Positions 1 to 64,000 of a DNA stretch of 64,000 bases are shown here, in pieces; within the stretch, counting starts at the first letter, position 1, and every line of letters starts with the position of its first letter. This DNA comes from Candidatus Collinsella stercoripullorum. GTDB lineage: Bacteria > Actinomycetota > Coriobacteriia > Coriobacteriales > Coriobacteriaceae. The position numbers were made by a program, and so were the translations under genes. The notes beneath the pieces were generated by a model. It was given only the letters and a program-made list of their open reading frames with translations. It did not search any database and was not told the origin of the DNA. The stretch lies in contig DXAO01000044.1 of the NCBI GenBank assembly GCA_019117005.1, positions 1 through 64,000 of the forward strand, given 5' to 3'.

Positions 1-671
1 GGGTTGCCGTACATGAGGACCTGCACCACGGAGGGCATGGCGTGGATGTAGTCGTCGGTCCAGAAGATGGGCGTGAAGTAGGTCCACGCGGTGATGACGA
101 CGCTCCACAGGTGCATGATGTCGCGGAAGAACACCGTGAGGGCGGAGAGCATGAGGCCGAGGCCCATGCAGAAGACCATGAGCAGCGCCAGGCACACGGG
201 CAGCCAGATGAGGTGCCAGGTGGGCATGATGCGGAACCACAGCATGACGAGCGCGACCGCGATGAGGGAGAACCCGAAGTTCACGAGCGAGAACAGGACC
301 TTCTGCACGGGGAACACGAAGCGGTGGACCTTGACCTTCTTGAGCAGCGACGAGTTGTCGATGATCGACATGAGAGCCTGCGAGGTCGAATCGCTCATGA
401 CCGTGAAGGTGACGTTGCCGATGATGAGGTAGAGCGGGTAGAGCTCGGGGGTGACCGAGCCGTTGCGCCCCTGCGCGAAGATGGTGGAGAAGACCACCGC
501 CATCACGATCATCATGAGCAGGGGGTTCAGCACGCTCCACACGACGCCGAGCACGCTGCGGCGGTATTTGCGCTTGAAGTCGCGGGTGACGAGCTGCTTA
601 AGGATGTAGATGTCTTTCTGGAGGTCGTTCTTGGCGTGGGTCGCCTTGAGCGTAGTGGGGATGTCTGCCAC
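1..671 (-). CDS. ABC-2 type polysaccharide export permease (partial)
   Basis: The reverse strand reads from GTG at 671 off the left edge, giving 223 codons of an ABC-2 integral membrane permease of the TagG/Wzm/RfbA type, which moves polysaccharide or teichoic-acid-like polymers across the membrane together with an ATPase subunit. The N-terminal part has the family pattern: a soluble lead ending in TRDFKRKYRRSVLGVVWSVL, then hydrophobic helices (LLMMIVMAVVFSTIF, LVNFGFSLIAVALVML, LIWLPVCLALLMVFCMGL) and the conserved VFFRDI..LW segment. The GTG start is preceded by AAGGAG at good spacing; the ATG further up (715) is out of frame. Only the C-terminal helices are missing. With glf at 2.7 kb it suggests the end of a surface-polysaccharide locus; the ATPase gene would lie outside the window. 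Confidence 0.88.
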   Translation of the reverse strand, partial: MADIPTTLKATHAKNDLQKDIYILKQLVTRDFKRKYRRSVLGVVWSVLNPLLMMIVMAVVFSTIFAQGRNGSVTPELYPLYLIIGNVTFTVMSDSTSQALMSIIDNSSLLKKVKVHRFVFPVQKVLFSLVNFGFSLIAVALVMLWFRIMPTWHLIWLPVCLALLMVFCMGLGLMLSALTVFFRDIMHLWSVVITAWTYFTPIFWTDDYIHAMPSVVQVLMYGN

Positions 672-1188
672 GTGCCGGCTCCTTGACGCGTCGTACGATA
701 TGGACGAGGGTTCATGGTAGCACAGGGCCCTTGAGCACACCGGATTTCACGAGGAAGGTACAGTTGACGGGCCGTTCCCGGCGGGAGGCGGGAGTGCTGG
801 GAGCCTCCGGGCCGCCGGGCGCGTCGTTGCAGGAGACGCCAAGCGGGCTGGAGCGATGGGGGCCAGGGACCGGCCGTGCGCGTCGCCGCGGGGACCAGGT
901 GCGGCCTGGCGCGACGCGGCGGGGAACAGGACAGCCCGGCACGGCGGGGATCGGGTGTGTCCCGGCGCGGCGGGAGTCAGGGTCCGCCGGGTGCGTCGTC
1001 GCGGGAGGCACCAAGCGGGCTGGATTGTTGGGGGCTAGGGGCCGGCGGTTATCGCGCCGGGAGCCGGACCCGGTCGGGCCGCCGCGGTGGGAGCCGGGTC
1101 GGTCGTGCCGCGGCAGCGGGGACCGCCGGTCAGCGCAGGCGGGGCTGCCGGTCAGTGTGGATGGGGCTAAGCAGGCGGAAGGCGCAGG
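672..1188. other. gene-free GC-rich stretch with direct repeats
   Basis: No convincing coding sequence is seen between the permease start and the small regulator gene. The stretch is very GC-rich and low in complexity. It contains an imperfect direct repeat (812-852 and 984-1024) and many short CGGCGGG/CCGCCGG words. The open frames here are arginine- and glycine-rich on both strands, the pattern expected from GC-rich noncoding DNA. Confidence 0.6.
812..1024. repeat. 41-bp imperfect direct repeat, two copies
   Basis: Copies at 812-852 and 984-1024 are offset by exactly 172 bases and differ at about 5 of 41 positions. Both begin CCGCCGGG and end CCAAGCGGGCTGGA; similarity continues weakly beyond that into a G-rich run. 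Neither copy lies in a gene. Origin and role are unknown. Confidence 0.75.
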
Positions 1189-1485
1189 TCAGTGCAGGAG
1201 GCGCCAGGCATCAACGCCCAGACCTTCTGCGATGCGCTCGAGCGTATCGAGCTTGACGGCAGCCTCGCCGCGCTCGATGCAGTCGAGCGCGGGCCTGCTG
1301 AGATCGATGCTCATGCAGAATCGCTGCTTGGTGATGCCCGCTGCCTCACGATGCGCTCGGATCGCGCGACCGAGCTTCCGCCGGTGCACGACCAGGTCCA
1401 CGGCTCCCGTCTGCTCGGAGTCGGGTCCGGGCGGGCGATCTGCGGCGCGGGACGTGCCCGCGTGGGGAAGATCGCACCGCCTCAT
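1189..1485 (-). CDS. small XRE-family helix-turn-helix regulator (second of pair)
   Basis: A 98-residue protein whose C-terminal 65 residues form a Cro/C1-type helix-turn-helix domain: LGRAIRAHREAAGITKQRFC, then LSRPALDCIERGEAAVKLDT and LERIAEGLGVDAWRLL. The first 33 residues are low in complexity and may be poorly conserved. I chose the ATG at 1485 because it overlaps the stop of the upstream HTH gene as ATGA, so the two are translationally coupled; a longer frame upstream exists but has no reason to be used. Both proteins share the ending pattern 'LDTL.RI...L..D.W.LL', suggesting duplication. Target and role are unknown; phage, plasmid or toxin-antitoxin regulators have this fold, but no toxin gene is seen nearby. 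Confidence 0.75.
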   Translation of the reverse strand: MRRCDLPHAGTSRAADRPPGPDSEQTGAVDLVVHRRKLGRAIRAHREAAGITKQRFCMSIDLSRPALDCIERGEAAVKLDTLERIAEGLGVDAWRLLH

Positions 1486-1694
1486 CGCAGGAGCTCCCAC
1501 GGTTCCTTCTCGAGCACGACGGACAGCCGGCACAAGGTGTTGAGCTTGATGTTCTGGTCACCGCGCTCGATTCCGTCGAGGATCGGGCGGCTGATGCCCG
1601 CCATGAGGCAGAGGCGTGATTTGCTGAGCCCGCCCCGTTCGCGAGCGAGTTTCACGTTCTCGGCGAGCTGTTGTCTAAGCGTTCTAGTATCCAT
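1482..1694 (-). CDS. small XRE-family helix-turn-helix regulator (first of pair)
   Basis: A 70-residue protein that is essentially one Cro/C1-type DNA-binding domain: NVKLARERGGLSKSRLCLMA, then GISRPILDGIERGDQNIKLN and TLCRLSVVLEKEPWELLR. The ATG at 1694 lacks a strong Shine-Dalgarno sequence. Its stop overlaps the start of the second HTH gene by 4 bases (1482-1485), so the pair is one transcription unit. It has no partner domain for ligand binding or dimerisation and may act as a small repressor or bind as a heterodimer with its neighbour. It lies at the edge of a gene-poor, partly AT-rich segment, compatible with a remnant of acquired DNA. Confidence 0.85.
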   Translation of the reverse strand: MDTRTLRQQLAENVKLARERGGLSKSRLCLMAGISRPILDGIERGDQNIKLNTLCRLSVVLEKEPWELLR

Positions 1695-2387
1695 GGGCTA
1701 GAGTTTGACCTGACCATATCGGGTAGGGTGAAAGCGCACTTTACATATTCACAAATGAATTACAAGTGTCTACAACCTTCTTTAAAATGGCATCTACCTG
1801 CAAGGGTGTTAGTAAATCGAATAAACATGTCCGATATGTCCATCTAGCTTGCAGTATATCGAAACGGATGAAATGGATGCGCGTGGGCAATGCCGGCCAT
1901 GACGAATCCGACTGCGATAGCAGTCCACTTCGGTATGGATGACGGATGTCGCGGTTCATGCATGGGGCCGTCACGATATCCGTGCGTCGTTCCACGGCTC
2001 GGAGTCTGACGGCTGCCCGTGGCGGCATCGATTGCTCGACGTGAGAACATATGTTGGAGCGCGATCAGCCGTCGATCTCGGCTCGCCGAAGCCGTTTTTC
2101 GTTCGTGTTCAGGTTTATGGCAAATAATCGCCGTTTCGGGGAGGGTCGCCCAGTTCTGACGACGCCCCGTCGTCCGGCGCCGTCCGCGGTGCGCTTCTCG
2201 GCGCCCGTTCTTGTCCGTTGAAAGCGGCTAGAACGGTCAGACCGGACGAATAAAGCAATGACTGCGGTCGCCGGGTGCGCGGGCTATGTCGGCCGCACGG
2301 CCCTCCAGGGCCTCGGGGCCCTTCTTCCAGAGGGCGAGCCTCCCCGAAACGGCGATTTTCTGCCAGGAACCGAAACGCGAACGGTAC

Positions 2388-2432
2388 GCGGACCCAATCC
2401 GCGGTCGTTCTCGACGCGCGGATTGGGTCCGC
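2388..2432. repeat. perfect 16-bp inverted repeat (hairpin)
   Basis: GCGGACCCAATCCGCG at 2388-2403 is followed after 13 bases by its exact reverse complement at 2417-2432. No T-run follows on either side, so this is not a standard intrinsic terminator. It lies in the gene-free stretch downstream of glf. It could be a transcript-end structure, a protein-binding site or the end of a degenerate repeat element. Confidence 0.8.
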
Positions 2433-2577
2433 TGAGGGAATCGGGGGCCGTCCACATGTCGTGGGCGACCCCCGTGTTCAGCGCCGAGTTCCCGGCCGTG
2501 GATTATAGGCTCGCGTTCCCGTCGCTACCGGGTCATGGCGGCGTGACAATGGAGCGCGATAAAGGAGCTGCCCTCAT

Positions 2578-2682
2578 GGTCATCATGAACCGGGGGCTGT
2601 CCTATCTGTCACGATGGCGGCGTCACATGGGAGGATGTCCCGCCGGTCATCATGAAACGAGGGCTGTCCTGCCTGTCACGAT
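2578..2682. repeat. 38-bp imperfect direct repeat, two copies
   Basis: The segments at 2578-2615 and 2645-2682 match closely (GGTCATCATGAA, GGGCTGTCCT and CTGTCACGAT are shared) with a 67-base period. The spacer also repeats part of the sequence before the first copy (ATGGCGGCGT). This is a short degenerate tandem array directly downstream of glf. Confidence 0.75.
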
Positions 2683-2707
2683 CGGTCATGACCCCTGATG
2701 GCCTGCG

Positions 2708-3829
2708 CTAGGCGACGGGGTCGATTCCGAGTTCGGAGCGGACCAGGTCGAACGCCGCGGCGACGGCCTTGTCCATGTCATAGTACTTGTAGCCGCCCAG
2801 GCGTCCGGCGAACACGACGCTGCCCTCCTGCTCGGCGAGCTCGCGGTAAGCCCGGTAGAGCTTCTCGTTGCGCTCGTCGTTGATGGGGTAGTAGGGCTCG
2901 TCGCCCGGCTTCCAGTCGGCGGGGTACTCGCGGGTGACGACGGTCTTCTCCTGGTCGCCGAACTCGAAGTGCTTGTGCTCGATGATGCGGGTGTAGGGGG
3001 TCTCGCGATCGGTGTAGTTCACCACGGCGACGCCCTGGTGGTTGCGCTCGTCGAGCACGTCGGTCTCGAAGCGCAGGCTGCGGTACTCGAGCGTGCCGAG
3101 CTTGAAGTCGTAGAACGCGTCGATCGGGCCGCAGTAAACGGTGCGGTCGGCGATGTCGGGCTGCTCGGAGACCAGCTCGCGGTACTCGACGCCGCAGCGA
3201 ACCTCCACGCCCTCGAGCATCCGCTCGACCATCTTGGTGTACCCGCCCATGGGGATGCCCTGGAAGCGGTCGTTGAAATAGTTGTTGTCATAGGTGAAGC
3301 GGCAGGGGAGGCGCCGGATGATGGAAGCGGGCAGCTCGCGGCAGTCGCGGCCCCACTGCTTCTCGGTGTAGCCCTTCACGAGCTTCTCGAAGATGTCGCG
3401 GCCGACCAGGGAGAGCGCCTGCTCCTCGAGGTTACGCGGCTCGCCGATGCCCTCCGCGGCGATCTGCTCGGCGATCTTGGCCTGCGCCTGCGCCGGCGTG
3501 AAGACTCCGGGCCACATCTTGGAGAAGGTGTTCATGTTGAAGGGCATGTTGTAGATCTCGCCGTGGAAGTTGGCGATGGGGGAGTTCACGTAGTTGTTGA
3601 ACTCGGCGAACCGGTTCATGTAGTCCCATACGTCGCGCATGGAGGTGTGGAAGATGTGCGCGCCGTATACGTGGACGTTGATGCCCTCGACCTCGGCGGT
3701 GTGGATGTTGCCGGCGATGTGGTTGCGGCGGTCGATAACCAGGCAGGTCTTGCCCGCGCGCTTCGCCTCGTGCGCGAAGACCGCGCCGGTGAGGCCGGCG
3801 CCGACGACAAGGTAATCGTAGTGGGACAT
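2708..3829 (-). CDS. glf: UDP-galactopyranose mutase
   Basis: Converts UDP-galactopyranose to UDP-galactofuranose, the donor for galactofuranose-containing cell-surface polysaccharides, in the cytoplasm with reduced FAD. At 373 residues it has the family's usual length. The N-terminus has the FAD-binding Rossmann motif (VVGAGLTGAVFAHEAKRAGK) and the signature RRNHIAGN followed by YGAHIFHT. Further diagnostic segments are NSPIANFHGEIYNMPFNMNT, GYTEKQWG, RLPCRFTYDNNYFNDRFQGI and the C-terminal FAGRLGGYKYYDMD. The ATG at 3829 is preceded on the minus strand by a purine-rich stretch. It is oriented toward, but about 1.2 kb before, the two small regulators and the export permease, so it probably belongs to the same polysaccharide locus. 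No terminator was identified. Confidence 0.97.
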   Translation of the reverse strand: MSHYDYLVVGAGLTGAVFAHEAKRAGKTCLVIDRRNHIAGNIHTAEVEGINVHVYGAHIFHTSMRDVWDYMNRFAEFNNYVNSPIANFHGEIYNMPFNMNTFSKMWPGVFTPAQAQAKIAEQIAAEGIGEPRNLEEQALSLVGRDIFEKLVKGYTEKQWGRDCRELPASIIRRLPCRFTYDNNYFNDRFQGIPMGGYTKMVERMLEGVEVRCGVEYRELVSEQPDIADRTVYCGPIDAFYDFKLGTLEYRSLRFETDVLDERNHQGVAVVNYTDRETPYTRIIEHKHFEFGDQEKTVVTREYPADWKPGDEPYYPINDERNEKLYRAYRELAEQEGSVVFAGRLGGYKYYDMDKAVAAAFDLVRSELGIDPVA

Positions 3830-3974
3830 GGTGTCTTCCGTTTCTACTCGGTGCTCGCTCAGCGGGGACGTCGCCCGCCGTGGCCCAGTATACCGGGAGG
3901 GCGACGCTGCCGGCCCCTGGCGCCCGCGCGCACGGGTTTACCATGACGGCAGGCGGAACCGGTCCCGCTGCCAG

Positions 3975-4042
3975 GTGGGAAAAAAGTGCCTGTCCCTATT
4001 TTCCCAACGGTGCGGGAAAATAGGGACAGGCACCTTTTTCAC
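3975..4042. repeat. REP-type repeat pair in inverted orientation
   Basis: Two near-identical ~29-base units face each other: 3975-4005 contains GTGCCTGTCCC between GGGAAAAAA and TATTTTCCC, and 4014-4042 contains GGGACAGGCAC between GGGAAAATA and CTTTTTCAC. Only 8 bases separate them, so the transcript would fold into a long hairpin. The same unit flanks the tyrosine transposase gene at 33.1-34.15 kb, which makes this a dispersed non-autonomous copy of that REP family. Confidence 0.88.
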
Positions 4043-4229
4043 AGGCGCGGTCCTTCGCGCGCGTCTGCGCACGCCGTCGAATCGGGTTTTATGCAAACCG
4101 CCCGGGCGCGAAAAGGCGCCACTCACCCGATGGGGACGTGGGGAAACCGTGTGCCCGAGGGGCCTGCAGGAAGAAGAAACCCCCGGTCCGACCCATTTTG
4201 TTCGTCTTATCGAGCCGCGACGGCGACCC

Positions 4230-4257
4230 TTGACAGGGCCTCCGCCCCCTATACACT
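4230..4257 (+). promoter_or_regulatory. promoter of the pyr operon
   Basis: TTGACA at 4230-4235 and TACACT at 4252-4257 are separated by 16 bases (the overlapping TATACA at 4250 is a less well-spaced alternative). The predicted start site is near 4264, which leaves a leader of about 150 nt before pyrR that contains the attenuator terminator. Confidence 0.7.
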
Positions 4258-4333
4258 GGACCATGACCTTTAAGCGTGTACGAGATACCGCAAGGATGAA
4301 ACATATCGCCCGGGGACCGGGCACCTTCCTGCG

Positions 4334-4369
4334 GATGTCCCGCCACGCGCGGTCGGCATCTGTTTTTTT
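4334..4369 (+). terminator. leader terminator (probable PyrR attenuator)
   Basis: GATGTCCCGC at 4334-4343 pairs with GCGG..GGCATC at 4349-4360 (two-base bulge, five-base loop), followed by TGTTTTTTT at 4361-4369. This is a good intrinsic terminator 50 bases before the pyrR start and inside the same transcript, so it must act conditionally. PyrR of Bacillus and its relatives binds UMP and pyr leader RNA and favours such a terminator. The upstream GCCCGG/CCGGGC stem is a candidate part of the anti-terminator or PyrR-binding loop, but I could not match the PyrR consensus with certainty. Confidence 0.72.
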
Positions 4370-4417
4370 GCGCCGACCCGAACCGAACGGGCGGCACGAA
4401 GCGAGGGAAGGAGATTG

Positions 4418-5002
4418 ATGAGCACGTCTTCACCCAAGGCCGTCATCATGGACGAGGCATCCGTCTCGCGTGCGATGACGCGCATCGCGCACGAGATCCT
4501 CGAGCGCAACGAGGGATGCGAGAACCTGGCCATCGTGGGCATCGTCACCCGCGGCGACCTGCTCGCCAAGGAGCTCGTCGACAGGATCCGCGAGATCGAG
4601 GGGGTGGACGTCCCGCTCGGAAGCCTCGACATCAGCTTCTACCGCGACGATTTCCAGACCCATTTCTCGCCCGAGGTCCACGCCACGGACATCCCGTTCG
4701 ACGTCGACGGCAAGCGCATCGTGCTGGTCGATGACATCCTCTACACGGGCCGCACCATCCGCTGCGCCCTCGACGCCGTGATGGACCTCGGCCGCCCGTC
4801 GCGCATCGAGCTGGCGGTCCTGGTCGACCGCGGCCACCGCGAGCTGCCCATCTGCCCCGACTTCGTGGGCAAGAACGTTCCGTCCTCCCACGAGGAGAAC
4901 GTTCGCCTGTACCTGAAGGAGGTCGACGGGCGCACGTCCGTCGAGATCACGGAAGTCGCCGCGGGCGCCCACGTGGGCTCCGCGCCGCTGGGAGGTGAGT
5001 AG
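4418..5002 (+). CDS. pyrR: bifunctional pyr operon attenuator / uracil phosphoribosyltransferase
   Basis: PyrR senses UMP/UTP and binds pyr leader RNA to promote attenuation; it also has weak uracil phosphoribosyltransferase activity. The 194-residue product has the type I phosphoribosyltransferase fold with the PRPP-binding loop [13 protein letters not shown] at about residues 101-113, and the PyrR-like segments [17 protein letters not shown] and [13 protein letters not shown]. The ATG at 4418 follows GGGAAGGAG; a TTG one codon upstream is in frame but unnecessary. It is the first gene of the pyr operon, three bases before pyrB, and sits directly after the leader terminator it probably controls. 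Confidence 0.96.
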
Positions 5003-5005
5003 CCC

Positions 5006-5950
5006 ATGGCGTTCAACCACAAGCATCTGATCGACATCACGGAGTACTCCGATACCGATCTCATGACGATCCTCGAGACCGCCAAGGCGTTCTCGCAGGT
5101 CAACGAGCGTGCCATCAAGAAGGTGCCGACGCTCAAGGGCAAGACCATCGTCAACATGTTCAACGAGCCCTCCACGCGCACCCGCAGCTCCTTCGAGCTC
5201 GCCGAGAAGCGCCTGTCGGCCGACACCCTGAACTTCGGCGGCTCCTCCACGAGCACCGTGAAGGGCGAGAGCCTCATCGACACGGTCATGACGCTCAACT
5301 CCTATAAGATCGACATGATCGTCGTGCGCGACAAGCACGCCGGCGCCCCCTACATGGTCACCCAGGCGTCCCCCGTCTCGGTCATCGACGCGGGCGACGG
5401 CAAGCACGGCCATCCCACCCAGGCGCTGCTCGACCTCTACTCCATCTGGGAGCGCAAGGGGAGCTTCGAGGGCCTGAAGGTCGGCATCGTGGGCGATATC
5501 GCCCACTCCCGCGTCTGCGGCTCGCTCATCCCCGCCCTGAAGATCATGGGCGCCGAGGTGACCGTCATCGCCCCCGGCACGCTCATCCCGGCCGCGCCCG
5601 AGGTGCTCGGCGCCGACCGCGTGAGCTACTGCCTCGACGACGTCCTGCCCGAGCTCGACGTCGTCTACATGCTGCGCATCCAGCGCGAGCGCCTCGAGGG
5701 CGCACCGTTCCCGAGCCTGCGCGAGTACCACCAGCTGTTCGGTCTCACGCGCAAGCGCGAGCGCCTCATGAAGCCCGATGCGATCGTGTGCCACCCCGGC
5801 CCGATCAACCGCGGCGTCGAGTTCGACTCCTACATGGCCGACCACCCGGAGCGCTCCGTCATCCTCGACCAGGTCTACGCCGGTATCTGCGTGCGCATGG
5901 CCGCCCTGTATCTGCTGCTTGGAGGTGCCGATAATGGCCTTGCTTCTTAA
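5006..5950 (+). CDS. pyrB: aspartate carbamoyltransferase catalytic subunit
   Basis: Catalyses carbamoyl phosphate + aspartate to N-carbamoyl-aspartate, the committed step of pyrimidine synthesis. The product is 314 residues, as usual for the catalytic chain. The carbamoyl-phosphate motif FNEPSTRTRSSFELAEKRL lies near residues 50-68, and HPTQALLDLYSIWE and the C-terminal CHPGPINRGVEF are typical. ATG at 5006 follows GGGAGGTGAG. No regulatory-chain gene (pyrI) follows; instead pyrC overlaps its end by 17 bases. This makes the enzyme likely to be an unregulated trimer with control exerted by PyrR attenuation; that is inference. Confidence 0.97.
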   Translation: MAFNHKHLIDITEYSDTDLMTILETAKAFSQVNERAIKKVPTLKGKTIVNMFNEPSTRTRSSFELAEKRLSADTLNFGGSSTSTVKGESLIDTVMTLNSYKIDMIVVRDKHAGAPYMVTQASPVSVIDAGDGKHGHPTQALLDLYSIWERKGSFEGLKVGIVGDIAHSRVCGSLIPALKIMGAEVTVIAPGTLIPAAPEVLGADRVSYCLDDVLPELDVVYMLRIQRERLEGAPFPSLREYHQLFGLTRKRERLMKPDAIVCHPGPINRGVEFDSYMADHPERSVILDQVYAGICVRMAALYLLLGGADNGLAS

Positions 5951-7223
5951 GAACGCCCACGTCGTCGACCCGTCCGTCGAGCTCGACGGCATCGTCGACG
6001 TCCTGATCGACGGCGAGCGCATCGCGCGCGTCGGCGAGAACCTCGATGCCGCCGACGCCGAGGTCGTCGACCTGTCCGGCAAGTACCTCGTCCCCGGCCT
6101 CGTGGACATGCACGTCCACCTGCGCGAGCCGGGCTTCGAGCACAAGGGCACCATCGAGTCCGAGACCCGCGCCGCCGCCCGCGGCGGCTTCACGGGCGTG
6201 TGCTCCATGCCCAACACCGACCCGGTCACCGACAACGGTGTGACCATCGAGTACGTGAAGTCCGTCGCCGCGCGCGAGGGCCACTGCCGCGTCTACCCCT
6301 CCGGCGCCATGACCCGTGGCCTCAAGGGCGAGATCATCTCCGAGATGGGCGATATGGTCGCCCACGGCGCCGTCGCCTTCACCGATGACGGCCGCGGCGT
6401 CCAGGGCGCCGGCATGCTGCGCCGCGCCATGGACTACGGCAAGATGTTCGACCGCGTCTTCATGAGCCACTGCCAGGACGAGGACCTCGTCGGCGACGGC
6501 CAGGTCAACGAGGGCGTCGCCTCCACGCGCCTCGGTCTGCTCGGCTGGCCGGCGGCCGGCGAGGAGATCCAGATCGCCCGCGACATCGCCATCGCGGAGC
6601 TGACCGGCGCCAAGCTGCACATCCAGCACATCTCCACCGCCCGCGGCGTCGAGCTCGTGCGCGAGGCCAAGGCCAAGGGCCTGCCCGTCACCTGCGAGGC
6701 CACCCCGCACCACATGTTCCTCACCGAGGACGCCATCGACGGCACCTACGACACGAGCCTGAAGGTGAACCCGCCGCTGCGCACCGCCGCCGATGCGCAG
6801 GCCGTCGTGGCCGGCGTCGTGGACGGCACGGTCGACGCCATCGTGACCGACCACGCCCCGCACGCCGACTGGGAGAAGTCCCGCGAGTTCGAGCTCGCGC
6901 CGTTCGGCATGATCGGCCTCGAGACCTCGCTCGCCCTCGTCATCACCAACCTGGTGAAGACCGGCACCATCGACTACGGCCGCATGGTCGAGCTCATGGC
7001 CATCGCCCCGCGCCGCATCCTGGGCCTCGACCAGGTGAGCGTCGCCGAGGGCTCCGTCGCCGACCTCACGGTGTTCGACCCCGAGGCCTCCTGGACCGTC
7101 GACGCCGACGCCCTCGAGTCCGCGGCCCGCAACACCGGGTTCAAGGGCGCCGAGCTCACCGGCCGCGCGACCGACGTGTTCGTGGGCGGCGTCGCCACCC
7201 TGCGCGACGGTGTCGTCTGCTAA
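5934..7223 (+). CDS. pyrC: dihydroorotase
   Basis: Zinc amidohydrolase that cyclises carbamoyl-aspartate to dihydroorotate. The product has 429 residues, the length of the class I bacterial dihydroorotases. Metal ligands are visible in DMHVHLREPG (about residue 57), SHCQDEDL, HIQHIST and IVTDHAPHADWEK; the segment GGFTGVCSMPNTDPVTDN is diagnostic. The frame is open farther upstream inside pyrB, but ATG 5934 is preceded by GGAGGTGCC and aligns with the family N-terminus, so I start there; it overlaps pyrB by 17 bases. The next gene starts 114 bases later. Confidence 0.96.
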   Translation: MALLLKNAHVVDPSVELDGIVDVLIDGERIARVGENLDAADAEVVDLSGKYLVPGLVDMHVHLREPGFEHKGTIESETRAAARGGFTGVCSMPNTDPVTDNGVTIEYVKSVAAREGHCRVYPSGAMTRGLKGEIISEMGDMVAHGAVAFTDDGRGVQGAGMLRRAMDYGKMFDRVFMSHCQDEDLVGDGQVNEGVASTRLGLLGWPAAGEEIQIARDIAIAELTGAKLHIQHISTARGVELVREAKAKGLPVTCEATPHHMFLTEDAIDGTYDTSLKVNPPLRTAADAQAVVAGVVDGTVDAIVTDHAPHADWEKSREFELAPFGMIGLETSLALVITNLVKTGTIDYGRMVELMAIAPRRILGLDQVSVAEGSVADLTVFDPEASWTVDADALESAARNTGFKGAELTGRATDVFVGGVATLRDGVVC

Positions 7224-7245
7224 CATAGGTCCCAACAGCTTCGTC

Positions 7246-7289
7246 GCGGGCCGCCTGTCCTTTCCGCAGCGTGAGGGCATGCGGCCCGC
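7246..7289 (+). promoter_or_regulatory. pyrC-pyrK intercistronic stem-loop
   Basis: GCGGGCCGC (7246-7254) and GCGGCCCGC (7281-7289) form a perfect 9-bp stem around a 26-base loop, in the only sizeable gap of the pyr operon. A weak T-run (CCGTTTCGC) follows. It could be an mRNA-stability element or a weak internal terminator; no promoter is evident. Confidence 0.45.
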
Positions 7290-7337
7290 ATCCGTTTCGC
7301 GTGCGCGCCGGAAGCGCACCGAGGAGAGGAGACGCGC

Positions 7338-8132
7338 ATGCCCCAGCCTTCGTCCGCGCGGCTGCACGAGTTCACGGTGGTGAGCAACGACCGGATCGCC
7401 GAGGGCGTCTGGTCGCTCGTCATCGAGGCCCCGCGCCTTGCCGCAGCCATCCGTCCCGGCCAGTTCATGAACTTCGAGGTCCCCGGCAACGCGGCGAGCC
7501 TGCTGCGCATCCCGCTGTCCTATGCCGCGGCCGACCCCGACGCCGGCACGGTGGAGATCTGGTACGCCGTGGTGGGCGACGGCACCGAGCGCCTGTCGCA
7601 CATGGCCCCGGCCTCCTCGTCCACGGTGCTCGGCCCGGGCGGCCACGGCTGGTCGGCGCCCGAGGGCTGCGCCCGCGCGCTGCTCGTGGGCGGCGGCATC
7701 GGCATCCCGCCCCTCGTCCCGCTCGCGGCCGCCCTGCGCGAGCGCGGCGTCGCCTTCGACGCCTGCCTGGGCGCGCGCACGGCCGACGCGCTCGTGGGCG
7801 CCGGCGAGCTCGCCGACCTGGGTGCCGGCACGGTCGCGGTGGCCACCGACGACGGCACGGCCGGCGTGCACGGGTTCGTGACCGACCCCGTCGCCGAGCT
7901 GCTGTCCGCCGGCTCCTACGACTACGTGGCGACCTGCGGCCCCGGCGTCATGATGAGCCGCGTCGCCGAGCTCGCCCACGGCGCCGGCGCGTACTGCGAG
8001 GCGTCCCTCGAGCGCATGATGAGCTGCGGCTTCGGTGCCTGCAGCACGTGCAACGTCGAGACGACCGAGGGCATGAAGGGCGCCTGCATGTGCGGGCCGG
8101 TGTTCGATGCGAGCAAGGTGGTGGTCTGGTGA
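7338..8132 (+). CDS. pyrK: dihydroorotate dehydrogenase electron-transfer subunit
   Basis: The FAD- and [2Fe-2S]-containing partner that lets class 1B dihydroorotate dehydrogenase pass electrons to NAD+. The 264-residue protein has an N-terminal ferredoxin-reductase-like FAD domain (AAIRPGQFMNFEVPG; GNAASLLRIPLSY), an NAD domain (ARALLVGGGIGIPPLVPLAA) and a C-terminal cysteine cluster, CGFGACSTCNVE...CMCGPVF, for the iron-sulfur centre. ATG 7338 follows GAGGAGAGGAGA. It overlaps pyrD by four bases, as is usual for this heterotetramer. The presence of pyrK fixes PyrD as the NAD-dependent 1B type, in keeping with an anaerobe. Confidence 0.95.
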   Translation: MPQPSSARLHEFTVVSNDRIAEGVWSLVIEAPRLAAAIRPGQFMNFEVPGNAASLLRIPLSYAAADPDAGTVEIWYAVVGDGTERLSHMAPASSSTVLGPGGHGWSAPEGCARALLVGGGIGIPPLVPLAAALRERGVAFDACLGARTADALVGAGELADLGAGTVAVATDDGTAGVHGFVTDPVAELLSAGSYDYVATCGPGVMMSRVAELAHGAGAYCEASLERMMSCGFGACSTCNVETTEGMKGACMCGPVFDASKVVVW

Positions 8133-9052
8133 GCCAGGTGAGCATGGCCGTCGACTTCGGCGGCATCAAGATGAAGAACCCCGTCAACACCGCGGCGGGG
8201 ACCTTCGGGCAGGGATGGCAGTTCGAGCCGTTCATCGACGTCTCCGAGCTCGGCGCCATCACCACGAAGGGCTGCGCGGCGGAGCCCTGGCCGGGCAACC
8301 CCGCCCCGCGCATGTGCGAGGTCCCGGGCGGCATGATGAACTCCGTCGGCCTGCAGAACCCCGGCGTGCGCGGCTTCGCCGAGGAGTCCGGCCCCTACCT
8401 TGCCGACCTGACCGCGAAGGGCACCCAGGTCATCTGCCAGGTCGCCGGCCACTCCACCGAGGAGTACGTCCGCGCCCTCGAGCTGTTCTGCGAGCTGTGC
8501 CCCTGGGCCGCCGGCTTCGAGATCAACGTGAGCTGCCCCAACATCGCCGCCGGCGGCGCCGCCTGCGGCTCGACGCCGGAGGGCGCCGCCGAGGTCATGC
8601 GCGCCTGCCGCAAGGTCACGGACAAGCCGCTGCTCGTCAAGATGGCCCCCGTGCGCGTGGCCGAGATCGCCCGCGCCCTTGAGGCGGAGGGCGCCGACGG
8701 CCTGTCGGTCATCAACTCCATCTCCGGTATGGCCATCGACGTGCACACGCGCAAGAGCCGCCTGTCCAAGCCCACGGGCGGCATGTCCGGCCCGCTGTGC
8801 CACCACATCGCCGTCCGCATGGTCTGGGAGGTCGCCAACGCGGTCAAGATCCCGGTGAACGGCGTGGGCGGCGTCATGACCGGCGAGGATGCGGCGGAGT
8901 TCATCCTCGCGGGCGCCACCAGCGTGTCGGTGGGCATGGCCAACTTCGTCGACCCCACGGCGTCCGTGCGCATCCTGCGCGAGCTCGAGCAGTGGGCCGA
9001 GTCCCAGGGCGTGTCCGACATCAACGAGCTGATTGGAGCCTTCGAATGCTAG
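8129..9052 (+). CDS. pyrD: dihydroorotate dehydrogenase, class 1B catalytic subunit
   Basis: Flavoprotein that oxidises dihydroorotate to orotate; electrons leave through PyrK to NAD+. The 307-residue product shows the class 1 features KMKNPVNTAAGTFGQGWQFE, TTKGC..EPWPGNP, GGMMNSVGLQNPG, FEINVSCPN (with the class 1B catalytic Cys in NVSCPN) and VNGVGGVMTGEDAAEFILAG. I start at GTG 8129, which overlaps the pyrK stop as GTGA; ATG 8144 is an alternative. pyrF begins inside its last codons. Confidence 0.95.
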   Translation: MSQVSMAVDFGGIKMKNPVNTAAGTFGQGWQFEPFIDVSELGAITTKGCAAEPWPGNPAPRMCEVPGGMMNSVGLQNPGVRGFAEESGPYLADLTAKGTQVICQVAGHSTEEYVRALELFCELCPWAAGFEINVSCPNIAAGGAACGSTPEGAAEVMRACRKVTDKPLLVKMAPVRVAEIARALEAEGADGLSVINSISGMAIDVHTRKSRLSKPTGGMSGPLCHHIAVRMVWEVANAVKIPVNGVGGVMTGEDAAEFILAGATSVSVGMANFVDPTASVRILRELEQWAESQGVSDINELIGAFEC

Positions 9053-9768
9053 ACGCCGACGCCCGGGAGCGCGTGATCGTCGCGCTGGACTGCGGTCGGG
9101 ACGAGGCGCTCGACCTCGCCTCCGCCCTGGCCGGCCATGCGCGCTGGCTCAAGGTGGGCATGACCCTCTACTACGCCGAGGGCCCCTCCATCGTGCGCGA
9201 GTTCAAGGAGCGCGGGTTCGACGTCTTCCTCGACCTCAAGTTCCACGACATCCCGCATCAGGTGCGCGGCGCGGCCCGCTCGGCGGCGCTCGCCGGCGCG
9301 GACCTGCTGTCGGTGCACGGCTCCGGCGCCGGGGCGATGCTCGCCGCCTGCCGGGAGGGGGCCGATGAGGCCGCCGAGGTCCGCGGCGAGCGGTCGCGCC
9401 TCGTGGCCATCACCGTGCTCACGAGCATGGACGCCGCCTCGCTCGCCCAGATCGGAATCGGGTGCCCGGTGGCCGAGCAGGTTGATCGCCTGGCGCGCCT
9501 CGCCGCGGACAACGGCATCGACGGCGTGGTGTGCTCCCCGCAGGAGGCCGAGCGCATGCGCGGCCTGCTGGGGCCTGACGCCCTCGTCGTGACCCCGGGC
9601 GTCCGCCCGGCCGGCGCCGAGCTCGGCGACCAGAGCCGCGTGGCAACCCCCGCCCAGGCCATCGCCGCAGGTGCGAGCCATATCGTGGTCGGGCGGCCCA
9701 TCACGGGCGCCCCCGATCCGGTCGCCGCCTACGAGGCGATCGTCGCCGAGCTGGTGGAGCGGGCCTGA
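9046..9768 (+). CDS. pyrF: orotidine 5'-phosphate decarboxylase
   Basis: Final step to UMP: decarboxylation of OMP. The 240-residue TIM-barrel protein has VIVALDCG at the N-terminus, the catalytic DLKFHDIPHQV motif (about residues 65-75), VTPGVRPAGA and VVGRPITGAPDP. ATG 9046 follows GGAG and overlaps the pyrD stop by 7 bases, so it is coupled to pyrD. It is the last pyr gene here: pyrE and carAB are not in the window and must lie elsewhere. Confidence 0.96.
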   Translation: MLDADARERVIVALDCGRDEALDLASALAGHARWLKVGMTLYYAEGPSIVREFKERGFDVFLDLKFHDIPHQVRGAARSAALAGADLLSVHGSGAGAMLAACREGADEAAEVRGERSRLVAITVLTSMDAASLAQIGIGCPVAEQVDRLARLAADNGIDGVVCSPQEAERMRGLLGPDALVVTPGVRPAGAELGDQSRVATPAQAIAAGASHIVVGRPITGAPDPVAAYEAIVAELVERA

Positions 9769-9860
9769 CGCGTTCCGCCTTCTGCCCGCGTCCCGGGCCC
9801 CGCCATCGCGGACGTTCTATGGAGCGAACGGCGAAATGCGCACGCTTCCTGCGCTTTTGC

Positions 9861-9889
9861 TTGAACTTTGCCGGCACATCGACTAAGGT
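9861..9889 (+). promoter_or_regulatory. candidate promoter of mihF-gmk-rpoZ
   Basis: TTGAAC at 9861-9866 and TAAGGT at 9884-9889 are separated by 17 bases. The leader of about 75 nt that follows is less GC-rich than its surroundings. This is the first promoter-like sequence after the pyr operon and marks a new transcription unit. Confidence 0.5.
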
Positions 9890-9971
9890 AATCAGGCACG
9901 TGGGACAAGGAACCTTGTTTTACGAGCTAGATGACTTGTTTATCAGACCCCTATGTACTTTGGAGGTACTC

Positions 9972-10280
9972 ATGGCGCTTCCTCAGCTCACCGACGAGCA
10001 GCGCAAGGCCGCTCTGGAGAAGGCTGCTGCCGCCCGTCACGCCCGCGCCGAGCTTCGCGAGAAGATCAAGAAGGGCGAGGTCTCCCTGGAGTCCGTCCTC
10101 AACTCCGACGATCCGATCGCTTCCCGCATGAAGGTCTCGACCCTCATCGAGTCCCTGCCGGGCTATGGCAAGGCCAAGGCCGCCAAGATCATGGATGAGC
10201 TGGGCATCTCCGCCACGCGTCGCGTCCAGGGCCTCGGCGTTCGCCAGCGCGAGCAGCTCCTCGAGCAGCTCTCCCGTTAA
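9972..10280 (+). CDS. mihF: actinobacterial-type integration host factor (mIHF)
   Basis: A small basic nucleoid-associated DNA-binding protein of the Actinobacteria, unrelated to the IHF/HU family, needed for nucleoid organisation and for phage integration in mycobacteria. The 102-residue product starts MALPQLTDEQRKAALEKAAA and contains the helix-two-turn-helix core VSTLIESLPGYGKAKAAKIM and ELGISATRRVQGLG. ATG 9972 follows GGAGGTACTC; longer in-frame starts lack an RBS. Its position immediately upstream of gmk and rpoZ is the conserved actinobacterial order and is one of the best taxonomic clues in the window. Confidence 0.93.
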   Translation: MALPQLTDEQRKAALEKAAAARHARAELREKIKKGEVSLESVLNSDDPIASRMKVSTLIESLPGYGKAKAAKIMDELGISATRRVQGLGVRQREQLLEQLSR

Positions 10281-10850
10281 GTGGGCGGCGTAACGCCTAC
10301 GCTCTTTGTGATTTCCGGACCGTCGGGTGCGGGCAAGGGTACGCTCGTCGCGCTGCTGCGCGAGAGGCACCCGGGCCTGGGCCTGACGGTTTCGGCTACC
10401 ACGAGGGAGCCGCGCGAGGGAGAGGTCGACGGGAAGAGCTACTACTTCCTGTCCGATGACGAGTTCAAGCGCCGCGTCGACGCGGGCGAGTTCGTCGAGT
10501 GGGCCGAGGTCCACGGGCATGCGTACGGGACGCTCGCGAGCGAGGTCTCCTCGAAGCTCGCCTCGGGGTCGTCGCTCGTGCTCGAGATCGACGTCCAGGG
10601 CGCCTTCCAGGTGAAGGAGCGCTTCCCCGATGCCGTGCTCGTGTTCATCATGCCCCCGTCGCTCGAGGTGCTCTCCGAGCGCCTGCGCGGCCGCGGCACC
10701 GAGACGGCCGAGTCGATCGAGCTGCGCCTCGCCAACGCCGAGCGCGAGATGGCGCTCGCGGACCGCTACGACGACGTCGTCGTGAACGACGACCTCGACC
10801 GGGCCTGCGACGAGCTGCTCGCCGTCATTGAGAAGCACGAAAGGAACTGA
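10281..10850 (+). CDS. gmk: guanylate kinase
   Basis: Phosphorylates GMP to GDP with ATP. The 189-residue protein has the P-loop SGPSGAGKGTL at about residues 12-22 and the guanylate kinase signature TTREPREGEVDGKSYYFL, plus the LEIDVQGA and LxxRGTE lid segments. The start is GTG 10281, immediately after the mihF stop with no gap; no other start is plausible because the P-loop lies close to the N-terminus. Translation is presumably coupled to mihF. Confidence 0.96.
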   Translation: MGGVTPTLFVISGPSGAGKGTLVALLRERHPGLGLTVSATTREPREGEVDGKSYYFLSDDEFKRRVDAGEFVEWAEVHGHAYGTLASEVSSKLASGSSLVLEIDVQGAFQVKERFPDAVLVFIMPPSLEVLSERLRGRGTETAESIELRLANAEREMALADRYDDVVVNDDLDRACDELLAVIEKHERN

Positions 10851-10855
10851 GGTCC

Positions 10856-11137
10856 ATGTCCGTAATCAAGCCCCGTATCGACGATCTTCTGGAGAAGACC
10901 GATAACAACCGCTTCCTGCTCGCCTCCCTGGCCTCCAAGCGCGCCTGCGACATCAACAGCATGCTGCGCGGCCAGCACAGCCGCGTGCTGGCGGTCCAGG
11001 ACGTGGACGACATCACGATCGCCCTGTCCGGTGCGGACACCATCACCATGGCCATGGACGAGATCCTCGACGGGGACATCTCCTACGACCACGACCGCTA
11101 CGAGGCGGCCCTGGGCCACAGGCCCGCGGAGGCGTAA
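10856..11137 (+). CDS. rpoZ: RNA polymerase omega subunit
   Basis: Omega assists assembly of RNA polymerase by latching the beta-prime subunit and contributes to the ppGpp site in some bacteria. The 93-residue product contains the family core IDDLLEKTDNNRFLLASLAS, KRACDINSMLRG and a C-terminal region rich in acidic residues. ATG 10856 follows AAAGGAACTGAGG and lies five bases after gmk. The usual actinobacterial next genes (coaBC, metK) are replaced by thiI. Confidence 0.92.
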   Translation: MSVIKPRIDDLLEKTDNNRFLLASLASKRACDINSMLRGQHSRVLAVQDVDDITIALSGADTITMAMDEILDGDISYDHDRYEAALGHRPAEA

Positions 11138-11144
11138 GGTCCCC

Positions 11145-12374
11145 ATGGGTAGCCGCGTCTGCCTGGTCCACTACCACGAGATCGGGCTCAAGGGCAAGAA
11201 CCGCGCGCGGTTCGAGCACATCCTCATGGACAACCTGAAGGCGGCCTTGGCCGCCTTTTCCGTGGCGACGGTGACGCGCATCTCCGGCCACATCCTCGTC
11301 ACCTTCTCGGTGGCGGGGGAGGCCGAGCGCGCCTTCCCGCTCATCGCCCGGGTGCCGGGCGTCGCGCGCGTGTCGCTCGCCTTCCACACCAACCGCGACC
11401 CGCGCGAGTACGGCCAGGCGGCGATCGACGCGCTCGCCGAGGCCGGCGACTTCGAGAGCTTCAAGGTCGCCGCGCGCCGCTCCAACACCGACTACGAGCT
11501 CACCTCGCTCGACCTCAACCGCCAGGTCGGCGAGGTCCTGTGCGAGGCGTACCCGGACAAGAAGGTGCTCATGCACGACCCGGACGCGGTGGTGCACGTC
11601 CTGGTGGTCCAGGGGAGCGTCTACGTGTACGCGCGCAGCGTGCCCGGCGTGGGCGGCCTGCCCCAGGGAAGCGCCGGCAAGGTGATGACCCTGCTGTCGA
11701 GCGGCATCGACTCCCCGGTCGCCACCTGGATGCTCGCGCGCCGCGGCGCCGTGCCCGTCCCGGTGCACTTCTCCGGGCGCCCTCAGACCGCCGATACGAG
11801 CGAGCAGCTGGTGGAGGACATCGTCCGCGCGCTCGCCCCCGCCGTGCAGGTGGGGCGCGTGTACGTGGTCCCGTTCGGCGACTGCCAGCGCGAGATCTCG
11901 CTCGCCTGCCCCGGCGCCCTGCGCGTGATCATGTACCGCCGCATCATGTACGCGGTCACCGAGCGCCTGGCCGCCCTCGAGGGGGCGAAGGCCATCGTCA
12001 CCGGCGAGTCGCTCGGCCAGGTCGCGTCGCAGACCCTCGAGAACATCATGGCGGTGAACGAGGTCGTCGACCTCCCCGTCTTCCGTCCGCTCATCGGCTC
12101 GGACAAGCAGGAGATCATCGCCCGCGCGAAGCAGATCGGGACCTACGAGATATCGACCCAGGTCGCCCCCGACTGCTGCACGCTGTTCATGCCGCGCCGT
12201 CCCGAGACGCATGCCAAGCTCGACGCGGTCCATGAGGCATGGGAGCTCTTCGACCACGAGGCGATGATCGAGCAGCTCGTCGCCGCGGCCGAGTACGTCG
12301 ACTTCGACGCCCCGTGCTACCGGGCGCCCCGTGCGCTCGCCGAGCGCCACACGGTGCTCGCCCCGCGCGCCTGA
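11145..12374 (+). CDS. thiI: tRNA 4-thiouridine synthase
   Basis: Adenylates U8 of tRNA and introduces sulfur to form 4-thiouridine; in many bacteria it also supplies sulfur for thiamine. The 409-residue protein has an N-terminal ferredoxin-like domain, a THUMP domain (about residues 60-165) and the PP-loop ATPase with LLSSGIDSPVATWMLARRG near residue 185, followed by TGESLGQVASQTLEN. There is no C-terminal rhodanese domain, so it matches the short form in which a separate cysteine desulfurase acts directly. ATG 11145 lies 8 bases after rpoZ, with AGGCGTAAGG upstream; a longer in-frame extension into rpoZ is not used. Confidence 0.95.
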   Translation: MGSRVCLVHYHEIGLKGKNRARFEHILMDNLKAALAAFSVATVTRISGHILVTFSVAGEAERAFPLIARVPGVARVSLAFHTNRDPREYGQAAIDALAEAGDFESFKVAARRSNTDYELTSLDLNRQVGEVLCEAYPDKKVLMHDPDAVVHVLVVQGSVYVYARSVPGVGGLPQGSAGKVMTLLSSGIDSPVATWMLARRGAVPVPVHFSGRPQTADTSEQLVEDIVRALAPAVQVGRVYVVPFGDCQREISLACPGALRVIMYRRIMYAVTERLAALEGAKAIVTGESLGQVASQTLENIMAVNEVVDLPVFRPLIGSDKQEIIARAKQIGTYEISTQVAPDCCTLFMPRRPETHAKLDAVHEAWELFDHEAMIEQLVAAAEYVDFDAPCYRAPRALAERHTVLAPRA

Positions 12375-12752
12375 CGTCCGCCCCGCCGCTGTGCGGACCG
12401 GGCGTCCGCCCCGCCCGCGACGGGCCGCCGCATCCCGGTGCACCGGCCCGGGCGGTCCCCGCTCACGGCCGGGTCCCGGCCGGGCTCGCGTTCCAACCGG
12501 CGGGAATACGCATCCACCCCGCGCCCCGTACCTCGGCGCACGGCCCCGACGCCGTCCGCTCCGAGGTGCGGGGCGCGCTCCGTTCGACGCATCGCAACCC
12601 CTATCACCTGCCCGGTAAGACGGCGCCGGGAGATCTGTCGGACCGCGGGCGAGAATCTCGGTTCGTCGTCCCGCCCGCGTCCCTCCCGTGTGACGATGTC
12701 GCCAGGCGGCGTGCGCGGTGCCGGGGGAGGGCCCGCGCGGGGAGGGGGAGCT
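12375..12752. other. GC-rich thiI-comEA intergenic region
   Basis: 378 bases with no gene I can support; frames here are proline/arginine-rich. The main structure is a 17-bp inverted repeat at 12520-12577. A G-rich purine stretch ending GGGGAGGGGGAG is the ribosome-binding site of comEA. No clear sigma-70-like promoter is seen. Confidence 0.55.
12520..12577. repeat. 17-bp inverted repeat with nested hairpin
   Basis: CGCGCCCCGTACCTCGG (12520-12536) pairs with CCGAGGTGCGGGGCGCG (12561-12577); the single difference is a G-U pair. The loop contains a second small stem (ACGG/CCGT). No T-run follows. It lies about 145 bases past thiI and could mark a transcript end or a factor-binding structure ahead of comEA. 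Confidence 0.7.
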
Positions 12753-13481
12753 ATGGCGCAGCTTGAGACGGACGCGCGGGCGAGCGTGCGGCGGATCGCG
12801 CGGTTCCTTTCGCGCAATCCGGCGGCGGGAGGGGTCGTGGTCGTCGTCGCCCTGCTCCTCGCGGCCGCCGTGGCCTTCGGGGCCTGGTGGGCGGGCGGGA
12901 CCGCGGGCGTCACCGTGGAGCGCGGGCAGGCCGCCGCCCCGGATGCCGGGAGCGCGTCCGCCGATGCGCCGGACGGGGCGGGGGAGCCCCGGGCGGGGGA
13001 GGGGGACGTCGAGCAGGCGGATGATGGCGAGGGGGTGCTCGTCGTCGACGTCGCCGGGGCGGTCGCCTCCCCGTCGGTGGTGGAGCTCCCTGCCGGCGCG
13101 CGGGTGCGCGACGCCATCGAGGCGGCGGGCGGCCTTGCCCCCGACGCCGACCCCTCGGCGCTGAACCGTGCGGCCCCGCTGTCGGACGGGCAGCAGGTCT
13201 ACGTCCCCCGCCAGGGCGAGGCGGCGCCCGGCTCGGGAGGGACCGCCCAGGCGGGGTCATCCGGGTCCGGTTCCGGCGCCCCGGCGGCCGGCCCGGTGAA
13301 CATCAACACGGCGGGGGCGGATGAGCTCGACGCGCTGCCCGGCATCGGTCCGGCGACGGCGCAGGCCATCATCGAGGACCGCGAGGCGAACGGCCCCTTC
13401 GCGACCGTCGAGGACCTGATGCGCGTCTCGGGGATCGGGGAGAAGAAGTTCGCGAAGCTCGAGGGGTCGATATGCGTCTGA
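12753..13481 (+). CDS. comEA: competence DNA receptor ComEA
   Basis: Membrane-anchored receptor that binds double-stranded DNA outside the cell and feeds it to the ComEC channel. The 242-residue product has a single N-terminal membrane anchor (about residues 26-45, VVVVVALLLAAAVAFGAWWA), an acidic linker, an SLBB-like domain (VDVAGAVASPSVVELPAGAR; about 98-150) and a C-terminal helix-hairpin-helix domain (NINTAGADELDALPGIGPAT...). ATG 12753 has a strong purine-rich RBS; the frame is open upstream but without a credible start. It overlaps comEC by 10 bases. No pilus genes are seen here, so functional competence cannot be concluded. Confidence 0.94.
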   Translation: MAQLETDARASVRRIARFLSRNPAAGGVVVVVALLLAAAVAFGAWWAGGTAGVTVERGQAAAPDAGSASADAPDGAGEPRAGEGDVEQADDGEGVLVVDVAGAVASPSVVELPAGARVRDAIEAAGGLAPDADPSALNRAAPLSDGQQVYVPRQGEAAPGSGGTAQAGSSGSGSGAPAAGPVNINTAGADELDALPGIGPATAQAIIEDREANGPFATVEDLMRVSGIGEKKFAKLEGSICV

Positions 13482-15805
13482 GGCGCCCCCGTCCCGCAGC
13501 GGACGAGATCCCCCCGCGCCCCTACATCCCGCCCTCCGCCTTTGGTGCCGCGGCCGCCCTCGGGACAGCCGGGCTGCTCGCAGAGTCCGCCTGGCGCGGC
13601 CGCGCGGCGGGGACGGCCCCCTGGCTCGACGGGGCGCATGTCGTCGGCGTCCTCGTCCTGTGCGCGGCGGCCCTCGCCGCCTCGCGCGCCCTCGCTGTCC
13701 CGCATCCGCATGCGGCGGCGCGCCTGCGTTGGATGGGGGCGCTCGGCCTGCTCGCGGCGCTCGGCTGCGCGCGGTGGGTGCACGCGCTCGAGGCCTCCTC
13801 GGCCGTGCTCGAGCGCCCCGTGTCCGCGTTCGCCCTCGAGGTCGCCTCTGATCCGACCGAGGGGGCCTTCGGCTGGTCGTTCACGGTCGTCGCGCGCGAC
13901 GATGCGGGCCGCGCGGTCGCGCGCATGCGGGCGACCGCCGACGAGCGCCCCGCACGGGGCGAGGTCCTGCGCGCGGTCGGCCGCGCGCAGGCGCTCGACG
14001 GCAGCACGTGGGCCCGATCGCGCCTCATGCGCGGGGAGGTGGCGCAGCTGACGGTCGTCCGCGTCCTCGAGCGCTCCCCGTCGCGGGCGCCCGACCCGCT
14101 CGGAGCGCTGCGCTCACGGGTCCTTGCGGCCATCGAGCCGCGGCGCTCGCCCGCCCGGGCGCTGATCGCCGGGGCGGTCTGCGGGGACGACTCCGCGCTC
14201 GACGGGACCGCGGCGGCGGACGACTTTGCCGCCGCGGGCCTCTCGCATCTCGTCGCCGTGTCCGGCGGCCATCTCGTGCTCGTGGCGGCCCTCCTGCAGC
14301 GGGCCCTGCAGCGGGCGCGCGCCCCCGTCGGCGCGCGCAACGCCGGGCTCGCCGCCGCCATGACGGCCTACGTCGTCTTCTGCGGCTGCACCCCCTCCGC
14401 CGTCCGCTCGGCGGCCATGGCGTGCATGGGGCTCGCCGCCGGGGCGGGCGGCCGGCGCGCCCACAGCCTCTCGGCGCTCGCGCTCACCTGCGCGGGGTTC
14501 GCCGCCATCGACCCGGGCGCGGTGTTCGACCTCGGGTTCCAGCTCTCGGCGGCAAGCGTCCTGTTCATCGCGGTGTTCGGTCGCTATCTGTCATTCCTGC
14601 TGGCGCGGACGGGTATCCCGCACGGCGTGTCCGAGGCGCTCTCCCTCACCCTGGCCGCCCAATGGGCGACGCTGCCGCTCACCCTGCCCGCCTTCGGCAC
14701 GCTCTCGCTCGTGGCGCCGCTCGCCAACCTCGTCTGCGGGCCGCTCATGAGCGCGATGCTCGTCTGCGGGCTCGCGACCGCCCCTGCGGCCGCCGCGGTC
14801 CCGGCGCTGTCCTGCGTGCTCGCGGTCCCCGAGGCGCTCGCGCAGCTGTCGGTCTTCGCCGCCGCGGTCCTGGCCGACCTGCCGTACGCCTCGATCCCCT
14901 TCGCCGCGTCCGCGGCCGGCGCCGCGGCGGCGCTCTACCTGTCCGCGCTCGCCGTGTTCCTCGCCTGGCGGCCTTGGAGCCCGCGCGCGGTCTCGGCGCT
15001 CGCCGGCGCCCTGGTCGCCGCGGGGGCGGGGTGGGTCGGGTACTGGACGTTCGCCGCCCCGCCCCGCGTGACGGTGATGGACGTCGGCCAGGCGGACTCC
15101 ATCCTGGTGCGCGACGGCGCCTCCTCGCTGCTCGTGGACGCCGGGGTCGACGAGCGGGTGGTCGACGCCCTCGCGCGCAACCGCGTCTACCGCCTCGACG
15201 CGGTGGTCGTCACCCACTGGGACGCCGACCATTGGGGAGGCCTTCCCGACCTGCTCGCGGCGGTCGACGTCGGGGCACTCTACGTCGCGCGCGGCGCCGC
15301 CGGGTCCGCGCCGCCGGAGCTCCTGCAGACGCTGCCCTGCGAGATCTTCGAGCTCGGGTACGGCGACCGCCTGGCGGTGGGGGGCTTCTCCTGCCGGGTG
15401 GTGTGGCCGCGTGCCCCGGTGGCGGGGGAGGAGAACGCCGAGTCCCTCGTCCTGGACGTGCGCTACCGCGACGGGGGCCGTGCGCTGTCCGTGCTGCTGA
15501 CCGGCGACGCCGAGGCCCCCGAGGCCGAGCGCTTCGCATCCGAGGTGGGCGATATCGACGTGCTCAAGCTCGGGCACCACGGGTCGGCCGCCTCGGTGGA
15601 CGCCTCCGTGCTCTCGGTGCTCGACCCCGAGGTCGCCGTCGCGAGCGCGGGGGAGGGCAACGCCTACGGGCATCCCGCGCCCGCCTGCACGCAGGCGGTG
15701 GCCGCCTGCGGCGCGCGCTTCCTGTGCACGATCGATGCCGGCGACGTGGAGCTCGCCCCCGCCGAGGGCGGCGTCGGCGTGTCGGCCCGGCGCGGGGCGG
15801 GGTAG
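13472..15805 (+). CDS. comEC: ComEC/Rec2 DNA-uptake channel
   Basis: Polytopic membrane protein that transports single-stranded DNA into the cytoplasm during natural transformation. The 777-residue product has the complete architecture: N-terminal helices and an OB-like domain (to about residue 220), the Competence region (AAGLSHLVAVSGGHLVLVAA; GCTPSAVRSAAMACMGLAAG), several further helices, and a C-terminal metallo-beta-lactamase-like domain from about residue 530 (VMDVGQADSILV...; VVVTHWDADHWGGL; LLTGDAE; LKLGHHGS). Here the HxxxDH-type metal motif is THWDADHWGG, so the domain looks potentially catalytic. ATG 13472 overlaps comEA. holA follows 40 bases later. Confidence 0.95.
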   Translation: MRLRRPRPAADEIPPRPYIPPSAFGAAAALGTAGLLAESAWRGRAAGTAPWLDGAHVVGVLVLCAAALAASRALAVPHPHAAARLRWMGALGLLAALGCARWVHALEASSAVLERPVSAFALEVASDPTEGAFGWSFTVVARDDAGRAVARMRATADERPARGEVLRAVGRAQALDGSTWARSRLMRGEVAQLTVVRVLERSPSRAPDPLGALRSRVLAAIEPRRSPARALIAGAVCGDDSALDGTAAADDFAAAGLSHLVAVSGGHLVLVAALLQRALQRARAPVGARNAGLAAAMTAYVVFCGCTPSAVRSAAMACMGLAAGAGGRRAHSLSALALTCAGFAAIDPGAVFDLGFQLSAASVLFIAVFGRYLSFLLARTGIPHGVSEALSLTLAAQWATLPLTLPAFGTLSLVAPLANLVCGPLMSAMLVCGLATAPAAAAVPALSCVLAVPEALAQLSVFAAAVLADLPYASIPFAASAAGAAAALYLSALAVFLAWRPWSPRAVSALAGALVAAGAGWVGYWTFAAPPRVTVMDVGQADSILVRDGASSLLVDAGVDERVVDALARNRVYRLDAVVVTHWDADHWGGLPDLLAAVDVGALYVARGAAGSAPPELLQTLPCEIFELGYGDRLAVGGFSCRVVWPRAPVAGEENAESLVLDVRYRDGGRALSVLLTGDAEAPEAERFASEVGDIDVLKLGHHGSAASVDASVLSVLDPEVAVASAGEGNAYGHPAPACTQAVAACGARFLCTIDAGDVELAPAEGGVGVSARRGAG

Positions 15806-15845
15806 AATAGGGGCCTGCAAGACGAAGCGAAGGAGGGTCCGCGCG

Positions 15846-16817
15846 ATGGCCGAGACCGCACTGCTGCCCGCCTACCTGATCGTGGGCGCCGACGAGTACA
15901 AGCGCTCGCGCGCCGTGGAGCGCATGAAGGCGCGGCTCGATGAGAGCGGCATGGCGGCGTTCAACCTCGACGAGCGCGATATGACCCGCGACCCCGCCAT
16001 CGACGACATCGTCGCCTCCCTGAACACCTTCCCCATGGGCGCCCCCTTCCGGCTCGTGATCCTGAACGGCTGCGACAAGCTGCCCAAGGCCGTGAGCGAG
16101 CCGATCGTCTCCTACCTGGCCGACCCGGCGCCCTCGACGGTCTGCCTGATCGTGGCGTCCTCGCTCGCCAAGAACACGCGTCTGTACAAGGCGGTGGCGA
16201 AGATCGGTGCGAAGGCCGTGGTGGACTGCGCACCCAAGAAGGCATGGGAGATGCCCAAGCAGGTGGTCGCGATGGCGCGCGCACACGGCAAGGCGATGGG
16301 GCTGCCTGCGGCCGAGGAGCTCGTGAGCCGTGCGGGCGAGGCGTCCCGCATGCTCGACAACGAGCTCGCGCGCCTGGCGCAGATGGTCGAGGGCCCCGAG
16401 ATCACGGTGGCCGACGTCGAGCGCCTCGTGATGCGGACGGCCGAGGTGAAGCCGTGGGATTTCCTGAACGCCGTCTCCGCGCGCGATCTCCCGCGCGCCC
16501 TCGAGCTCCTGGCGCTGCAGCCGGACCGCAGCGAGGTGCGGCTCTACTCCCTGCTCGTGGGAAGGCTGCGCGAGCTCATCGTCGCCAAGGCGCTCGACGC
16601 CCGCGGCGCGGGGCGCGAGCTCGCCTCCACCTTGGGGCTGCAGGGATGGCAGGTGAAGAACCATCTGGGCTGGGCGCGCCGCTGGCGCATGGAGGACCTC
16701 CTGGAGGGTCTCTCGGGCGCCGCCGAGGTGGAGCTCGCCCTCAAGGGCTCGCGGGACTCGGCGCTCGCCCTGCGCATGTGGGTCATCTCCCTGTGCCGGC
16801 GCCCCGCCCGCGGCTGA
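15846..16817 (+). CDS. holA: DNA polymerase III subunit delta
   Basis: Delta opens the beta sliding clamp in the clamp-loader complex. The 323-residue product has the family N-terminus (LPAYLIVGADEYKRSRAVER), the segment LNTFPMGAPFRLVILNG and the domain-II/III pattern PWDFLNAVSARDLPRALELL. ATG 15846 follows GAAGGAGGGTCC. A TAGAAT hexamer at 15804-15809 could be a -10 element for a local promoter. comEC-holA-rpsT-lepA is a conserved order in Firmicutes and Coriobacteriia, which supports the assignment despite the usual low conservation of this family. Confidence 0.9.
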   Translation: MAETALLPAYLIVGADEYKRSRAVERMKARLDESGMAAFNLDERDMTRDPAIDDIVASLNTFPMGAPFRLVILNGCDKLPKAVSEPIVSYLADPAPSTVCLIVASSLAKNTRLYKAVAKIGAKAVVDCAPKKAWEMPKQVVAMARAHGKAMGLPAAEELVSRAGEASRMLDNELARLAQMVEGPEITVADVERLVMRTAEVKPWDFLNAVSARDLPRALELLALQPDRSEVRLYSLLVGRLRELIVAKALDARGAGRELASTLGLQGWQVKNHLGWARRWRMEDLLEGLSGAAEVELALKGSRDSALALRMWVISLCRRPARG

Positions 16818-16905
16818 CCGGCGGCGCCCCGACCGCGGCGCCGGGCCCCCTCGGCTCGGATCCGATGCGGACCGCCCGGCGGCACCCCGACCGCGGCATC
16901 GGCAT

Positions 16906-16940
16906 GAAAAAAGCCCCGCTTCCGAAGGGGAAGCGGGGCT
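16906..16940 (-). terminator. intrinsic terminator of rpsT
   Basis: A perfect 10-bp stem (AGCCCCGCTT at 16912-16921, AAGCGGGGCT at 16931-16940) with a nine-base loop. Read on the minus strand it is followed by a T-run (A-run at 16907-16912 on the plus strand). It lies 28 bases beyond the rpsT stop and may also stop holA transcripts. Confidence 0.9.
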
Positions 16941-16967
16941 CGACAAAGCAGTTCGCAGAAGCGAGCG

Positions 16968-17231
16968 CTACTCCATGGTGTTGACCAGGTGCTGCACGCC
17001 GGACTTGCGGTTGGCGGCCTGGTTCTTGCGGATGACGCCCTTGGCCACGGCCTTGTCGAGCGCGCGGCAGGCGCGCGTGGCGGCGGCGGAGGCAGCGGCC
17101 TTGTCGCCGGCCTCGACGGCGGCGCGGACGTGCTTGATCAGCGTCTTGAGCTCGGAGCGGACCGCCTTGTTGCGGACGCGGGCGATCTCGGCGGTGCGGA
17201 TGCGCTTCTTCTGAGACTTGATGTTTGCCAC
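16968..17231 (-). CDS. rpsT: 30S ribosomal protein S20
   Basis: Primary 16S rRNA-binding ribosomal protein of three long helices. The 87-residue product starts [20 protein letters not shown] and shows the conserved [19 protein letters not shown] segment and basic, alanine-rich composition. ATG at 17231 follows AAAGGAAC. It is encoded opposite to holA and lepA, with its own terminator (16906-16940) and an extended -10 promoter (17309-17317). An 18-bp palindrome lies in the leader. Confidence 0.97.
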
Positions 17232-17254
17232 TTGCGGAGTTCCTTTCGATGCTT

Positions 17255-17272
17255 GATAAGTTATAACTTATC
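17255..17272. promoter_or_regulatory. 18-bp perfect palindrome in rpsT leader
   Basis: GATAAGTTATAACTTATC is its own reverse complement and is an AT-rich exception in this GC-rich DNA. It lies 24 bases before the rpsT start codon and downstream of the predicted start site, so it would form a hairpin in the mRNA or serve as an operator. Autoregulation by S20 at its own leader is known in Escherichia coli; a link here is inference. Confidence 0.6.
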
Positions 17273-17308
17273 CGGCCTCTGAGACACGGTGAGGTCACAA
17301 CTCGTGGA

Positions 17309-17317
17309 GTATAGCAC
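17309..17317 (-). promoter_or_regulatory. extended -10 promoter of rpsT
   Basis: On the minus strand TGCTATACT occupies 17317-17309: a TATACT hexamer with the TGN extension. No good -35 hexamer is seen at 17 bases. The predicted rpsT leader is about 70 nt and includes the palindrome at 17255-17272. Confidence 0.6.
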
Positions 17318-17418
17318 GCACCCGCAGGTCAGGAAAGCGCAAATGCTATGGATTAGGCGTGTTGCTCACGAGATGTGCACGACCGCGCGGTCGCGGTCGG
17401 CAGGGGGTATCGGGTATC

Positions 17419-19236
<1,818 letters not shown>

Positions 19237-19344
19237 CGCGCCGGGCCGCCCGGAGCGGCGTGCGCCCGCACGCGGGTGCGCGCCCCGACCGCGGGGCGGC
19301 CCCGTATGCCCGGTCCGGCCTGCACATCGGGGGTAAGGAGTCCC

Positions 19345-20379
19345 ATGTCCCATTCGGATGCGCTGCGGGCGCGCTACGCCCGGCAGCCCTTTCTCATGGC
19401 GCCCATGGCGGGCGTGACCGATGCCGCCTACCGCATCATGATGCGCCGCCACGGCGCCGAGCTCGCCTACAGCGAGATGGTGAGCGTGGCCGGGCTCGCC
19501 TATGCGAGCGAGCGGACCTGGGAGCTCGTCCTTCCCGCCGACGAGGAGCCCGATATCGCCGTGCAGCTGTTCGGCAGCAAGCCGGAGCAGTTCGCGGGCG
19601 CCGTCGAGGCGGTCGAGGAGCGGGTGGGCGACCGCCTGGCGCTGATCGACATCAACATGGCGTGCCCCGCGCGCAAGGTCGTCACCAAGGGCGAGGGATC
19701 CGCCCTGATGAACGACCCCGCGCTCGCCGCGCGCATCGTGCGGGCCGCGGTCGGCCGGGCGCATGTGCCCGTGACGGCCAAGATCCGCATCGGGTTCGCC
19801 GCGGGCGAGCGGGTCGCGCCGGATTTCGCCGCGGCGCTCGAGGACGCGGGGGTCGCCGCGGTCGCCGTGCACGGGCGCACCGCCAAGCAGCTCTACACGG
19901 GGTCCGCGGACTGGACGGTGATCGACGAGGTCGCCGCGCGCGTGGGCGTCCCGGTGGTCGGGTCGGGCGACGTCTTCTCCGCCGAGGACGCGGTGCGCAT
20001 GCTCGAGCGGACGGCGGCGAGCGCCGTCTTCATCGCCCGCGGGACGTACGGCAACCCCTGGGTGTTCGAGGACGCCCGCGCCCTCGTCCTCGAGGGGCGC
20101 CCGGTCCCGCCGCACGGCCACCGCGAGCGGCTCGACGCGCTGCGCGAGCACCTGGCGCTCACCCATCGGCTGGTCCCGCGCGCCATGGCCCGGGCGCGCA
20201 CGTACGCCACCTGGTACCTGAAGGGCATGCCGCACGCCGCCGCCTGGCGCGGGCGCGTGGTGAGATGCGATTCCTACGAGGACTTCCGCGCCCTCGTGGA
20301 CGAGATCGAAGCCGACGTCGAGGCCTGCGACCGCGCGCTCGCCGCAGGCGAGCCCGTCCCGCCCGCCCCGATGGGCTGA
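19345..20379 (+). CDS. dusB: tRNA dihydrouridine synthase
   Basis: FMN enzyme that reduces uridines in tRNA D-loops to dihydrouridine. The 344-residue product has the TIM-barrel start PFLMAPMAGVTDAAYRIMMR, the catalytic cysteine segment INMACPARKVVTKGEG, the FMN/RNA segment AVHGRTAKQLYTG and GSGDVFSAEDAVRML. ATG 19345 follows GTAAGGAG. It sits between lepA and hemW, about 110 bases after lepA. DusB is the nearest subfamily by eye; I cannot separate DusB from other bacterial Dus types with certainty. Confidence 0.92.
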   Translation: MSHSDALRARYARQPFLMAPMAGVTDAAYRIMMRRHGAELAYSEMVSVAGLAYASERTWELVLPADEEPDIAVQLFGSKPEQFAGAVEAVEERVGDRLALIDINMACPARKVVTKGEGSALMNDPALAARIVRAAVGRAHVPVTAKIRIGFAAGERVAPDFAAALEDAGVAAVAVHGRTAKQLYTGSADWTVIDEVAARVGVPVVGSGDVFSAEDAVRMLERTAASAVFIARGTYGNPWVFEDARALVLEGRPVPPHGHRERLDALREHLALTHRLVPRAMARARTYATWYLKGMPHAAAWRGRVVRCDSYEDFRALVDEIEADVEACDRALAAGEPVPPAPMG

Positions 20380-20503
20380 GATGCCCCTCCCGCCGGGCGG
20401 CGGCGCGCCCCCGGCGGTCCGCGCCCGCCCCGCCGACCGCCCGCCGGACGCGCGGTCGGCAGGGCGGCGGCCGGCGTGAACCCGCGATCGGAGGTGGTGC
20501 CCC

Positions 20504-21718
20504 ATGGCGCCCGAGGCCCTCTACATACACGTCCCGTACTGCGCGTCGAAGTGCCTGTACTGCGACTTCGACTCCCGCTCCTGCCGCGACGCCGCGGCGC
20601 TCGACCGCTATGCCGCGCAGCTCTCCGGCTGCCTGCGCGCCTTGGGCGAGCGCGGCGCCCTCGCGGGCTGCCGCACCGCGTACCTGGGCGGGGGCACCCC
20701 CTCGCTTCTGGGCGACCGCCTGCCGGGCATCGTCCGGCTCGTGCGCGCCTGCTGCCCGCGCCTCGTCGAGCTCACCTGCGAGGCGAACCCCGAGTCGATG
20801 GGGGACGGGCTCGCGGGCGCCCTCGCCGCCGCCGGGGCGACGCGCGTGTCGCTCGGCGTCCAGAGCCTCGACGACCGCGAGCTGCGCGCCCTCGGGCGCC
20901 TGCATTCGTCCTCCCGCGCGCTCGACGCGCTCGACGCCGTGCGCGCAGCGGGGCTCGACGCGTCGATCGACCTGATGTGCGGGATCCCGCATCAGACGCC
21001 CGACAGCTGGCGGGCCACCCTCGAGGCGGCGGTCGAGGCGGGGGCGGGGCATGTCTCGGTGTACCCTCTGACCATCGAGGAGGGCACCCCCTTCGCGCGC
21101 AGGGTCGCCGCCGGCGCGCTCCCCGAGCCGGATGAGGACCTCCAGGCATGGTGCATGGAGGAGGCCCGCCGGGTCCTCGGCGCCGCCGGGCTCACGCCCT
21201 ACGAGGTGGCGAGCTACGCGCTGCCGGGCAAGGAGTGCCGCCACAACATCGCCTACTGGACGGGCGTCCCGTACCTGGGGCTCGGACGCTCCGCCGCCAG
21301 CATGCTCGACGCCGACGCGTACCGGTCGCTGCGCGGGGCCCTGGGGCTGCCCGCGGCGGGCGGGCGCGCGTCGAGGCTGCGGTTCGTGCAGCTCGGCGAC
21401 GGGTTCCCCCTCCCGCCGGCGCCTGCCGGGGACGGGCCGGGATACGAGGTCGAGGAGCTCGACGCCGCGGAGGCGGCGGCCGAGGACCTGATGCTCGGCA
21501 TGCGCATGACGCGCGGCGTGGACGAGGGGCTGCTCGCGCGTGCCGCGGACGTCCTGGGTGCGGCCCCCGTCGAGGCCGCGGTGCGCCGGGCGCTCGACCG
21601 CGGGCTCGCCGCGTGGCGGGAGGAGGGCCGCGGACGCCGGCTCGCCCCCACCGAGCGGGGATGGCTCCAGGGCAACGAGCTCTTCTCGATCATGTGGGAC
21701 CTGGCTTCGGGCGACTGA
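20504..21718 (+). CDS. hemW: HemW-like radical SAM protein
   Basis: Radical SAM protein of the HemN/HemW family; characterised HemW proteins bind heme and act in heme delivery rather than as coproporphyrinogen dehydrogenases. The 404-residue product begins ALYIHVPYCASKCLYCDFDS with the CxxxCxxC cluster ligands at Cys13, Cys17 and Cys20, followed by the SAM-binding YLGGGTPSLL and the HemW-type GVQSLDDRELRALGR. The C-terminus carries the HemN_C region (EAAAEDLMLGMRMTRGVDEG). ATG 20504 follows GGAGGTGG. No other heme genes are seen nearby; the position next to lepA is conserved in Firmicutes. Confidence 0.92.
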   Translation: MAPEALYIHVPYCASKCLYCDFDSRSCRDAAALDRYAAQLSGCLRALGERGALAGCRTAYLGGGTPSLLGDRLPGIVRLVRACCPRLVELTCEANPESMGDGLAGALAAAGATRVSLGVQSLDDRELRALGRLHSSSRALDALDAVRAAGLDASIDLMCGIPHQTPDSWRATLEAAVEAGAGHVSVYPLTIEEGTPFARRVAAGALPEPDEDLQAWCMEEARRVLGAAGLTPYEVASYALPGKECRHNIAYWTGVPYLGLGRSAASMLDADAYRSLRGALGLPAAGGRASRLRFVQLGDGFPLPPAPAGDGPGYEVEELDAAEAAAEDLMLGMRMTRGVDEGLLARAADVLGAAPVEAAVRRALDRGLAAWREEGRGRRLAPTERGWLQGNELFSIMWDLASGD

Positions 21719-21843
21719 CGGCGCGATCCGCCCGAGGCCGCGGGGCGGCGCGGCGCCGCATAATGCAACCCCCTGCGCCGCGCCCGCGTAACATCGGGAA
21801 GATGCAGGTATCGTGGGGCGCGCATAAGGTCGCGCCGGTTCGG

Positions 21844-21849
21844 TACAAT
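21844..21849 (+). promoter_or_regulatory. candidate -10 element upstream of the first dnaJ-like gene
   Basis: TACAAT at 21844-21849, 38 bases before the start codon, is a good -10 hexamer in the 168-base gap after hemW. No convincing -35 partner, CIRCE element or HspR-type HAIR sequence was seen, so heat-shock control is not evident from this stretch. Confidence 0.4.
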
Positions 21850-21886
21850 AGGGCGACCGCATTGCTTCCGGGAGGTACCCCGCCAC

Positions 21887-22987
21887 ATGGCTACGATGAA
21901 CGAGAAGGACTACTACGCGATCCTGGGCGTCTCCAAGGACGCCTCCGCCAAGGAGATCCAGAAGGCCTTCCAGCAGAAGGCGCGCAAGCTCCACCCCGAC
22001 GTCAACAAGGCGCCGGACGCCGAGGAGCGCTTCAAGGAGGTCTCCGAGGCCTACGCGGTCCTCTCCGACGAGCAGAAGCGCGCCCGCTACGACGCCATGC
22101 GCTCCGGCAACCCCTTCGCCGGGGCCGCCCCGTCCGCCTCTCCCTACGGGGGCGGGTACGGCGGCGGGTACGCGGGGGGCGACCCCTTCGGCGGCGGCTT
22201 CCCCTTCGGCGGGTACGCCCAGCGCCGGCGGAGCGGCTCGGCCTTCAACCCGGAGACCGGCGCCGACGTCGTGGTCGATATCGACCTCACCGCCGAGCAG
22301 GCGCGCTCCGGGGCGCGTCGGGCGGTCAAGTACCGCCGCTACGAGCCCTGCGACCGCTGCCACGGCACGGGCTCGGTCTCGAGCGAGTCGGCCCACACCT
22401 GCCCCTCGTGCGGCGGCACCGGCGCGGTCGAGGTCGACCTGTCGTTCCTGTTCGGCGCGGGCACCTTCCAGACCGTCTGCCCCGAGTGCGGCGGCTCCGG
22501 CCGCGTCATCTCCGACCCCTGCCCCGACTGCGGCGGGTCGGGCCGCACCCCGGTGGTCACCGAAGCCGTGGTGGAGTTCCCGGCCGGAACGCACGACGGG
22601 GACACCGTCCGCGTGAAGTCGATGGGGCACGCCGGCACCAACGGCGCCGCCGGGGGCGACCTGGTGGGCCGGGCGCGCGTCGCCGCCGAGCGCCTGGAGG
22701 GCCCGGCGAGCACCGGCTTCTACCTCGTCGGCTTCATGCTGCCGTTCCTCGTCTTCTCGGCCGCCTCCGGGACGATGTCCATGTTCGCCTTCCTGTGCCT
22801 CATCCCGTTCGCGATCGGCCTGTCCATGATCGTCCGCTCCGATCTGAGGGGCCGTGGCGCGACCTGGTGGAAGCGCGGGCTCGCCCAGGTCGTGAGCGGC
22901 TGCGTGAACGGCCTTCTGCTCGCCTTCGTCTCCGTGAGCTTCGCGTCGTGCTCGCGCGGCATGTTCATGGGGCCGTTCTCCTACTAG
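21887..22987 (+). CDS. membrane-anchored DnaJ-like protein
   Basis: A 366-residue J-domain protein with an unusual end. Residues 6-70 are a J domain with the HPD tripeptide (36-38) that stimulates Hsp70 ATPase. A Gly/Phe-rich linker follows (75-112), then a zinc-finger domain with four CxxCxGxG repeats (155-220: [32 protein letters not shown]). Only about 45 residues of the substrate-binding beta domain remain ([20 protein letters not shown]), and the rest is replaced by three predicted membrane helices (277-293, 296-316, 332-354) with a basic loop. The second substrate domain and dimerisation region of DnaJ are absent. It lies directly upstream of a normal dnaJ, so it is probably a duplicate repurposed to recruit Hsp70 at the membrane; that role is inference. 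Confidence 0.85.
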
Positions 22988-23152
22988 CGCCCCGCCCGCA
23001 CCGCGCCGCGGCAACCCGCCGTCCCCGCGCCCGCGTGCGGGTGCGGATCTCGGGGATTGCGCGTCGGGGGAGTTGGGTATATCTTCGCAGGGCCGCGTGC
23101 GGCCCCGTAGCTCGCTGCGTTATACGGATGATCGTCGGGAGGGACTGTTCTC

Positions 23153-24301
23153 GTGTCGGATAAGAGGGATTACTACGAGGTGCTGGGCGTCGACCGCGAC
23201 GCCGACCAGCGCACGATCAAGCGCGCGTTCCTGAAGAAGGCGCGCGAGGTGCACCCGGATGTCTCCGACGACCCGGACGCCGAGGAGAAGTTCAAGGAGG
23301 TCAACGAGGCCTACTCCGTGCTCTCCGACGATCAGAAGCGCGCCAACTACGACCGGTACGGCACCGCCGAGGGGCCCGGCATGGGCTCCGGTTACGTGGA
23401 CTTCTCCGACATCTTCGGCGGCATGGGCATGGACGACATCTTCTCGTCCTTCTTCGGCGGCGGCCCGTCCTCGTCCGCCCGCGCGGGCTCGCGCCGCAAG
23501 AACGGGCGCGACATGGCCGTGACCCTCACGGTGAGCCTGGAGGAGGCGGCGCGCGGCTGCACCAAGACCATCAGCTACGACCGCCTCGCCACCTGCGAGG
23601 ACTGCCACGGCACCGGCGCGGCGGACGGGGCGAGCGAGAAGACCTGCCCGCGCTGCCACGGCACGGGGTTCGTCACGACCGTCCAGCGCTCCATCTTCGG
23701 CCAGGTCCAGTCCAGCTCCCCGTGCCCCGATTGCCATGGAGAGGGGACGGTCATCGACCATCCCTGCGACATGTGCGCCGGGCAGGGCCGCACGCCCACC
23801 CACGAGAAGATCGACATCGAGGTGCCCGCCGGCATCGCGACCGGCCGCCAGCTGCGCGTGCGCGGCTACGGCGAGGCCGGCCTGCGCGGCGCGTCGACCG
23901 GGGACCTGATCGTTACCGTCCAGGTGGCGGAGCACGACCGCTTCCAGCGCTCGGGCGACGACCTGTACTGCGAGGTGGACGTCCCCATGGCCGGCGCCGC
24001 GCTCGGCTGCACCGTCGAGGTCGAGGGGATCCTGCCCGACGAGCGCATCGAGGTCGAGGTGCCCGCGGGCACCCAGTACGGCGACGCCCTCACCGTCGAG
24101 GGCCGCGGCATGCCCCGTGCGGGCGGCGGCGGTTCGCGCGGCAGGCTCGTGGCGCGCGCCCGGGTGACGGTCCCGCGCCGCATGACGCCCGCCGCCCGCG
24201 AGGCCCTCGAGCGCTTCGCCGCCGAGATGGGCGAGTCCCACGCCCCCCGCAAGACCGTGGGCGACCGCATCCGCGACGCCATCGACGACATCCTGGAGTA
24301 A
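23153..24301 (+). CDS. dnaJ: chaperone protein DnaJ
   Basis: Hsp40 co-chaperone that delivers unfolded substrates to DnaK and stimulates its ATPase. The 382-residue product is complete: J domain with HPD (DKRDYYEVLGVDRDADQRTI; VHPDVS), Gly/Phe region, four CxxCxGxG zinc repeats (CEDCHGTG, CPRCHGTG, CPDCHGEG, CDMCAGQG), and both C-terminal beta domains (IEVPAGIATGRQLRVRGYGE; CEVDVPMAGAALGCTVEVEG). The start is GTG 23153 after GGGAGGGAC. dnaK, grpE and hrcA, which flank dnaJ in many bacteria, are not in the window. mtaB follows after six bases. Confidence 0.95.
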   Translation: MSDKRDYYEVLGVDRDADQRTIKRAFLKKAREVHPDVSDDPDAEEKFKEVNEAYSVLSDDQKRANYDRYGTAEGPGMGSGYVDFSDIFGGMGMDDIFSSFFGGGPSSSARAGSRRKNGRDMAVTLTVSLEEAARGCTKTISYDRLATCEDCHGTGAADGASEKTCPRCHGTGFVTTVQRSIFGQVQSSSPCPDCHGEGTVIDHPCDMCAGQGRTPTHEKIDIEVPAGIATGRQLRVRGYGEAGLRGASTGDLIVTVQVAEHDRFQRSGDDLYCEVDVPMAGAALGCTVEVEGILPDERIEVEVPAGTQYGDALTVEGRGMPRAGGGGSRGRLVARARVTVPRRMTPAAREALERFAAEMGESHAPRKTVGDRIRDAIDDILE

Positions 24302-24307
24302 GCGCCC

Positions 24308-25582
24308 GTGCCCAAGCCCACCGCCTCCGTCGTGAACCTCGGTTGCCGCGTCAACCGCGTGGAGAGCGACCGCATCTCAGAGGACCTCCTCCGCATCGGC
24401 TTCGAGCTCACCGGGGAGCAGGACGCCGACCTCGTGGTCATCAACACCTGCGCCGTCACGGGGGAGGCCGAGGCCAAGACCCGCAAGGCGGTCCGCCATG
24501 CGCTGGGGCTCCCCCGCGCGCCGCGCGTCGTCGCCACGGGCTGCGCCGTGAGCCTCCATGCCGACGCCCTCGCCGCCCTCTCCGAACGGGTCAGCGCCGA
24601 GCCTGACAAGACGCGGGTCGCCGCGCTCGCCGCGCGCCTCGCCGGCCTGGATCCCGACGCCGCGCCCTCCGGCCGGTCGGGCTTCGTCTCGGGGCGCTCC
24701 CGCGTGGGGGTGAAGGTCCAGGACGGCTGCAACAACCGCTGCACCTACTGCATCGTGTGGAAGGCCCGCGGGCCGGAGCGCTCCGTCCCCGTCGACGAGG
24801 TCGTCGAGCAGGTGTCCGCAGTCTGCCGCGCCGGCATCCCCGAGGCGGTGCTCACGGGCGTCAACCTGGGGGCCTACGACGGGGAGGCCCCGGGCGGGCG
24901 CCGCGCGGACATCGCGGGGCTCATCGAGGCCATCCTCGAGCGCACGGACATCCTGCAGCTCAGGCTGTCGTCGGTCGAGCCCATGGACGCCGACGCCTCG
25001 CTCGCGCGCCTCATCGCGCGCTCGTCCGGGCGCGTCGCCCCCTTCCTGCACCTCCCGGTCCAGTCGGGGTCGAGCTCGGTGCTCCGCCGCATGGGCAGGC
25101 CCTACGATGCGGCGGGGTTCGAGCGCCTCGTCGCGCGCATCCGCGGGGAGCTGCCCCAGGTCGCCGTCTCCGGGGACCTGATCGTGGGCTTCCCCGGGGA
25201 GACGGACGAGGAGTTCGCCGATTCGCTCGCCTTCGTCGAGCGCGTCGGCTTCTCCCGCCTGCACGTGTTCCGCTACAGCGCGCGGCCCGGCACGCCGGCC
25301 GCCGAGATGCCCGACCAGGTCGACCCCCGCGTCATGGCGGAGCGGTCCGCGGCCATGCGGGCGCTCGCCGAGCGCTGCGCGCTGCGGGACGCCGCGTCGC
25401 GCGTGGGCACCGTCGAGCGCGCGGTGATCGAGTACCCCGGTCGCGGCACGCTCGGCTCCTTCCACCGGGTCTCGGTCGAGGGGGCGGGCGATGCGCCGGC
25501 CGGGAGCCTGCTCGAGGTTGCTATCATGGGTGTCGACGGCGACGGGACCCTGCGCGGCCGCGCCGTGCGGCAGCTAGGCTAG
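24308..25582 (+). CDS. mtaB: tRNA t6A37 methylthiotransferase
   Basis: Radical SAM methylthiotransferase that converts t6A37 to ms2t6A in tRNAs reading ANN codons. The 424-residue product has the N-terminal UPF0004 domain with cluster cysteines (NLGCRVN; INTCAVTGEAEAKTRK; TGCAV), the SAM-cluster motif CNNRCTYCIVWKARG at about residue 141 and the segments LPVQSGSSSVLRRMGR and LIVGFPGETDEEF, followed by a TRAM-like C-terminus. The NTCAVT.EAEAKTRK pattern is that of MtaB rather than MiaB or RimO, both of which are also encoded in this window. GTG 24308 lies six bases after dnaJ. Confidence 0.93.
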   Translation: MPKPTASVVNLGCRVNRVESDRISEDLLRIGFELTGEQDADLVVINTCAVTGEAEAKTRKAVRHALGLPRAPRVVATGCAVSLHADALAALSERVSAEPDKTRVAALAARLAGLDPDAAPSGRSGFVSGRSRVGVKVQDGCNNRCTYCIVWKARGPERSVPVDEVVEQVSAVCRAGIPEAVLTGVNLGAYDGEAPGGRRADIAGLIEAILERTDILQLRLSSVEPMDADASLARLIARSSGRVAPFLHLPVQSGSSSVLRRMGRPYDAAGFERLVARIRGELPQVAVSGDLIVGFPGETDEEFADSLAFVERVGFSRLHVFRYSARPGTPAAEMPDQVDPRVMAERSAAMRALAERCALRDAASRVGTVERAVIEYPGRGTLGSFHRVSVEGAGDAPAGSLLEVAIMGVDGDGTLRGRAVRQLG

Positions 25583-25589
25583 GAGGAGC

Positions 25590-26597
25590 ATGGACACGAC
25601 CGCAGTTCGCCTGACCATCCCCGAGGGCGTCGAGCCCGCCCGCGTCACCGGCGCCGGCGACGCCGTCCTGCGCGCCGTCGAGGGCGCAACGACCGCGTCG
25701 GTCGTCGTGCGCGGCGACGCCATCTCGCTTTCGGGCACGCCCGACGAGGTCGAGCTCCTCACGCGTCTGTTCACGCACCTGATCAAGCTGGTCTCGGCCG
25801 GCGAGCAGCCCGGCGCCGCGGATGCGCTCCGCGCGCTCGAGGCCCTGCGCGCCGAGTCGGCGGACATCTCCGGGCTCACCGACGACATCCTGCTCACCTA
25901 CCGCGGGCACGCCATCCGCCCCAAGACGCTCGGCCAGAAGCGCTACATCGACGCCATCCGGTCCAACACCGTCACCTTCTGCCTCGGCCCTGCGGGAACC
26001 GGCAAGACCTACCTCGCCATGGCGATCGCCGTCGCGGCGCTCAAGCGCCACGAGGTGGGGCGCATCGTGCTCACCCGCCCCGTGGTGGAGGCGGGGGAGA
26101 ACCTGGGGTTCCTTCCCGGCACGCTGCAGGAGAAGGTCGACCCCTACGTGCGCCCGCTGTTCGACGCGCTGTTCGACATGATGGACATGGAGCGCGGCTA
26201 CGCCCTCGTCGAGCAGGGCATCATCGAGATCGCCCCGCTCGCCTACATGCGCGGGCGGACGCTGAACGACGCCGTGGTGGTGCTCGACGAGGCGCAGAAC
26301 ACCACGCCCGAGCAGATGAAGATGTTCCTCACCCGCCTGGGCTTCAACTCGAAGTTCATCATCACCGGCGACACCACCCAGCGCGACCTGCCGGGCCGGC
26401 GCGGCGGGCTGACCGATATCGAAGGGATCCTGGCCGGGGTGGACGACATCGCGTTCATCCACCTGAACCGCGCCGACGTCGTGCGCCATGCGCTCGTCGG
26501 CCGGATCGTGGAGGCCTATGACGCATATGAGGAAGCGCACGGGGCGGCGCCCCGCGCGAAGGGGGAGGGGGGCGGCCGTGGCCGTGCTCATCAGTAA
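25590..26597 (+). CDS. phoH: PhoH-family ATPase
   Basis: PhoH-like P-loop ATPase; family members are linked to RNA metabolism and stress, but the exact function is unsettled. The 335-residue protein has an N-terminal PhoH-specific region (KH-like), then the core from TYRGHAIRPKTLGQKRYIDA with Walker A CLGPAGTGKTYLAM at about residues 132-145 and Walker B VVVLDEAQNTTPEQMKMFLT. ATG 25590 follows AGGAGGAGC. It is followed by ybeY, which overlaps its end by 20 bases, the conserved phoH-ybeY order that suggests linked roles in RNA processing. Confidence 0.94.
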   Translation: MDTTAVRLTIPEGVEPARVTGAGDAVLRAVEGATTASVVVRGDAISLSGTPDEVELLTRLFTHLIKLVSAGEQPGAADALRALEALRAESADISGLTDDILLTYRGHAIRPKTLGQKRYIDAIRSNTVTFCLGPAGTGKTYLAMAIAVAALKRHEVGRIVLTRPVVEAGENLGFLPGTLQEKVDPYVRPLFDALFDMMDMERGYALVEQGIIEIAPLAYMRGRTLNDAVVVLDEAQNTTPEQMKMFLTRLGFNSKFIITGDTTQRDLPGRRGGLTDIEGILAGVDDIAFIHLNRADVVRHALVGRIVEAYDAYEEAHGAAPRAKGEGGGRGRAHQ

Positions 26598-27087
26598 CGA
26601 CGCCGGGTTGGACACGCTCATCGGCCCCGCCGAGATCGAGGTGGCCGTGCGCGCGACGCTCGCCGCGGAGGGGGTCGAGCGGCCCGTCGAGGTGTCGGTC
26701 TCGTTCGTCGACGCGCACGAGATGCAGGGGCTGAACCGCGCCTGGCGCGACATCGACGCGCCGACCGACGTGCTGTCCTTCGAGTGCGAGTCCCCCTTCG
26801 ACGCCGACGTCCCCGACGGCGAGCCGGTCGAGCTGGGGGATGTGATCCTCGCCCCCGAGGTCATCTCCGCGCAGGCGGGAGGGTTCGGGTGCACGCCCGC
26901 CGAGGAGTGCCGGCTCATGCTCGTCCACGGCATGCTCCACCTTCTGGGCCACGACCACATGGCGGACGACGAGGCCCGCGCCATGGAGGACCGCGAGCTC
27001 GAGATCCTGCGCGCGCTCGCCCAAGATCGCGGCGAGGACCCCGACGCCGTGCGCATCGGCCCCACGACCCGTCACATCGACGACTGA
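26578..27087 (+). CDS. ybeY: endoribonuclease YbeY
   Basis: Single-strand-specific metal-dependent endoribonuclease needed for 16S rRNA 3'-end maturation and rRNA quality control. The 169-residue product has the zinc motif HGMLHLLGHDH at about residues 117-127 (HxxxHxxxxxH) and the upstream RDIDAPTDVLSFECE segment. The start is chosen at GTG 26578, preceded by GGGGGAGGGGGG and overlapping phoH; GTG 26584 is a possible alternative. Longer in-frame starts within phoH lack support. dgkA follows after 12 bases. Confidence 0.93.
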   Translation: MAVLISNDAGLDTLIGPAEIEVAVRATLAAEGVERPVEVSVSFVDAHEMQGLNRAWRDIDAPTDVLSFECESPFDADVPDGEPVELGDVILAPEVISAQAGGFGCTPAEECRLMLVHGMLHLLGHDHMADDEARAMEDRELEILRALAQDRGEDPDAVRIGPTTRHIDD

Positions 27088-27099
27088 GCGAGGTGAGCC

Positions 27100-27480
27100 A
27101 TGATCCCCGGATCCGATAGGGACCACCCGTCCTTCCTGCGCTCGTTCGGCTACGCCATCGAGGGGTTCGTCACCGCGGTGCGCACCGAGCGCAACATCAA
27201 GGTCATGCTCGCCCTCGGCGCCTGCGCGGTCGCGGCGGGCATCGTCTTGCGCATCGACCTTTTGAGCTGGTGCCTGGTCGCCCTGTGCTGCGGCCTCGTC
27301 ATCTTCGCCGAGCTCGTGAACACCTCGATCGAGGCCGTCGTCGACCTCGCCACCGACGAGTTCCGCCCGCTCGCCAAGCGCGCGAAGGACATCGCCGCGG
27401 CGAGCGTCTACACCCTGTCAATAACCGCAGCGATCGTCGGGGTCATCGTGTTCGCCCGCGCGCTCGGTCTCATCGCATGA
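27100..27480 (+). CDS. dgkA: diacylglycerol/undecaprenol kinase
   Basis: Small trimeric integral membrane kinase. In Gram-positive bacteria this family mostly phosphorylates undecaprenol for cell-wall carrier recycling. The 126-residue product has three hydrophobic helices and the family motif FAELVNTSIEAVVDLATDEF followed by AKRAKDIAAASV. ATG 27100 follows GCGAGGTGAGCC. It sits between ybeY and era, as in Bacillus (dgkA-cdd-era). Its last codons overlap an upstream in-frame ATG of era, but era has a better start 18 bases later. Confidence 0.92.
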   Translation: MIPGSDRDHPSFLRSFGYAIEGFVTAVRTERNIKVMLALGACAVAAGIVLRIDLLSWCLVALCCGLVIFAELVNTSIEAVVDLATDEFRPLAKRAKDIAAASVYTLSITAAIVGVIVFARALGLIA

Positions 27481-27497
27481 CCTGCAAGGAGGAACCC

Positions 27498-28598
27498 ATG
27501 GAAGACCTCGAGAGCCCCGGTGCCGCCACCCCCGCGACGGATGCCGGCGCCGTCCGGGTCCCCGACCCCGACCGGGAGGACCCCGGCATCGACGCGATGG
27601 AGGAGCACGATCCCTTCGCCGGCATGACCGACGAGGAGATCGACGCCATGGCCGGCGAGGCCGGCGGCATCGGCGCCGAGCTCGGCCTTTTGGCCGACGA
27701 CACCCCCGATGGGTTCCGCAGCGGGTTCGTCGCGCTCGTGGGGCGCCCCAACGCCGGCAAGTCCACCCTGCTCAACGCCTGCATGGGGGAGAAGGTCGCC
27801 ATCACCTCGCCCGTCGCCCAGACCACCCGCCGCCGCATGCGCGCCGTGGTGAACCGCGAGGGCTACCAGCTCGTCTTCGTCGACACCCCGGGGATCCACA
27901 AGCCCAAGGACGGCCTCGGCAGCGAGCTCAACCGCAGCGCGCTCGCCGAGCTCTCCGACGTGGACGTGGTCGCCCTGCTCATCGATGCCTCCGCCCCCAT
28001 CGGGCGCGGCGACGCCTGGGTCGCCGAGCGCGTGCGCGCCTCGTCTGCGGTGAAGATCCTCGTCCTCACCAAGGCCGACCGGGTCGACCAGGCGCGCATG
28101 GTCGAGCAGCTCGAGGCGGCCCGCGCGCTCGTCGACTTCGACGACGAGATCGTGGTCTCGTCCACCGAGGGCTTCAACGTCGAGCCGTTCATCGAGCTCG
28201 TCTCGCGCTACCTCCCCGAGGGCCCGCGCTGGTTCCCGCGCGGCATGGACACCGACACCGACGATGCGACGCTCGTCGCCGAGTTCGTGCGCGAGAAGGT
28301 CCTGCTGCGCACGCGGGAGGAGGTCCCGCATTCGGTGGGCGTCCTGTGCGACTCCTTCGAGCGCTCGAGCCGACTCGTGCGCGTCCACGCGACCATCTTC
28401 GTGGAGCGCGAGGGGCAGAAGGGCATCCTGATCGGGAAGCGCGGCGAGATGGTCAAGCACATCGGCACCGACGCCCGCCACGACCTCGAGCGGCTGTTCG
28501 GCCGCAAGGTGTACCTGGAGCTCGCCGTGCGCGTGAGGCCCGGCTGGCGCGACGACCCCGTCGAGATCCGCCGCATGGGGTACGCGTTCGAGGAGTGA
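27498..28598 (+). CDS. era: GTPase Era with N-terminal extension
   Basis: Era binds 16S rRNA near its 3' end and checks 30S assembly. The 366-residue product has G1 LVGRPNAGKSTLLNA at about residue 80, G2 TTRRRMRAVV, G3 FVDTPGIHKPKDG, G4 LTKADRVD, and a C-terminal KH domain (GKRGEMVKHIGTDARHDLER). Typical Era is about 300 residues. Here roughly 70 acidic residues precede the G domain (rich in Asp, Glu, Pro and Gly). The start at ATG 27498 is supported by AAGGAGG; ATG 27477, overlapping the dgkA stop, would lengthen it by seven residues. recO follows after four bases. Confidence 0.94.
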   Translation: MEDLESPGAATPATDAGAVRVPDPDREDPGIDAMEEHDPFAGMTDEEIDAMAGEAGGIGAELGLLADDTPDGFRSGFVALVGRPNAGKSTLLNACMGEKVAITSPVAQTTRRRMRAVVNREGYQLVFVDTPGIHKPKDGLGSELNRSALAELSDVDVVALLIDASAPIGRGDAWVAERVRASSAVKILVLTKADRVDQARMVEQLEAARALVDFDDEIVVSSTEGFNVEPFIELVSRYLPEGPRWFPRGMDTDTDDATLVAEFVREKVLLRTREEVPHSVGVLCDSFERSSRLVRVHATIFVEREGQKGILIGKRGEMVKHIGTDARHDLERLFGRKVYLELAVRVRPGWRDDPVEIRRMGYAFEE

Positions 28599-28602
28599 TC
28601 CG

Positions 28603-29355
28603 GTGGCGGGCAGTCGCACCTACCGGGTCCGCGCCGTCGTCCTGGACAAGGTGAAGCTCAAGGAGACCGACCTGATCCTCACGCTGCTCTCGGAGGACGG
28701 GCGGCAGGTCCGCGCGGTCGCCAAGGGCGCGCGCAAGCCCGGCAGCCGTCTGGCCGCCCGGTGCGAGCTGTTCTGCACGGCCGACCTGCTGCTCGCCCGG
28801 GGGCGCAACCTCGATGTGGTGTCGCAGGCCGAGCTGCTGTCCGCGCCGCTGGGGGCGGGCGCGACCTACGAGCGGCTGTGCGCGGCGAGCAGCATCGCGG
28901 AGCTCGCCCGCTACTGCAGCTACGAGGACTCGGAGGACCCCTTCGTCTACGCTATCTGCGAGCGCGCCCTCGCCTGCGCGGGTGACGCCTCGGTCGACGA
29001 GGTCCACCTCGACCTCGTCGTGGCCGCCTTCGCCTTCAAGGTGCTCGCGCACCTGGGCTACCGCCCCGTGCTCGACTCCTGCGTGATGTGCGGCGACGGG
29101 GCCGTGAGCTCGTTTTCCGCGCAGGCGGGCGGCCTCATGTGCGCGAGCTGCGCCTCAGGCGTGCCGGGCGCCGAGCAGCTCGACGCAAACCAGGTGTCGT
29201 GGCTGCGCTCCCTGCTCGCCCTTCGCTTCGACGAGCTCGCCGCCGCGCCCGCGGACGGTCCCACCGCGGCCTTCCTGCTCGCCCTCGCCCATATCTGGGC
29301 GGCCACCCACCTCGACGCGCGCCTGCGTGCGCTCGAGTTCATGCTCGGCCGGTGA
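28603..29355 (+). CDS. recO: DNA repair protein RecO
   Basis: RecO works with RecR to load RecA on SSB-coated single-stranded DNA. The 250-residue product has the N-terminal OB fold (YRVRAVVLDKVKLKETDLIL, VRAVAKGARKPGSRLAARCE) and a helical domain with a four-cysteine zinc site (CVMCGDG at about residue 161 and CASC about 18 residues later). GTG 28603 lies four bases after era. era-recO is a conserved pair in Gram-positive genomes. It ends the long co-directional block that begins with the tandem dnaJ genes. Confidence 0.92.
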   Translation: MAGSRTYRVRAVVLDKVKLKETDLILTLLSEDGRQVRAVAKGARKPGSRLAARCELFCTADLLLARGRNLDVVSQAELLSAPLGAGATYERLCAASSIAELARYCSYEDSEDPFVYAICERALACAGDASVDEVHLDLVVAAFAFKVLAHLGYRPVLDSCVMCGDGAVSSFSAQAGGLMCASCASGVPGAEQLDANQVSWLRSLLALRFDELAAAPADGPTAAFLLALAHIWAATHLDARLRALEFMLGR

Positions 29356-29500
29356 CGCGGCGGGGCATCGGGCGGCCGCGCCGCCGGCGGGGCGACCCGC
29401 CGCGGGGTCCGCGACCTTCCCGGGTTCTCCATGATTGCCCCACGAGCGCGCCGTCTACGCGGCGATACGGCCCGTCCGGGGATTGGCCGGTTCAGAAAAA

Positions 29501-29539
29501 CCCTCTCCTGTAATAAAAATTTATCAGGCTATAAGAGGG
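29501..29539 (+). promoter_or_regulatory. RBS-masking hairpin ahead of the hydrogenase operon
   Basis: In an AT-rich segment, CCCTCT (29501-29506) pairs with AGAGGG (29534-29539), CCTG (29507-29510) with CAGG (29525-29528), and ATAAA (29513-29517) with TTTAT (29520-29524). The 3' arm contains the ribosome-binding site of the next gene (GAGGGGAG, start at 29548). The structure could therefore control translation, or act as an operator if used as DNA. A ligand or protein is not known. Confidence 0.6.
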
Positions 29540-29547
29540 GAGATTCT

Positions 29548-31377
29548 ATGGCACGACTTCATGTCATGGAGCGCAGCCATGCGCAGGCCGTGATGGACGA
29601 CCTGCACGACGCGCTCGGCCGGCGCCTCGCGGCTCGCTCGCTCGCGCCGTGTCCGGTGGAGTTCACGGCGGCGCTCGTCAACCTGTGCGCCACCCAGAGC
29701 TGCGGCAAGTGCACGCCCTGCCGCGTGGGGCTCAGGGCGCTTTCGGACCTGCTCGAGGACGTGCTCGCCAACCGAGCGACGATGGAGACGATCGATCTGA
29801 TCGAGAAGACCGCGAACACGATCTACCTGTCGAGCGACTGCGCGATCGGGTATGAGGCCGGTTCGATGGCGCTCATGGCCGTGCGCGGGTTCCGCGACGA
29901 CTTCGAGCACCACGTGCGCGAGCATGCCTGCGGGTTCGCGGAGAACGAGCGCGTCCCGTGCGTCGCCGGCTGCCCGGCCAACGTCGACATCCCCGGGTAC
30001 ATCTCGCTCGTCGAGGCCGGCCGCTACACCGATGCGGTCAGGCTCATCCGCAAGGACAACCCGCTGCCCATCGTCTGCGGGCGCGTATGCGAGCACCCCT
30101 GCGAGATGCACTGCCGCCGCGGCATCGTCGACGACCCGTTGAACATCCTGGCGCTCAAGCGCTACGCGACCGACCATATGGAGCACGATTACCGTCCCGT
30201 CATGGCGGAGCCGGCCGGCAGGCGCGTCGCCGTCATCGGCGGCGGCCCCGCCGGCATCAGCTGCGCGTACTATCTCGCGCTCATGGGCCATACGGTCACG
30301 ATCTTCGAGCAGCGCAAGCACTTGGGCGGCATGCTGCGCTACGGCATCCCGAGCTACCGCCTGCCGCGCGAGGACCTCGACCAGGAGATCCAGTGGATCC
30401 TGGACTGCGGCATCGAGGTTGAGCTCGAGCACGCGGTGGACGGCGCCGAGCTCGAGCGGATGCGCGCGGACTTCAATGCGGTCTACCTCGCCATCGGCGC
30501 GCACAACGACAAGAAGCTCGGCCTTCCCGGTGAGGATGCCGAGGGCGTCGTCTCCGCGGTCCAGATGCTGCGCGCCATCGGCGACGGCGAGATGCCCGAC
30601 TTCTCGGGCGAGCGCGTCGTGGTCATCGGCGGCGGCAACGTCGCGATGGACGTCGCCCGCTCGAGCGTCCGCCTGGGAGCCGAGAAGGTCATCATCGCGT
30701 ACCGCCGCCGCATCTGCGACATGACGGCGCAGGATGCCGAGATCGCCGGGGCCGAGGCCGAGGGGTGCCAGATCATGGAGCTCAACGCCCCCGTGCGCAT
30801 CGAGACGACCGACGACGGCCGGGTCGCCGGCGTGGTCGTCCAGCCGCAGATCATCGGCGCGCCCCGCCGCGGGCGCCCCGCGCCCCGTGCCGCCGCCGCT
30901 CCCGAGCAGCTCATCGCCTGCGACCGCGTGATCGTGGCCATCGGCCAGGACATCGATTCCGCCCCGTTCGAGGCCATGGGCGTGCCGTGCTCGTGGGGCC
31001 GCATCGTGACCGATTCCGACGGCGCCGTGCCCGGTTTCGAGGGGCTGTACTCGGGCGGCGATTGCCAGACCGGTCCCGCGACCGTCATCCGCGCCATCAA
31101 CGCCGGTAAGGTCGCGGCCGCCAACATCGACCGTCACCTCGGGTTCGACCACAACATCGAGCTCGACGTCGAGCTGCCGCCCGTCCAGTTCAAGGGCAAG
31201 CGCCTGTGCGGCCGCTGCGAGCTCAAGGAGCGCGACGCCGCCGAGCGCATCGGCGACTTCGAGATGGCCGAGATCGGTCTCACCGAGGAGGAGGCGCACC
31301 AGGAGGCCTCGCGCTGCCTGCGCTGCGACCACTTCGGCTTCGGCGCGTTCCGTGGGGGGAGGAATTTCCAGTGGTAA
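29548..31377 (+). CDS. hydrogenase-linked NuoF/GltD-type flavoprotein
   Basis: A 609-residue electron-transfer fusion. Residues 40-130 resemble the C-terminal iron-sulfur region of NuoF/HydB (SCGKCTPCRVG at 51-61, then Cys98). Residues 133-200 are the GltD-type double cluster domain (CVAGCPANVDIPGYI; CGRVCEHPCEMHCRR). An FAD Rossmann fold follows (RRVAVIGGGPAGISCAYYLA), then an NADPH site (ERVVVIGGGNVAMDVARSSV) and a C-terminal CGRC...CLRCD cysteine pair. The FMN-binding part of NuoF is missing. The next gene, overlapping by seven bases, is an [FeFe] hydrogenase, so this subunit probably exchanges electrons between NAD(P)H and the hydrogenase. ATG 29548 follows GAGGGGAG; longer in-frame starts lie in noncoding DNA. 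Confidence 0.88.
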   Translation: MARLHVMERSHAQAVMDDLHDALGRRLAARSLAPCPVEFTAALVNLCATQSCGKCTPCRVGLRALSDLLEDVLANRATMETIDLIEKTANTIYLSSDCAIGYEAGSMALMAVRGFRDDFEHHVREHACGFAENERVPCVAGCPANVDIPGYISLVEAGRYTDAVRLIRKDNPLPIVCGRVCEHPCEMHCRRGIVDDPLNILALKRYATDHMEHDYRPVMAEPAGRRVAVIGGGPAGISCAYYLALMGHTVTIFEQRKHLGGMLRYGIPSYRLPREDLDQEIQWILDCGIEVELEHAVDGAELERMRADFNAVYLAIGAHNDKKLGLPGEDAEGVVSAVQMLRAIGDGEMPDFSGERVVVIGGGNVAMDVARSSVRLGAEKVIIAYRRRICDMTAQDAEIAGAEAEGCQIMELNAPVRIETTDDGRVAGVVVQPQIIGAPRRGRPAPRAAAAPEQLIACDRVIVAIGQDIDSAPFEAMGVPCSWGRIVTDSDGAVPGFEGLYSGGDCQTGPATVIRAINAGKVAAANIDRHLGFDHNIELDVELPPVQFKGKRLCGRCELKERDAAERIGDFEMAEIGLTEEEAHQEASRCLRCDHFGFGAFRGGRNFQW

Positions 31378-33113
31378 AGCTGATCATCGACGACCGCGAG
31401 GTCGAGGTGCCCGAGCACACGACGATCCTGGACGCGGCGGCGAGCGCGGGCATCGAGATCCCGACGCTGTGCTACCTGCGCGACCTCAACGAGGTCGGGG
31501 CGTGCCGCGTGTGCGTGGTCGAGGTCGAGGGCATCGACCAGCTCGTGGCCGCATGCAACAACTACGTGCTCGACGGCATGGTCGTGCGCACGAACAGCCG
31601 CAAGGCGCGCATCGCGCGCAAGGCGAACGTCGAGTTTTTGCTCTCGCAGCATGATTCCGAGTGCACGAGCTGCGCCCGTTCGGGCAACTGCTCGCTGCAG
31701 AGTCTGGCGAACGACCTGGGGATCACCGACCTGCCGTATCCCAAGCATCTCGAGGGGTTCCGCTCCGACCCCGCCTTCCCGCTCATCCGCAACAACGACA
31801 AGTGCATCAAGTGCCTGCGCTGCATCCAGATCTGCGAGAAGGTCCAGGCGACGGGCGTGTGGGACCTCACGAGCCGCGCGAGCCACGCGTCGGTGAACGC
31901 GGCGGGCGGCAAGGAGCTCTCGCAGACCGACTGCGCCCTGTGCGGTCAGTGCATCACGCATTGCCCGACCGGAGCCCTGCGCGCCCGCGACGACACGGAG
32001 CGCGTGTTCGACGCCCTGGAGGATCCGGAGAAGATCTGCCTCGTGCAGATCGCCCCGGCGGTCCGCACCTCGTGGGGCGAGTCCCTCGGCCTCACCCATG
32101 AGCAGGCGACCGTCGAGCGCCTGGCGAGCGCGCTGCGCGCCATGGGCTTCGATTACGTGTTCGACACGAACTTCTCAGCGGACCTCACCATCATGGAAGA
32201 GGGCTCCGAGCTGCTCGAGCGCATCAAGAAGGCGAGCGAGCCGGGCGGGGAGGATATCAAGTTCCCGATGTTCACCTCGTGCTGCCCCGGATGGATCCGC
32301 TACGTCAAGTCGCACTATCCGGAGCTGCTCGACCAGGTCTCGACGTCCAAGTCCCCGCAGCAGATGTTCGGCGCGGTCGCCAAGACCTACTATGCCCATG
32401 CGCTGGGCGTGGACCCCTCGAAGATCTTCAGCGTGTCCATCATGCCGTGCGTCGCCAAGAAGGCCGAGGCCGCGCTGCCGACCATGGTGGGCGAGACCGG
32501 CGACCCCGACGTCGACGTGGTGCTCACGGTGCGCGAGGTCGACCGCATGATCCGCGCGTCGCACATCGACGCGGGCGCCCTGCCCGAGCAGGAGCTCGAC
32601 CAGCCGCTCGGCGTCGGCACGGGCGCGGCGGTCATCTTCGGTGCGACCGGCGGCGTCATGGATGCGGCCCTGCGCTCCGCCTACTTCCTCGCGACGGGCG
32701 AGAATCCCGACCCCGACGCCTTCTCCGGCGTGCGCGGCCTCGACGGCTGGAAGGAGAAGACCTTCGATCTGGCCGGCACCCCGCTGCGCGTGGCCGTGGC
32801 CCACGGGCTGGGCAACGCCCGCAAGCTTATCGAGGCGCTTCGGGCCGGCGAGGTCTCCTACGACTTCGTCGAGATCATGGCGTGCCCCGGCGGGTGCGTG
32901 GGTGGCGGCGGCCAGCCCATCCACGACGGCTGCGAGCTCGCCGGCGAGCGCGGCGACGTGCTGTGGGGCCTCGACGCGCAGGCGCCCATCAGGTTCTCCC
33001 ACGAGAACCCGAGCGTGAAGCTCGTCTACGATGACTTCCTCGGCCATCCGCTCTCCGAGCGCGCCGAGGAGCTTCTCCATACCGACCATACCGCCTGGTC
33101 GATGGGAAAATAG
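31371..33113 (+). CDS. [FeFe] hydrogenase catalytic subunit
   Basis: Catalyses reversible H2 formation. The 580-residue product carries an N-terminal [2Fe-2S] domain (Cys34, 45, 48, 62), a His/Cys-ligated NuoG-type cluster (His94, Cys98, 101, 107), two [4Fe-4S] clusters (Cys145-155 and Cys188-198), and the H-cluster domain with all three signatures: TSCCPGW (302-308), MPCVAKKAE (from 359) and EIMACPGGCVGGGGQP (501-516). The short C-terminus ends ...WSMGK. Start is GTG 31371, after GGGGGAGGAA, overlapping the upstream flavoprotein gene. Linkage to a GltD-like partner matches the glutamate-synthase-linked group A2 of the published hydrogenase classification. The maturases HydE, HydF and HydG are not in the window. 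The last two codons and the stop lie inside a REP repeat. Confidence 0.95.
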   Translation: MVKLIIDDREVEVPEHTTILDAAASAGIEIPTLCYLRDLNEVGACRVCVVEVEGIDQLVAACNNYVLDGMVVRTNSRKARIARKANVEFLLSQHDSECTSCARSGNCSLQSLANDLGITDLPYPKHLEGFRSDPAFPLIRNNDKCIKCLRCIQICEKVQATGVWDLTSRASHASVNAAGGKELSQTDCALCGQCITHCPTGALRARDDTERVFDALEDPEKICLVQIAPAVRTSWGESLGLTHEQATVERLASALRAMGFDYVFDTNFSADLTIMEEGSELLERIKKASEPGGEDIKFPMFTSCCPGWIRYVKSHYPELLDQVSTSKSPQQMFGAVAKTYYAHALGVDPSKIFSVSIMPCVAKKAEAALPTMVGETGDPDVDVVLTVREVDRMIRASHIDAGALPEQELDQPLGVGTGAAVIFGATGGVMDAALRSAYFLATGENPDPDAFSGVRGLDGWKEKTFDLAGTPLRVAVAHGLGNARKLIEALRAGEVSYDFVEIMACPGGCVGGGGQPIHDGCELAGERGDVLWGLDAQAPIRFSHENPSVKLVYDDFLGHPLSERAEELLHTDHTAWSMGK

Positions 33114-33132
33114 GGACAGGCACTTTTTTCCC
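33104..33132 (+). repeat. REP copy A (overlaps the hydrogenase stop codon)
   Basis: A 29-base unit made of GGGAAAATA, core GGGACAGGCAC and TTTTTTCCC; the ends are inverted repeats of each other. The hydrogenase gene reads into it, and the TAG at 33111-33113 within the repeat is its stop codon. Confidence 0.9.
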
Positions 33133-33137
33133 ACGTA

Positions 33138-33167
33138 CCGCGGCCGGGGCGATCGTCCCGGCCGCGG
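33138..33167. repeat. 11-bp GC hairpin between REP copies
   Basis: CCGCGGCCGGG (33138-33148) and CCCGGCCGCGG (33157-33167) form a perfect stem around an eight-base loop, between the two left REP copies. It can act as a transcript-end structure for the hydrogenase operon, although no T-run follows directly. Confidence 0.8.
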
Positions 33168-33177
33168 CCTGTTTGGC

Positions 33178-33206
33178 GGGAAAATAGTGACAGGCACTTT
33201 TTTCCC
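33178..33206 (+). repeat. REP copy B
   Basis: The same 29-base unit as copy A with one core change (TAGTGACAGGCAC instead of TAGGGACAGGCAC). It lies in the same orientation as copy A, 74 bases downstream. Confidence 0.9.
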
Positions 33207-33344
33207 GCTGCATACGGTATGGCACATCCGCAGGGCGGGCATAAGAATCCAACCCTCTTCCGTGCACGCCTGGAATCCCAGGTCGGCTTCGTGCGGCGAT
33301 CCGACCTCATGGGAGTTGTGAGCCGAAGGGAAGGGGGAGTCGCC

Positions 33345-34103
33345 ATGAGGACCGCGCGGAAGCGCTCCGAGACCGGGTACTACCATGTGGTGAACCGCGG
33401 CAACAACAGGCAGGCGATCTTCGGGGACGATGCCGACCGGTTGAAGTTCCTGGATCTCCTCGATCGCGGCAGGCGGGAATTCGGTTTGCGCATCATCGCA
33501 TGGTGCCTGATGGGCAATCACGTGCACCTGCTGCTCGATGATGCCGAAGGCCGACTGAGCGCGTTCATGCACAAGGTTCTCGGCGGGTATGCCTTCTACC
33601 TGAACGCCCGCCGCGGGCGCGGCGGCCATCTTTTCCAGGGGAGGTTCTTCAGCGACCCCATCGAATCCGACGAGCGCCTGCTGGAGTGCGTCCGCTACAT
33701 CCTCAACAACCCCGCCTACGCAGGCATCTGCCCGGCCGGCGCGTATCGGTGGAGCTCTTACGCCGAGTACGCGGGGGAGCGGGAGTCCTCTCTCACGGAT
33801 ACGTCGACCGTGCTCGATCTGCTCGGGAGCACGGAGCTGCTCACCCGCTTCATAGCCGATCGCGACCGGTGCATCTATGCATTCGAGGGCGGCAGGTACC
33901 TGCCGGACGATGAGGCCCGGCGTCTGGCGGTCGCCGTTTCGGAGCGCTTCGGCACGACCTTGGACGAGGTGCACGCGTTGCGCCTGCCCGCACGAGGCGA
34001 AGTGATACGGGCCTTGAGCGCCGGGGGCCTGAGCTATAAGCAGATCGGGCGCCTGTGCGGCATCAGCTCCTCCGCGGTCGGCAGGGCCGTGGCGGGAAAA
34101 TAG
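33345..34103 (+). CDS. REP-associated tyrosine transposase (RAYT)
   Basis: A 252-residue HUH/Y1 transposase of the IS200/TnpA-REP type, which nicks and rejoins single-stranded DNA at REP hairpins. The N-terminus has the family pattern TGYYHVVNRGNNRQAIF; the metal-binding HUH motif is GNHVHLLL; the tyrosine-containing helix is KVLGGYAFYLN, followed by GHLFQGRFFSDPIESDERLL and ECVRYILNNPAYAGI. Residues from about 190 form an extra C-terminal helix-turn-helix region (GEVIRALSAGGLSYKQIGRL...). ATG 33345 follows AAGGGGGAG; an upstream in-frame ATG (33219) has no RBS. The last codons (Gly-Lys-stop) are supplied by REP copy C. All key residues look intact, so it may be active. Confidence 0.93.
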   Translation: MRTARKRSETGYYHVVNRGNNRQAIFGDDADRLKFLDLLDRGRREFGLRIIAWCLMGNHVHLLLDDAEGRLSAFMHKVLGGYAFYLNARRGRGGHLFQGRFFSDPIESDERLLECVRYILNNPAYAGICPAGAYRWSSYAEYAGERESSLTDTSTVLDLLGSTELLTRFIADRDRCIYAFEGGRYLPDDEARRLAVAVSERFGTTLDEVHALRLPARGEVIRALSAGGLSYKQIGRLCGISSSAVGRAVAGK

Positions 34104-34146
34104 TGCCCGTCCCTGGCGGGAAAATAGTGCCTGTCCCTTTTTTCCC
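34094..34146 (-). repeat. REP copies C (partial) and D, inverted core
   Basis: Copy C (34094-34113: GGGAAAATAG then TGCCCGTCCC) lacks the TTTTTTCCC end and contains the stop codon of the transposase gene (34101-34103). Copy D (34118-34146) is complete, with core GTGCCTGTCCC between GGGAAAATA and TTTTTTCCC. The core is inverted relative to copies A and B. Confidence 0.88.
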
Positions 34147-34162
34147 AATGCATTTCATAGGT

Positions 34163-34217
34163 TTGATCCCATGCAAGGCGTGCTAGAGTGGATAGAGCGT
34201 CCCTGGTGGGCGCTTTT
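34163..34217 (+). promoter_or_regulatory. candidate promoter and leader stem of the purine permease
   Basis: TTGATC (34163-34168) and TAGAGT (34184-34189) are 15 bases apart, a short spacing. A stem AGCGTCCC/GGGCGCT (34196-34214) followed by TTTT lies between this and the ribosome-binding site, which could be a weak leader terminator. I could not match a purine riboswitch core here. Confidence 0.35.
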
Positions 34218-34240
34218 GCTGTTTCGAGGGAGAGGAAAGC

Positions 34241-35554
34241 ATGGACCAGTTCTTCAAGATCGGTGACCGCGGGTCCTCGGTGGCAACCGAGCTGCGCGCG
34301 GGTCTCACCACGTTTCTCGCCATGGCCTACATCATCGTGGTCAACCCGCTCATCTTGGAGGCGGGCGGCGTGCCCGTCACCGCTGCGGTCACGGCCACCT
34401 GCGTCGGCGCGGGCATCATGACCATCCTCATGGGCGTGTGCGCCAACCGACCGCTCGCGTGCGCCTCGGGCATGGGCATCAACTCGATCGTCGCCTACAC
34501 GCTCTGCGGCTCGATGGGCCTCGGCTGGCAGACGGCCATGGCCGTCGTCCTCATCGAGGGCATCGCCATCCTGCTGCTCGTGCTCTGCGGCCTGCGCGAG
34601 GCCATCATGGAGGCCATCCCGGTGTCGCTCCGTCGCGGCATCTCCATCGGCCTCGGCCTGTTCATCGCGATGATCGGCCTGAAGGACGGCGGCATCATCC
34701 TGGCCAACGCCGACACGCTCGTGTCGCTCGGCAGCGTGACCGATCCGACGTTTCTGGTCGGCGCCATCTCCATCGTGGCGACGGTCGTCCTGTACTCCAT
34801 GAAGGTCAAGGGTGCGCTGCTGTGGGGCATCGTGATCGCAGCCGTCTGCGGGATCCCGCTGGGCGTGACCCAGACCCCCGCGGGCATCGTCGCCCCGCTC
34901 GATTTCTCGACCTTCGGCGCCCCGTTCATGGCCGACGCCGACGGCGTGATGGGCCTTGTCAAGGCGGTCTCCACCCCGACGATCCTGCTGTTCGCCTTCT
35001 CGCTCATGATGAGCGACTTCTTCGACACCATGGGCACCGCCATGGCCGTGGCCAAGCAGGGCGAGTTCCTGACCGAGGACGGCAAGGTCGAGGACATCAA
35101 GCCGATCCTCATCGTCGACTCCGCCGCGGCGGCGGTGGGCGGCATCATGGGCGCCTCGTCCATCACGACCTTCGTCGAGTCCGCCTCGGGTGCCGCAGAC
35201 GGCGGCCGCACCGGCCTCACCTCGGTCTTCACCGGCGTGCTGTTCATCCTCGCCGCGTTCCTCTCGCCGCTCATCTCCTGCATCAGCTCGGCTGCGACCT
35301 GCGGCGCGCTCGTGTTCGTCGGCTTCCTCATGATGAGCGACGCCGTCATGGTCAAGTGGGACGACGTGCTCGAGGGCTTCCCGACGTTCATGATCATCGC
35401 CGGCATCCCGTTCACCTACTCGATCTCCAACGGCATCGGCCTCGGCTTCATCACCTACATCATCGTCGCCGTGGTGACCGGCCGCGCGAAGTACGTGCGC
35501 CCGCTCATGTGGGTCGCGGGCCTCGCGTTCCTGCTGTACTTCCTGCTGCTGTAG
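34241..35554 (+). CDS. AzgA-like NCS2-family purine permease
   Basis: Membrane transporter of the AzgA branch of the NCS2 family, typically proton-coupled uptake of adenine, guanine or hypoxanthine. The 437-residue product begins with the AzgA-type segment STELRAGLTTFLAMAYIIVV-like (here VATELRAGLTTFLAMAYIIV, then NPLIL) and has about 12 hydrophobic helices. Family signatures are ACASGMGINSIVAYTLC, SLRRGISIGLGLFIAMIGLK, LMMSDFFDTMGTAMAVA and the helix-10 region ASSITTFVESASGAADGGRT. ATG 34241 follows GGGAGAGGAAAGC. It is monocistronic. The exact substrate cannot be read from the sequence. Confidence 0.92.
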   Translation: MDQFFKIGDRGSSVATELRAGLTTFLAMAYIIVVNPLILEAGGVPVTAAVTATCVGAGIMTILMGVCANRPLACASGMGINSIVAYTLCGSMGLGWQTAMAVVLIEGIAILLLVLCGLREAIMEAIPVSLRRGISIGLGLFIAMIGLKDGGIILANADTLVSLGSVTDPTFLVGAISIVATVVLYSMKVKGALLWGIVIAAVCGIPLGVTQTPAGIVAPLDFSTFGAPFMADADGVMGLVKAVSTPTILLFAFSLMMSDFFDTMGTAMAVAKQGEFLTEDGKVEDIKPILIVDSAAAAVGGIMGASSITTFVESASGAADGGRTGLTSVFTGVLFILAAFLSPLISCISSAATCGALVFVGFLMMSDAVMVKWDDVLEGFPTFMIIAGIPFTYSISNGIGLGFITYIIVAVVTGRAKYVRPLMWVAGLAFLLYFLLL

Positions 35555-35697
35555 CCTCAGGGCCCCGCTTCGCGTTCCGCACGGCGCCCGCAGGTCTCCT
35601 GCGCGCCGTGCACGCGCATGACGTTGGGCGCCCGCCTCCGGCCGGTATGGCGGCCCCGCGCGGTTAGTGCAGGTCTGGTGAAGAGTCGGACCTGTGG

Positions 35698-35812
35698 TAT
35701 CATACGACGCTGTTGGTACCTCGACCTTGGTTGCCCGCTCCACCGGCGGCTACCCAGATCGGGGCGAATCTACGCCGGGGCGCGATCCCCGGTTCTGACG
35801 AAAGGTGTTCAC
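35698..35812 (+). promoter_or_regulatory. rpsO promoter -10 and structured leader
   Basis: TATCAT at 35698-35703 is a -10 candidate without a clear -35. The ~100-nt leader contains GC-rich complementary segments (CGGGGCG..., CGCGATCCCCG at about 35759-35791). S15 commonly represses its own mRNA through leader structures that differ between phyla; whether this is such an element is inference. Confidence 0.4.
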
Positions 35813-36091
35813 ATGACCATCTCCAAGGAGCGCAAGGCCGAGCTCACCGCTCAGTTCGGCAAGAACGGCGCCGACACCGGCAACCCCAAGGTCCAGGTCG
35901 CCATCCTGACCGACCGCATCCGCGAGCTCACCGAGCACATGAAGTCCCACCCGAAGGACTTCCACACCCGCCGCGGCCTGCTCATGCTCGTCGGCCGTCG
36001 TCGCCGCCTTCTGTCCTACATCAAGAAGAACGACATCTTCGAGTACCGTGAGCTCATCAAGCAGCTCGGCATCCGCGATAACATCCAGTAG
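35813..36091 (+). CDS. rpsO: 30S ribosomal protein S15
   Basis: Primary 16S rRNA-binding protein of the small-subunit platform. The 92-residue product begins [19 protein letters not shown] and carries the S15 signature [43 protein letters not shown] 35813 follows GAAAGGTG. The in-frame extension upstream is leader sequence. It is followed by an intrinsic terminator and then pnp, the widespread rpsO-pnp order. Confidence 0.97.
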
Positions 36092-36105
36092 AGATTCGTG
36101 CATGC

Positions 36106-36130
36106 AGGAGCCCCCGCGGGGGCTCCTTTT
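36106..36130 (+). terminator. intrinsic terminator after rpsO
   Basis: AGGAGCCCCC (36106-36115) and GGGGGCTCCT (36118-36127) form a very strong stem, followed by TTTT including the end of the stem. It separates rpsO from pnp, though readthrough could supply part of pnp transcription because no strong pnp promoter is evident in the 100-base gap. Confidence 0.88.
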
Positions 36131-36200
36131 CATGTAGGGGCCCGCGACCGCTGGTCCTACACCGCCGGACCCGCCGTGCCGGATCCGGCCAGAAGAAGTC

Positions 36201-36222
36201 CCGCACGCAAAGGGGCGTGCGG
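36201..36222 (+). promoter_or_regulatory. pnp leader hairpin
   Basis: CCGCACGC (36201-36208) pairs perfectly with GCGTGCGG (36215-36222) around a six-base loop, ending 14 bases before the pnp start and next to its ribosome-binding site (TGAGGAGAG). In E. coli the pnp leader stem is cut by RNase III and then attacked by PNPase for autoregulation; a similar role here is inference. Confidence 0.5.
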
Positions 36223-36236
36223 AGTTGAGGAGAGAA

Positions 36237-38489
36237 ATGACACTCGTATCCAAGACCTTTGAGCTGTACGGCAAGACCTACACGCTGGAGGCCGGCGAGC
36301 TCGCCAAGCAGGCGACCGGCGCCGCGCTCGTCAAGCAGGGCGACACCACCGCCCTCGTGACCGTCGTCGTGTCCAAGGAGCGGAAGAACTACGACTTCTT
36401 CCCCCTGACCGTCGACTTCAACGAGAAGATGTACGCGGCGGGCCGCATCCCCGGCGGCTACCTCAAGCGCGAGGGCCGTCCCAGTGAGAAGGCCACGCTC
36501 ACCGCGCGCATGATCGACCGCCCCATCCGCCCGAGCTTCCCCGACGGCTTCCGCAACGAGGTCCAGATCGTGGCGACCTCGCTCGTCGCCGACCAGGTGA
36601 ACCCCATCGACGTCATCTGCACGATGGGCGCCTCCCTCGGCCTCACCCTGGGCGGCGTGCCCTTCGAGGGCCCGCTCGCATGCGTCCGCATCGGCCGCGA
36701 CACCGAGACCGGCGCCTTCATCGTGAACCCCACCTACGAGGAGCGCGAGGCGTCCGACCTCGACCTCGAGCTCGCGGGCACCCGCGACTTCATCTCCATG
36801 GTGGAGGCCGGCGCCGACGAGGTGACCGAGGAGGACATGCTGGCCGCCATGCAGTTCGGCCAGGAGGCCATCGGCGCGTTCTGCGACGCCCAGCTCGAGT
36901 TCGTCGCCGAGTGGGAGCGCGTCAACGGCCCCATCCAGCCCAAGGAGTACATCCTCGACCAGCCCGTCCCGGAGGTCGAGGAGCGCATCTTCGCCCACTA
37001 CGACGAGATGTACGCCGCCCTCTCCGACGCCGACAAGCTCTCCCGCATCGCGCATGTCGAGGAGCTGAAGGAGCGCATCCGCGCCGAGTTCAGCGAGGAG
37101 GAGCAGGCCGCGTGGGAGCGCGAGATCCCGGTCAACCTCAAGAAGCTCGAGAAGAAGGCCATGCGCAGCATGGTCGTCGAGACCGGCGAGCGCGTCGACG
37201 GCCGTGCCGCCGACGAGATCCGCCCCATCATGGTGAAGGACTCCTACCTGCCGCTCGTGCACGGCTCCGGCCTGTTCCAGCGCGGCCAGACCCAGGTGCT
37301 GTCGGTGCTCTCGCTCGGGATGCTGAACGAGGGCCAGCGCCTCGATACGATCGAGCCGGTCGAGGGCAAGCGCTACATGCACCAGTACAACTTCCCGCCC
37401 TTCTGCACGGGTGAGACCGGTCGCATCGGCGCCCCCAAGCGCCGCGAGATCGGTCACGGCAACCTCGCCGAGCGCGCGCTGCTCCCGGTGCTGCCCGATG
37501 AGAACGAGTTCCCCTACGCCATCCGCGTGGTGTCCGAGGTCATGGAGTCCAACGGCTCCTCGTCCATGGCGTCCACCTGCGCGAGCTGCCTGGCGCTCAT
37601 GGACGGCGGCGTGCCGCTGAAGCGCCCCGTGTCCGGCATCGCCATGGGCCTCATCCAGGAGGAGGGCAAGACCGTGGTCCTGTCCGACATCCAGGGCATC
37701 GAGGACTTCCTGGGCGACATGGACTTCAAGGTCACCGGCACCGAGCGCGGCATCACCGCGCTGCAGATGGACAACAAGGCCACCGGCCTCACCTTCGACA
37801 TCCTGGCCCGCGCGCTCGAGCAGGCCAAGGCCGGCCGCGCGTTCATCCTGGGCAAGATGCTCGACGTCATCCCTGCCCCGCGCGAGACCACGCGCGAGAC
37901 CGCGCCGCGCATCACCACGATCACCGTCCCGGTCGATAAGATCCGCGAGGTCATCGGCAAGGGCGGCGACGTCATCCGCGGCATCCAGGACGAGACCGGC
38001 GCCTCCATCGACATCGAGCAGGACGGCACCGTCTACGTCGGCGGCGTCGGCGAGTCCGTCGAGCAGGCCATCGAGCGCATCAACCTGATCATCAAGGAGC
38101 CCGAGGTCGGGGAGGAGTACACCGGCCGCGTCGTGACCATCCAGTCCTTCGGCGCGTTCGTCCGCCTCTTCGGCAACAAGGACGGCCTGCTGCACATCTC
38201 GCGCGTGGCCAACGGCCGCGTCGACCGCGTGGAGGACGTCCTCAACGTGGGCGACGAGGTGCGCGTGAAGGTCATCGACATCGACGAGAAGGGCAAGGTC
38301 TCGCTCGACCGCCTCGACAAGCCCGAGGCGCCGGCCGGCTCCGGCTCCGACGAGGGCTTCAAGGGCAACCACCGCGAGCGCCGCGAGCGCGGTGACCGCC
38401 CGGGCCGCCCGCGCCGCGACCACGGCGACCGCCCGCGCCGCCCCGGCGACAACGGCGGCCGCACCCCGCGCCGCCATCACGAGGGGTAA
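36237..38489 (+). CDS. pnp: polyribonucleotide nucleotidyltransferase (PNPase)
   Basis: Phosphorolytic 3'-5' exoribonuclease. The 750-residue product has both RNase PH-like cores (first: FFPLTVDFNEKMYAAGRIPG and REGRPSEKATLTARMIDRPI; second: DEIRPIMVKDSYLPLVHGSG and GSSSMASTCASCLALMDGGV), the helical domain between them, a KH domain (TVPVDKIREVIGKGGDVIRG) and an S1 domain (YTGRVVTIQSFGAFVRLFGN). The C-terminal tail is Arg/Gly/Asp-rich (about 45 residues), as seen in other actinobacterial PNPases. ATG 36237 follows TTGAGGAGAG. RNase J is the next gene. Confidence 0.97.
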   Translation: MTLVSKTFELYGKTYTLEAGELAKQATGAALVKQGDTTALVTVVVSKERKNYDFFPLTVDFNEKMYAAGRIPGGYLKREGRPSEKATLTARMIDRPIRPSFPDGFRNEVQIVATSLVADQVNPIDVICTMGASLGLTLGGVPFEGPLACVRIGRDTETGAFIVNPTYEEREASDLDLELAGTRDFISMVEAGADEVTEEDMLAAMQFGQEAIGAFCDAQLEFVAEWERVNGPIQPKEYILDQPVPEVEERIFAHYDEMYAALSDADKLSRIAHVEELKERIRAEFSEEEQAAWEREIPVNLKKLEKKAMRSMVVETGERVDGRAADEIRPIMVKDSYLPLVHGSGLFQRGQTQVLSVLSLGMLNEGQRLDTIEPVEGKRYMHQYNFPPFCTGETGRIGAPKRREIGHGNLAERALLPVLPDENEFPYAIRVVSEVMESNGSSSMASTCASCLALMDGGVPLKRPVSGIAMGLIQEEGKTVVLSDIQGIEDFLGDMDFKVTGTERGITALQMDNKATGLTFDILARALEQAKAGRAFILGKMLDVIPAPRETTRETAPRITTITVPVDKIREVIGKGGDVIRGIQDETGASIDIEQDGTVYVGGVGESVEQAIERINLIIKEPEVGEEYTGRVVTIQSFGAFVRLFGNKDGLLHISRVANGRVDRVEDVLNVGDEVRVKVIDIDEKGKVSLDRLDKPEAPAGSGSDEGFKGNHRERRERGDRPGRPRRDHGDRPRRPGDNGGRTPRRHHEG

Positions 38490-38507
38490 GCCGACTCCGT
38501 GAGAGCA

Positions 38508-38576
38508 AGGGACCCCCGGATCCTCCTCGACGCGCCCGATGCGCGTCCGAGGCGGGCCGGGGGTCCCTCCCGTTTT
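38508..38576 (+). terminator. long intrinsic terminator after pnp
   Basis: AGGGACCCCCGG (38508-38519) pairs perfectly with CCGGGGGTCCCT (38557-38568); inside, CCTCG-ACGCGC and GCGCGT-CCGAGG form a second stem, so nearly the whole segment can be double-stranded. TTTT follows at 38573-38576. Confidence 0.85.
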
Positions 38577-38644
38577 CACCCGTCCGCGTTCCGCTGTTCG
38601 TGTGGGGACGGGTCCCGGAGTGTATTTCCCGCCGCTCCAGTTGG

Positions 38645-38650
38645 TACAAT
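38645..38650 (+). promoter_or_regulatory. candidate -10 element for rnj-ftsK-rodZ
   Basis: TACAAT at 38645-38650, about 120 bases before the rnj start codon and downstream of the pnp terminator, is the best -10 candidate for this unit. The -35 region is poor. The leader includes ACGAAGGAAAGGAAC, the likely rnj ribosome-binding site. Confidence 0.4.
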
Positions 38651-38769
38651 TCACTATCCATGTCCATGCCCGTGCCCATTCGCGGTGCGCGGCATCTTTT
38701 TTGAACGGCACGGCGGCGCTCTTCGCCGCCGATCTGATACGCGACGAAGGAAAGGAACCACACCACCCC

Positions 38770-40446
38770 ATGGCATCCACAACCAAGAAATCCGCACCGC
38801 TCAAGATCATCCCCTTGGGCGGCCTTGACGGCATCGGCAAGAACATGACCGTGTTCGAGTGCGGCGACGACATGGTGCTCGTCGACGCCGGCCTCATGTT
38901 CCCCGACGACTCCCAGCCCGGCATCGACCTGGTGCTTCCCGACTACACTTATGTCCTGGAGAACGAGGAGAAGCTCCGCGGCATCGTGGTCACCCACGGC
39001 CACGAGGACCACACCGGCTCCCTGCCGTACCTGCTGCAGGACCTCAACAACAAGGTGCCCATCTTCTCGAGCAAGCTCACCCTGGGCTTCATCGAGGGCA
39101 AGCTCTCGGAGTTCCGCATCCGCGCGCCCAAGTTCCGCGAGGTGCACGGCGGCAGCCATGTGAACCTCGGCTGCATCCAGATCGACTTCTTCTCCATGAC
39201 GCACTCCATCCCCGGCGCGCTGGGTGTCTTCATCCGCACCCCGCAGGGCACGGTCATGCACACCGGCGACTTCAAGCTCGACCAGACCCCGATCGACGGT
39301 GTCACGCCCGACTACGCCGCCATCAACAAGTTCGCCAAGCAGGGCATCGACCTGCTCATGTCCGACTCGACCAACGCCACGCGCCCCGGCTTCACCAAGT
39401 CCGAGGCCGAGGTCGGGCCCTCCCTGTACGCCGCGATCAAGAACGCGCCGGGCCGCGTCTTCGTCGCCTCGTTCTCCAGCCACATCCACCGTCTGCAGCA
39501 GATCTGCGACGCCGCGCGCTCCTGCGGGCGCAAGATCGTGGTGACCGGCCGCTCCATGCTCACCAACACGCGCGTCGCGCGCGAACTCGGGTACCTGCAG
39601 ATCCCCGAGGAGGACATCATCGACGCCTACGAGATCGACAACCTCCCCGAGGACCAGATCGTCGTCATGTGCACCGGTTCCCAGGGCGAGCCGCTCTCCG
39701 CGCTCTCCCGCATGGCCAACGGCGAGCACAAGACCCTCTCCATGCACGAGGGCGACACGGTGATCATCTCCGCCACGCCGATCCCGGGCAACGAGAAGGG
39801 CGTGCAGCAGGTCGTGAACAGCCTGGCCAAGATCGGCTGCGACGTCTACGACAAGAACCGCACCCTCGTGCACGTCTCCGGCCACGGCAGCCAGGAGGAG
39901 CTCAAGCTCATGCTGGCCATGGCCAAGCCCTCATACTTCATGCCGGTCCACGGCGAGGCCGTCCACCTGCGCGCCCATGCCTCGCTCGCGCGCAAGATGG
40001 GCATCCCGTCCGACCGCATCTTCGTGCTCGACAACGGCGACTCGCTCGAGATGCGCGCCGGCAAGGTGCGCCGCGGCTCGTCCGTCGAGTCCGGCGTGGT
40101 CTACGTCGACGGCCTGCGGATCGGTGACACCGACCCCATCGTGCTGCGCGACCGCCAGAAGCTCGCGAACGACGGCATGGTCACCGCGGTGGCCATCGTC
40201 TCGCTCAAGCGCAAGCGGGTCGATGCGATCGAGTTCTCCGGCCGCGGCGTCTCCTTCACCATCGACGACGAGTTCTCCGCCGACGCGTCCGCCTCGATCA
40301 TGAAGATGATCGAGAAGGGCAAGTTCAACTTCACGAGCAGCGGCACCGACGCCCTGCGCAAGGCCGTGCGCGACTCGCTGTCCAACTTCATCTGGAACCG
40401 CACCCGCACCCGCCCGATGATCATCCCGGTCGTCATGGAGGTCTGA
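38770..40446 (+). CDS. rnj: ribonuclease J
   Basis: Beta-CASP metallo-hydrolase with 5'-3' exo- and endoribonuclease activity, central to mRNA decay and rRNA maturation where RNase E is absent. The 558-residue product has the metal motif VVTHGHEDHTGSLPYL, then GDFKLDQTPIDG, the beta-CASP segments (LLMSDSTNATRPGFTKSE; SFSSHIHRLQQI; CTGSQGEPLSALSRMANGEH), the MPVHGEAVHLRAHASLA motif and the C-terminal domain. ATG 38770 has GAAGGAAAGGAAC upstream at a rather long spacing. It follows pnp; RNase Y is also encoded in the window, so three main RNA-decay enzymes map close together. Confidence 0.95.
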   Translation: MASTTKKSAPLKIIPLGGLDGIGKNMTVFECGDDMVLVDAGLMFPDDSQPGIDLVLPDYTYVLENEEKLRGIVVTHGHEDHTGSLPYLLQDLNNKVPIFSSKLTLGFIEGKLSEFRIRAPKFREVHGGSHVNLGCIQIDFFSMTHSIPGALGVFIRTPQGTVMHTGDFKLDQTPIDGVTPDYAAINKFAKQGIDLLMSDSTNATRPGFTKSEAEVGPSLYAAIKNAPGRVFVASFSSHIHRLQQICDAARSCGRKIVVTGRSMLTNTRVARELGYLQIPEEDIIDAYEIDNLPEDQIVVMCTGSQGEPLSALSRMANGEHKTLSMHEGDTVIISATPIPGNEKGVQQVVNSLAKIGCDVYDKNRTLVHVSGHGSQEELKLMLAMAKPSYFMPVHGEAVHLRAHASLARKMGIPSDRIFVLDNGDSLEMRAGKVRRGSSVESGVVYVDGLRIGDTDPIVLRDRQKLANDGMVTAVAIVSLKRKRVDAIEFSGRGVSFTIDDEFSADASASIMKMIEKGKFNFTSSGTDALRKAVRDSLSNFIWNRTRTRPMIIPVVMEV

Positions 40447-40447
40447 C

Positions 40448-43195
40448 GTGGCGTCGACGGGCAACAGGAGCAAGGGCTCGAAGGGGAAGGGCCGCGCCGC
40501 GGGCGCCGCGGCGGCCCCCCGGTCCCTGCGCGCCAACGAGGCGCGCGCAGCGCAGCAGGACGCCCCTGCCGCGCCGCTGCTCGCCGCCGGTTCGGGGCGC
40601 GATATCGCCGGCGTGGTGCTCGCCATCGTCGCCGTGGCGTCCCTCATCGCCGTGGTGTCCCCCTCCTCGGCCCCCGTTGCCGCCGCGCTCGCCGGCTTCT
40701 TCCACCTGGGCTTCGGCCTGGGCGGGTACGTCGTCCCGCTCGTCATGCTCGCGGCCGCCGCGCTGCTGTTCATAGGCGGCGAGGCCCCGGTGACCGCGCG
40801 CACGGCCGCGGGCGCCGCGCTCATCTTCTGCGCCGTGCTCGCCATGCTCTCGCTCTCGGTGCCCGGCACCGAGGTCTCGACCGCGGCGATGTTCGACGAG
40901 GCGCGCCTCTCCTCGAGCGGCGGCTACCTCGGCGCCTTCGCGGCGAGCGCGCTGCAGGGGGCGCTCGGCAAGACCATCTCCTACGTCGTGCTGGTCGGTG
41001 CGGTGGTGCTCGGTCTCGTCATCATCGGCTTCTCCGTGGGCGACCTCGCCCGCGGCATCGCCGATCGTGCCGAGCGCTTCGCCCAGCGCCGTCACGTCGA
41101 CATCAACGAGAGCCCGTGGGGCGACGCCCCGGCGGCCCCCGCGGCCCGTCGCGCCGTCCCCGAGGCCGCGCAGGCGCCCCTGTTCGACGAGGGCGCCGCG
41201 CAGACCACCTACCTCGGCAACCGCACGACCACCCTGCTCGACCACGAGGACGACCCCAAGGGGGAGGACCCGCTCGTCGACGTGTCCGACCAGCTCGCCG
41301 CCGAGCGCGCGAGGACCGTGCTCATCCCGGTGAAGGACCGCTGCGCGGAGGCAGCCCCCGAGGACGCGCCCGCACCCGAGTCCTCCGCCCCCGCGAGCCG
41401 TCGGACCCGCCGTCCCGCGGCCGCATCCGAGCCGGCCGCATCCGCCGAGCCCCATATGGAGCCCCAGGACGTCCTCCCGTGGTCCGAGCCCGACACCGAT
41501 CCCGATCCCGCGGGCGGCACCTCCGCCGCGGAGGAGCCCGCGCCCGAGCGCCTCGTGAAGACCGCCGAGGGCGAGCGCCCCGTGCCCGCGTTCCTGCGCC
41601 AGGCGGCGGGGGAGGGCCCGCGCCCCGCGGCACCCGCCGCGCCGGCCCGCGCCCCGCAGGCGCCCGCTGCGCCGTCGAGCGCCGCCTCGGACGAGGAGGA
41701 GGGGCGCAGGCTCCCTCCCGCCACGATGCTGCGCCACAACCCCGCCTCCGCCTCGAGCACGAGCTCGGCCAAGGAGCTCGAGCAGACCGCCGAGGGCCTC
41801 CAGGCGACCCTGCAGGAGTTCGGCCTCCACGCGCGCGTGGTCGGCTGGATCGCCGGCCCCACCGTCACGACCTTCAAGGTGCAGCCCGGCGAGGGCGAGC
41901 GCGTGAGCCGCATCTCGAGCCTCGAGGACGACATCGCCCTGTCGCTCGCGACGGACTCGGTCCGCATCTTCGCCCCCATCCCGGGGACGTCGCTGGTGGG
42001 CATCGAGATCCCCAACCGCACGCGGCAGACGGTCGCGTTCGGCGACATCCTGCCCTACGTCACCGGCGGCCCGCTCGAGTTCGCGCTCGGCCGCGACGCC
42101 GAGGGACAGCCCATGGTCGCTGACCTCGCCAAGATGCCGCACCTGCTCATCGCCGGCACGACCGGCTCGGGAAAGTCCGTCGTCATCAGCTCCATCCTCA
42201 TGAGCCTGCTCATGCGCACCTTCCCCGAGGACGTGCGCCTGATCATGGTCGACCCCAAGCGCGTCGAGTTCGCCCCCTACGACGGGCTGCCCCATCTGTA
42301 CGTGCCGGTCGTCACCGAGCCCAAGCAGGCCGCGAGCGCCCTGCAGTGGGCCGTCTCCGAGATGGAGCGCCGCCTCAAGATCTTCGAGCGCATCGGTGTG
42401 CGCAAGATCTCCACCTTCAACGAGAAGCAGGCAGCGGGCGAGTTCGAGAAGTACGACAACCCGCCGGCCAAGATGCCCTACCTCGTCATCGTCATCGACG
42501 AGCTCTCCGACCTCATGATGGTCGCCGGCAAGGACGTGGAGGCGAGCATCGTGCGCATCGCCCAGCTCGGCCGCGCCGCGGGCATCCATATGATCGTGGC
42601 GACCCAGCGCCCCAGCTCCAACGTCGTGACCGGTCTGATCAAGGCCAACATCACCAACCGCATCGGCCTCACGGTCGCCACGGGCATCGACAGCCGCGTC
42701 ATCCTTGACCAGACGGGCGCCGAGAAGCTCATCGGCCAGGGCGACATGCTGTTCTCCCGCGTGGACTGGGGCAAGCCCAAGCGCATCCAGGGCTGTTTCG
42801 TGTCGGACGAGGAGATCTTCTCGGTCGTCGAGTTCGTCAAGGAGCAGAGCCCCGCCGACTACCACACCGAGATCCTCTCCGCGGTCTCCCCGGCCGCCAT
42901 GGGCGGCGGCGGGGGCGGCGGGGCGCACGAGCCCGCCGAGGACGACCCCCTCATCTGGGAGGCCGCGCGCATCGTGGTCGAGTCCCAGCTCGGGTCCACC
43001 TCGGGCCTCCAGCGGCGCCTCAAGGTCGGCTACGCCCGTGCGGGGCGCATCATGGACATGCTCGAGGAGAAGGGCGTCGTCGGTCCCCCCGACGGGTCCA
43101 AGCCGCGCGAGGTGCTGCTCGACGAGGAGGGCCTCGCCGCGCTCGAGGAGGTCGAGGCGCGCATGTCCGCTGAAGACGAGTTTGGAGGCTTCTGA
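40448..43195 (+). CDS. ftsK: DNA translocase FtsK/SpoIIIE
   Basis: Septum-located motor that pumps chromosomal DNA and activates dimer resolution. The 915-residue product has about four N-terminal membrane helices (residues 52-195), a long acidic Pro/Ala/Glu linker (200-430), the alpha/beta motor with Walker A LIAGTTGSGKSVVISSILMS near residue 570 and Walker B LVIVIDELSDLMMV, and a C-terminal gamma winged-helix domain (GSTSGLQRRLKVGYARAGRI) that would read KOPS-like sequences. GTG 40448 starts two bases after the rnj stop. The next gene overlaps its last base. Confidence 0.95.
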   Translation: MASTGNRSKGSKGKGRAAGAAAAPRSLRANEARAAQQDAPAAPLLAAGSGRDIAGVVLAIVAVASLIAVVSPSSAPVAAALAGFFHLGFGLGGYVVPLVMLAAAALLFIGGEAPVTARTAAGAALIFCAVLAMLSLSVPGTEVSTAAMFDEARLSSSGGYLGAFAASALQGALGKTISYVVLVGAVVLGLVIIGFSVGDLARGIADRAERFAQRRHVDINESPWGDAPAAPAARRAVPEAAQAPLFDEGAAQTTYLGNRTTTLLDHEDDPKGEDPLVDVSDQLAAERARTVLIPVKDRCAEAAPEDAPAPESSAPASRRTRRPAAASEPAASAEPHMEPQDVLPWSEPDTDPDPAGGTSAAEEPAPERLVKTAEGERPVPAFLRQAAGEGPRPAAPAAPARAPQAPAAPSSAASDEEEGRRLPPATMLRHNPASASSTSSAKELEQTAEGLQATLQEFGLHARVVGWIAGPTVTTFKVQPGEGERVSRISSLEDDIALSLATDSVRIFAPIPGTSLVGIEIPNRTRQTVAFGDILPYVTGGPLEFALGRDAEGQPMVADLAKMPHLLIAGTTGSGKSVVISSILMSLLMRTFPEDVRLIMVDPKRVEFAPYDGLPHLYVPVVTEPKQAASALQWAVSEMERRLKIFERIGVRKISTFNEKQAAGEFEKYDNPPAKMPYLVIVIDELSDLMMVAGKDVEASIVRIAQLGRAAGIHMIVATQRPSSNVVTGLIKANITNRIGLTVATGIDSRVILDQTGAEKLIGQGDMLFSRVDWGKPKRIQGCFVSDEEIFSVVEFVKEQSPADYHTEILSAVSPAAMGGGGGGGAHEPAEDDPLIWEAARIVVESQLGSTSGLQRRLKVGYARAGRIMDMLEEKGVVGPPDGSKPREVLLDEEGLAALEEVEARMSAEDEFGGF

Positions 43196-44583
43196 TGGCC
43201 AGCCGGTTCGGAGAGATGCTGCTCAACCGACGCCGCGAGCTCGGCATGTCGATCCAGCAGGTCGCCAACGTGATCAAGATCCGCCCGCAGATCATCGAGT
43301 TCTTCGAGACGGGCAACTTCGCCTCCATGCCCCCGCGCGGCTACGCGCAGGGCATGATCGCGAGCTACGCCCGCTACCTCGGCCTCAACCCGCGCGAGGT
43401 GGTGAACGCCTACTTCGACGAGCTGTACGTGTTCGAGCGCAGCGGAAGCGCCGCCGGCAGCAGGTTCACGGAGGGCGCGACCGACCCCGTCCCGCGCAGC
43501 ATGAGCACGAGCGGCCGCTACCTCATGGTCGACCCGGCGCCTCCCAGCTCGCGGTTCGCGCAGCGCCCGCCCCAGGCGGGCTACGTGTCCGATTCCTCAT
43601 CGGGGCATGTGCCCATGCGCGTCGCCGGCAACGAGCGGCGCGCGGCCAACCTGCCCCCCGCGGGCGGGCAGCGCAGGTCCCTGCGCCCGGCGGAGGGCTA
43701 CCGCCAGCGCCCGGAGGGTGCCGGCGCGCCGCGCTCGGGCGACGGCAGGACCCTCCAGATGCGGCGACCGGCCGGCGGGGGCTACCCGGAGCGCAGGCAG
43801 CGCCCCGGCTCCGCGGGCTCAGGCTACGCGGACCGGCGCGCCCGCCCCGGCTCCGCCGGGCGCGGCCGGGGGTCCTCCGCGGGGTATCGCGCGGGCTCGT
43901 CCCCGCGGCGCGCCGGAGCGGTCTCCGGCATGCTCGGCGACCCGCGGATGATGCTCGTCGCCCTCGCGGTCATCGCCCTGCTGCTCGTCATCGTCGTCTT
44001 CCTCCTGGTCCGCAGCTGCTCGGCTCCCGCGTCCTCGGGGACCGATGCGGTCCAGTCCGCCCAGGTGTCCTCGGGCTCCTCGGACTCCGGCTCCTCGTCG
44101 TCGGACTCCCCCGATGACGCGTCGTCGTCGGGTTCCTCCGCGAGCGACGCGGCCGGTTCGTCCACTGGGTCCTCCTCGGCATCCGGCAGCTCGTCAAAGG
44201 ACGCTTCCGGTACCTCGGCGGACGATGACGAGGCGACCCAGACCGTCGTGCGCGTGACCCTCGACGAGGGGAAGAGCTCCTGGATCGAGATCCGCGTCGA
44301 CGGCGAGTACGTCTACCAGGGTCAGACCGCCGGCCCCTTCGAGCAGGAGTTCACCCCGACGCAGTCCGTCGAGATCACCGTCGACCATCCGAACGACGTC
44401 TCGGTCCTCGAGAACGGGGAGAGCGTCGACTGGGATACCAAGACCTCGGGCGTGGGGCGCGTGACCATCACGGTCCCGCAGACCGCGTCCGCGAGCGGGC
44501 AGCAGGACGCCTCGGACGGCACCGATTCGACCGATACCTCACTAAGCGCGCAGTCTTCGGACGGCTCGTCCTCCGACGAGTAG
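43195..44583 (+). CDS. RodZ-like membrane protein with HTH domain
   Basis: A 462-residue bitopic membrane protein of the RodZ type, a cell-shape factor that links MreB or the division apparatus to the membrane. Residues 1-75 are a RodZ-style helix-turn-helix (FGEMLLNRRRELGMSIQQVA; GYAQGMIASYARYLGLNPRE). Residues 85-245 are a basic, Arg/Pro/Gly-rich linker, a single helix spans about 247-265 (MLVALAVIALLLVIVVFLLV), then comes a Ser/Asp-rich external stretch and a DUF4115-like beta domain (about 350-430: VVRVTLDEGKSSWIEIRVDG). The linker is much longer and more basic than in typical RodZ. ATG 43195 overlaps ftsK, and pgsA/cinA/recA follow downstream as in Bacillus. Confidence 0.85.
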   Translation: MASRFGEMLLNRRRELGMSIQQVANVIKIRPQIIEFFETGNFASMPPRGYAQGMIASYARYLGLNPREVVNAYFDELYVFERSGSAAGSRFTEGATDPVPRSMSTSGRYLMVDPAPPSSRFAQRPPQAGYVSDSSSGHVPMRVAGNERRAANLPPAGGQRRSLRPAEGYRQRPEGAGAPRSGDGRTLQMRRPAGGGYPERRQRPGSAGSGYADRRARPGSAGRGRGSSAGYRAGSSPRRAGAVSGMLGDPRMMLVALAVIALLLVIVVFLLVRSCSAPASSGTDAVQSAQVSSGSSDSGSSSSDSPDDASSSGSSASDAAGSSTGSSSASGSSSKDASGTSADDDEATQTVVRVTLDEGKSSWIEIRVDGEYVYQGQTAGPFEQEFTPTQSVEITVDHPNDVSVLENGESVDWDTKTSGVGRVTITVPQTASASGQQDASDGTDSTDTSLSAQSSDGSSSDE

Positions 44584-44606
44584 CCCGGCTGCGGGAAAGG
44601 AGCATC

Positions 44607-45104
44607 ATGGCCAAGGATTCCAGCTTCGACGTCGTGTCCCAGGTGGACATGCAGGAGGTCGACAACGCGCACCAGCAGTGCGTGCGCGAGATCGCCCAGC
44701 GCTACGACCTCAAGGGCTCCGGCGCCTCCGTCGACCTCGCGAAGGGGGAGGGCGTCTTCACGGTGAGCGCCCCCGCCGACTTCGTCGCGCGCCAGGTCAT
44801 CGACGTCCTCGGCAGCAAGCTCATCAAGCGCGGCATCGACCTCTCCGCCGTGCGCTGGGACGCCCCCCAGGCCGCCTCCGGCGGCACCGTCCGCGTCGTC
44901 GGGAGGATCGTCCAGGGCATCGACCAGCCCACGGCCAAGCGCATCAACAAGGACGTGAAGGACACCAAGGCCAAGGTCAAGGTCACCATCGAGGCCGACA
45001 AGCTCCGCGTCTCCTCCCCGTCCAAGGACGCGCTCCAGCAGGTCATCGCCTTCCTGCGCGAGCAGGACTACGGCCAGCCGCTCCAGTTCACCAACTACCG
45101 ATAG
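44607..45104 (+). CDS. yajQ: YajQ-family nucleotide-binding protein
   Basis: DUF520 protein with two ferredoxin-like domains; a Xanthomonas member binds cyclic di-GMP, but the general role is not settled. The 165-residue product begins AKDSSFDVVSQVDMQEVDNA and has QRYDLKGSGASVDL, IKRGIDLSAVRWD and AKRINKDVKDTKAKVKVTIE, all typical. ATG 44607 follows GGGAAAGGAGC. It lies between the RodZ-like gene and rimO, 23 and 41 bases from its neighbours, and is likely part of one transcript. Confidence 0.95.
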   Translation: MAKDSSFDVVSQVDMQEVDNAHQQCVREIAQRYDLKGSGASVDLAKGEGVFTVSAPADFVARQVIDVLGSKLIKRGIDLSAVRWDAPQAASGGTVRVVGRIVQGIDQPTAKRINKDVKDTKAKVKVTIEADKLRVSSPSKDALQQVIAFLREQDYGQPLQFTNYR

Positions 45105-45145
45105 GGCCCGCCGGACGGGTCCGCGCGATCAAGGGGATCGAGGAT

Positions 45146-46501
45146 ATGTCCGAACACTTCGCCGACGCCTTCGGCGCCGTCTACTTCATCACGCTCGGGT
45201 GCGCCAAGAACGAGGTCGATACCGACCGCATGCGCTCGCTTCTGCTCGCGGCCGGGTACGAGGAGGCGCTCGATGTGGACGAGGCCGACCTCGCCATCGT
45301 GAACACCTGCTCGTTTCTGGCCTCCGCGACCGAGGAGAGCATCGAGGCGACCCTCGCGCTCGCCGAGGACGCGGCGGACGGCGTGCGCGGGCTGCCCATC
45401 GTGATGTGCGGCTGCGTCCCCTCGCGCTACGGCGCCGAGCTGCCCGCCGAGCTCCCCGAGGTCGCCGCCTTCGTCCGCACGGACGAGGAGGACGGCATCG
45501 TCGGCGTCGTCGACGGCCTCCTCGGCGTGTCCCGCACGGCGCCGGCTCACGTCCCGGATGTCAAGCGCACGGTCGAGGGCTCGGTCGCCTTCGTCAAGAT
45601 CTCCGACGGCTGCGACCGCTTCTGCAGCTTCTGCGCGATCCCCTATATCCGCGGCCGCTACCGCAGCCGCCCGTGGACCGAGATCCGCGACGAGGTGGTC
45701 GACCTCGTCGCCGAGGGCGTCCGGGAGCTCGTGCTCATCGGCCAGGACACGGGTATCTGGGGCCGCGACCTCGACGGGGCGGGGGAGGGGCCGCGCGACC
45801 TCGCGGGGCTCCTGCGCGCCGTCGCCGAGGCGGTGCGTCCCCACAAGGTCTGGGTCCGCGTCCTCTACCTCCAGCCCGAGGGCATGACCGACGACCTCAT
45901 CGCCGCCATCCGCGACACGCCCGAGGTGCTCCCCTATATCGACATCCCGGTTCAGCACTGCAGCTCCCGGGTGCTCGCCGCCATGAACCGGTCCGGTTCG
46001 GAGCGCGAGCTCGAGGAGCTCTTCGAGCGTCTGCGCCGCGAGATCCCGGGCATGGTCATCCGCACCACCTACCTGGTCGGATTCCCCGGCGAGACGGATG
46101 GGGAGCACGAGGCCATGCTCGCGTTCATGGACCGCATCGGGTTCGACTACACGAGCGTCTTCTCCTTCTCCCCGGAGGAGGGCACGCGCGCCGTCCGCCT
46201 GGACGGCCAGATCGACGACGAGACGAAGCGCGAGCGCACGCAGGCCGCCGTCGATCTCGCCGAGGCGCTCGGCTTCGCCGCCACCGCCGCGCGCGTGGGG
46301 CAGACCGCCGAGGTGATCGTCGACGGGATCGAGGAGACCGACGAGGGCTACGAGCTCATCGGCCACGCCTGGTTCCAGGCCCCTGACAGCGACGGCGCCG
46401 TCCATCTGGATGCCGAGGAGGCCGCCGTGGGCGACGTCCTCACGGTCGAGTTCACCGACAGCTTCTGCTACGAGCTCGTCGGCCGCGTCGTGAAGGAGTA
46501 G
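45146..46501 (+). CDS. rimO: ribosomal protein S12 methylthiotransferase
   Basis: Radical SAM enzyme that adds a methylthio group to Asp of ribosomal protein S12. The 451-residue product has the N-terminal UPF0004 domain (ITLGCAKNEVDTDRM; IVNTCSFLASATEESIEA; CGCVPSRY), the SAM-cluster motif KISDGCDRFCSFCAIPYIRG at about residues 150-169, RimO-specific LYLQPEGMTDDLI and IDIPVQHCSSRVLAAMNRSG, and a TRAM domain. The TLGCAKN...FLASATEES pattern separates it from MiaB and MtaB. ATG 45146 follows ATCGAGGAT. pgsA starts two bases after its stop. Confidence 0.95.
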   Translation: MSEHFADAFGAVYFITLGCAKNEVDTDRMRSLLLAAGYEEALDVDEADLAIVNTCSFLASATEESIEATLALAEDAADGVRGLPIVMCGCVPSRYGAELPAELPEVAAFVRTDEEDGIVGVVDGLLGVSRTAPAHVPDVKRTVEGSVAFVKISDGCDRFCSFCAIPYIRGRYRSRPWTEIRDEVVDLVAEGVRELVLIGQDTGIWGRDLDGAGEGPRDLAGLLRAVAEAVRPHKVWVRVLYLQPEGMTDDLIAAIRDTPEVLPYIDIPVQHCSSRVLAAMNRSGSERELEELFERLRREIPGMVIRTTYLVGFPGETDGEHEAMLAFMDRIGFDYTSVFSFSPEEGTRAVRLDGQIDDETKRERTQAAVDLAEALGFAATAARVGQTAEVIVDGIEETDEGYELIGHAWFQAPDSDGAVHLDAEEAAVGDVLTVEFTDSFCYELVGRVVKE

Positions 46502-46503
46502 CC

Positions 46504-47118
46504 ATGCCGCATTCACCGTCCCCGCGCGGGGGCATCTGGACCCCCGCCAACGTCGTCACCTGCGTGCGGATCCTGTTCATCCCGGTGTTCATGGTCCTAT
46601 GCGACCTGTCCTTCCGGGGGCATGCGGAGGACCCCTCCGTCCCGCTCGCCTTCGCGGCCTTCACGCTGTACATGCTGCTCAGCCTGACCGACAAGGTCGA
46701 CGGCTACCTCGCCCGCTCGCGCGGGGAGGTCACCGACTTCGGGAAGTTCCTCGACCCGATCGCCGACAAGCTCCTCGTGTTCTCCGCGCTGCTGCTCCTC
46801 ATGGACATGGGCTACGTGAACCTGTGGTTCGTCTTCGTGATCCTCGTGCGCGAGTTCCTGGTGAGCGCGCTGCGCATGGTGGCGAGCGCCGCCGGGGTGG
46901 TCATCGCCGCGGACAGGCTCGGCAAGGCCAAGACCGCGGTGACGATGGTCGCCATCTGCTTCTACCTCTTTACCTTCGCCTTCGGGGCCCTGATGGGCGA
47001 TGCCGCCGCCAGTATGCCGCTGCTCGTCTCCGACGCCCTGATGGTCGCCGCGGTGGTGCTCACGGTCGTCTCCGGCGCTCAGTACTTCTGGAACGGCCGC
47101 TCGGTCATCTTCTCGTAG
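46504..47118 (+). CDS. pgsA: CDP-diacylglycerol-glycerol-3-phosphate 3-phosphatidyltransferase
   Basis: Makes phosphatidylglycerol phosphate, the precursor of phosphatidylglycerol, at the membrane. The 204-residue product has the CDP-alcohol phosphotransferase motif DKVDGYLARSRGEVTDFGKF-LDPIADK (DGxxAR...G...D...D) and several hydrophobic helices; the N-terminus TPANVVTCVRILFIPVFMVL is typical. ATG 46504 lies two bases after rimO. pgsA-cinA-recA is the order found in Bacillus and relatives. Confidence 0.95.
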   Translation: MPHSPSPRGGIWTPANVVTCVRILFIPVFMVLCDLSFRGHAEDPSVPLAFAAFTLYMLLSLTDKVDGYLARSRGEVTDFGKFLDPIADKLLVFSALLLLMDMGYVNLWFVFVILVREFLVSALRMVASAAGVVIAADRLGKAKTAVTMVAICFYLFTFAFGALMGDAAASMPLLVSDALMVAAVVLTVVSGAQYFWNGRSVIFS

Positions 47119-47127
47119 GGGGGCGCC

Positions 47128-47640
47128 ATGGGGTCCGAGCCTATCGATGCGCTCCTCGATCGGGAGGCCCGCCGCCTCGTCGCGGCGCTCGCCGCGCGCT
47201 CGGCGACGCTGTCCACGGCCGAATCGCTCACCGCGGGCATGGTGAGCTCCGCCGTCGCGGGCGTTCCCGGCGCATCGGCCGTCCTGCGCGGCGGCGCCGT
47301 CACCTATGTGAACGAGGTCAAGGAGCGGGTGCTCGGCGTCTCCGCGCGCTCGATCGCCGAGCACACCGAGGTCTCCCATGAGGTCGCCCGCGAGATGGCC
47401 GCGGGGTCGCGTCGGCTGTTCGGCTCCGACGTCGCGGTGAGCCTCACCGGCTACGCGGGCCCGGGCGGGGGGACGGAGGAGAACCCCGTCGGCACCGTCT
47501 ACATCGGCGTGTCGTCCGCCGCGGGGACCGAGTCGTTCCGGCGGACCTTCGCCGGCGACCGTGCCCATGTGCGCGCCGAGGCGGCGCTCGCCGCCCTCGG
47601 CCTCGCGCTCGCGCGCGTGGATTCCATGGAGATGGGGTAG
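47128..47640 (+). CDS. pncC: CinA C-terminal / nicotinamide-nucleotide amidase
   Basis: Stand-alone CinA C-terminal domain protein; characterised members deamidate NMN to nicotinate mononucleotide in NAD recycling. The 170-residue product has the core LSTAESLTAGMVSSAVAGVP, FRGGAVTY-like LRGGAVTYVNEVKERVLGV, VSHEVAREMAAGSRRLFGSD and SLTGYAGPGGGTEENPVGTV. The N-terminal CinA (MoCF) domain is absent, so the protein is the short form. ATG 47128 follows GTAGGGGGGC, nine bases after pgsA. recA follows across a regulated gap. Confidence 0.9.
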   Translation: MGSEPIDALLDREARRLVAALAARSATLSTAESLTAGMVSSAVAGVPGASAVLRGGAVTYVNEVKERVLGVSARSIAEHTEVSHEVAREMAAGSRRLFGSDVAVSLTGYAGPGGGTEENPVGTVYIGVSSAAGTESFRRTFAGDRAHVRAEAALAALGLALARVDSMEMG

Positions 47641-47851
47641 GGGGCGCTCCCGCGCGTCGCCCCGCGCCCTTCGCGAACCTGTCGCCCCGGTCATCGGGGA
47701 CGCGTCTCGCACCGCCCGGTAGCTGCGGCATCGTTGCGCGCTTCGCCGCGTTCGGATTCCGGTCGGAGGATGTGCGGACGGCGTTCGGGTCCCGGTCGGC
47801 ATCGGCGGGACGGGCGCCGGCTCCCCTCGTGTACGCTGGCCTCGACACGCC

Positions 47852-47880
47852 TTGACCGCGAACAGCTGTTCGGATATAGT
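47852..47880 (+). promoter_or_regulatory. recA promoter with LexA (SOS) box
   Basis: TTGACC at 47852-47857 and TATAGT at 47875-47880 are 17 bases apart. A perfect palindromic SOS box, CGAACAGCTGTTCG (47859-47872), fills the spacer, so LexA would block RNA polymerase directly. The form CGAAC-N4-GTTCG is that used by Gram-positive LexA proteins. Confidence 0.92.
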
Positions 47881-47913
47881 CAGGGGAGACGAGAACCCGA
47901 GGGAGGAACCTTC

Positions 47914-49032
47914 ATGGCTAAGAGCAGCGGCGGATCGGTCCGCCAGATCCATGAGCGCACCTACGGCGAGGAGCGCGACAAGATGGTCGAGCGCACCAAG
48001 GCCGACATCGAGAAGAAGTTCGGCACGGGCGCCATCATGCGCTACGGCGACGGCGGCCCCGAACTCGAGGTCGAGGCCATCCCCACGGGCGCGCTCGCGC
48101 TCGACGCCGCCCTCGGGATCGGCGGCGTCCCGCGCGGCCGCATCATCGAGATCTACGGCCCGGAGTCATCGGGCAAGACGACCCTCTCGCTCGAGATCCT
48201 CGCCGAGGCGCAGGCCGCCGGCGGCGTCGTCGCCTTCATCGACGCGGAGCACGCGCTCGACCCCGGGTACGCGGCGCGCATCGGCGTCGATATCGACGAG
48301 GTCCTGATCTCCCAGCCCGACACGGGCGAGCAGGCGCTCGAGATCTGCGATATGCTCGTGCGCTCCGGCGCCATCGACGTCGTGGTCATCGACTCCGTAG
48401 CGGCCCTCGTGCCCCGTGCGGAGATCGAGGGAGAGATCGGCGACTCCTCCGTCGGCCTGCAGGCGCGCCTCATGAGCCAGGCCCTGCGCAAGCTCGCCGG
48501 CTCCCTTGCCAAGTCGCGCACCACCTGCATCTTCATCAACCAGCTGCGCGAGAAGATCGGCGTCATGTTCGGCAACCCCGAGACCACGACCGGCGGTCGC
48601 GCGCTCAAGTTCTTCTCCTCCGTCCGCATCGACATCCGCCGCATCGACAGCATCAAGAACGGCACCGAGATCGTCGGCAACCGGGTCCGCTGCAAGGTCG
48701 TGAAGAACAAGGTGGCCGCCCCCTTCAAGACCGCCGAGTTCGACATCATGTACGGCACGGGCATCTCCAAGGAGGGCTCCATCCTCGACATGGGCGTCGA
48801 TTATGACATCGTCAAGAAGTCCGGCGCCTGGTACACCTACGAGACCGACCGCCTCGGTCAGGGCCGCGAGGCCGCCAAGGAGTTCCTGCGCAAGAACCCC
48901 GAGCTCGCCGAGGAGATCGAGCATCGGGTGCGCGTCGCCTGCGGCCTGGAGTTCGAGGACGAGCCCACCGGCGAGGCGGTCGATCCGGGCGCGCTCGACG
49001 CGCCCTCCGCATCCGACGGGCAGAAGGGCTAG
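47914..49032 (+). CDS. recA: recombinase RecA
   Basis: Strand-exchange ATPase of homologous recombination; as a filament it triggers LexA self-cleavage. The 372-residue product has Walker [18 protein letters not shown] near residue 84, [72 protein letters not shown], and a short acidic C-terminal tail. ATG 47914 follows GAGGGAGGAACC. The N-terminus is extended by about 15 residues compared with common RecA starts but is in keeping with the strong RBS. Controlled by the SOS promoter at 47852; recX follows in operon after three bases. Confidence 0.97.
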
Positions 49033-49035
49033 CCT

Positions 49036-49734
49036 GTGGGGGAGCCCGCTGTTCCCTCGTGCGCCCATGAGGTCGTGGAGATCTCGGTCGACCTTCCCGA
49101 CGCCGCCGCGCGCGCCCGCGCCCAGCGCATCGGGCGCAAGGCGATGGCCGAGGTCTCCCTGCTGCTCGATTCGGGCGACCGACGGGAGATCGTCGTCCCC
49201 GCACGTGTCGGGAGGCTCCTCCAAGACGGTGCGGTCGAGCTTCCCCGCGAGGAGGACGATGCCTTCGATGCCGTGCACGCGCTCGAGGGCCGCGTCTGTT
49301 TCGCCATGCTGACCGAGATGCTGGCGCGTCGCGATCACGCGGAATCGGAGATCCGCCGCAAGCTCTCGTCCTACGGGTTCCGGGACATCGAGATCGAGGG
49401 ATCCATCTCACGCGCGCGGGAGCTCAGGTTCCTGAACGACGACCGCTTCGCCTCCTATTTCATCGAGGAGCGCGTACGGCGCGGGTGGGGCCGCCGCCGC
49501 ATCGAGGCGGAGCTCTCCCGGCGTGGCGTCGACGCGCGCGAGGTCCCCGGCTATCCGGACGCCTTCTTCACCGAGGAGGGCGACCTCGAGCGCGCGCGGG
49601 CGCTGCTCGCCCGTAGGCGCGTGCCCGAGCAGCGCGCGTACGAGAAGCTCGTCCGGTTCCTCGTCTCCCGGGGCTTCCCGTTCGGCGTCGCTGCGGACGC
49701 GGTGCGCGAGCGCCTCTCGCAGCAGGGGGAATGA
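49036..49734 (+). CDS. recX: regulatory protein RecX
   Basis: RecX modulates RecA filaments, usually limiting their growth. The 232-residue protein is all-helical with the RecX repeats: MLTEMLARRDHAESEIRRKL, SYFIEERVRRGWGRRRIEAEL and KLVRFLVSRGFPFGVAADAV. An N-terminal beta-like domain of about 85 residues precedes them, as in the longer Gram-positive RecX. GTG 49036 is three bases after recA, so it shares the SOS promoter. No terminator was identified after it. Confidence 0.9.
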   Translation: MGEPAVPSCAHEVVEISVDLPDAAARARAQRIGRKAMAEVSLLLDSGDRREIVVPARVGRLLQDGAVELPREEDDAFDAVHALEGRVCFAMLTEMLARRDHAESEIRRKLSSYGFRDIEIEGSISRARELRFLNDDRFASYFIEERVRRGWGRRRIEAELSRRGVDAREVPGYPDAFFTEEGDLERARALLARRRVPEQRAYEKLVRFLVSRGFPFGVAADAVRERLSQQGE

Positions 49735-49802
49735 GCCCTGCGTGCCCGCGCGCGAGGGGGTCGCATGTTCTTATGTGCATTATCCACACCCGTTCGCTTC
49801 GT

Positions 49803-49831
49803 TTGACATAACCGCTGTGTAAACGTAGGAT
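49803..49831 (+). promoter_or_regulatory. promoter upstream of rny
   Basis: TTGACA (49803-49808) and TAGGAT (49826-49831) are spaced 17 bases apart in an AT-rich stretch. The predicted leader is about 160 nt and contains a GC stem (CGCCGCTCGC at 49931-49940 with GCGGGCGGCG at 49946-49955, one G-U pair). The word AAATGTAC occurs on both sides of the stem (49921-49928 and 49973-49980). Confidence 0.6.
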
Positions 49832-49996
49832 TAAATCGTCATTTGTTATGCGATATGCGCTCATCTCCGATGAGTTCGATAGATCAATCTCATATTCGAA
49901 CTGGGTGACCGTTCCCTAGCAAATGTACGGCGCCGCTCGCTCCAGGCGGGCGGCGTTTACCGCGTTGTACCGAAATGTACTGAAGGAGAACCGAGC

Positions 49997-51547
49997 ATGG
50001 AATTCGTAATCGGCATCGTCTGCCTCGTGGTCGGGGCCGCCGTCGCCGCCGTCGCCATGCGCAGCGCCAAGAACGGCAGCCTCCGCGAGGCGGACTCCAA
50101 GATCGAGTCCGCGCACGCCGAGGCCGAGCGCGTCATCGGCGAGGCGAAGCGCACCGCGGAGACGATGAAGAAGGAGGCCCTCCTCGAGGCCAAGGAGGAG
50201 ATCATCCAGAGCAAGCAGGCCGCGGAGGCCGAGGAGAAGCAGCGCAAGCGCGAGCTGCGCACCCTCGAGAACCGCGTGATGCAGCGCGAGGAGTCGCTCG
50301 ACCGTCGCAACGACGCGCTCGACAAGCGCGAGCACCAGCTGTCCAGCCAGGCCGGTCAGCTCGAGAAGCGCACCCGCGAGCTCGACGAGCTCGTCGCCCG
50401 CCAGACGAGCGAGCTCGAGCGCATCTCCGAGCTGTCGCGCGACGACGCCCACCGCGAGCTGCTCGACAAGGTCCGCGGCGAGGTGACCCATGAGGCCGCC
50501 ACCATCATCCGCGAGTCCGAGCAGCAGGTCCGCGCCGAGTGCCACAAGACCGCCCAGGAGATCATCTCCCTGGCGATCCAGCGCTGCGCTGCCGACCACA
50601 CCGCCGAGGTCACGGTGACCTCCGTCCACATCCCCTCCGACGACCTCAAGGGCCGCATCATCGGCCGCGAGGGCCGCAACATCCGTACCTTCGAGCAGGT
50701 GTCCGGCGTCAACCTCGTGATCGACGACACGCCCGAGACCGTGGTCCTGTCGAGCTTCGACCCGGTCCGCCGCGAGACCGCCCGCGTCGCGCTCGAGAAC
50801 CTCATCGCCGACGGCCGCATCCACCCGGCGCGCATCGAGGAGATGTACCGCAAGGCCTCCGACCTCGTGCAGCAGCGCGTCCGCGAGGCCGGCGAGCAGG
50901 CTGCCTTCGACACCGGCATCCACGACCTGCACCCCGAGCTCGTCAAGACCCTCGGAGCGCTGCGCTACCGCACCTCCTTCGGTCAGAACGTCCTGCAGCA
51001 CTCCATCGAGGTGTCCGAGCTGTGCGGCATCATGGCTTCCGAGCTCGGCGTCGACGTGCGGACCGCCAAGCGCGCGGGCCTGCTCCACGACCTCGGCAAG
51101 GCGATCGACCACGAGGTCGAGGGCCCGCACGCCGTCATCGGCGCGGACCTCGCCCGTCGGTACGGCGAGAAGCCGGCGATCGTCCACGCGATCGAGGCGC
51201 ACCACGGCGACGTGGACCCCAACTCGGTCCTCGCCGTGCTCGTGCAGGCTGGCGACGCCATCTCCGCGTCCCGTCCCGGCGCGCGCCGCGAGTCCGCGGA
51301 GAACTACATCAAGCGCCTCGAGAAGCTTGAGGAGATCTCGAACTCGCATGACGGCGTCGAGCGCACCTACGCCATGCAGGCCGGCCGCGAGGTCCACGTC
51401 ATGGTCCAGCCCGATAAGATCTCCGATGCCCAGGCGACCGTGCTCGCCCACGACATCGCGCAGCAGATCGAGAACGAGATGGAGTACCCCGGTCAGGTCC
51501 GCGTCGTGGTGATCCGCGAGAGCCGCGCGGTCGACATCGCGAAGTAA
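49997..51547 (+). CDS. rny: ribonuclease Y
   Basis: Membrane-bound endoribonuclease that initiates decay of many mRNAs in bacteria lacking RNase E. The 516-residue product has an N-terminal membrane helix ([20 protein letters not shown]), a long charged coiled coil (about residues 25-190), a KH domain ([20 protein letters not shown]) and an HD domain ([20 protein letters not shown] near residue 360). ATG 49997 follows GAAGGAG. The coiled coil lies close to the membrane, as needed for degradosome-like assembly; RNase J and PNPase are also encoded in the window. Confidence 0.97.
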
Positions 51548-51550
51548 CCT

Positions 51551-52639
51551 ATGGGCGACGCAAACGAGCTCATCTCGTTCATCGCATCCATGTCCGGCGA
51601 GGGCAGCCTGCGCGTCGAGGAGAACCTCGGCGAGGGCTTCGTGCGCCTGCGCGTCTCCGAGGCCGAGCGCCGTCAGGCGAAGCACGACATCCAGCATGTC
51701 GAGGACATCGTCATCGAGATGCTGCGCAACGCCCGTGACGCCGGCGCGACCAAGATCTATCTCGCCACCGGAAAGGAGGGGGGTGTCCGCACCCTCCTCT
51801 TCCTCGATAACGGGTGCGGTATTCCCGCGGACATGTGGGAGCGCGTCTTCGACGCCCGCGTCACGTCCAAGCTCGAGTCCATGAAGATGGACCGCTGGGG
51901 CGTCCACGGGCGCGGCATGGCGCTGTTCTCCATCCGTCAGAACACCCGTCGCGCCGAGGTCGTCTCCTCGGCGCCCGACCGCGGGTCCGCCATCATCGTC
52001 GAGGCGGACACCTCCGCGCTCTCCGAGCGGGCCGACCAGTCGACCTGGCCGGTCGCCGCGCGCGGCGAGGACGGCGTCTACGCCTGCGTGCGCGGCCCCC
52101 ATAACATCGTCCGTGCGGCGGGCGAGTTCGCGCTCGAGGAGCTCCACGGGTGCGATGTCTACATCGGCTCGGCGACCGAGGTCGCGGCAACCCTGTACGC
52201 GCACGCATCCTCGTCGGTCGACGCGGGCACCCTGCTGTTCATCGACGATGCCGCCGACCTGCCCGTCGTCGACCGGCTCGGCAGCGCGGCCGACGCGGGG
52301 GACTTCATCCGCATCGCCTCCTCGATCGGCATCGACGTCTCCGAGCGCACGGCGCACCGCATCCTCGCGGGCACCATCAAGCCGCTGAGGAGCGTCGCCT
52401 CCCGGCTGCTCCGCGAGCGCGACCCGGCGGCGTCCAAGGCGCCTGCCCCCGTCGACCTCGAGCGCGACCGTCGCGGCCTGCGGATCGCGTCCGAGGACAT
52501 CGAGCGGTTCTCCCGGGCGATGGAGCGCGATTTCGCCGACCTCGCCCGTCGGTACTACCTCAGCCTCTCCGGCGAGCCGCGCGTGCGCGTCACGCGCGAC
52601 CGGATCACGGTGTCGTTCGACATCGGTAAGGAGGAATAG
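51551..52639 (+). CDS. GHKL-type ATPase of unknown function
   Basis: A 362-residue soluble protein with an N-terminal Bergerat-fold (GHKL) ATPase domain: N box EDIVIEMLRNARDAGATKIY (Glu56, Asn60), G1 box LFLDNGCGIP (Asp86, Gly88, Gly90) and G2 box GVHGRGMALFSI (117-128). No histidine-kinase dimerisation helix, receiver, membrane helix or MutL/Hsp90 signature is seen. The C-terminal half (about 165-362) is not recognised; it contains DVSERTAHRILAGTIKPLRS, a possible helical nucleic-acid-binding segment. ATG 51551 lies three bases after rny, and spoVS follows. In Bacillus the place between rny and spoVS is taken by the phosphodiesterase YmdB, so a role with RNase Y or SpoVS is plausible but unproven. 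Confidence 0.82.
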   Translation: MGDANELISFIASMSGEGSLRVEENLGEGFVRLRVSEAERRQAKHDIQHVEDIVIEMLRNARDAGATKIYLATGKEGGVRTLLFLDNGCGIPADMWERVFDARVTSKLESMKMDRWGVHGRGMALFSIRQNTRRAEVVSSAPDRGSAIIVEADTSALSERADQSTWPVAARGEDGVYACVRGPHNIVRAAGEFALEELHGCDVYIGSATEVAATLYAHASSSVDAGTLLFIDDAADLPVVDRLGSAADAGDFIRIASSIGIDVSERTAHRILAGTIKPLRSVASRLLRERDPAASKAPAPVDLERDRRGLRIASEDIERFSRAMERDFADLARRYYLSLSGEPRVRVTRDRITVSFDIGKEE

Positions 52640-52718
52640 GCTTGTAGCGCGGATGACGATACGCTAAAGTCAAACTATTAGTGCTTAAACGTGGCTCACA
52701 CGCAGGAGAAATGCAGCT

Positions 52719-53039
52719 ATGGAGTTCCTGAAGGTATCGAGCAAGTCATCGCCCGCATCCGTCGCCGGCGCCATCGCCGGCATGGTGAAGGACGGCGTCC
52801 CCGTCAACATGCAGTGCGTCGGCGCGGGGGCGGTCAACCAGGCCATCAAGGCCATCGCCATCGCCCGCGGCTTCCTCATCCCGACGGGCTTCGACATCTC
52901 CTGCGCGCCGGTGTTCTCCGACATCCTCATCAACGGGGAGTCCCGGACCGCCATCAGGCTCTCCGTGTACGTTCACAGCCTGTCCGCCGGCACCGGCGGG
53001 GCGTACGATGTAACCGATGACAACCTTCGAGTCGGGTAG
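52719..53039 (+). CDS. spoVS: SpoVS-family protein
   Basis: Small Alba-like protein. In Bacillus SpoVS affects sporulation, yet it is widespread in non-sporulating bacteria, so its basic role is probably nucleic-acid related. The 106-residue product has the whole conserved core: MEFLKVSSKSSPASVAGAIA, VNMQCVGAGAVNQAIKAIAI and RGFLIPTGFDISCAPVF. About 20 residues beyond the usual end (LSAGTGGAYDVTDDNLRVG) are extra. ATG 52719 follows CAGGAG. No sporulation genes are seen in the window. miaB starts three bases after it. Confidence 0.95.
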   Translation: MEFLKVSSKSSPASVAGAIAGMVKDGVPVNMQCVGAGAVNQAIKAIAIARGFLIPTGFDISCAPVFSDILINGESRTAIRLSVYVHSLSAGTGGAYDVTDDNLRVG

Positions 53040-53042
53040 GGT

Positions 53043-54401
53043 ATGCAAGCTTCCTCTCTTTCCGGTAAGACCTATTTCATCCGCACGTTCGGATGCCAGA
53101 TGAACCTCCATGATTCCGAGCGTGTCAGCGGCATGCTCGATTCCTGCGGCTGCCTCGAGGTGGCCGGTCCGGAGGATGCCGATATCGTCGTCTTCATGAC
53201 CTGCTGCGTCCGCGAGGCCGCGGATACGCGCCTGTACGGCCAGTGCTCCTCCTGCAAGAGCCTTCCGGCGCCCCCGGGCGGCAAGCGCGTCATCGCCGTG
53301 GGCGGATGCATCGCCCAGCGTGACGGCGCGGGCCTGCTGACCAACCTCGACAACGTCGACGTCATCTTCGGGACCCACTCCATCGCCCATGTCGCCGAGC
53401 TCATCGAGGAGGCGTTCGCCGACGGCGGCCGTCACGTGCGCTGCGAGGAGACCGATCTCGAGCCGGCCACGAGCATGCCGTGGCACCGCGCCGAGAACTA
53501 CCGCGCATGGGTGCCCATCATGACGGGCTGCAACAACTTCTGCAGCTACTGCATCGTCCCCTATGTCCGCGGCCGGGAGAAGAGCCGGCCGTTCGAGCAG
53601 ATCGTCGATGAGGTGCGCGGGCTCGTGCGCTCCGGCGTCCGCGAGATCACCCTGCTCGGGCAGAACGTCAACTCCTATGGGCGCGACCTGTTCGGCGAAC
53701 CCCGTTTCGCCGAGCTGCTCCGCCATGTGGGCGACACCGGTATCGAGCGCATCTTCTTCACCTCGTCGCATCCCAAGGACCTGCTCCCCGAGACGATCGA
53801 CGCCATGGCCGAGGTGCCCGCCGTCATGCCCCAGCTCCATCTCGCCGTCCAGTCCGGCTCCACGCGCATCCTCAAGCTCATGAACAGGAAGTACACGCGC
53901 GAGGCCTACCTCGACCTCATCGACCGCGTTCGCGACCGCATCCCCGACATCGCGCTGTCCACCGACATCATCGTCGGGTTCCCTGGTGAGACGGAGGAGG
54001 ATTTCGAGCAGACCCTCTCCCTGGCGGAGCAGGTCGGGTACGCTCAGGCGTTCACCTTCATCTACTCCAAACGCGACGGCACGCCCGCGGCGAAGATCGA
54101 CGACCCCACGCCGCGCGAGGTCATCCTCGAGCGATTCAACCGCCTGGTCAAGGTCATCGAGGACAGCGCGTTTGCGTATAACCAGGGGGCGCTCGGGCGC
54201 CGTGTGCCCGCGCTCATCGAGGGGACGTCCAAGAAGGACCCCTCGCGCCTGCTCGGCAAGAGCCCGTGGAACCAGACGGTCCACGCGCCGGTCCCCGACG
54301 GCATCGAGGCTGCGGATCTCGTCGGGAAGATCGTCGACGTCGACGTTGACGTCGCGCGGACCTGGTATCTCTCCGGTACGGTCGTCGGGTCGCCTCGATG
54401 A
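53043..54401 (+). CDS. miaB: tRNA i6A37 methylthiotransferase
   Basis: Radical SAM enzyme that converts i6A37 to ms2i6A37 in tRNAs reading UNN codons; it acts after MiaA. The 452-residue product has the UPF0004 domain (IRTFGCQMNLHDSERVSGML; MTCCVREAADTRLYGQ), the cluster motif IMTGCNNFCSYCIVPYVRG at about residues 159-177, ITLLGQNVNSYG and HLAVQSGSTRILKLMNRKYT, and a TRAM domain. In most MiaB the second N-terminal Cys lies in NTC; here it is MTCC. ATG 53043 follows GTCGGGTAGGGT. It overlaps miaA by four bases, so the two steps are made together. Confidence 0.95.
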   Translation: MQASSLSGKTYFIRTFGCQMNLHDSERVSGMLDSCGCLEVAGPEDADIVVFMTCCVREAADTRLYGQCSSCKSLPAPPGGKRVIAVGGCIAQRDGAGLLTNLDNVDVIFGTHSIAHVAELIEEAFADGGRHVRCEETDLEPATSMPWHRAENYRAWVPIMTGCNNFCSYCIVPYVRGREKSRPFEQIVDEVRGLVRSGVREITLLGQNVNSYGRDLFGEPRFAELLRHVGDTGIERIFFTSSHPKDLLPETIDAMAEVPAVMPQLHLAVQSGSTRILKLMNRKYTREAYLDLIDRVRDRIPDIALSTDIIVGFPGETEEDFEQTLSLAEQVGYAQAFTFIYSKRDGTPAAKIDDPTPREVILERFNRLVKVIEDSAFAYNQGALGRRVPALIEGTSKKDPSRLLGKSPWNQTVHAPVPDGIEAADLVGKIVDVDVDVARTWYLSGTVVGSPR

Positions 54402-55345
54402 CGGAGGACCTGCGTCGCGCTGCGACCTCGCCCGTCATCGCCGTCGTGGGGCCGACCGCGTCCGGTAAGAGCGCCGTCGCCGACCTGGTCGCCGAGGCCT
54501 TGGGCAGCGAGGTGGTCTCCGCCGACGCTATGCAGGTGTATCGCGGCATGGATATCGGAACGGCCAAGACGCCGGTCTCCGAGCGGCGCGTGCCTCTGCT
54601 CCTCGTGGATGTGGCGGATCCCACCGAACCGTATTCCGCCGCCCTCTACCAGCGTGACTCCCGGCGCGCGATCGACCGCCTGCGTGCGGAGGGCCGCGTC
54701 CCCGTCCTGTGCGGCGGCACCGGCCTCTACGTGCGGGCTGCCCTCGACGAGATGGAGTTTCCGCGCGGCGAGGTCGACGGGGCCGCGCGCCAGCGCTACC
54801 AGGACCTCGCCGGCAAGCTCGGTCCCGAGGGCGTCCATGCCCTGCTCGCCGAGCGCGATCCCGAGAGCGCGGCGCTCATCCACCCCCACAACGTGCGCAG
54901 GGTCGTGCGCGCGCTCGAGATGCTCGACGAGGGGGTCTCCTATGCCCGGCAGAGCGCGGGGTTCTCCGAGCCCAGGGAGCACTACCCCAGTCTGCAGTTC
55001 GCCCTCACGATGGATCGGGCGCGCCTGTACGCGCGCATCGACGCGCGGGTCGACGCCATGATGAGCGCCGGCCTGCTCGATGAGGTGCGGGGCCTGATGG
55101 ACGCCGGTGCCGCCGACGCCCTGACCTCCCGCCAGGCCATCGGCTACAAGGAGCTTATCGACGCGCTCGAGGGCCGGTGCACCATTGGGGAGGCGGTCGA
55201 TCTGATCAAGCTCAGGTCCCGTCGCTATGCCAAGCGGCAGCTCTCGTGGTTCAGGCGCGACCCCCGCATCACCTGGCTCGACATGGACGTCCTCGATGCC
55301 GACGGCGCCGCCCGCCTCATCGTCGACGCGCTCGATGGACGGTGA
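54398..55345 (+). CDS. miaA: tRNA dimethylallyltransferase
   Basis: Transfers a dimethylallyl group to A37 of tRNAs reading UNN codons, giving i6A, the substrate of MiaB. The 315-residue product has the P-loop VVGPTASGKSAVADLVAEAL (about residues 16-35), EVVSADAMQVYRGMDIGTAK, LCGGTGLYVRAALDEMEFP, HNVRRVVRALE and the C-terminal LKLRSRRYAKRQLSWFRRD-like segment (here KLRSRRYAKRQLSWFRRDPR). ATG 54398 overlaps the miaB stop as ATGA. hflX follows with almost no gap. Confidence 0.96.
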   Translation: MTEDLRRAATSPVIAVVGPTASGKSAVADLVAEALGSEVVSADAMQVYRGMDIGTAKTPVSERRVPLLLVDVADPTEPYSAALYQRDSRRAIDRLRAEGRVPVLCGGTGLYVRAALDEMEFPRGEVDGAARQRYQDLAGKLGPEGVHALLAERDPESAALIHPHNVRRVVRALEMLDEGVSYARQSAGFSEPREHYPSLQFALTMDRARLYARIDARVDAMMSAGLLDEVRGLMDAGAADALTSRQAIGYKELIDALEGRCTIGEAVDLIKLRSRRYAKRQLSWFRRDPRITWLDMDVLDADGAARLIVDALDGR

Positions 55346-55350
55346 TCCCC

Positions 55351-56637
55351 ATGCGCTTCTCCTTCCTCACCACCGAGGTGAAGCCCGAGCGCGCCGTCCT
55401 GGTCGGTGTCGAATGGCGCCAGAGCTCATGGCCGGTCGACCGCTCCCTCGATGAACTCGAGCGCCTCGCCGACACCGCCGGCGCCGTCGTGGTGGGCAGG
55501 CTCACCCAGCGGCTCGAGCGCCCCGTCCCCAAGTCGTTCATCGGCTCCGGCAAGGTCGAGGAGCTCAAGTCGCTCGTCGGCCGGCTCGAGGCGGACGTCG
55601 TCATCTTCGACGAGGACCTGACCCCCGCGCAGCAGTCCCATCTGGAGCGCGCGGTGGGGGAGCCCGTCAAGATCATCGATAGGACCGCGCTCATCCTCGA
55701 CATCTTCGGCCTCCACGCGAAGACGCGCGAGGGCAGGCTGCAGGTGCAGCTCGCGCAGCTCCAGTACCTGCTTCCCCGTCTGCGCGGCATGTGGTCGCAT
55801 CTCGCGAAGGAGCAGACGCGCGGCGGTATCGGCAGCAGGTTCGGTCAGGGCGAGAGCCAGCTCGAGGTCGACCGCCGCCTGATCCGCAACCGCATCTCCT
55901 CGCTGCGCCGTGAGCTCAAGGAGCTGGAGCGCCGTCGCGCCGTGCAGGCGAAGGGCCGCGTCGAGTCCGACGCCTTCCGCATCGCGCTCGCCGGGTACAC
56001 GAACGCGGGGAAATCCACGCTGCTGAACGCCCTGACGGGATCGGACGTGCTCTCCCAGGACAAGCTGTTCGCCACGCTCGACCCCACGACACGCGCCTAC
56101 ACGCTTCCGGGAGGGCGGATCGTCACCCTTACCGACACCGTCGGGTTCATCCAGAAGCTTCCCCACGGGCTGGTGGAGGCGTTCAAGTCGACGCTCTCCG
56201 AGGTTTTAGGGGCGGACCTGATCCTCAAGGTGATCGACGTATCCGACGAGGACCGCCACCGGCATGAGGAGGCGGTGGATCGTGTCCTCGATGAGATCGG
56301 CGCCGGCGAGCGCCCGTCGCTCACCGTCTACAACAAGATCGATCTGCTCGATCCCGAGGAGGTCGGGCTCCTGCGGGCCCGCATGCCCCGCGCGGTCTTC
56401 TTCTCCGCGCGCACCGGTGACGGGCTCGACCTCCTGCTCGACCGGCTGAGTGCCGAGGCGGCTGCGAACGATAGGCTGATCAGCGCCGACGTCCCGTATC
56501 GCGAGGGCGGCCTGCTGAAGCTCGTCCACGAGCAGGGACAGCTCATCTCCGAGGAGTATCTTGCCGACAGGGTGCGCATCGTGGCCAAGGTGCCCGCACG
56601 CATCGCCGGCAGATTGGAGCGGTTCCGCACCGAGTAG
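55351..56637 (+). CDS. hflX: ribosome-associated GTPase HflX
   Basis: GTPase that splits stalled or stressed ribosomes. The 428-residue product has the N-terminal HflX domain (VVVGRLTQRLERPVPKSFIG-SGKVEEL; VIFDEDLTPAQQSHLE; RTALILDIFGLHAKTREGRL), the linker motif RGGIGSRFGQGESQLEVDRR, then the G domain with G1 LAGYTNAGKSTLLNALTGSD near residue 214, G3 TDTVGFIQKLPHGLVEAFKS and G4 YNKIDLLD. ATG 55351 is chosen; GTG 55342 overlapping the miaA stop would add three residues. A G-rich stem (about 56664-56690) lies between it and the convergent gene but has no T-run. Confidence 0.95.
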   Translation: MRFSFLTTEVKPERAVLVGVEWRQSSWPVDRSLDELERLADTAGAVVVGRLTQRLERPVPKSFIGSGKVEELKSLVGRLEADVVIFDEDLTPAQQSHLERAVGEPVKIIDRTALILDIFGLHAKTREGRLQVQLAQLQYLLPRLRGMWSHLAKEQTRGGIGSRFGQGESQLEVDRRLIRNRISSLRRELKELERRRAVQAKGRVESDAFRIALAGYTNAGKSTLLNALTGSDVLSQDKLFATLDPTTRAYTLPGGRIVTLTDTVGFIQKLPHGLVEAFKSTLSEVLGADLILKVIDVSDEDRHRHEEAVDRVLDEIGAGERPSLTVYNKIDLLDPEEVGLLRARMPRAVFFSARTGDGLDLLLDRLSAEAAANDRLISADVPYREGGLLKLVHEQGQLISEEYLADRVRIVAKVPARIAGRLERFRTE

Positions 56638-56696
56638 CCTTCAAAGAGCCGCGGCGGGGATCCGGGTTACGACCGGGTCCCCCTGCGATTGAGCCT

Positions 56697-57431
56697 TTAG
56701 CCTGCCAGGAGGTCGAACAAGACGATGAGCAGAGGCTGATGGACCAGGTAGACGATGATGCTGTGCTTGCCGAGCGCGGTGAGCGGCGGGATGAGGTCCC
56801 GCTCCATCCATGCCGGATACCCGCTTGCGCGCAGCCGGCCGAAGAGGCGCGCCGCCATGGCCCCCGCCAGATAGAGGAAGGTGTAGGGGATCATGGGGTA
56901 GTAGTCCCCTGAGCTGAATCCGGGACCGGGGAACCCCAGCCAGGCCAGCCCCCCGAACGCATAGCGGGTTTGCGGCACCCCGAGGGTGAGGACGAAGGCG
57001 ATCAGGAAGACGGCGAGGCCCGCTGCCGGCGGCACGCGATCGAGCGCGGGCCGCGCCGTGGCGTAGAGCAGCGTGCTGGCGGCCATGCAGAACAGGATTC
57101 CGAAGGTGATCGCCGTATCGACCGAGGCGATGCTCGTGGCGGCCCAGACCGCGGCGGCCGCCGCGGCGTAGACGGCCCCCCTGCGGAGATTGCTGTGGGA
57201 GAAGCTCGTCATCCATCCTGCGAGCAGAAGGAAGACCCAGCTGATCGAGGCGCGCCAGATTGTTTGGAACAGGGTGCCCGCGAACCACGGCATATCGATC
57301 CCGTACAGGTAGGCGGCATCGTAGGCGGCATGGAAGCAGACCATGGAGACGATGGTGAAGCCGCGCAGGGTGTCGAAGAAGGCGATGCGCCCCTGTCTGC
57401 CTCCCTGCGCGGCGGGTGCGGACGGCTCCAT
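56697..57431 (-). CDS. DUF1624/HGSNAT-type membrane acyltransferase-like protein
   Basis: A 244-residue integral membrane protein with about seven hydrophobic helices. The start RIAFFDTLRGFTIVSMVCFH, then DMPWFAGTLFQTIWRASISW and the end LTALGKHSIIVYLVHQPLLI match the DUF1624 (heparan-alpha-glucosaminide N-acetyltransferase catalytic) family, distantly related to the acyltransferase-3 group; substrates in bacteria are mostly unknown. The ATG at 57431 follows the lexA stop with one base between, so it is probably cotranscribed with lexA and thus under SOS control; its own RBS is weak. A longer in-frame start lies inside lexA and is unlikely. Its only link to DNA damage is position. Confidence 0.8.
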   Translation of the reverse strand: MEPSAPAAQGGRQGRIAFFDTLRGFTIVSMVCFHAAYDAAYLYGIDMPWFAGTLFQTIWRASISWVFLLLAGWMTSFSHSNLRRGAVYAAAAAAVWAATSIASVDTAITFGILFCMAASTLLYATARPALDRVPPAAGLAVFLIAFVLTLGVPQTRYAFGGLAWLGFPGPGFSSGDYYPMIPYTFLYLAGAMAARLFGRLRASGYPAWMERDLIPPLTALGKHSIIVYLVHQPLLIVLFDLLAG

Positions 57432-57432
57432 G

Positions 57433-58071
57433 CTAGAAGCGGCGCAGCAGCGCCACGACCTTGCCGAGGATCGTGGGATTGGTGGCGAAGATGGGCTCCA
57501 TCGCGTCGTTCTCCGGCTGGAGGCGGACGCGACCGTGCTCCTTGTAGAACGTCTTGACCGTGGCCTCGCCATCGATCATGGCGACGACGATCTCCCCGTT
57601 CATGGCGCTCTTCTGCTCGCGGACCACGATGAAATCGCCGTTGTAGATGCCGACGTTCACCATGGAGTTGCCGTGGACCTCGAGGACGAACGAGCTGGAG
57701 TCGGTGACGATCTCGGTGGGGAGGGTGAAGGTGTCCTCGACGTTCTGCTCGGCGAGGATGGGCATGCCGGCGGCGACGCGCCCGACCAGGGGCAGGGACA
57801 CCGAACCGCGATCGGGCATGGCGCGGACCTCCACGGTCTTGACCGACGTCCCATCCTGCTCGAAGACCTCCAGCGCGCGGGGCTTCGTCTTATCCCGCTT
57901 GATGAGCCCGTGGTCCTCCAGCGCGGAGAGGTGCGCGTGGACGGTGGAGGGGGAGGACAGGCCCACGGCAGCCGCCATCTCGCGGACGCTCGGCGGGTAG
58001 CCCTTCTCCTGCTGATAGGCGCGGATGAAGTCGTAGATCTGCTGCTGCCGCTTGGTGATCTTGCGTGCCAT
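57433..58071 (-). CDS. lexA: SOS repressor LexA
   Basis: Repressor of DNA-damage genes that cleaves itself when RecA filaments form. The 212-residue product has the winged-helix DNA-binding domain (residues 1-65: ITKRQQQIYDFIRAYQQEKG, YPPSVREMAAAVGLSSPSTV), the cleavage site Ala101-Gly102 in GRVAAGMP, the catalytic Ser136 in EVHGNSMVNVGI and Lys173 in ATVKTF. ATG 58071 follows GAAGGGAGCGC; upstream in-frame codons cross the operator region and are not used. Its control region carries up to three SOS boxes shared with the divergent LysM gene. Confidence 0.97.
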   Translation of the reverse strand: MARKITKRQQQIYDFIRAYQQEKGYPPSVREMAAAVGLSSPSTVHAHLSALEDHGLIKRDKTKPRALEVFEQDGTSVKTVEVRAMPDRGSVSLPLVGRVAAGMPILAEQNVEDTFTLPTEIVTDSSSFVLEVHGNSMVNVGIYNGDFIVVREQKSAMNGEIVVAMIDGEATVKTFYKEHGRVRLQPENDAMEPIFATNPTILGKVVALLRRF

Positions 58072-58092
58072 GGCTGCGCTCCCTTCGAATAC

Positions 58093-58169
58093 CAAACAAA
58101 TGTTCCCTTTTTCCTTGACAGGAACAACTGTTCGAACATAATGATATACGAACACCCGTTCTTGCGCCA
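58093..58169. promoter_or_regulatory. bidirectional SOS control region (lexA / LysM gene)
   Basis: Three LexA-box-like sites: GAACAACTGTTC at 58122-58133, CGAACACCCGTTCT at 58149-58162, and a degenerate CAAACAAATGTTCC at 58093-58106. Rightward, TTGACA (58115-58120) and CATAAT (58137-58142) are 16 bases apart with the first box in the spacer. Leftward, TGGCGC (58169-58164) and TATCAT (58146-58141) are 17 bases apart with the second box in the spacer. Each promoter thus has its own operator, and lexA is autoregulated. Confidence 0.88.
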
Positions 58170-58232
58170 GTCGGTTTTTGTCCACGCGGGAAGGTATACC
58201 TACAGTCGTCAGTTCGACGAAGGGAGATACAG

Positions 58233-58649
58233 ATGAACGCATGCACCATGGTCGAGGGCAACCTCGCCGTCGCCGCCACCTACGAGCGCCCCCGGTTCCA
58301 TGTCGTCGACGGCGGCCTCGATGCCCGCCTCGCGCCCCGCCCCGTCGCCGTCCAGCCCTGCAGCACCGTGAGCCCCCGCACCGTCCTCGTGGCCTCCGCA
58401 TGCGTCCTCGCCGTCCTGGCGGTCCTCTTCGGGGGTCTCGCATCCCGCCAGGCGGCCTTCGACGCGGCGCTCACCTCCCAGAGCCGGATCGAGGTGGCCG
58501 TCGAGCGCGGGGACACCCTGTGGTCCATCGCCTCCGCCCATCCCATCGACGGCATGTCCCAGGTCGACACTGTCGAGGTGTTGAAGAGCTGGAACGGTCT
58601 CGAGCAGGCCTCCCTCCAGCCGGGGATGGTGCTCTCGGTCCCCGCGTAA
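58233..58649 (+). CDS. LysM protein, probable SOS cell-division inhibitor (YneA-like)
   Basis: A 138-residue single-pass membrane protein: N-terminal cytoplasmic tail, one helix at about 50-68 (VLVASACVLAVLAVLFGG), then a LysM domain at 86-137 (IEVAVERGDTLWSIASAHP... VEVLKSWNGLEQASLQPGM). In Bacillus, YneA has the same layout, is divergent from lexA, and blocks septation during DNA damage. Here the gene faces lexA and its promoter carries an SOS box. Position, regulation and architecture together support the same role, although sequence outside LysM is not conserved enough to prove it. ATG 58233 follows GAAGGGAG. nrdR follows 63 bases later. Confidence 0.85.
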   Translation: MNACTMVEGNLAVAATYERPRFHVVDGGLDARLAPRPVAVQPCSTVSPRTVLVASACVLAVLAVLFGGLASRQAAFDAALTSQSRIEVAVERGDTLWSIASAHPIDGMSQVDTVEVLKSWNGLEQASLQPGMVLSVPA

Positions 58650-58712
58650 GGTCGGGCTCCGCGCATGGTATCCTAGTCCGCAGCGAAGGGATGCCGACCT
58701 GAGGGGGTTGCC

Positions 58713-59156
58713 ATGCGCTGTCCCAAATGCGGCGGGGGCGATACCCGCGTGATCGATTCGCGGACCCAAGAGGTCACCAACGCCATCAAGCGCCGTCGCG
58801 AGTGCCGCGCCTGCGGGTACCGGTTCACCACGTTCGAGCGCTGCGAGGACCCGATCGAGGTCCTCAAGAGCGATGGGACGACCCAGCCGTTCGATCGCAA
58901 TAAGCTGCTGGTGGGCCTCATGCGCGCCACGTCCAAGCGCGATATCGACCTCTCGGTCCTCAACGGCCTCATCGACGATATCGAGCACGAGCTGCGCGGC
59001 AGGACCTTCACGGCCGTGACATCGCATGATATCGGCGACATGGTGCTCAAGCGGCTCGAGAAGATCGACAAGGTCGCCTACATCCGCTTCGCATCGGTGT
59101 ACCGGGATTTCAAGGACATCGAAGAATTCCTCGAAGAACTCGACAAGCTCAGGTGA
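58713..59156 (+). CDS. nrdR: transcriptional repressor NrdR
   Basis: Represses ribonucleotide reductase genes in response to ATP/dATP. The 147-residue product has the N-terminal zinc ribbon (MRCPKCGGGDTRVIDSR; RECRACGYRFTTFER) and an ATP-cone domain (VLKSDGTTQPFDRNKLLVGL). ATG 58713 follows GAGGGGGTTGCC. dut follows four bases later, so two genes of dNTP balance sit together, next to the SOS genes. No nrd genes are seen in the window. Confidence 0.96.
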   Translation: MRCPKCGGGDTRVIDSRTQEVTNAIKRRRECRACGYRFTTFERCEDPIEVLKSDGTTQPFDRNKLLVGLMRATSKRDIDLSVLNGLIDDIEHELRGRTFTAVTSHDIGDMVLKRLEKIDKVAYIRFASVYRDFKDIEEFLEELDKLR

Positions 59157-59160
59157 TGCA

Positions 59161-59604
59161 ATGACTGCGGTGAACGTCTCCATCAAACGCCTCGACCCCT
59201 CGGTCGAGCTCCCTCGCTACGCCTACGAGGGCGACGCCGGCCTCGACCTGCGCGCCAACGAGTCCGCCGACATCCCGCCCCATGGCCGCGCGCTCATCCC
59301 CACCGGTCTCGCCATCGCCATCCCGGATGGGTATGCGGGATTCGTTCAGCCCCGAAGCGGCATGGCTCTCAAGCGCGGGCTCTCCATAGCGAACACGCCT
59401 GGCCTGATCGACGCCCATTACCGTGGCGAGCTCAAGGTGATCGCCGTGAACCTCGACCCGCGGGAGACCGTCCATATCGAGCGCGGCGAGCGCATCGCCC
59501 AGCTCGTCATCCAGCAGGTGCCCACGGTCCATCTCGTCGAGGTCGACGAGCTCGACGAGACCGATCGGGGCGCGGGCGGCTTCGGCTCGAGCGGCGAGGC
59601 CTGA
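59161..59604 (+). CDS. dut: dUTP diphosphatase
   Basis: Hydrolyses dUTP to dUMP, keeping uracil out of DNA and supplying thymidylate synthesis. The 147-residue product has all five trimeric-dUTPase motifs: EGDAGLDLRA (1), PRSGMALKRG (2), GLIDAHYRGELKVIAVN (3), ERGERIAQLVIQQV (4) and RGAGGFGSSG (5). ATG 59161 starts four bases after nrdR; the frame is open upstream into nrdR but has no use. An intrinsic terminator follows. Confidence 0.97.
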   Translation: MTAVNVSIKRLDPSVELPRYAYEGDAGLDLRANESADIPPHGRALIPTGLAIAIPDGYAGFVQPRSGMALKRGLSIANTPGLIDAHYRGELKVIAVNLDPRETVHIERGERIAQLVIQQVPTVHLVEVDELDETDRGAGGFGSSGEA

Positions 59605-59671
59605 TCCGGAACATCCCGTTTCACCGAGATCCACGTGACGCCTCCGGCACCTGAACGCTCGGAGGTGTGCG

Positions 59672-59715
59672 AGGCCCCCATGCTCCGCGCCGCGCACGGG
59701 GCATGGGGGCCTTTC
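59672..59715 (+). terminator. intrinsic terminator after nrdR-dut
   Basis: AGGCCCCCATGC (59672-59683) pairs with GCATGGGGGCCT (59701-59712), 12 bp perfect, with a loop that adds further G-C pairs; TTT follows. It also separates dut from the convergent glycosyltransferase gene. Confidence 0.85.
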
Positions 59716-59759
59716 GTCCGACTACTTGAAGGCGAACCGAGCGTACCGGCGGTTCGCCA

Positions 59760-61052
59760 TCAGCGCGTATGCGCCGGCTTTCCGCCCCAGTAGAACTCGG
59801 CGAAGTGGCGCTCGCGCGGACGCGGCGTGCCGACAAGCCCCATCGTCTGCTCGACGATATCCTCGGCCGCATGGGGGCAGCGGAGCGCCTCGGCGTTGAC
59901 GAGCAGCGCCTTGAGGGTCTCGGGATGCCCGTGGATGCGGTTCAGGGTCGTGATCAGCTCGCGCGCCGTGGTCGCGTGCATGCAGGCGCCGAACCCGGTG
60001 AGCATGGTCGTATTGGCCTTCTCCTGCCCGTACGAGCGACCGAGCAGGATCATCGGCAGCCGCGCGCAGAGGCATTCCGTCACCGCGAGGCCGCCGGATT
60101 TGAGGATCGCCACGTCCGATGCGGTCATGAGCGAAGCCATGTCCTCGACGTAATCCATGACCATGACGTTCTCGAGTTTCATGGCCTCGAAGATCCGCCT
60201 CAGCCGTTCCGCGTACTCGCGGTCCCTGCCGGGAAGGAAGACGAAGTGCATGTTCTCGAACCGGCGGAGGAAGGGAAGCGTCTGCTCGATCGCGGCGCGG
60301 AAGCGGACGTAGGGCTGCGGAAGGCTCGCGCCGGCCATCACGAGCACGACGGTCTTGTCCTCGGGGATGCCGAAGCGCCTGCGGTCCTCCGACCGGTCGC
60401 TCGGGGACTCGAACCCCCCGCGCACGGGGATGCCGGTGATCGCGATGCGGGACTCCTCGACGAGGCGGGGGCGCAGGGTCTCTGCCATGTACTCCGTCGC
60501 GACGCAGAACAGGTCCGTCTCCTTGTGGGGCCACCACCCCTCGATCTCGTAGTCCGTCGGGATGCATACGATGGGGTATTCGAACCCGGTGATCATGCGG
60601 GCGCCCACGGCGACGTTCGCGGCGGTGATATGCGTCGCGATGACCGCGAGGGGCCGCTTGGATTCGATGTATTCGTTGAACGCGGGGAACATGACGCGCG
60701 ACCAGCCGGTTCCGCCGCCCCAGAGAACGCGCCCGGTGAGCGTGTAGCGCCAGGCGATGTCGTAGATGGGCCGGGTCGCGCCGGTGAAGGAGGCCGCGGT
60801 CTTGTTCCCGTCGAACTTGATCCTGCCGAAATCGAGGATGTCGATCACCTCGACCTCGACGTCGGCGGGAACGCCGCAGGTGCCGCGCATGCGATCGATG
60901 GCCTGCGCGACCGCGTTCGCAGCGGCCTTGTGGCCCGAACCGACGGACGCGTGCATGATGGTGATGACGGGCCGCGCGGCGGTATCCGGCGCCATGGCCG
61001 CGCCGTCCGCTTCGGTGCGCGGTTCCGGGGTGTTCTGCTCCTGCTCGGGCAT
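59760..61052 (-). CDS. MGDG-synthase/UgtP-type glycosyltransferase
   Basis: A 430-residue GT-B glycosyltransferase of the family that glycosylates diacylglycerol (MGDG synthase, UgtP) to make glycolipids or lipoteichoic-acid anchors. The N-terminal domain starts ITIMHASVGSGHKAAANAVA, typical of the MGDG-synthase domain, with FNEYIESKRPLAVIATHITA. The C-terminal sugar-nucleotide domain has LVMAGASLPQPYVRF, VMVMDYVEDMASLMTASDVA and ILKSGGLAVTECLCARLPMI. MurG is a distant relative but lacks this N-terminus. ATG 61052 follows AAAAGGAGCC. It is divergent from the reductase gene and ends convergent with dut. Confidence 0.88.
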   Translation of the reverse strand: MPEQEQNTPEPRTEADGAAMAPDTAARPVITIMHASVGSGHKAAANAVAQAIDRMRGTCGVPADVEVEVIDILDFGRIKFDGNKTAASFTGATRPIYDIAWRYTLTGRVLWGGGTGWSRVMFPAFNEYIESKRPLAVIATHITAANVAVGARMITGFEYPIVCIPTDYEIEGWWPHKETDLFCVATEYMAETLRPRLVEESRIAITGIPVRGGFESPSDRSEDRRRFGIPEDKTVVLVMAGASLPQPYVRFRAAIEQTLPFLRRFENMHFVFLPGRDREYAERLRRIFEAMKLENVMVMDYVEDMASLMTASDVAILKSGGLAVTECLCARLPMILLGRSYGQEKANTTMLTGFGACMHATTARELITTLNRIHGHPETLKALLVNAEALRCPHAAEDIVEQTMGLVGTPRPRERHFAEFYWGGKPAHTR

Positions 61053-61188
61053 GCGGCTCCTTTTCGGGTATAGGACGGTTCAATTGTACGCGCACGGGAG
61101 GCGCAGGGGAGGACTTTCGGGAAATGCCCGCAATGCAACGGGTACGATAGGGGGAACCGATATCCGTTCACCCTGTCGAGGAGGATCG

Positions 61189-62133
61189 ATGGATTCTATT
61201 ACCGCCTACGATGCGATCGTTATCGGAGCCGGGCCGGCGGGCAGCACCGCCGCGCTCTACGCCGCGCGCGCGAGCCTGGACGTGCTCGTTATCGAGCAGG
61301 GCATGCCCGGAGGACAGATCGCCACATCCGATATGGTCGACAACTACCCCGGGATCCCGAACGTCTCGGGTGCCGAGTTGGGCCAGAAGATGCTCGACCA
61401 TGCTGAATCGGCGGGCGCGCACGTCGAATACACCATGGTGACGTCGATTTCGCGACGCGCTGACGGCCGGTACGAGGTGGCGACGGACTCCGGGACCTTC
61501 GAGGCGCCCGCCCTCATCGTCGCGACGGGTGCGACCCCGCGTACGGCCGGGTTCGCCGGCGAGGAGGAGTTCCGTGGTCGCGGCGTCTCGTACTGCGCCA
61601 CCTGCGACGGCATGTTCTACCGCAACAAGAAGGTCTTCGTCGTCGGCGGCGGGAACTCGGCCTGCGAGGAGGGCCTGTTCCTCTCGCGCATCGCCAGCGA
61701 GGTCGTCATGGTCGTCCGTCGGGATGAGTTCCGAGCCCCGCGCGGCCGCGTCGACCGGTTGCTCGCTCAGAAGAACGTCTCGGTCAGGTTCTCGACCTCC
61801 ATCGTCGAGGTGACGGGAACGCAGCTGCTCGAGCGCATCGTGTTCCGGGACAACGTGAGCGGTGAGACCTCGGTCGAGGAGTATCCTGCGGGCTCGTTCG
61901 GCATCTTCGTCTTCACCGGGAACGATCCGGTGACCGAGCTGGTGCATGCGCTCGTCGACGTCGCCGTCGATGGGGGCGTGGTGACCGACGAGGATATGGC
62001 GACGCGCACGCCGGGGCTGTTCTGTGCAGGGGATATGCGTTCCAAGCGCCTCCGCCAGGTGGTCACCGCGGCATCCGACGGCGCCATCGCCGGATCCTCC
62101 GCATACGCGTATGTCGAGGGGCTCGCCCGGTAG
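61189..62133 (+). CDS. thioredoxin reductase-like flavoprotein
   Basis: NAD(P)H-dependent flavoprotein of the thioredoxin-reductase family. The 314-residue product has the FAD motif AIVIGAGPAGSTAALYAARA, PGGQIATSDMVDNYPG, the redox-active CATC in VSYCATCDGMFYR (Cys136, Cys139), the pyridine-nucleotide motif VFVVGGGNSACEEGLFLSRI and the C-terminal FAD segment TPGLFCAGDMRSKRLRQVVT. The usual HRRD.FRA dinucleotide motif is here VVRRDEFRAPRG. ATG 61189 follows CGAGGAGGAT; the upstream in-frame extension crosses the promoter (TACGAT at 61143-61148). trxA is not adjacent, so the true partner, thioredoxin or a relative, is open. Confidence 0.9.
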   Translation: MDSITAYDAIVIGAGPAGSTAALYAARASLDVLVIEQGMPGGQIATSDMVDNYPGIPNVSGAELGQKMLDHAESAGAHVEYTMVTSISRRADGRYEVATDSGTFEAPALIVATGATPRTAGFAGEEEFRGRGVSYCATCDGMFYRNKKVFVVGGGNSACEEGLFLSRIASEVVMVVRRDEFRAPRGRVDRLLAQKNVSVRFSTSIVEVTGTQLLERIVFRDNVSGETSVEEYPAGSFGIFVFTGNDPVTELVHALVDVAVDGGVVTDEDMATRTPGLFCAGDMRSKRLRQVVTAASDGAIAGSSAYAYVEGLAR

Positions 62134-62153
62134 CATCAGGGAGACCATCACAC

Positions 62154-62165
62154 TTAGGTACCTAA
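62154..62165. promoter_or_regulatory. palindrome TTAGGTACCTAA downstream of the reductase gene
   Basis: A perfect 12-bp palindrome 20 bases after the reductase stop. A similar sequence, CTAGGTCCCTAA, occurs at 62404-62415. They could be binding sites for an unknown regulator or unrelated coincidences. Confidence 0.35.
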
Positions 62166-62873
62166 ATAAGACTGCGTAGGGGAGGGAGGCGTCGATGCTG
62201 CGGTGCTCCCTCCCTTGTCGATACGGATGTATCCGACCGCGGTCCCACGTGTGCCGTACGGAGATCGGATGTCGTCGTGGATTCGCACGCACCTCGACCA
62301 CGGTTTCCGATGGGTATCGGGGCGCCGGGTATGCCGTCGGCTGACATCCGGCATGCAGGACGTTCGCGTCGACGCCTACGGCTCGGGATCCGGCGCGGCG
62401 GCGCTAGGTCCCTAAGCGAGGGCACGGACGGTACCGATCTGCCGCGGACGTGCCCATGGCCGCTTCGCAAGCGCTGCCGAGGTCTCTGCCTGTGTCCCAC
62501 GCGTGCGTCCGTTGCACGCGTTGATGGGCGCACGAGTGGCTCGCACATGCTCCAGCCGCGTATCCGGGGCGCGGCCAAAGTTCATGGCGCCGAACGCTTC
62601 AGGTGAACGCTGCCCGGGTATGGTCCGGTCCGTCAGGCGCAACCACCGCTGACAGATCGCAGGGTTTTCCAGCGAACGCCGACTGCATCATCTACGCAGC
62701 GTCCGCATTCCTTTTAAATCACGATAATATATGTTATGTAAAGTAAAGGGATGCTTTATCGGCATGCTTGCGTCCAGCCGCATAACCGCACTCCTGCCCG
62801 ATGATCGCCCGCCCGGTGAACATGATGGGGTCTACCCGCGCAGGTACACGCGATATCTTTCCGGCCATGAAAA

Positions 62874-62896
62874 CGGGGCGGCTCGAAGCCGCCCCG
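62874..62896 (-). terminator. distal terminator of degV
   Basis: CGGGGCGGCT (62874-62883) and AGCCGCCCCG (62887-62896) form a 10-bp stem with a three-base loop; on the minus strand GTTTTC follows. It is the second of two near-identical hairpins downstream of degV. Confidence 0.8.
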
Positions 62897-62956
62897 TGAG
62901 CGTTCGAACGATCGACTGCGTTCGCGTTCAACCGGATATCGCCTCGCTTGCGGAAA

Positions 62957-62977
62957 CGGGCGGCTCGAAGCCGCCCG
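62957..62977 (-). terminator. proximal terminator of degV
   Basis: CGGGCGGCT (62957-62965) and AGCCGCCCG (62969-62977) form a 9-bp stem; on the minus strand GTTTCC follows. It lies 30 bases beyond the degV stop and shares the loop and most of the stem with the distal hairpin. Confidence 0.75.
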
Positions 62978-63006
62978 CCGTGCGCATCGGATTCATCTCG
63001 GAGCCG

Positions 63007-63879
63007 CTAGGCCCACTCGTAGCCGACGATGAGGCCGGACTCCTCCGCATAGTAGGAGCACAGTCCGCCGCAGGGCACGATGCGGACGGTCGCCGACGGC
63101 CACTGCTCGACGATGGCGTCGCGCAGCGCGCAGGCGCCCTGCTCGTTGTCGACATGGTCGATGTAGACCAGCCCGCCGTGGAAGCCGCTCGAGGCCATGT
63201 GCTCCACGGTCTTGCGGATCGTCTTCTTCTCCCCGCGGGTCGGGCCGACGATCTTGATGGTCCCCTCGTTGCTCGCGGTCCCGAGCATGCGGATGTTGAA
63301 CTTGCTGGCGAACGAGCCCGCCAGGCGCGGCATGCGGCCGTTCTTGACGAGGTTCTCGAAGCTGCTGAGCGAGAACAGGACCGAGGAGCTCTCCTCGATG
63401 TGCTCGATATAGGAGACGGCGTCGTCGAACGTGCGCGCGCCCTGCGCCAGATAGCGGTCGAGGAGCTCGACCATGAGCTCGAGCTTGCCGCCCGCCGCGC
63501 GCGAGTTCACCACGTGGACGTTCTTCCCCTTGATGACGCCGGCGTGTTCGCGCGTGTACTCGTCGAGCACGATGTTGCGGGCGGTGATGGCGGATTCGTA
63601 GGTCCCGGAGAGGTTCGCCGAGATCGTGATGACGATGATGTCGTCCGCATCGCGCAGCGCGTCGGCCCACGTCCCCGCGCTCGGGCACGAGCTGGAGGAC
63701 GCCTCCTTCTCGGCGGCGACCTTGCGGTTGAGCTCGGCGACGTCGAGCTGCGCATCGTCGACGAACTCCTCTCCCCCCACATGGATGGTGAGCGGGACGG
63801 TTATGAAGGACGTATCGGGCGCGATGGGCGTCCACGAGCGGAGGTTGCAGCTTGAATCGGCTATGATGGCCCACGACAT
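63007..63879 (-). CDS. DegV-family fatty-acid-binding protein
   Basis: DegV proteins bind a fatty acid; in Firmicutes the FakB members present fatty acids to the kinase FakA for phosphorylation and use in phospholipids. The 290-residue product has the two-domain layout: N-terminal WAIIADSSCNL and VPLTIHVGGEEFVDD; SCPSAGTWADALRDADDIIV; ITISANLSGTYESAITARNI; and C-terminal VRIVPCGGLCSYYAEESGLI. ATG 63879 follows GAAAGGAACGC. It is monocistronic, with a good -10 (63914-63919) and twin terminators. Whether it acts with a FakA cannot be judged here. Confidence 0.93.
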   Translation of the reverse strand: MSWAIIADSSCNLRSWTPIAPDTSFITVPLTIHVGGEEFVDDAQLDVAELNRKVAAEKEASSSSCPSAGTWADALRDADDIIVITISANLSGTYESAITARNIVLDEYTREHAGVIKGKNVHVVNSRAAGGKLELMVELLDRYLAQGARTFDDAVSYIEHIEESSSVLFSLSSFENLVKNGRMPRLAGSFASKFNIRMLGTASNEGTIKIVGPTRGEKKTIRKTVEHMASSGFHGGLVYIDHVDNEQGACALRDAIVEQWPSATVRIVPCGGLCSYYAEESGLIVGYEWA

Positions 63880-63913
63880 GAGCGTTCCTTTCGGTTGCGT
63901 GCCTGCCGCCTCA

Positions 63914-63919
63914 AGTATA
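63914..63919 (-). promoter_or_regulatory. -10 element of the degV promoter
   Basis: On the minus strand TATACT (63919-63914) in GGGCTATACTTG lies about 35 bases before the degV start. No good -35 is seen at 17 bases; TTGAAT (63946-63941) is the nearest candidate but spaced 21 bases away. Confidence 0.5.
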
Positions 63920-64000
63920 GCCCACTCCCCCGCTCGTGGTATTCAAAACGAGCTTATGCGATGTTTAAGACCGCCGACCGGTCGAACTGGGATATGCTGG

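Follow-up and report, generated by a model that had tools for sequence, protein, structure and literature searches.

Our in silico analysis of a genome fragment from Candidatus Collinsella stercoripullorum points with good probability to a two-way SOS operator that drives lexA in one direction and, in the other, the gene for an N-in, C-out inhibitor of septal synthesis, whose helix would act on FtsW and whose LysM domain would act on glycan. While the divergent arrangement of lexA with a gene for a protein possessing a transmembrane (TM) helix and a LysM domain is already known, the evolutionary series of proteins encoded at this position (referred to here as the slot) and a cytoplasmic motif are new. 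The analyzed stretch of DNA, termed the window throughout, comprises 64,000 nucleotides of a 2.22-Mb genome (G000) whose nearest relatives, as judged by LexA, are Collinsella and Enorma (Coriobacteriaceae); its relevant features are compiled in Table 1.

Table 1. Positions and supporting evidence of the features discussed in the text (window coordinates).
Feature	Position	Strand	Basis
lexA, SOS repressor, 212 aa	57433..58071	-	TIGR00498 239 bits; LexA_DNA_bind, Peptidase_S24
Weak LexA site AAACAAATGTTC in the lexA leader	58094..58105		AAAC....GTTC in relatives at the same place
Predicted sigma-70 type promoter of the LysM gene, TTGACA-16-CATAAT	58115..58142	+	11/12 matches
LexA box 2 GAACAACTGTTC, in the rightward promoter spacer, near the expected lexA start	58122..58133		Pattern match and conservation
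Probable -10 of the lexA promoter, TATCAT	58141..58146	-	Read from sequence; region conserved in the genus
LexA box 3 GAACACCCGTTC, in the leftward promoter spacer, near the expected LysM transcript start	58150..58161		Pattern match and conservation
Slot protein of 138 aa with cytoplasmic motif, single TM helix and LysM; putative division inhibitor	58233..58649	+	Pfam, NCBIfam, AF2
Cytoplasmic motif GNLAV...FHVVDGG, residues 9-28	58257..58316	+	Alignments A1, A2
Transmembrane core, residues about 50-70	58380..58442	+	AF2 helix 48-82, hydropathy
LysM domain, residues 90-137	58500..58643	+	PF01476 37.8 bits; Foldseek to 4uz2, 2mkx
nrdR, next downstream of the slot gene	58713..59156	+	TIGR00244 177.5 bits
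LexA box upstream of recA (47911-49029)	47860..47871		GAACN4GTTC pattern

The anatomy of the locus can be read directly: lexA and the slot gene are transcribed away from each other across a gap of 161 bp. By eye, a dUTPase-like gene follows nrdR at positions 59161-59604. The pattern GAACN4GTTC occurs three times in the window against an expectation of 0.48, a count reached by three of 100 shuffled sequences, and two of the three matches sit in the gap. We discarded a genome-wide count of this pattern as evidence: 20 forward matches against 15 in the reversed control are too weak a signal, and several sites are intragenic. Since the genome-wide pattern barely exceeds its control, we put the weight on the position of the boxes and on their conservation, which can be observed in the relatives. 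The two LexA boxes and the weaker third site that had been predicted for the gap are retained in all 30 loci of the genus that we examined (39 genomes searched). Boxes 2 and 3 are spaced by exactly 28 bp in each of these loci, the weak site lies 27-29 bp from box 2, and the consensus of the genus alignment spans the promoter and the boxes, with TTGAC and ATAAT conserved. The site nearest to lexA reads AAAC....GTTC in 30/30 loci of the genus and in 60/60 named Coriobacteriaceae loci, as if its weakness had been selected.

Three sites spaced by 26-30 bp were present in 58 of the 60 named Coriobacteriaceae loci. In the Atopobiaceae, SOS control is less clear because none of 14 loci has such a three-site array, most possessing a single AAAC....GTTC site. 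Across the class, a pair of sites at exactly 28 bp was detected in 58 of 149 genomes, compared to 0/149 in the reversed control, and is absent from the other 91; by-eye comparison places 56 of these 58 pairs at lexA and the remaining two (genomes G040 and G093) elsewhere. In the latter, the pair (L257:1705-1744 and L258:1696-1735) precedes what looks by eye like a radical-SAM-like protein and not a membrane protein, so that we rejected the idea of a relocated slot gene. This radical-SAM-like protein appears by eye to be of a DNA repair or modification type, and both genomes are Atopobiaceae-like and without a slot gene. A further site, GAACATATGTTC, was seen at L146:1586-1597, between a gene of unknown family and, by eye, an rpoB-like gene.

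The original prediction placed one box in the spacer of each of two back-to-back promoters. This arrangement is firm on one side only: the rightward promoter is a close match to the sigma-70 consensus, while the leftward one combines a good -10 element with a poor -35 element (2-3/6 matches, read by eye), and a promoter scan of the region found no leftward promoter. Since recA (547.5 bits), ruvC (178 bits) and a DNA polymerase IV-like gene (163.5 bits, below the model cut-off) are also preceded by LexA boxes, the host genome likely possesses an SOS regulon of the GAACN4GTTC type. The proposal of a shared SOS switch gains support from this regulon elsewhere in the genome, from the conservation of the operator, and from the divergent TM+LysM genes beside lexA across the class and in other Actinomycetota. 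The genome also encodes FtsW (351.8 bits, above the cut-off).

The slot protein of the window was predicted to have the architecture of YneA, and its domain order bears this out, with one TM helix followed by one LysM domain. The Pfam score for LysM is well above the cut-off of 20.9 bits, the AF2 model comprises a helix (residues 48-82) and the LysM fold at a mean pLDDT of 78.2, and Foldseek retrieves LysM structures (best E-value 3.8e-3). The gene order corresponds as well, since the gene is divergent from lexA with LexA boxes in between. The YneA model NF010723 aligns with residues 57-138 at 46.7 bits (E-value 2.3e-12); formal membership was rejected because the curated cut-off is 60 bits, a threshold passed by none of 198 genomes of the phylum and by one of 14 named control genomes. 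Moreover, the glutamate found at the helix entry of YneA is missing (Arg49 in the window protein), and the protein carries an additional cytoplasmic part of about 48 residues with a conserved motif. As a small single-TM protein encoded divergently from lexA behind LexA boxes, it has the layout of the lexA-adjacent SOS division inhibitors of Gram-positive bacteria, which are a functional class and not one sequence family. We regard it as likely that the slot protein is a division inhibitor, one of an ordinary kind.

To survey the slot across the class, we used a profile (A1) built from 22 slot proteins of the genus. It matched in 106 of 149 class genomes, LexA being found in 145 of them, and the best match was the divergent neighbor of lexA in 105 of the 106 genomes; in the last one, lexA and the match lie on separate contigs. 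For the 39 genomes with lexA and without an A1 match, we inspected the lexA regions for TM segments by hydropathy. Among the 145 lexA-bearing genomes, 106 encode a TM+LysM protein in the slot and 34 a membrane protein without LysM, four have none, and one (G068) has only a LexA fragment; in all, a TM protein occupies the slot in 140/145 genomes by this tally. No slot gene was seen at the lexA region of G040, G093, G130, and G052. The 34 LysM-less cases are spread over 19 of 20 genomes of family f3, very likely the Eggerthellaceae (the third large family of the order), two Atopobiaceae-like genomes (f2), f4 (2/2), f6 (7/7), f7 (1/3), and one genome each, known from one assembly, of f9, f10, and f17. 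On the LexA tree (77 rows: 38 with LysM, 38 without, one left out), the presence of LysM changes seven times, one of these changes being the loss of the whole gene in G040/G093; the observed pattern is one of LysM loss with the TM segment kept. Outside the Coriobacteriales, slot proteins often terminate in a short tail whose last residue is Arg or Lys (e.g., AMARR, LALKR, AMR), as in L093, L095-L099, L101, and L122-L124. The LysM-less protein of L118 retains a tail of this type (AIATR), which gives the impression of an internal excision of LysM.

In the phylum at large, NF010723 matched in 125 of 198 genomes. Among the best 72 of these matches (one per genome, the highest E-value being about 7e-7), 45 lie divergently from lexA at a distance of no more than 900 bp, 35 of them outside the class; nine more are divergent within 6 kb, two lie elsewhere, and 16 are from genomes without LexA among the matches listed. 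LysM genes divergent from lexA also occur in records from Negativicutes, Paenibacillus, and Lachnospiraceae (L231, L232, and L233).

The smallest LysM-less slot proteins are single helices of 23-48 amino acids. In the f3 genus g12 (nine genomes), an open reading frame (ORF) of 23 codons, M[AST]R[YFI]EF[PS]..., lies behind two boxes in all eight complete loci, the ninth contig stopping at lexA, and a GGAG-type ribosome-binding site precedes it in all six cases whose upstream region was inspected. Between near relatives, synonymous changes in this ORF clearly outnumber non-synonymous ones (11:1, 9:0, 7:1, and 3:1), and the two are about even at greater distance (e.g., 6:7 and 7:8). The f6 ORFs of 37-38 amino acids gave corresponding ratios of 21:2 and 15:5 for near relatives, 15:7 and 16:7 for further ones, and 11:21 and 12:19 at still greater distance; for the two f4 ORFs the ratio was 7:20. 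The micro-ORF of L116 is included in the list of slot proteins, yet was missed by the pattern used for this codon comparison.

Judging from the alignments, the constant part of the slot protein in the Coriobacteriales is a two-part cytoplasmic motif, GNLAL or GTSAL followed by F.VV.GG or IIxFP. The N-terminus in the Coriobacteriaceae reads GNLAL and then F.VV.GG in alignment A1; the first half is present in 55 of 59 named Coriobacteriaceae loci, some of which have an IIALP-like form of the second half. In the Atopobiaceae, 12 of 14 loci possess the first half (GTSAL, GSLAL, or the like), many together with LVLIEGG, and the f3 proteins combine GTSAL with IIxFP. AF2 models both halves as short strands with low confidence. 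Within the host genome, the slot protein is the sole significant match to the motif (E-value 5.7e-15; next 0.46). A model built from the genus alone is poor at finding f3, while with a model from f1 and f2 most f3 slot proteins rank next after those of f2 among 1343 ORFs, many with E-values above 0.01. Regular expressions for the motif matched 18 of 20 sequences (0.27 on average and at most 3 among 1000 rounds of shuffling) or, in a stricter two-part form, 12 of 20 (shuffle mean 0.012), both patterns having been drawn after the sequences had been seen. The motif is not a universal feature of slot proteins, and we dropped this idea: the model reached E-values of 0.01 or below in 11 of 198 phylum genomes, seven of them from f1/f2, and the other four (E-values 0.0016-0.008) fall in apparently unrelated frames of 650-680 codons. 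The f3 genomes of the phylum sample all stayed short of this threshold. Slot proteins of families outside the Coriobacteriales possess the TM helix and LysM without the motif.

The helix itself offers a possible link to YneA. According to the accessible text of PMC13396833, the TM helix of YneA reaches TM7 of FtsW, and the block of septal synthesis requires LysM; replacing K5, E6, F10, V11, or F14 with alanine nearly abolishes toxicity, and the E6A variant loses both toxicity and midcell localization. Glu occupies the first polar position ahead of the helix core in 21 of the 34 slot proteins from outside f1 and f3, micro-proteins included, compared to two of 21 TM segments taken from ORFs of the window; this automatic count is preferred to one from a hand-picked list (22/28), which is not reliable. 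At the same position, f3 has Gln in 11 and Glu in one of 17 proteins, and the genus has Lys, Arg, or His in 29/29 and Glu in 0/29. Because a Glu at the helix entry is common outside f1 and f3 and the helix of YneA docks on FtsW, we suggest that the slot proteins have the helix in common as their docking part, LysM being optional.

In the model that we favor, LexA dimers bound to the boxes 28 bp apart would cover both promoters, each strong box being placed within the spacer of one promoter and close to where transcription from the other begins. Positioned in the lexA leader only, the weaker box may add an extra degree of lexA autorepression. Upon DNA damage, both genes would be freed by RecA-driven cleavage of LexA. 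The product of the rightward gene, predicted to be an N-in, C-out bitopic protein, would most likely stop division at a late stage, that of septal wall synthesis: the helix would dock on the septal synthase (which, as for YneA, would be FtsW) and the LysM domain would bind glycan outside, while the GNLAL/FxVVxGG motif of the Coriobacteriales might contact an inner partner or a protease. We infer repression, induction, topology, division arrest, and the identity of the target alike. For the LysM-less forms, the prediction is that they inhibit division as well. This sits badly with B. subtilis, since there the TM segment without LysM fails to stop division, as reported in the available part of PMC13396833. 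A more far-reaching proposal, which we put forward tentatively and hold to be somewhat less probable than its opposite, is that the minimal SOS inhibitor is a bare helix: LysM would have been lost about six times, down to a protein of 23 amino acids (smaller than SidA), and the Coriobacteriales would have added the two-part GNLAL/GTSAL motif as a second point of contact, hitherto undescribed, with the division apparatus or its protease.

The size of the smallest LysM-less versions recalls DinQ, a LexA-controlled TM peptide of 27 amino acids that depolarizes membranes and for which the accessible text reports no role in filamentation (PMC3567139). The slot protein might accordingly be an SOS-induced, DinQ/TisB-like membrane toxin that reduces the membrane potential and slows cells down with no contact to the divisome. 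This is the main rival to division inhibition where the smallest forms are concerned; for the slot protein as such we consider it unlikely, since most versions possess LysM or a long, motif-bearing cytoplasmic part that a depolarizing toxin would not need, and established division inhibitors occupy this same position next to lexA. ChiZ, a reported cell wall hydrolase with LysM and a single TM helix (PMC3989709, as far as its available sections go), suggests instead a LysM hydrolase or activator that remodels the wall during the SOS response and affects division indirectly. Neither Pfam nor NCBIfam reveals a catalytic domain besides LysM, however, and because LysM was repeatedly lost from the slot, a wall-directed activity cannot serve as the general function; we rate this explanation as quite unlikely. 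Finally, the immediate proximity of nrdR, which follows the slot gene in the window and in most loci of the class, could mean that the slot gene serves nrdR as a leader or spacer, under joint regulation that increases the supply of deoxyribonucleotides, and has no role in division. This we regard as very improbable, because the slot gene persists in L076, L078-L081, and L106-L108, where a pattern search found no nrdR behind it, and because most changes seen in the short slot genes between close relatives are synonymous.

The reading as a lexA-coupled division inhibitor provides common gut Actinomycetota (Collinsella and its kin) with a predicted DNA damage checkpoint. Our search of the literature on the SOS response of Collinsella, Eggerthella, and Coriobacter and on lexA, nrdR, and LysM yielded no description of the locus, most subscription papers being beyond its reach, and the accessible part of a paper on the SOS meta-regulon of the gut does not mention LysM (PMC3998124). 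This agrees with the novelty originally proposed for the group; the arrangement as such is well known in other Gram-positive bacteria. As far as the available excerpts show, B. subtilis requires both the helix and LysM (PMC13396833), while SosA and SidA lack the latter (PMC6851548, PMC4211646), so that the capacity of a helix alone is the question. The class has kept the place and the control of the gene while dropping LysM several times and, once, all but 23 residues, and thus offers a natural series of domain deletions with which the inhibitory part can be tested directly by side-by-side expression.

A location beside lexA is common to YneA, ChiZ, SosA, and DivS, according to the sections available from PMC3989709 and PMC6851548. 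Clear homologs of the known inhibitors are stated to be missing from Streptomyces in the accessible part of PMC9380542. By description, the window protein can be likened to ChiZ (Rv2719c) of Mycobacterium tuberculosis, which comes from the same phylum, also combines a TM helix with LysM, and is encoded next to lexA (PMC6851548); ChiZ is induced by DNA damage and inhibits division, and its LysM domain is said to be dispensable for function (PMC3989709, in part). SosA of Staphylococcus aureus and DivS of Corynebacterium glutamicum, which are described as having one TM helix and no LysM (PMC6851548, in part), resemble in this respect those slot proteins of the class that lack LysM. SosA has an extracellular C-terminal part, while the TM helix of the f3 proteins is at the extreme C-terminus with almost nothing outside. 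To our knowledge, the gene for SidA is not located beside lexA. The SidA protein of Caulobacter crescentus, an SOS-induced membrane protein of 29 amino acids that acts on FtsW (PMC4211646, in part), resembles by description the slot proteins of 23-48 amino acids. YneA of B. subtilis (NF010723) shares with the window protein the single TM helix followed by LysM and the gene position beside lexA. GAACN4GTTC-type boxes are found at yneA, beside lexA, as well. The window protein differs from YneA in its long cytoplasmic part with the motif, in the lack of the helix-entry Glu, and in its score below the cut-off, and the slot of the Coriobacteriia as a whole differs in often lacking the LysM domain that is reported to be essential in YneA.
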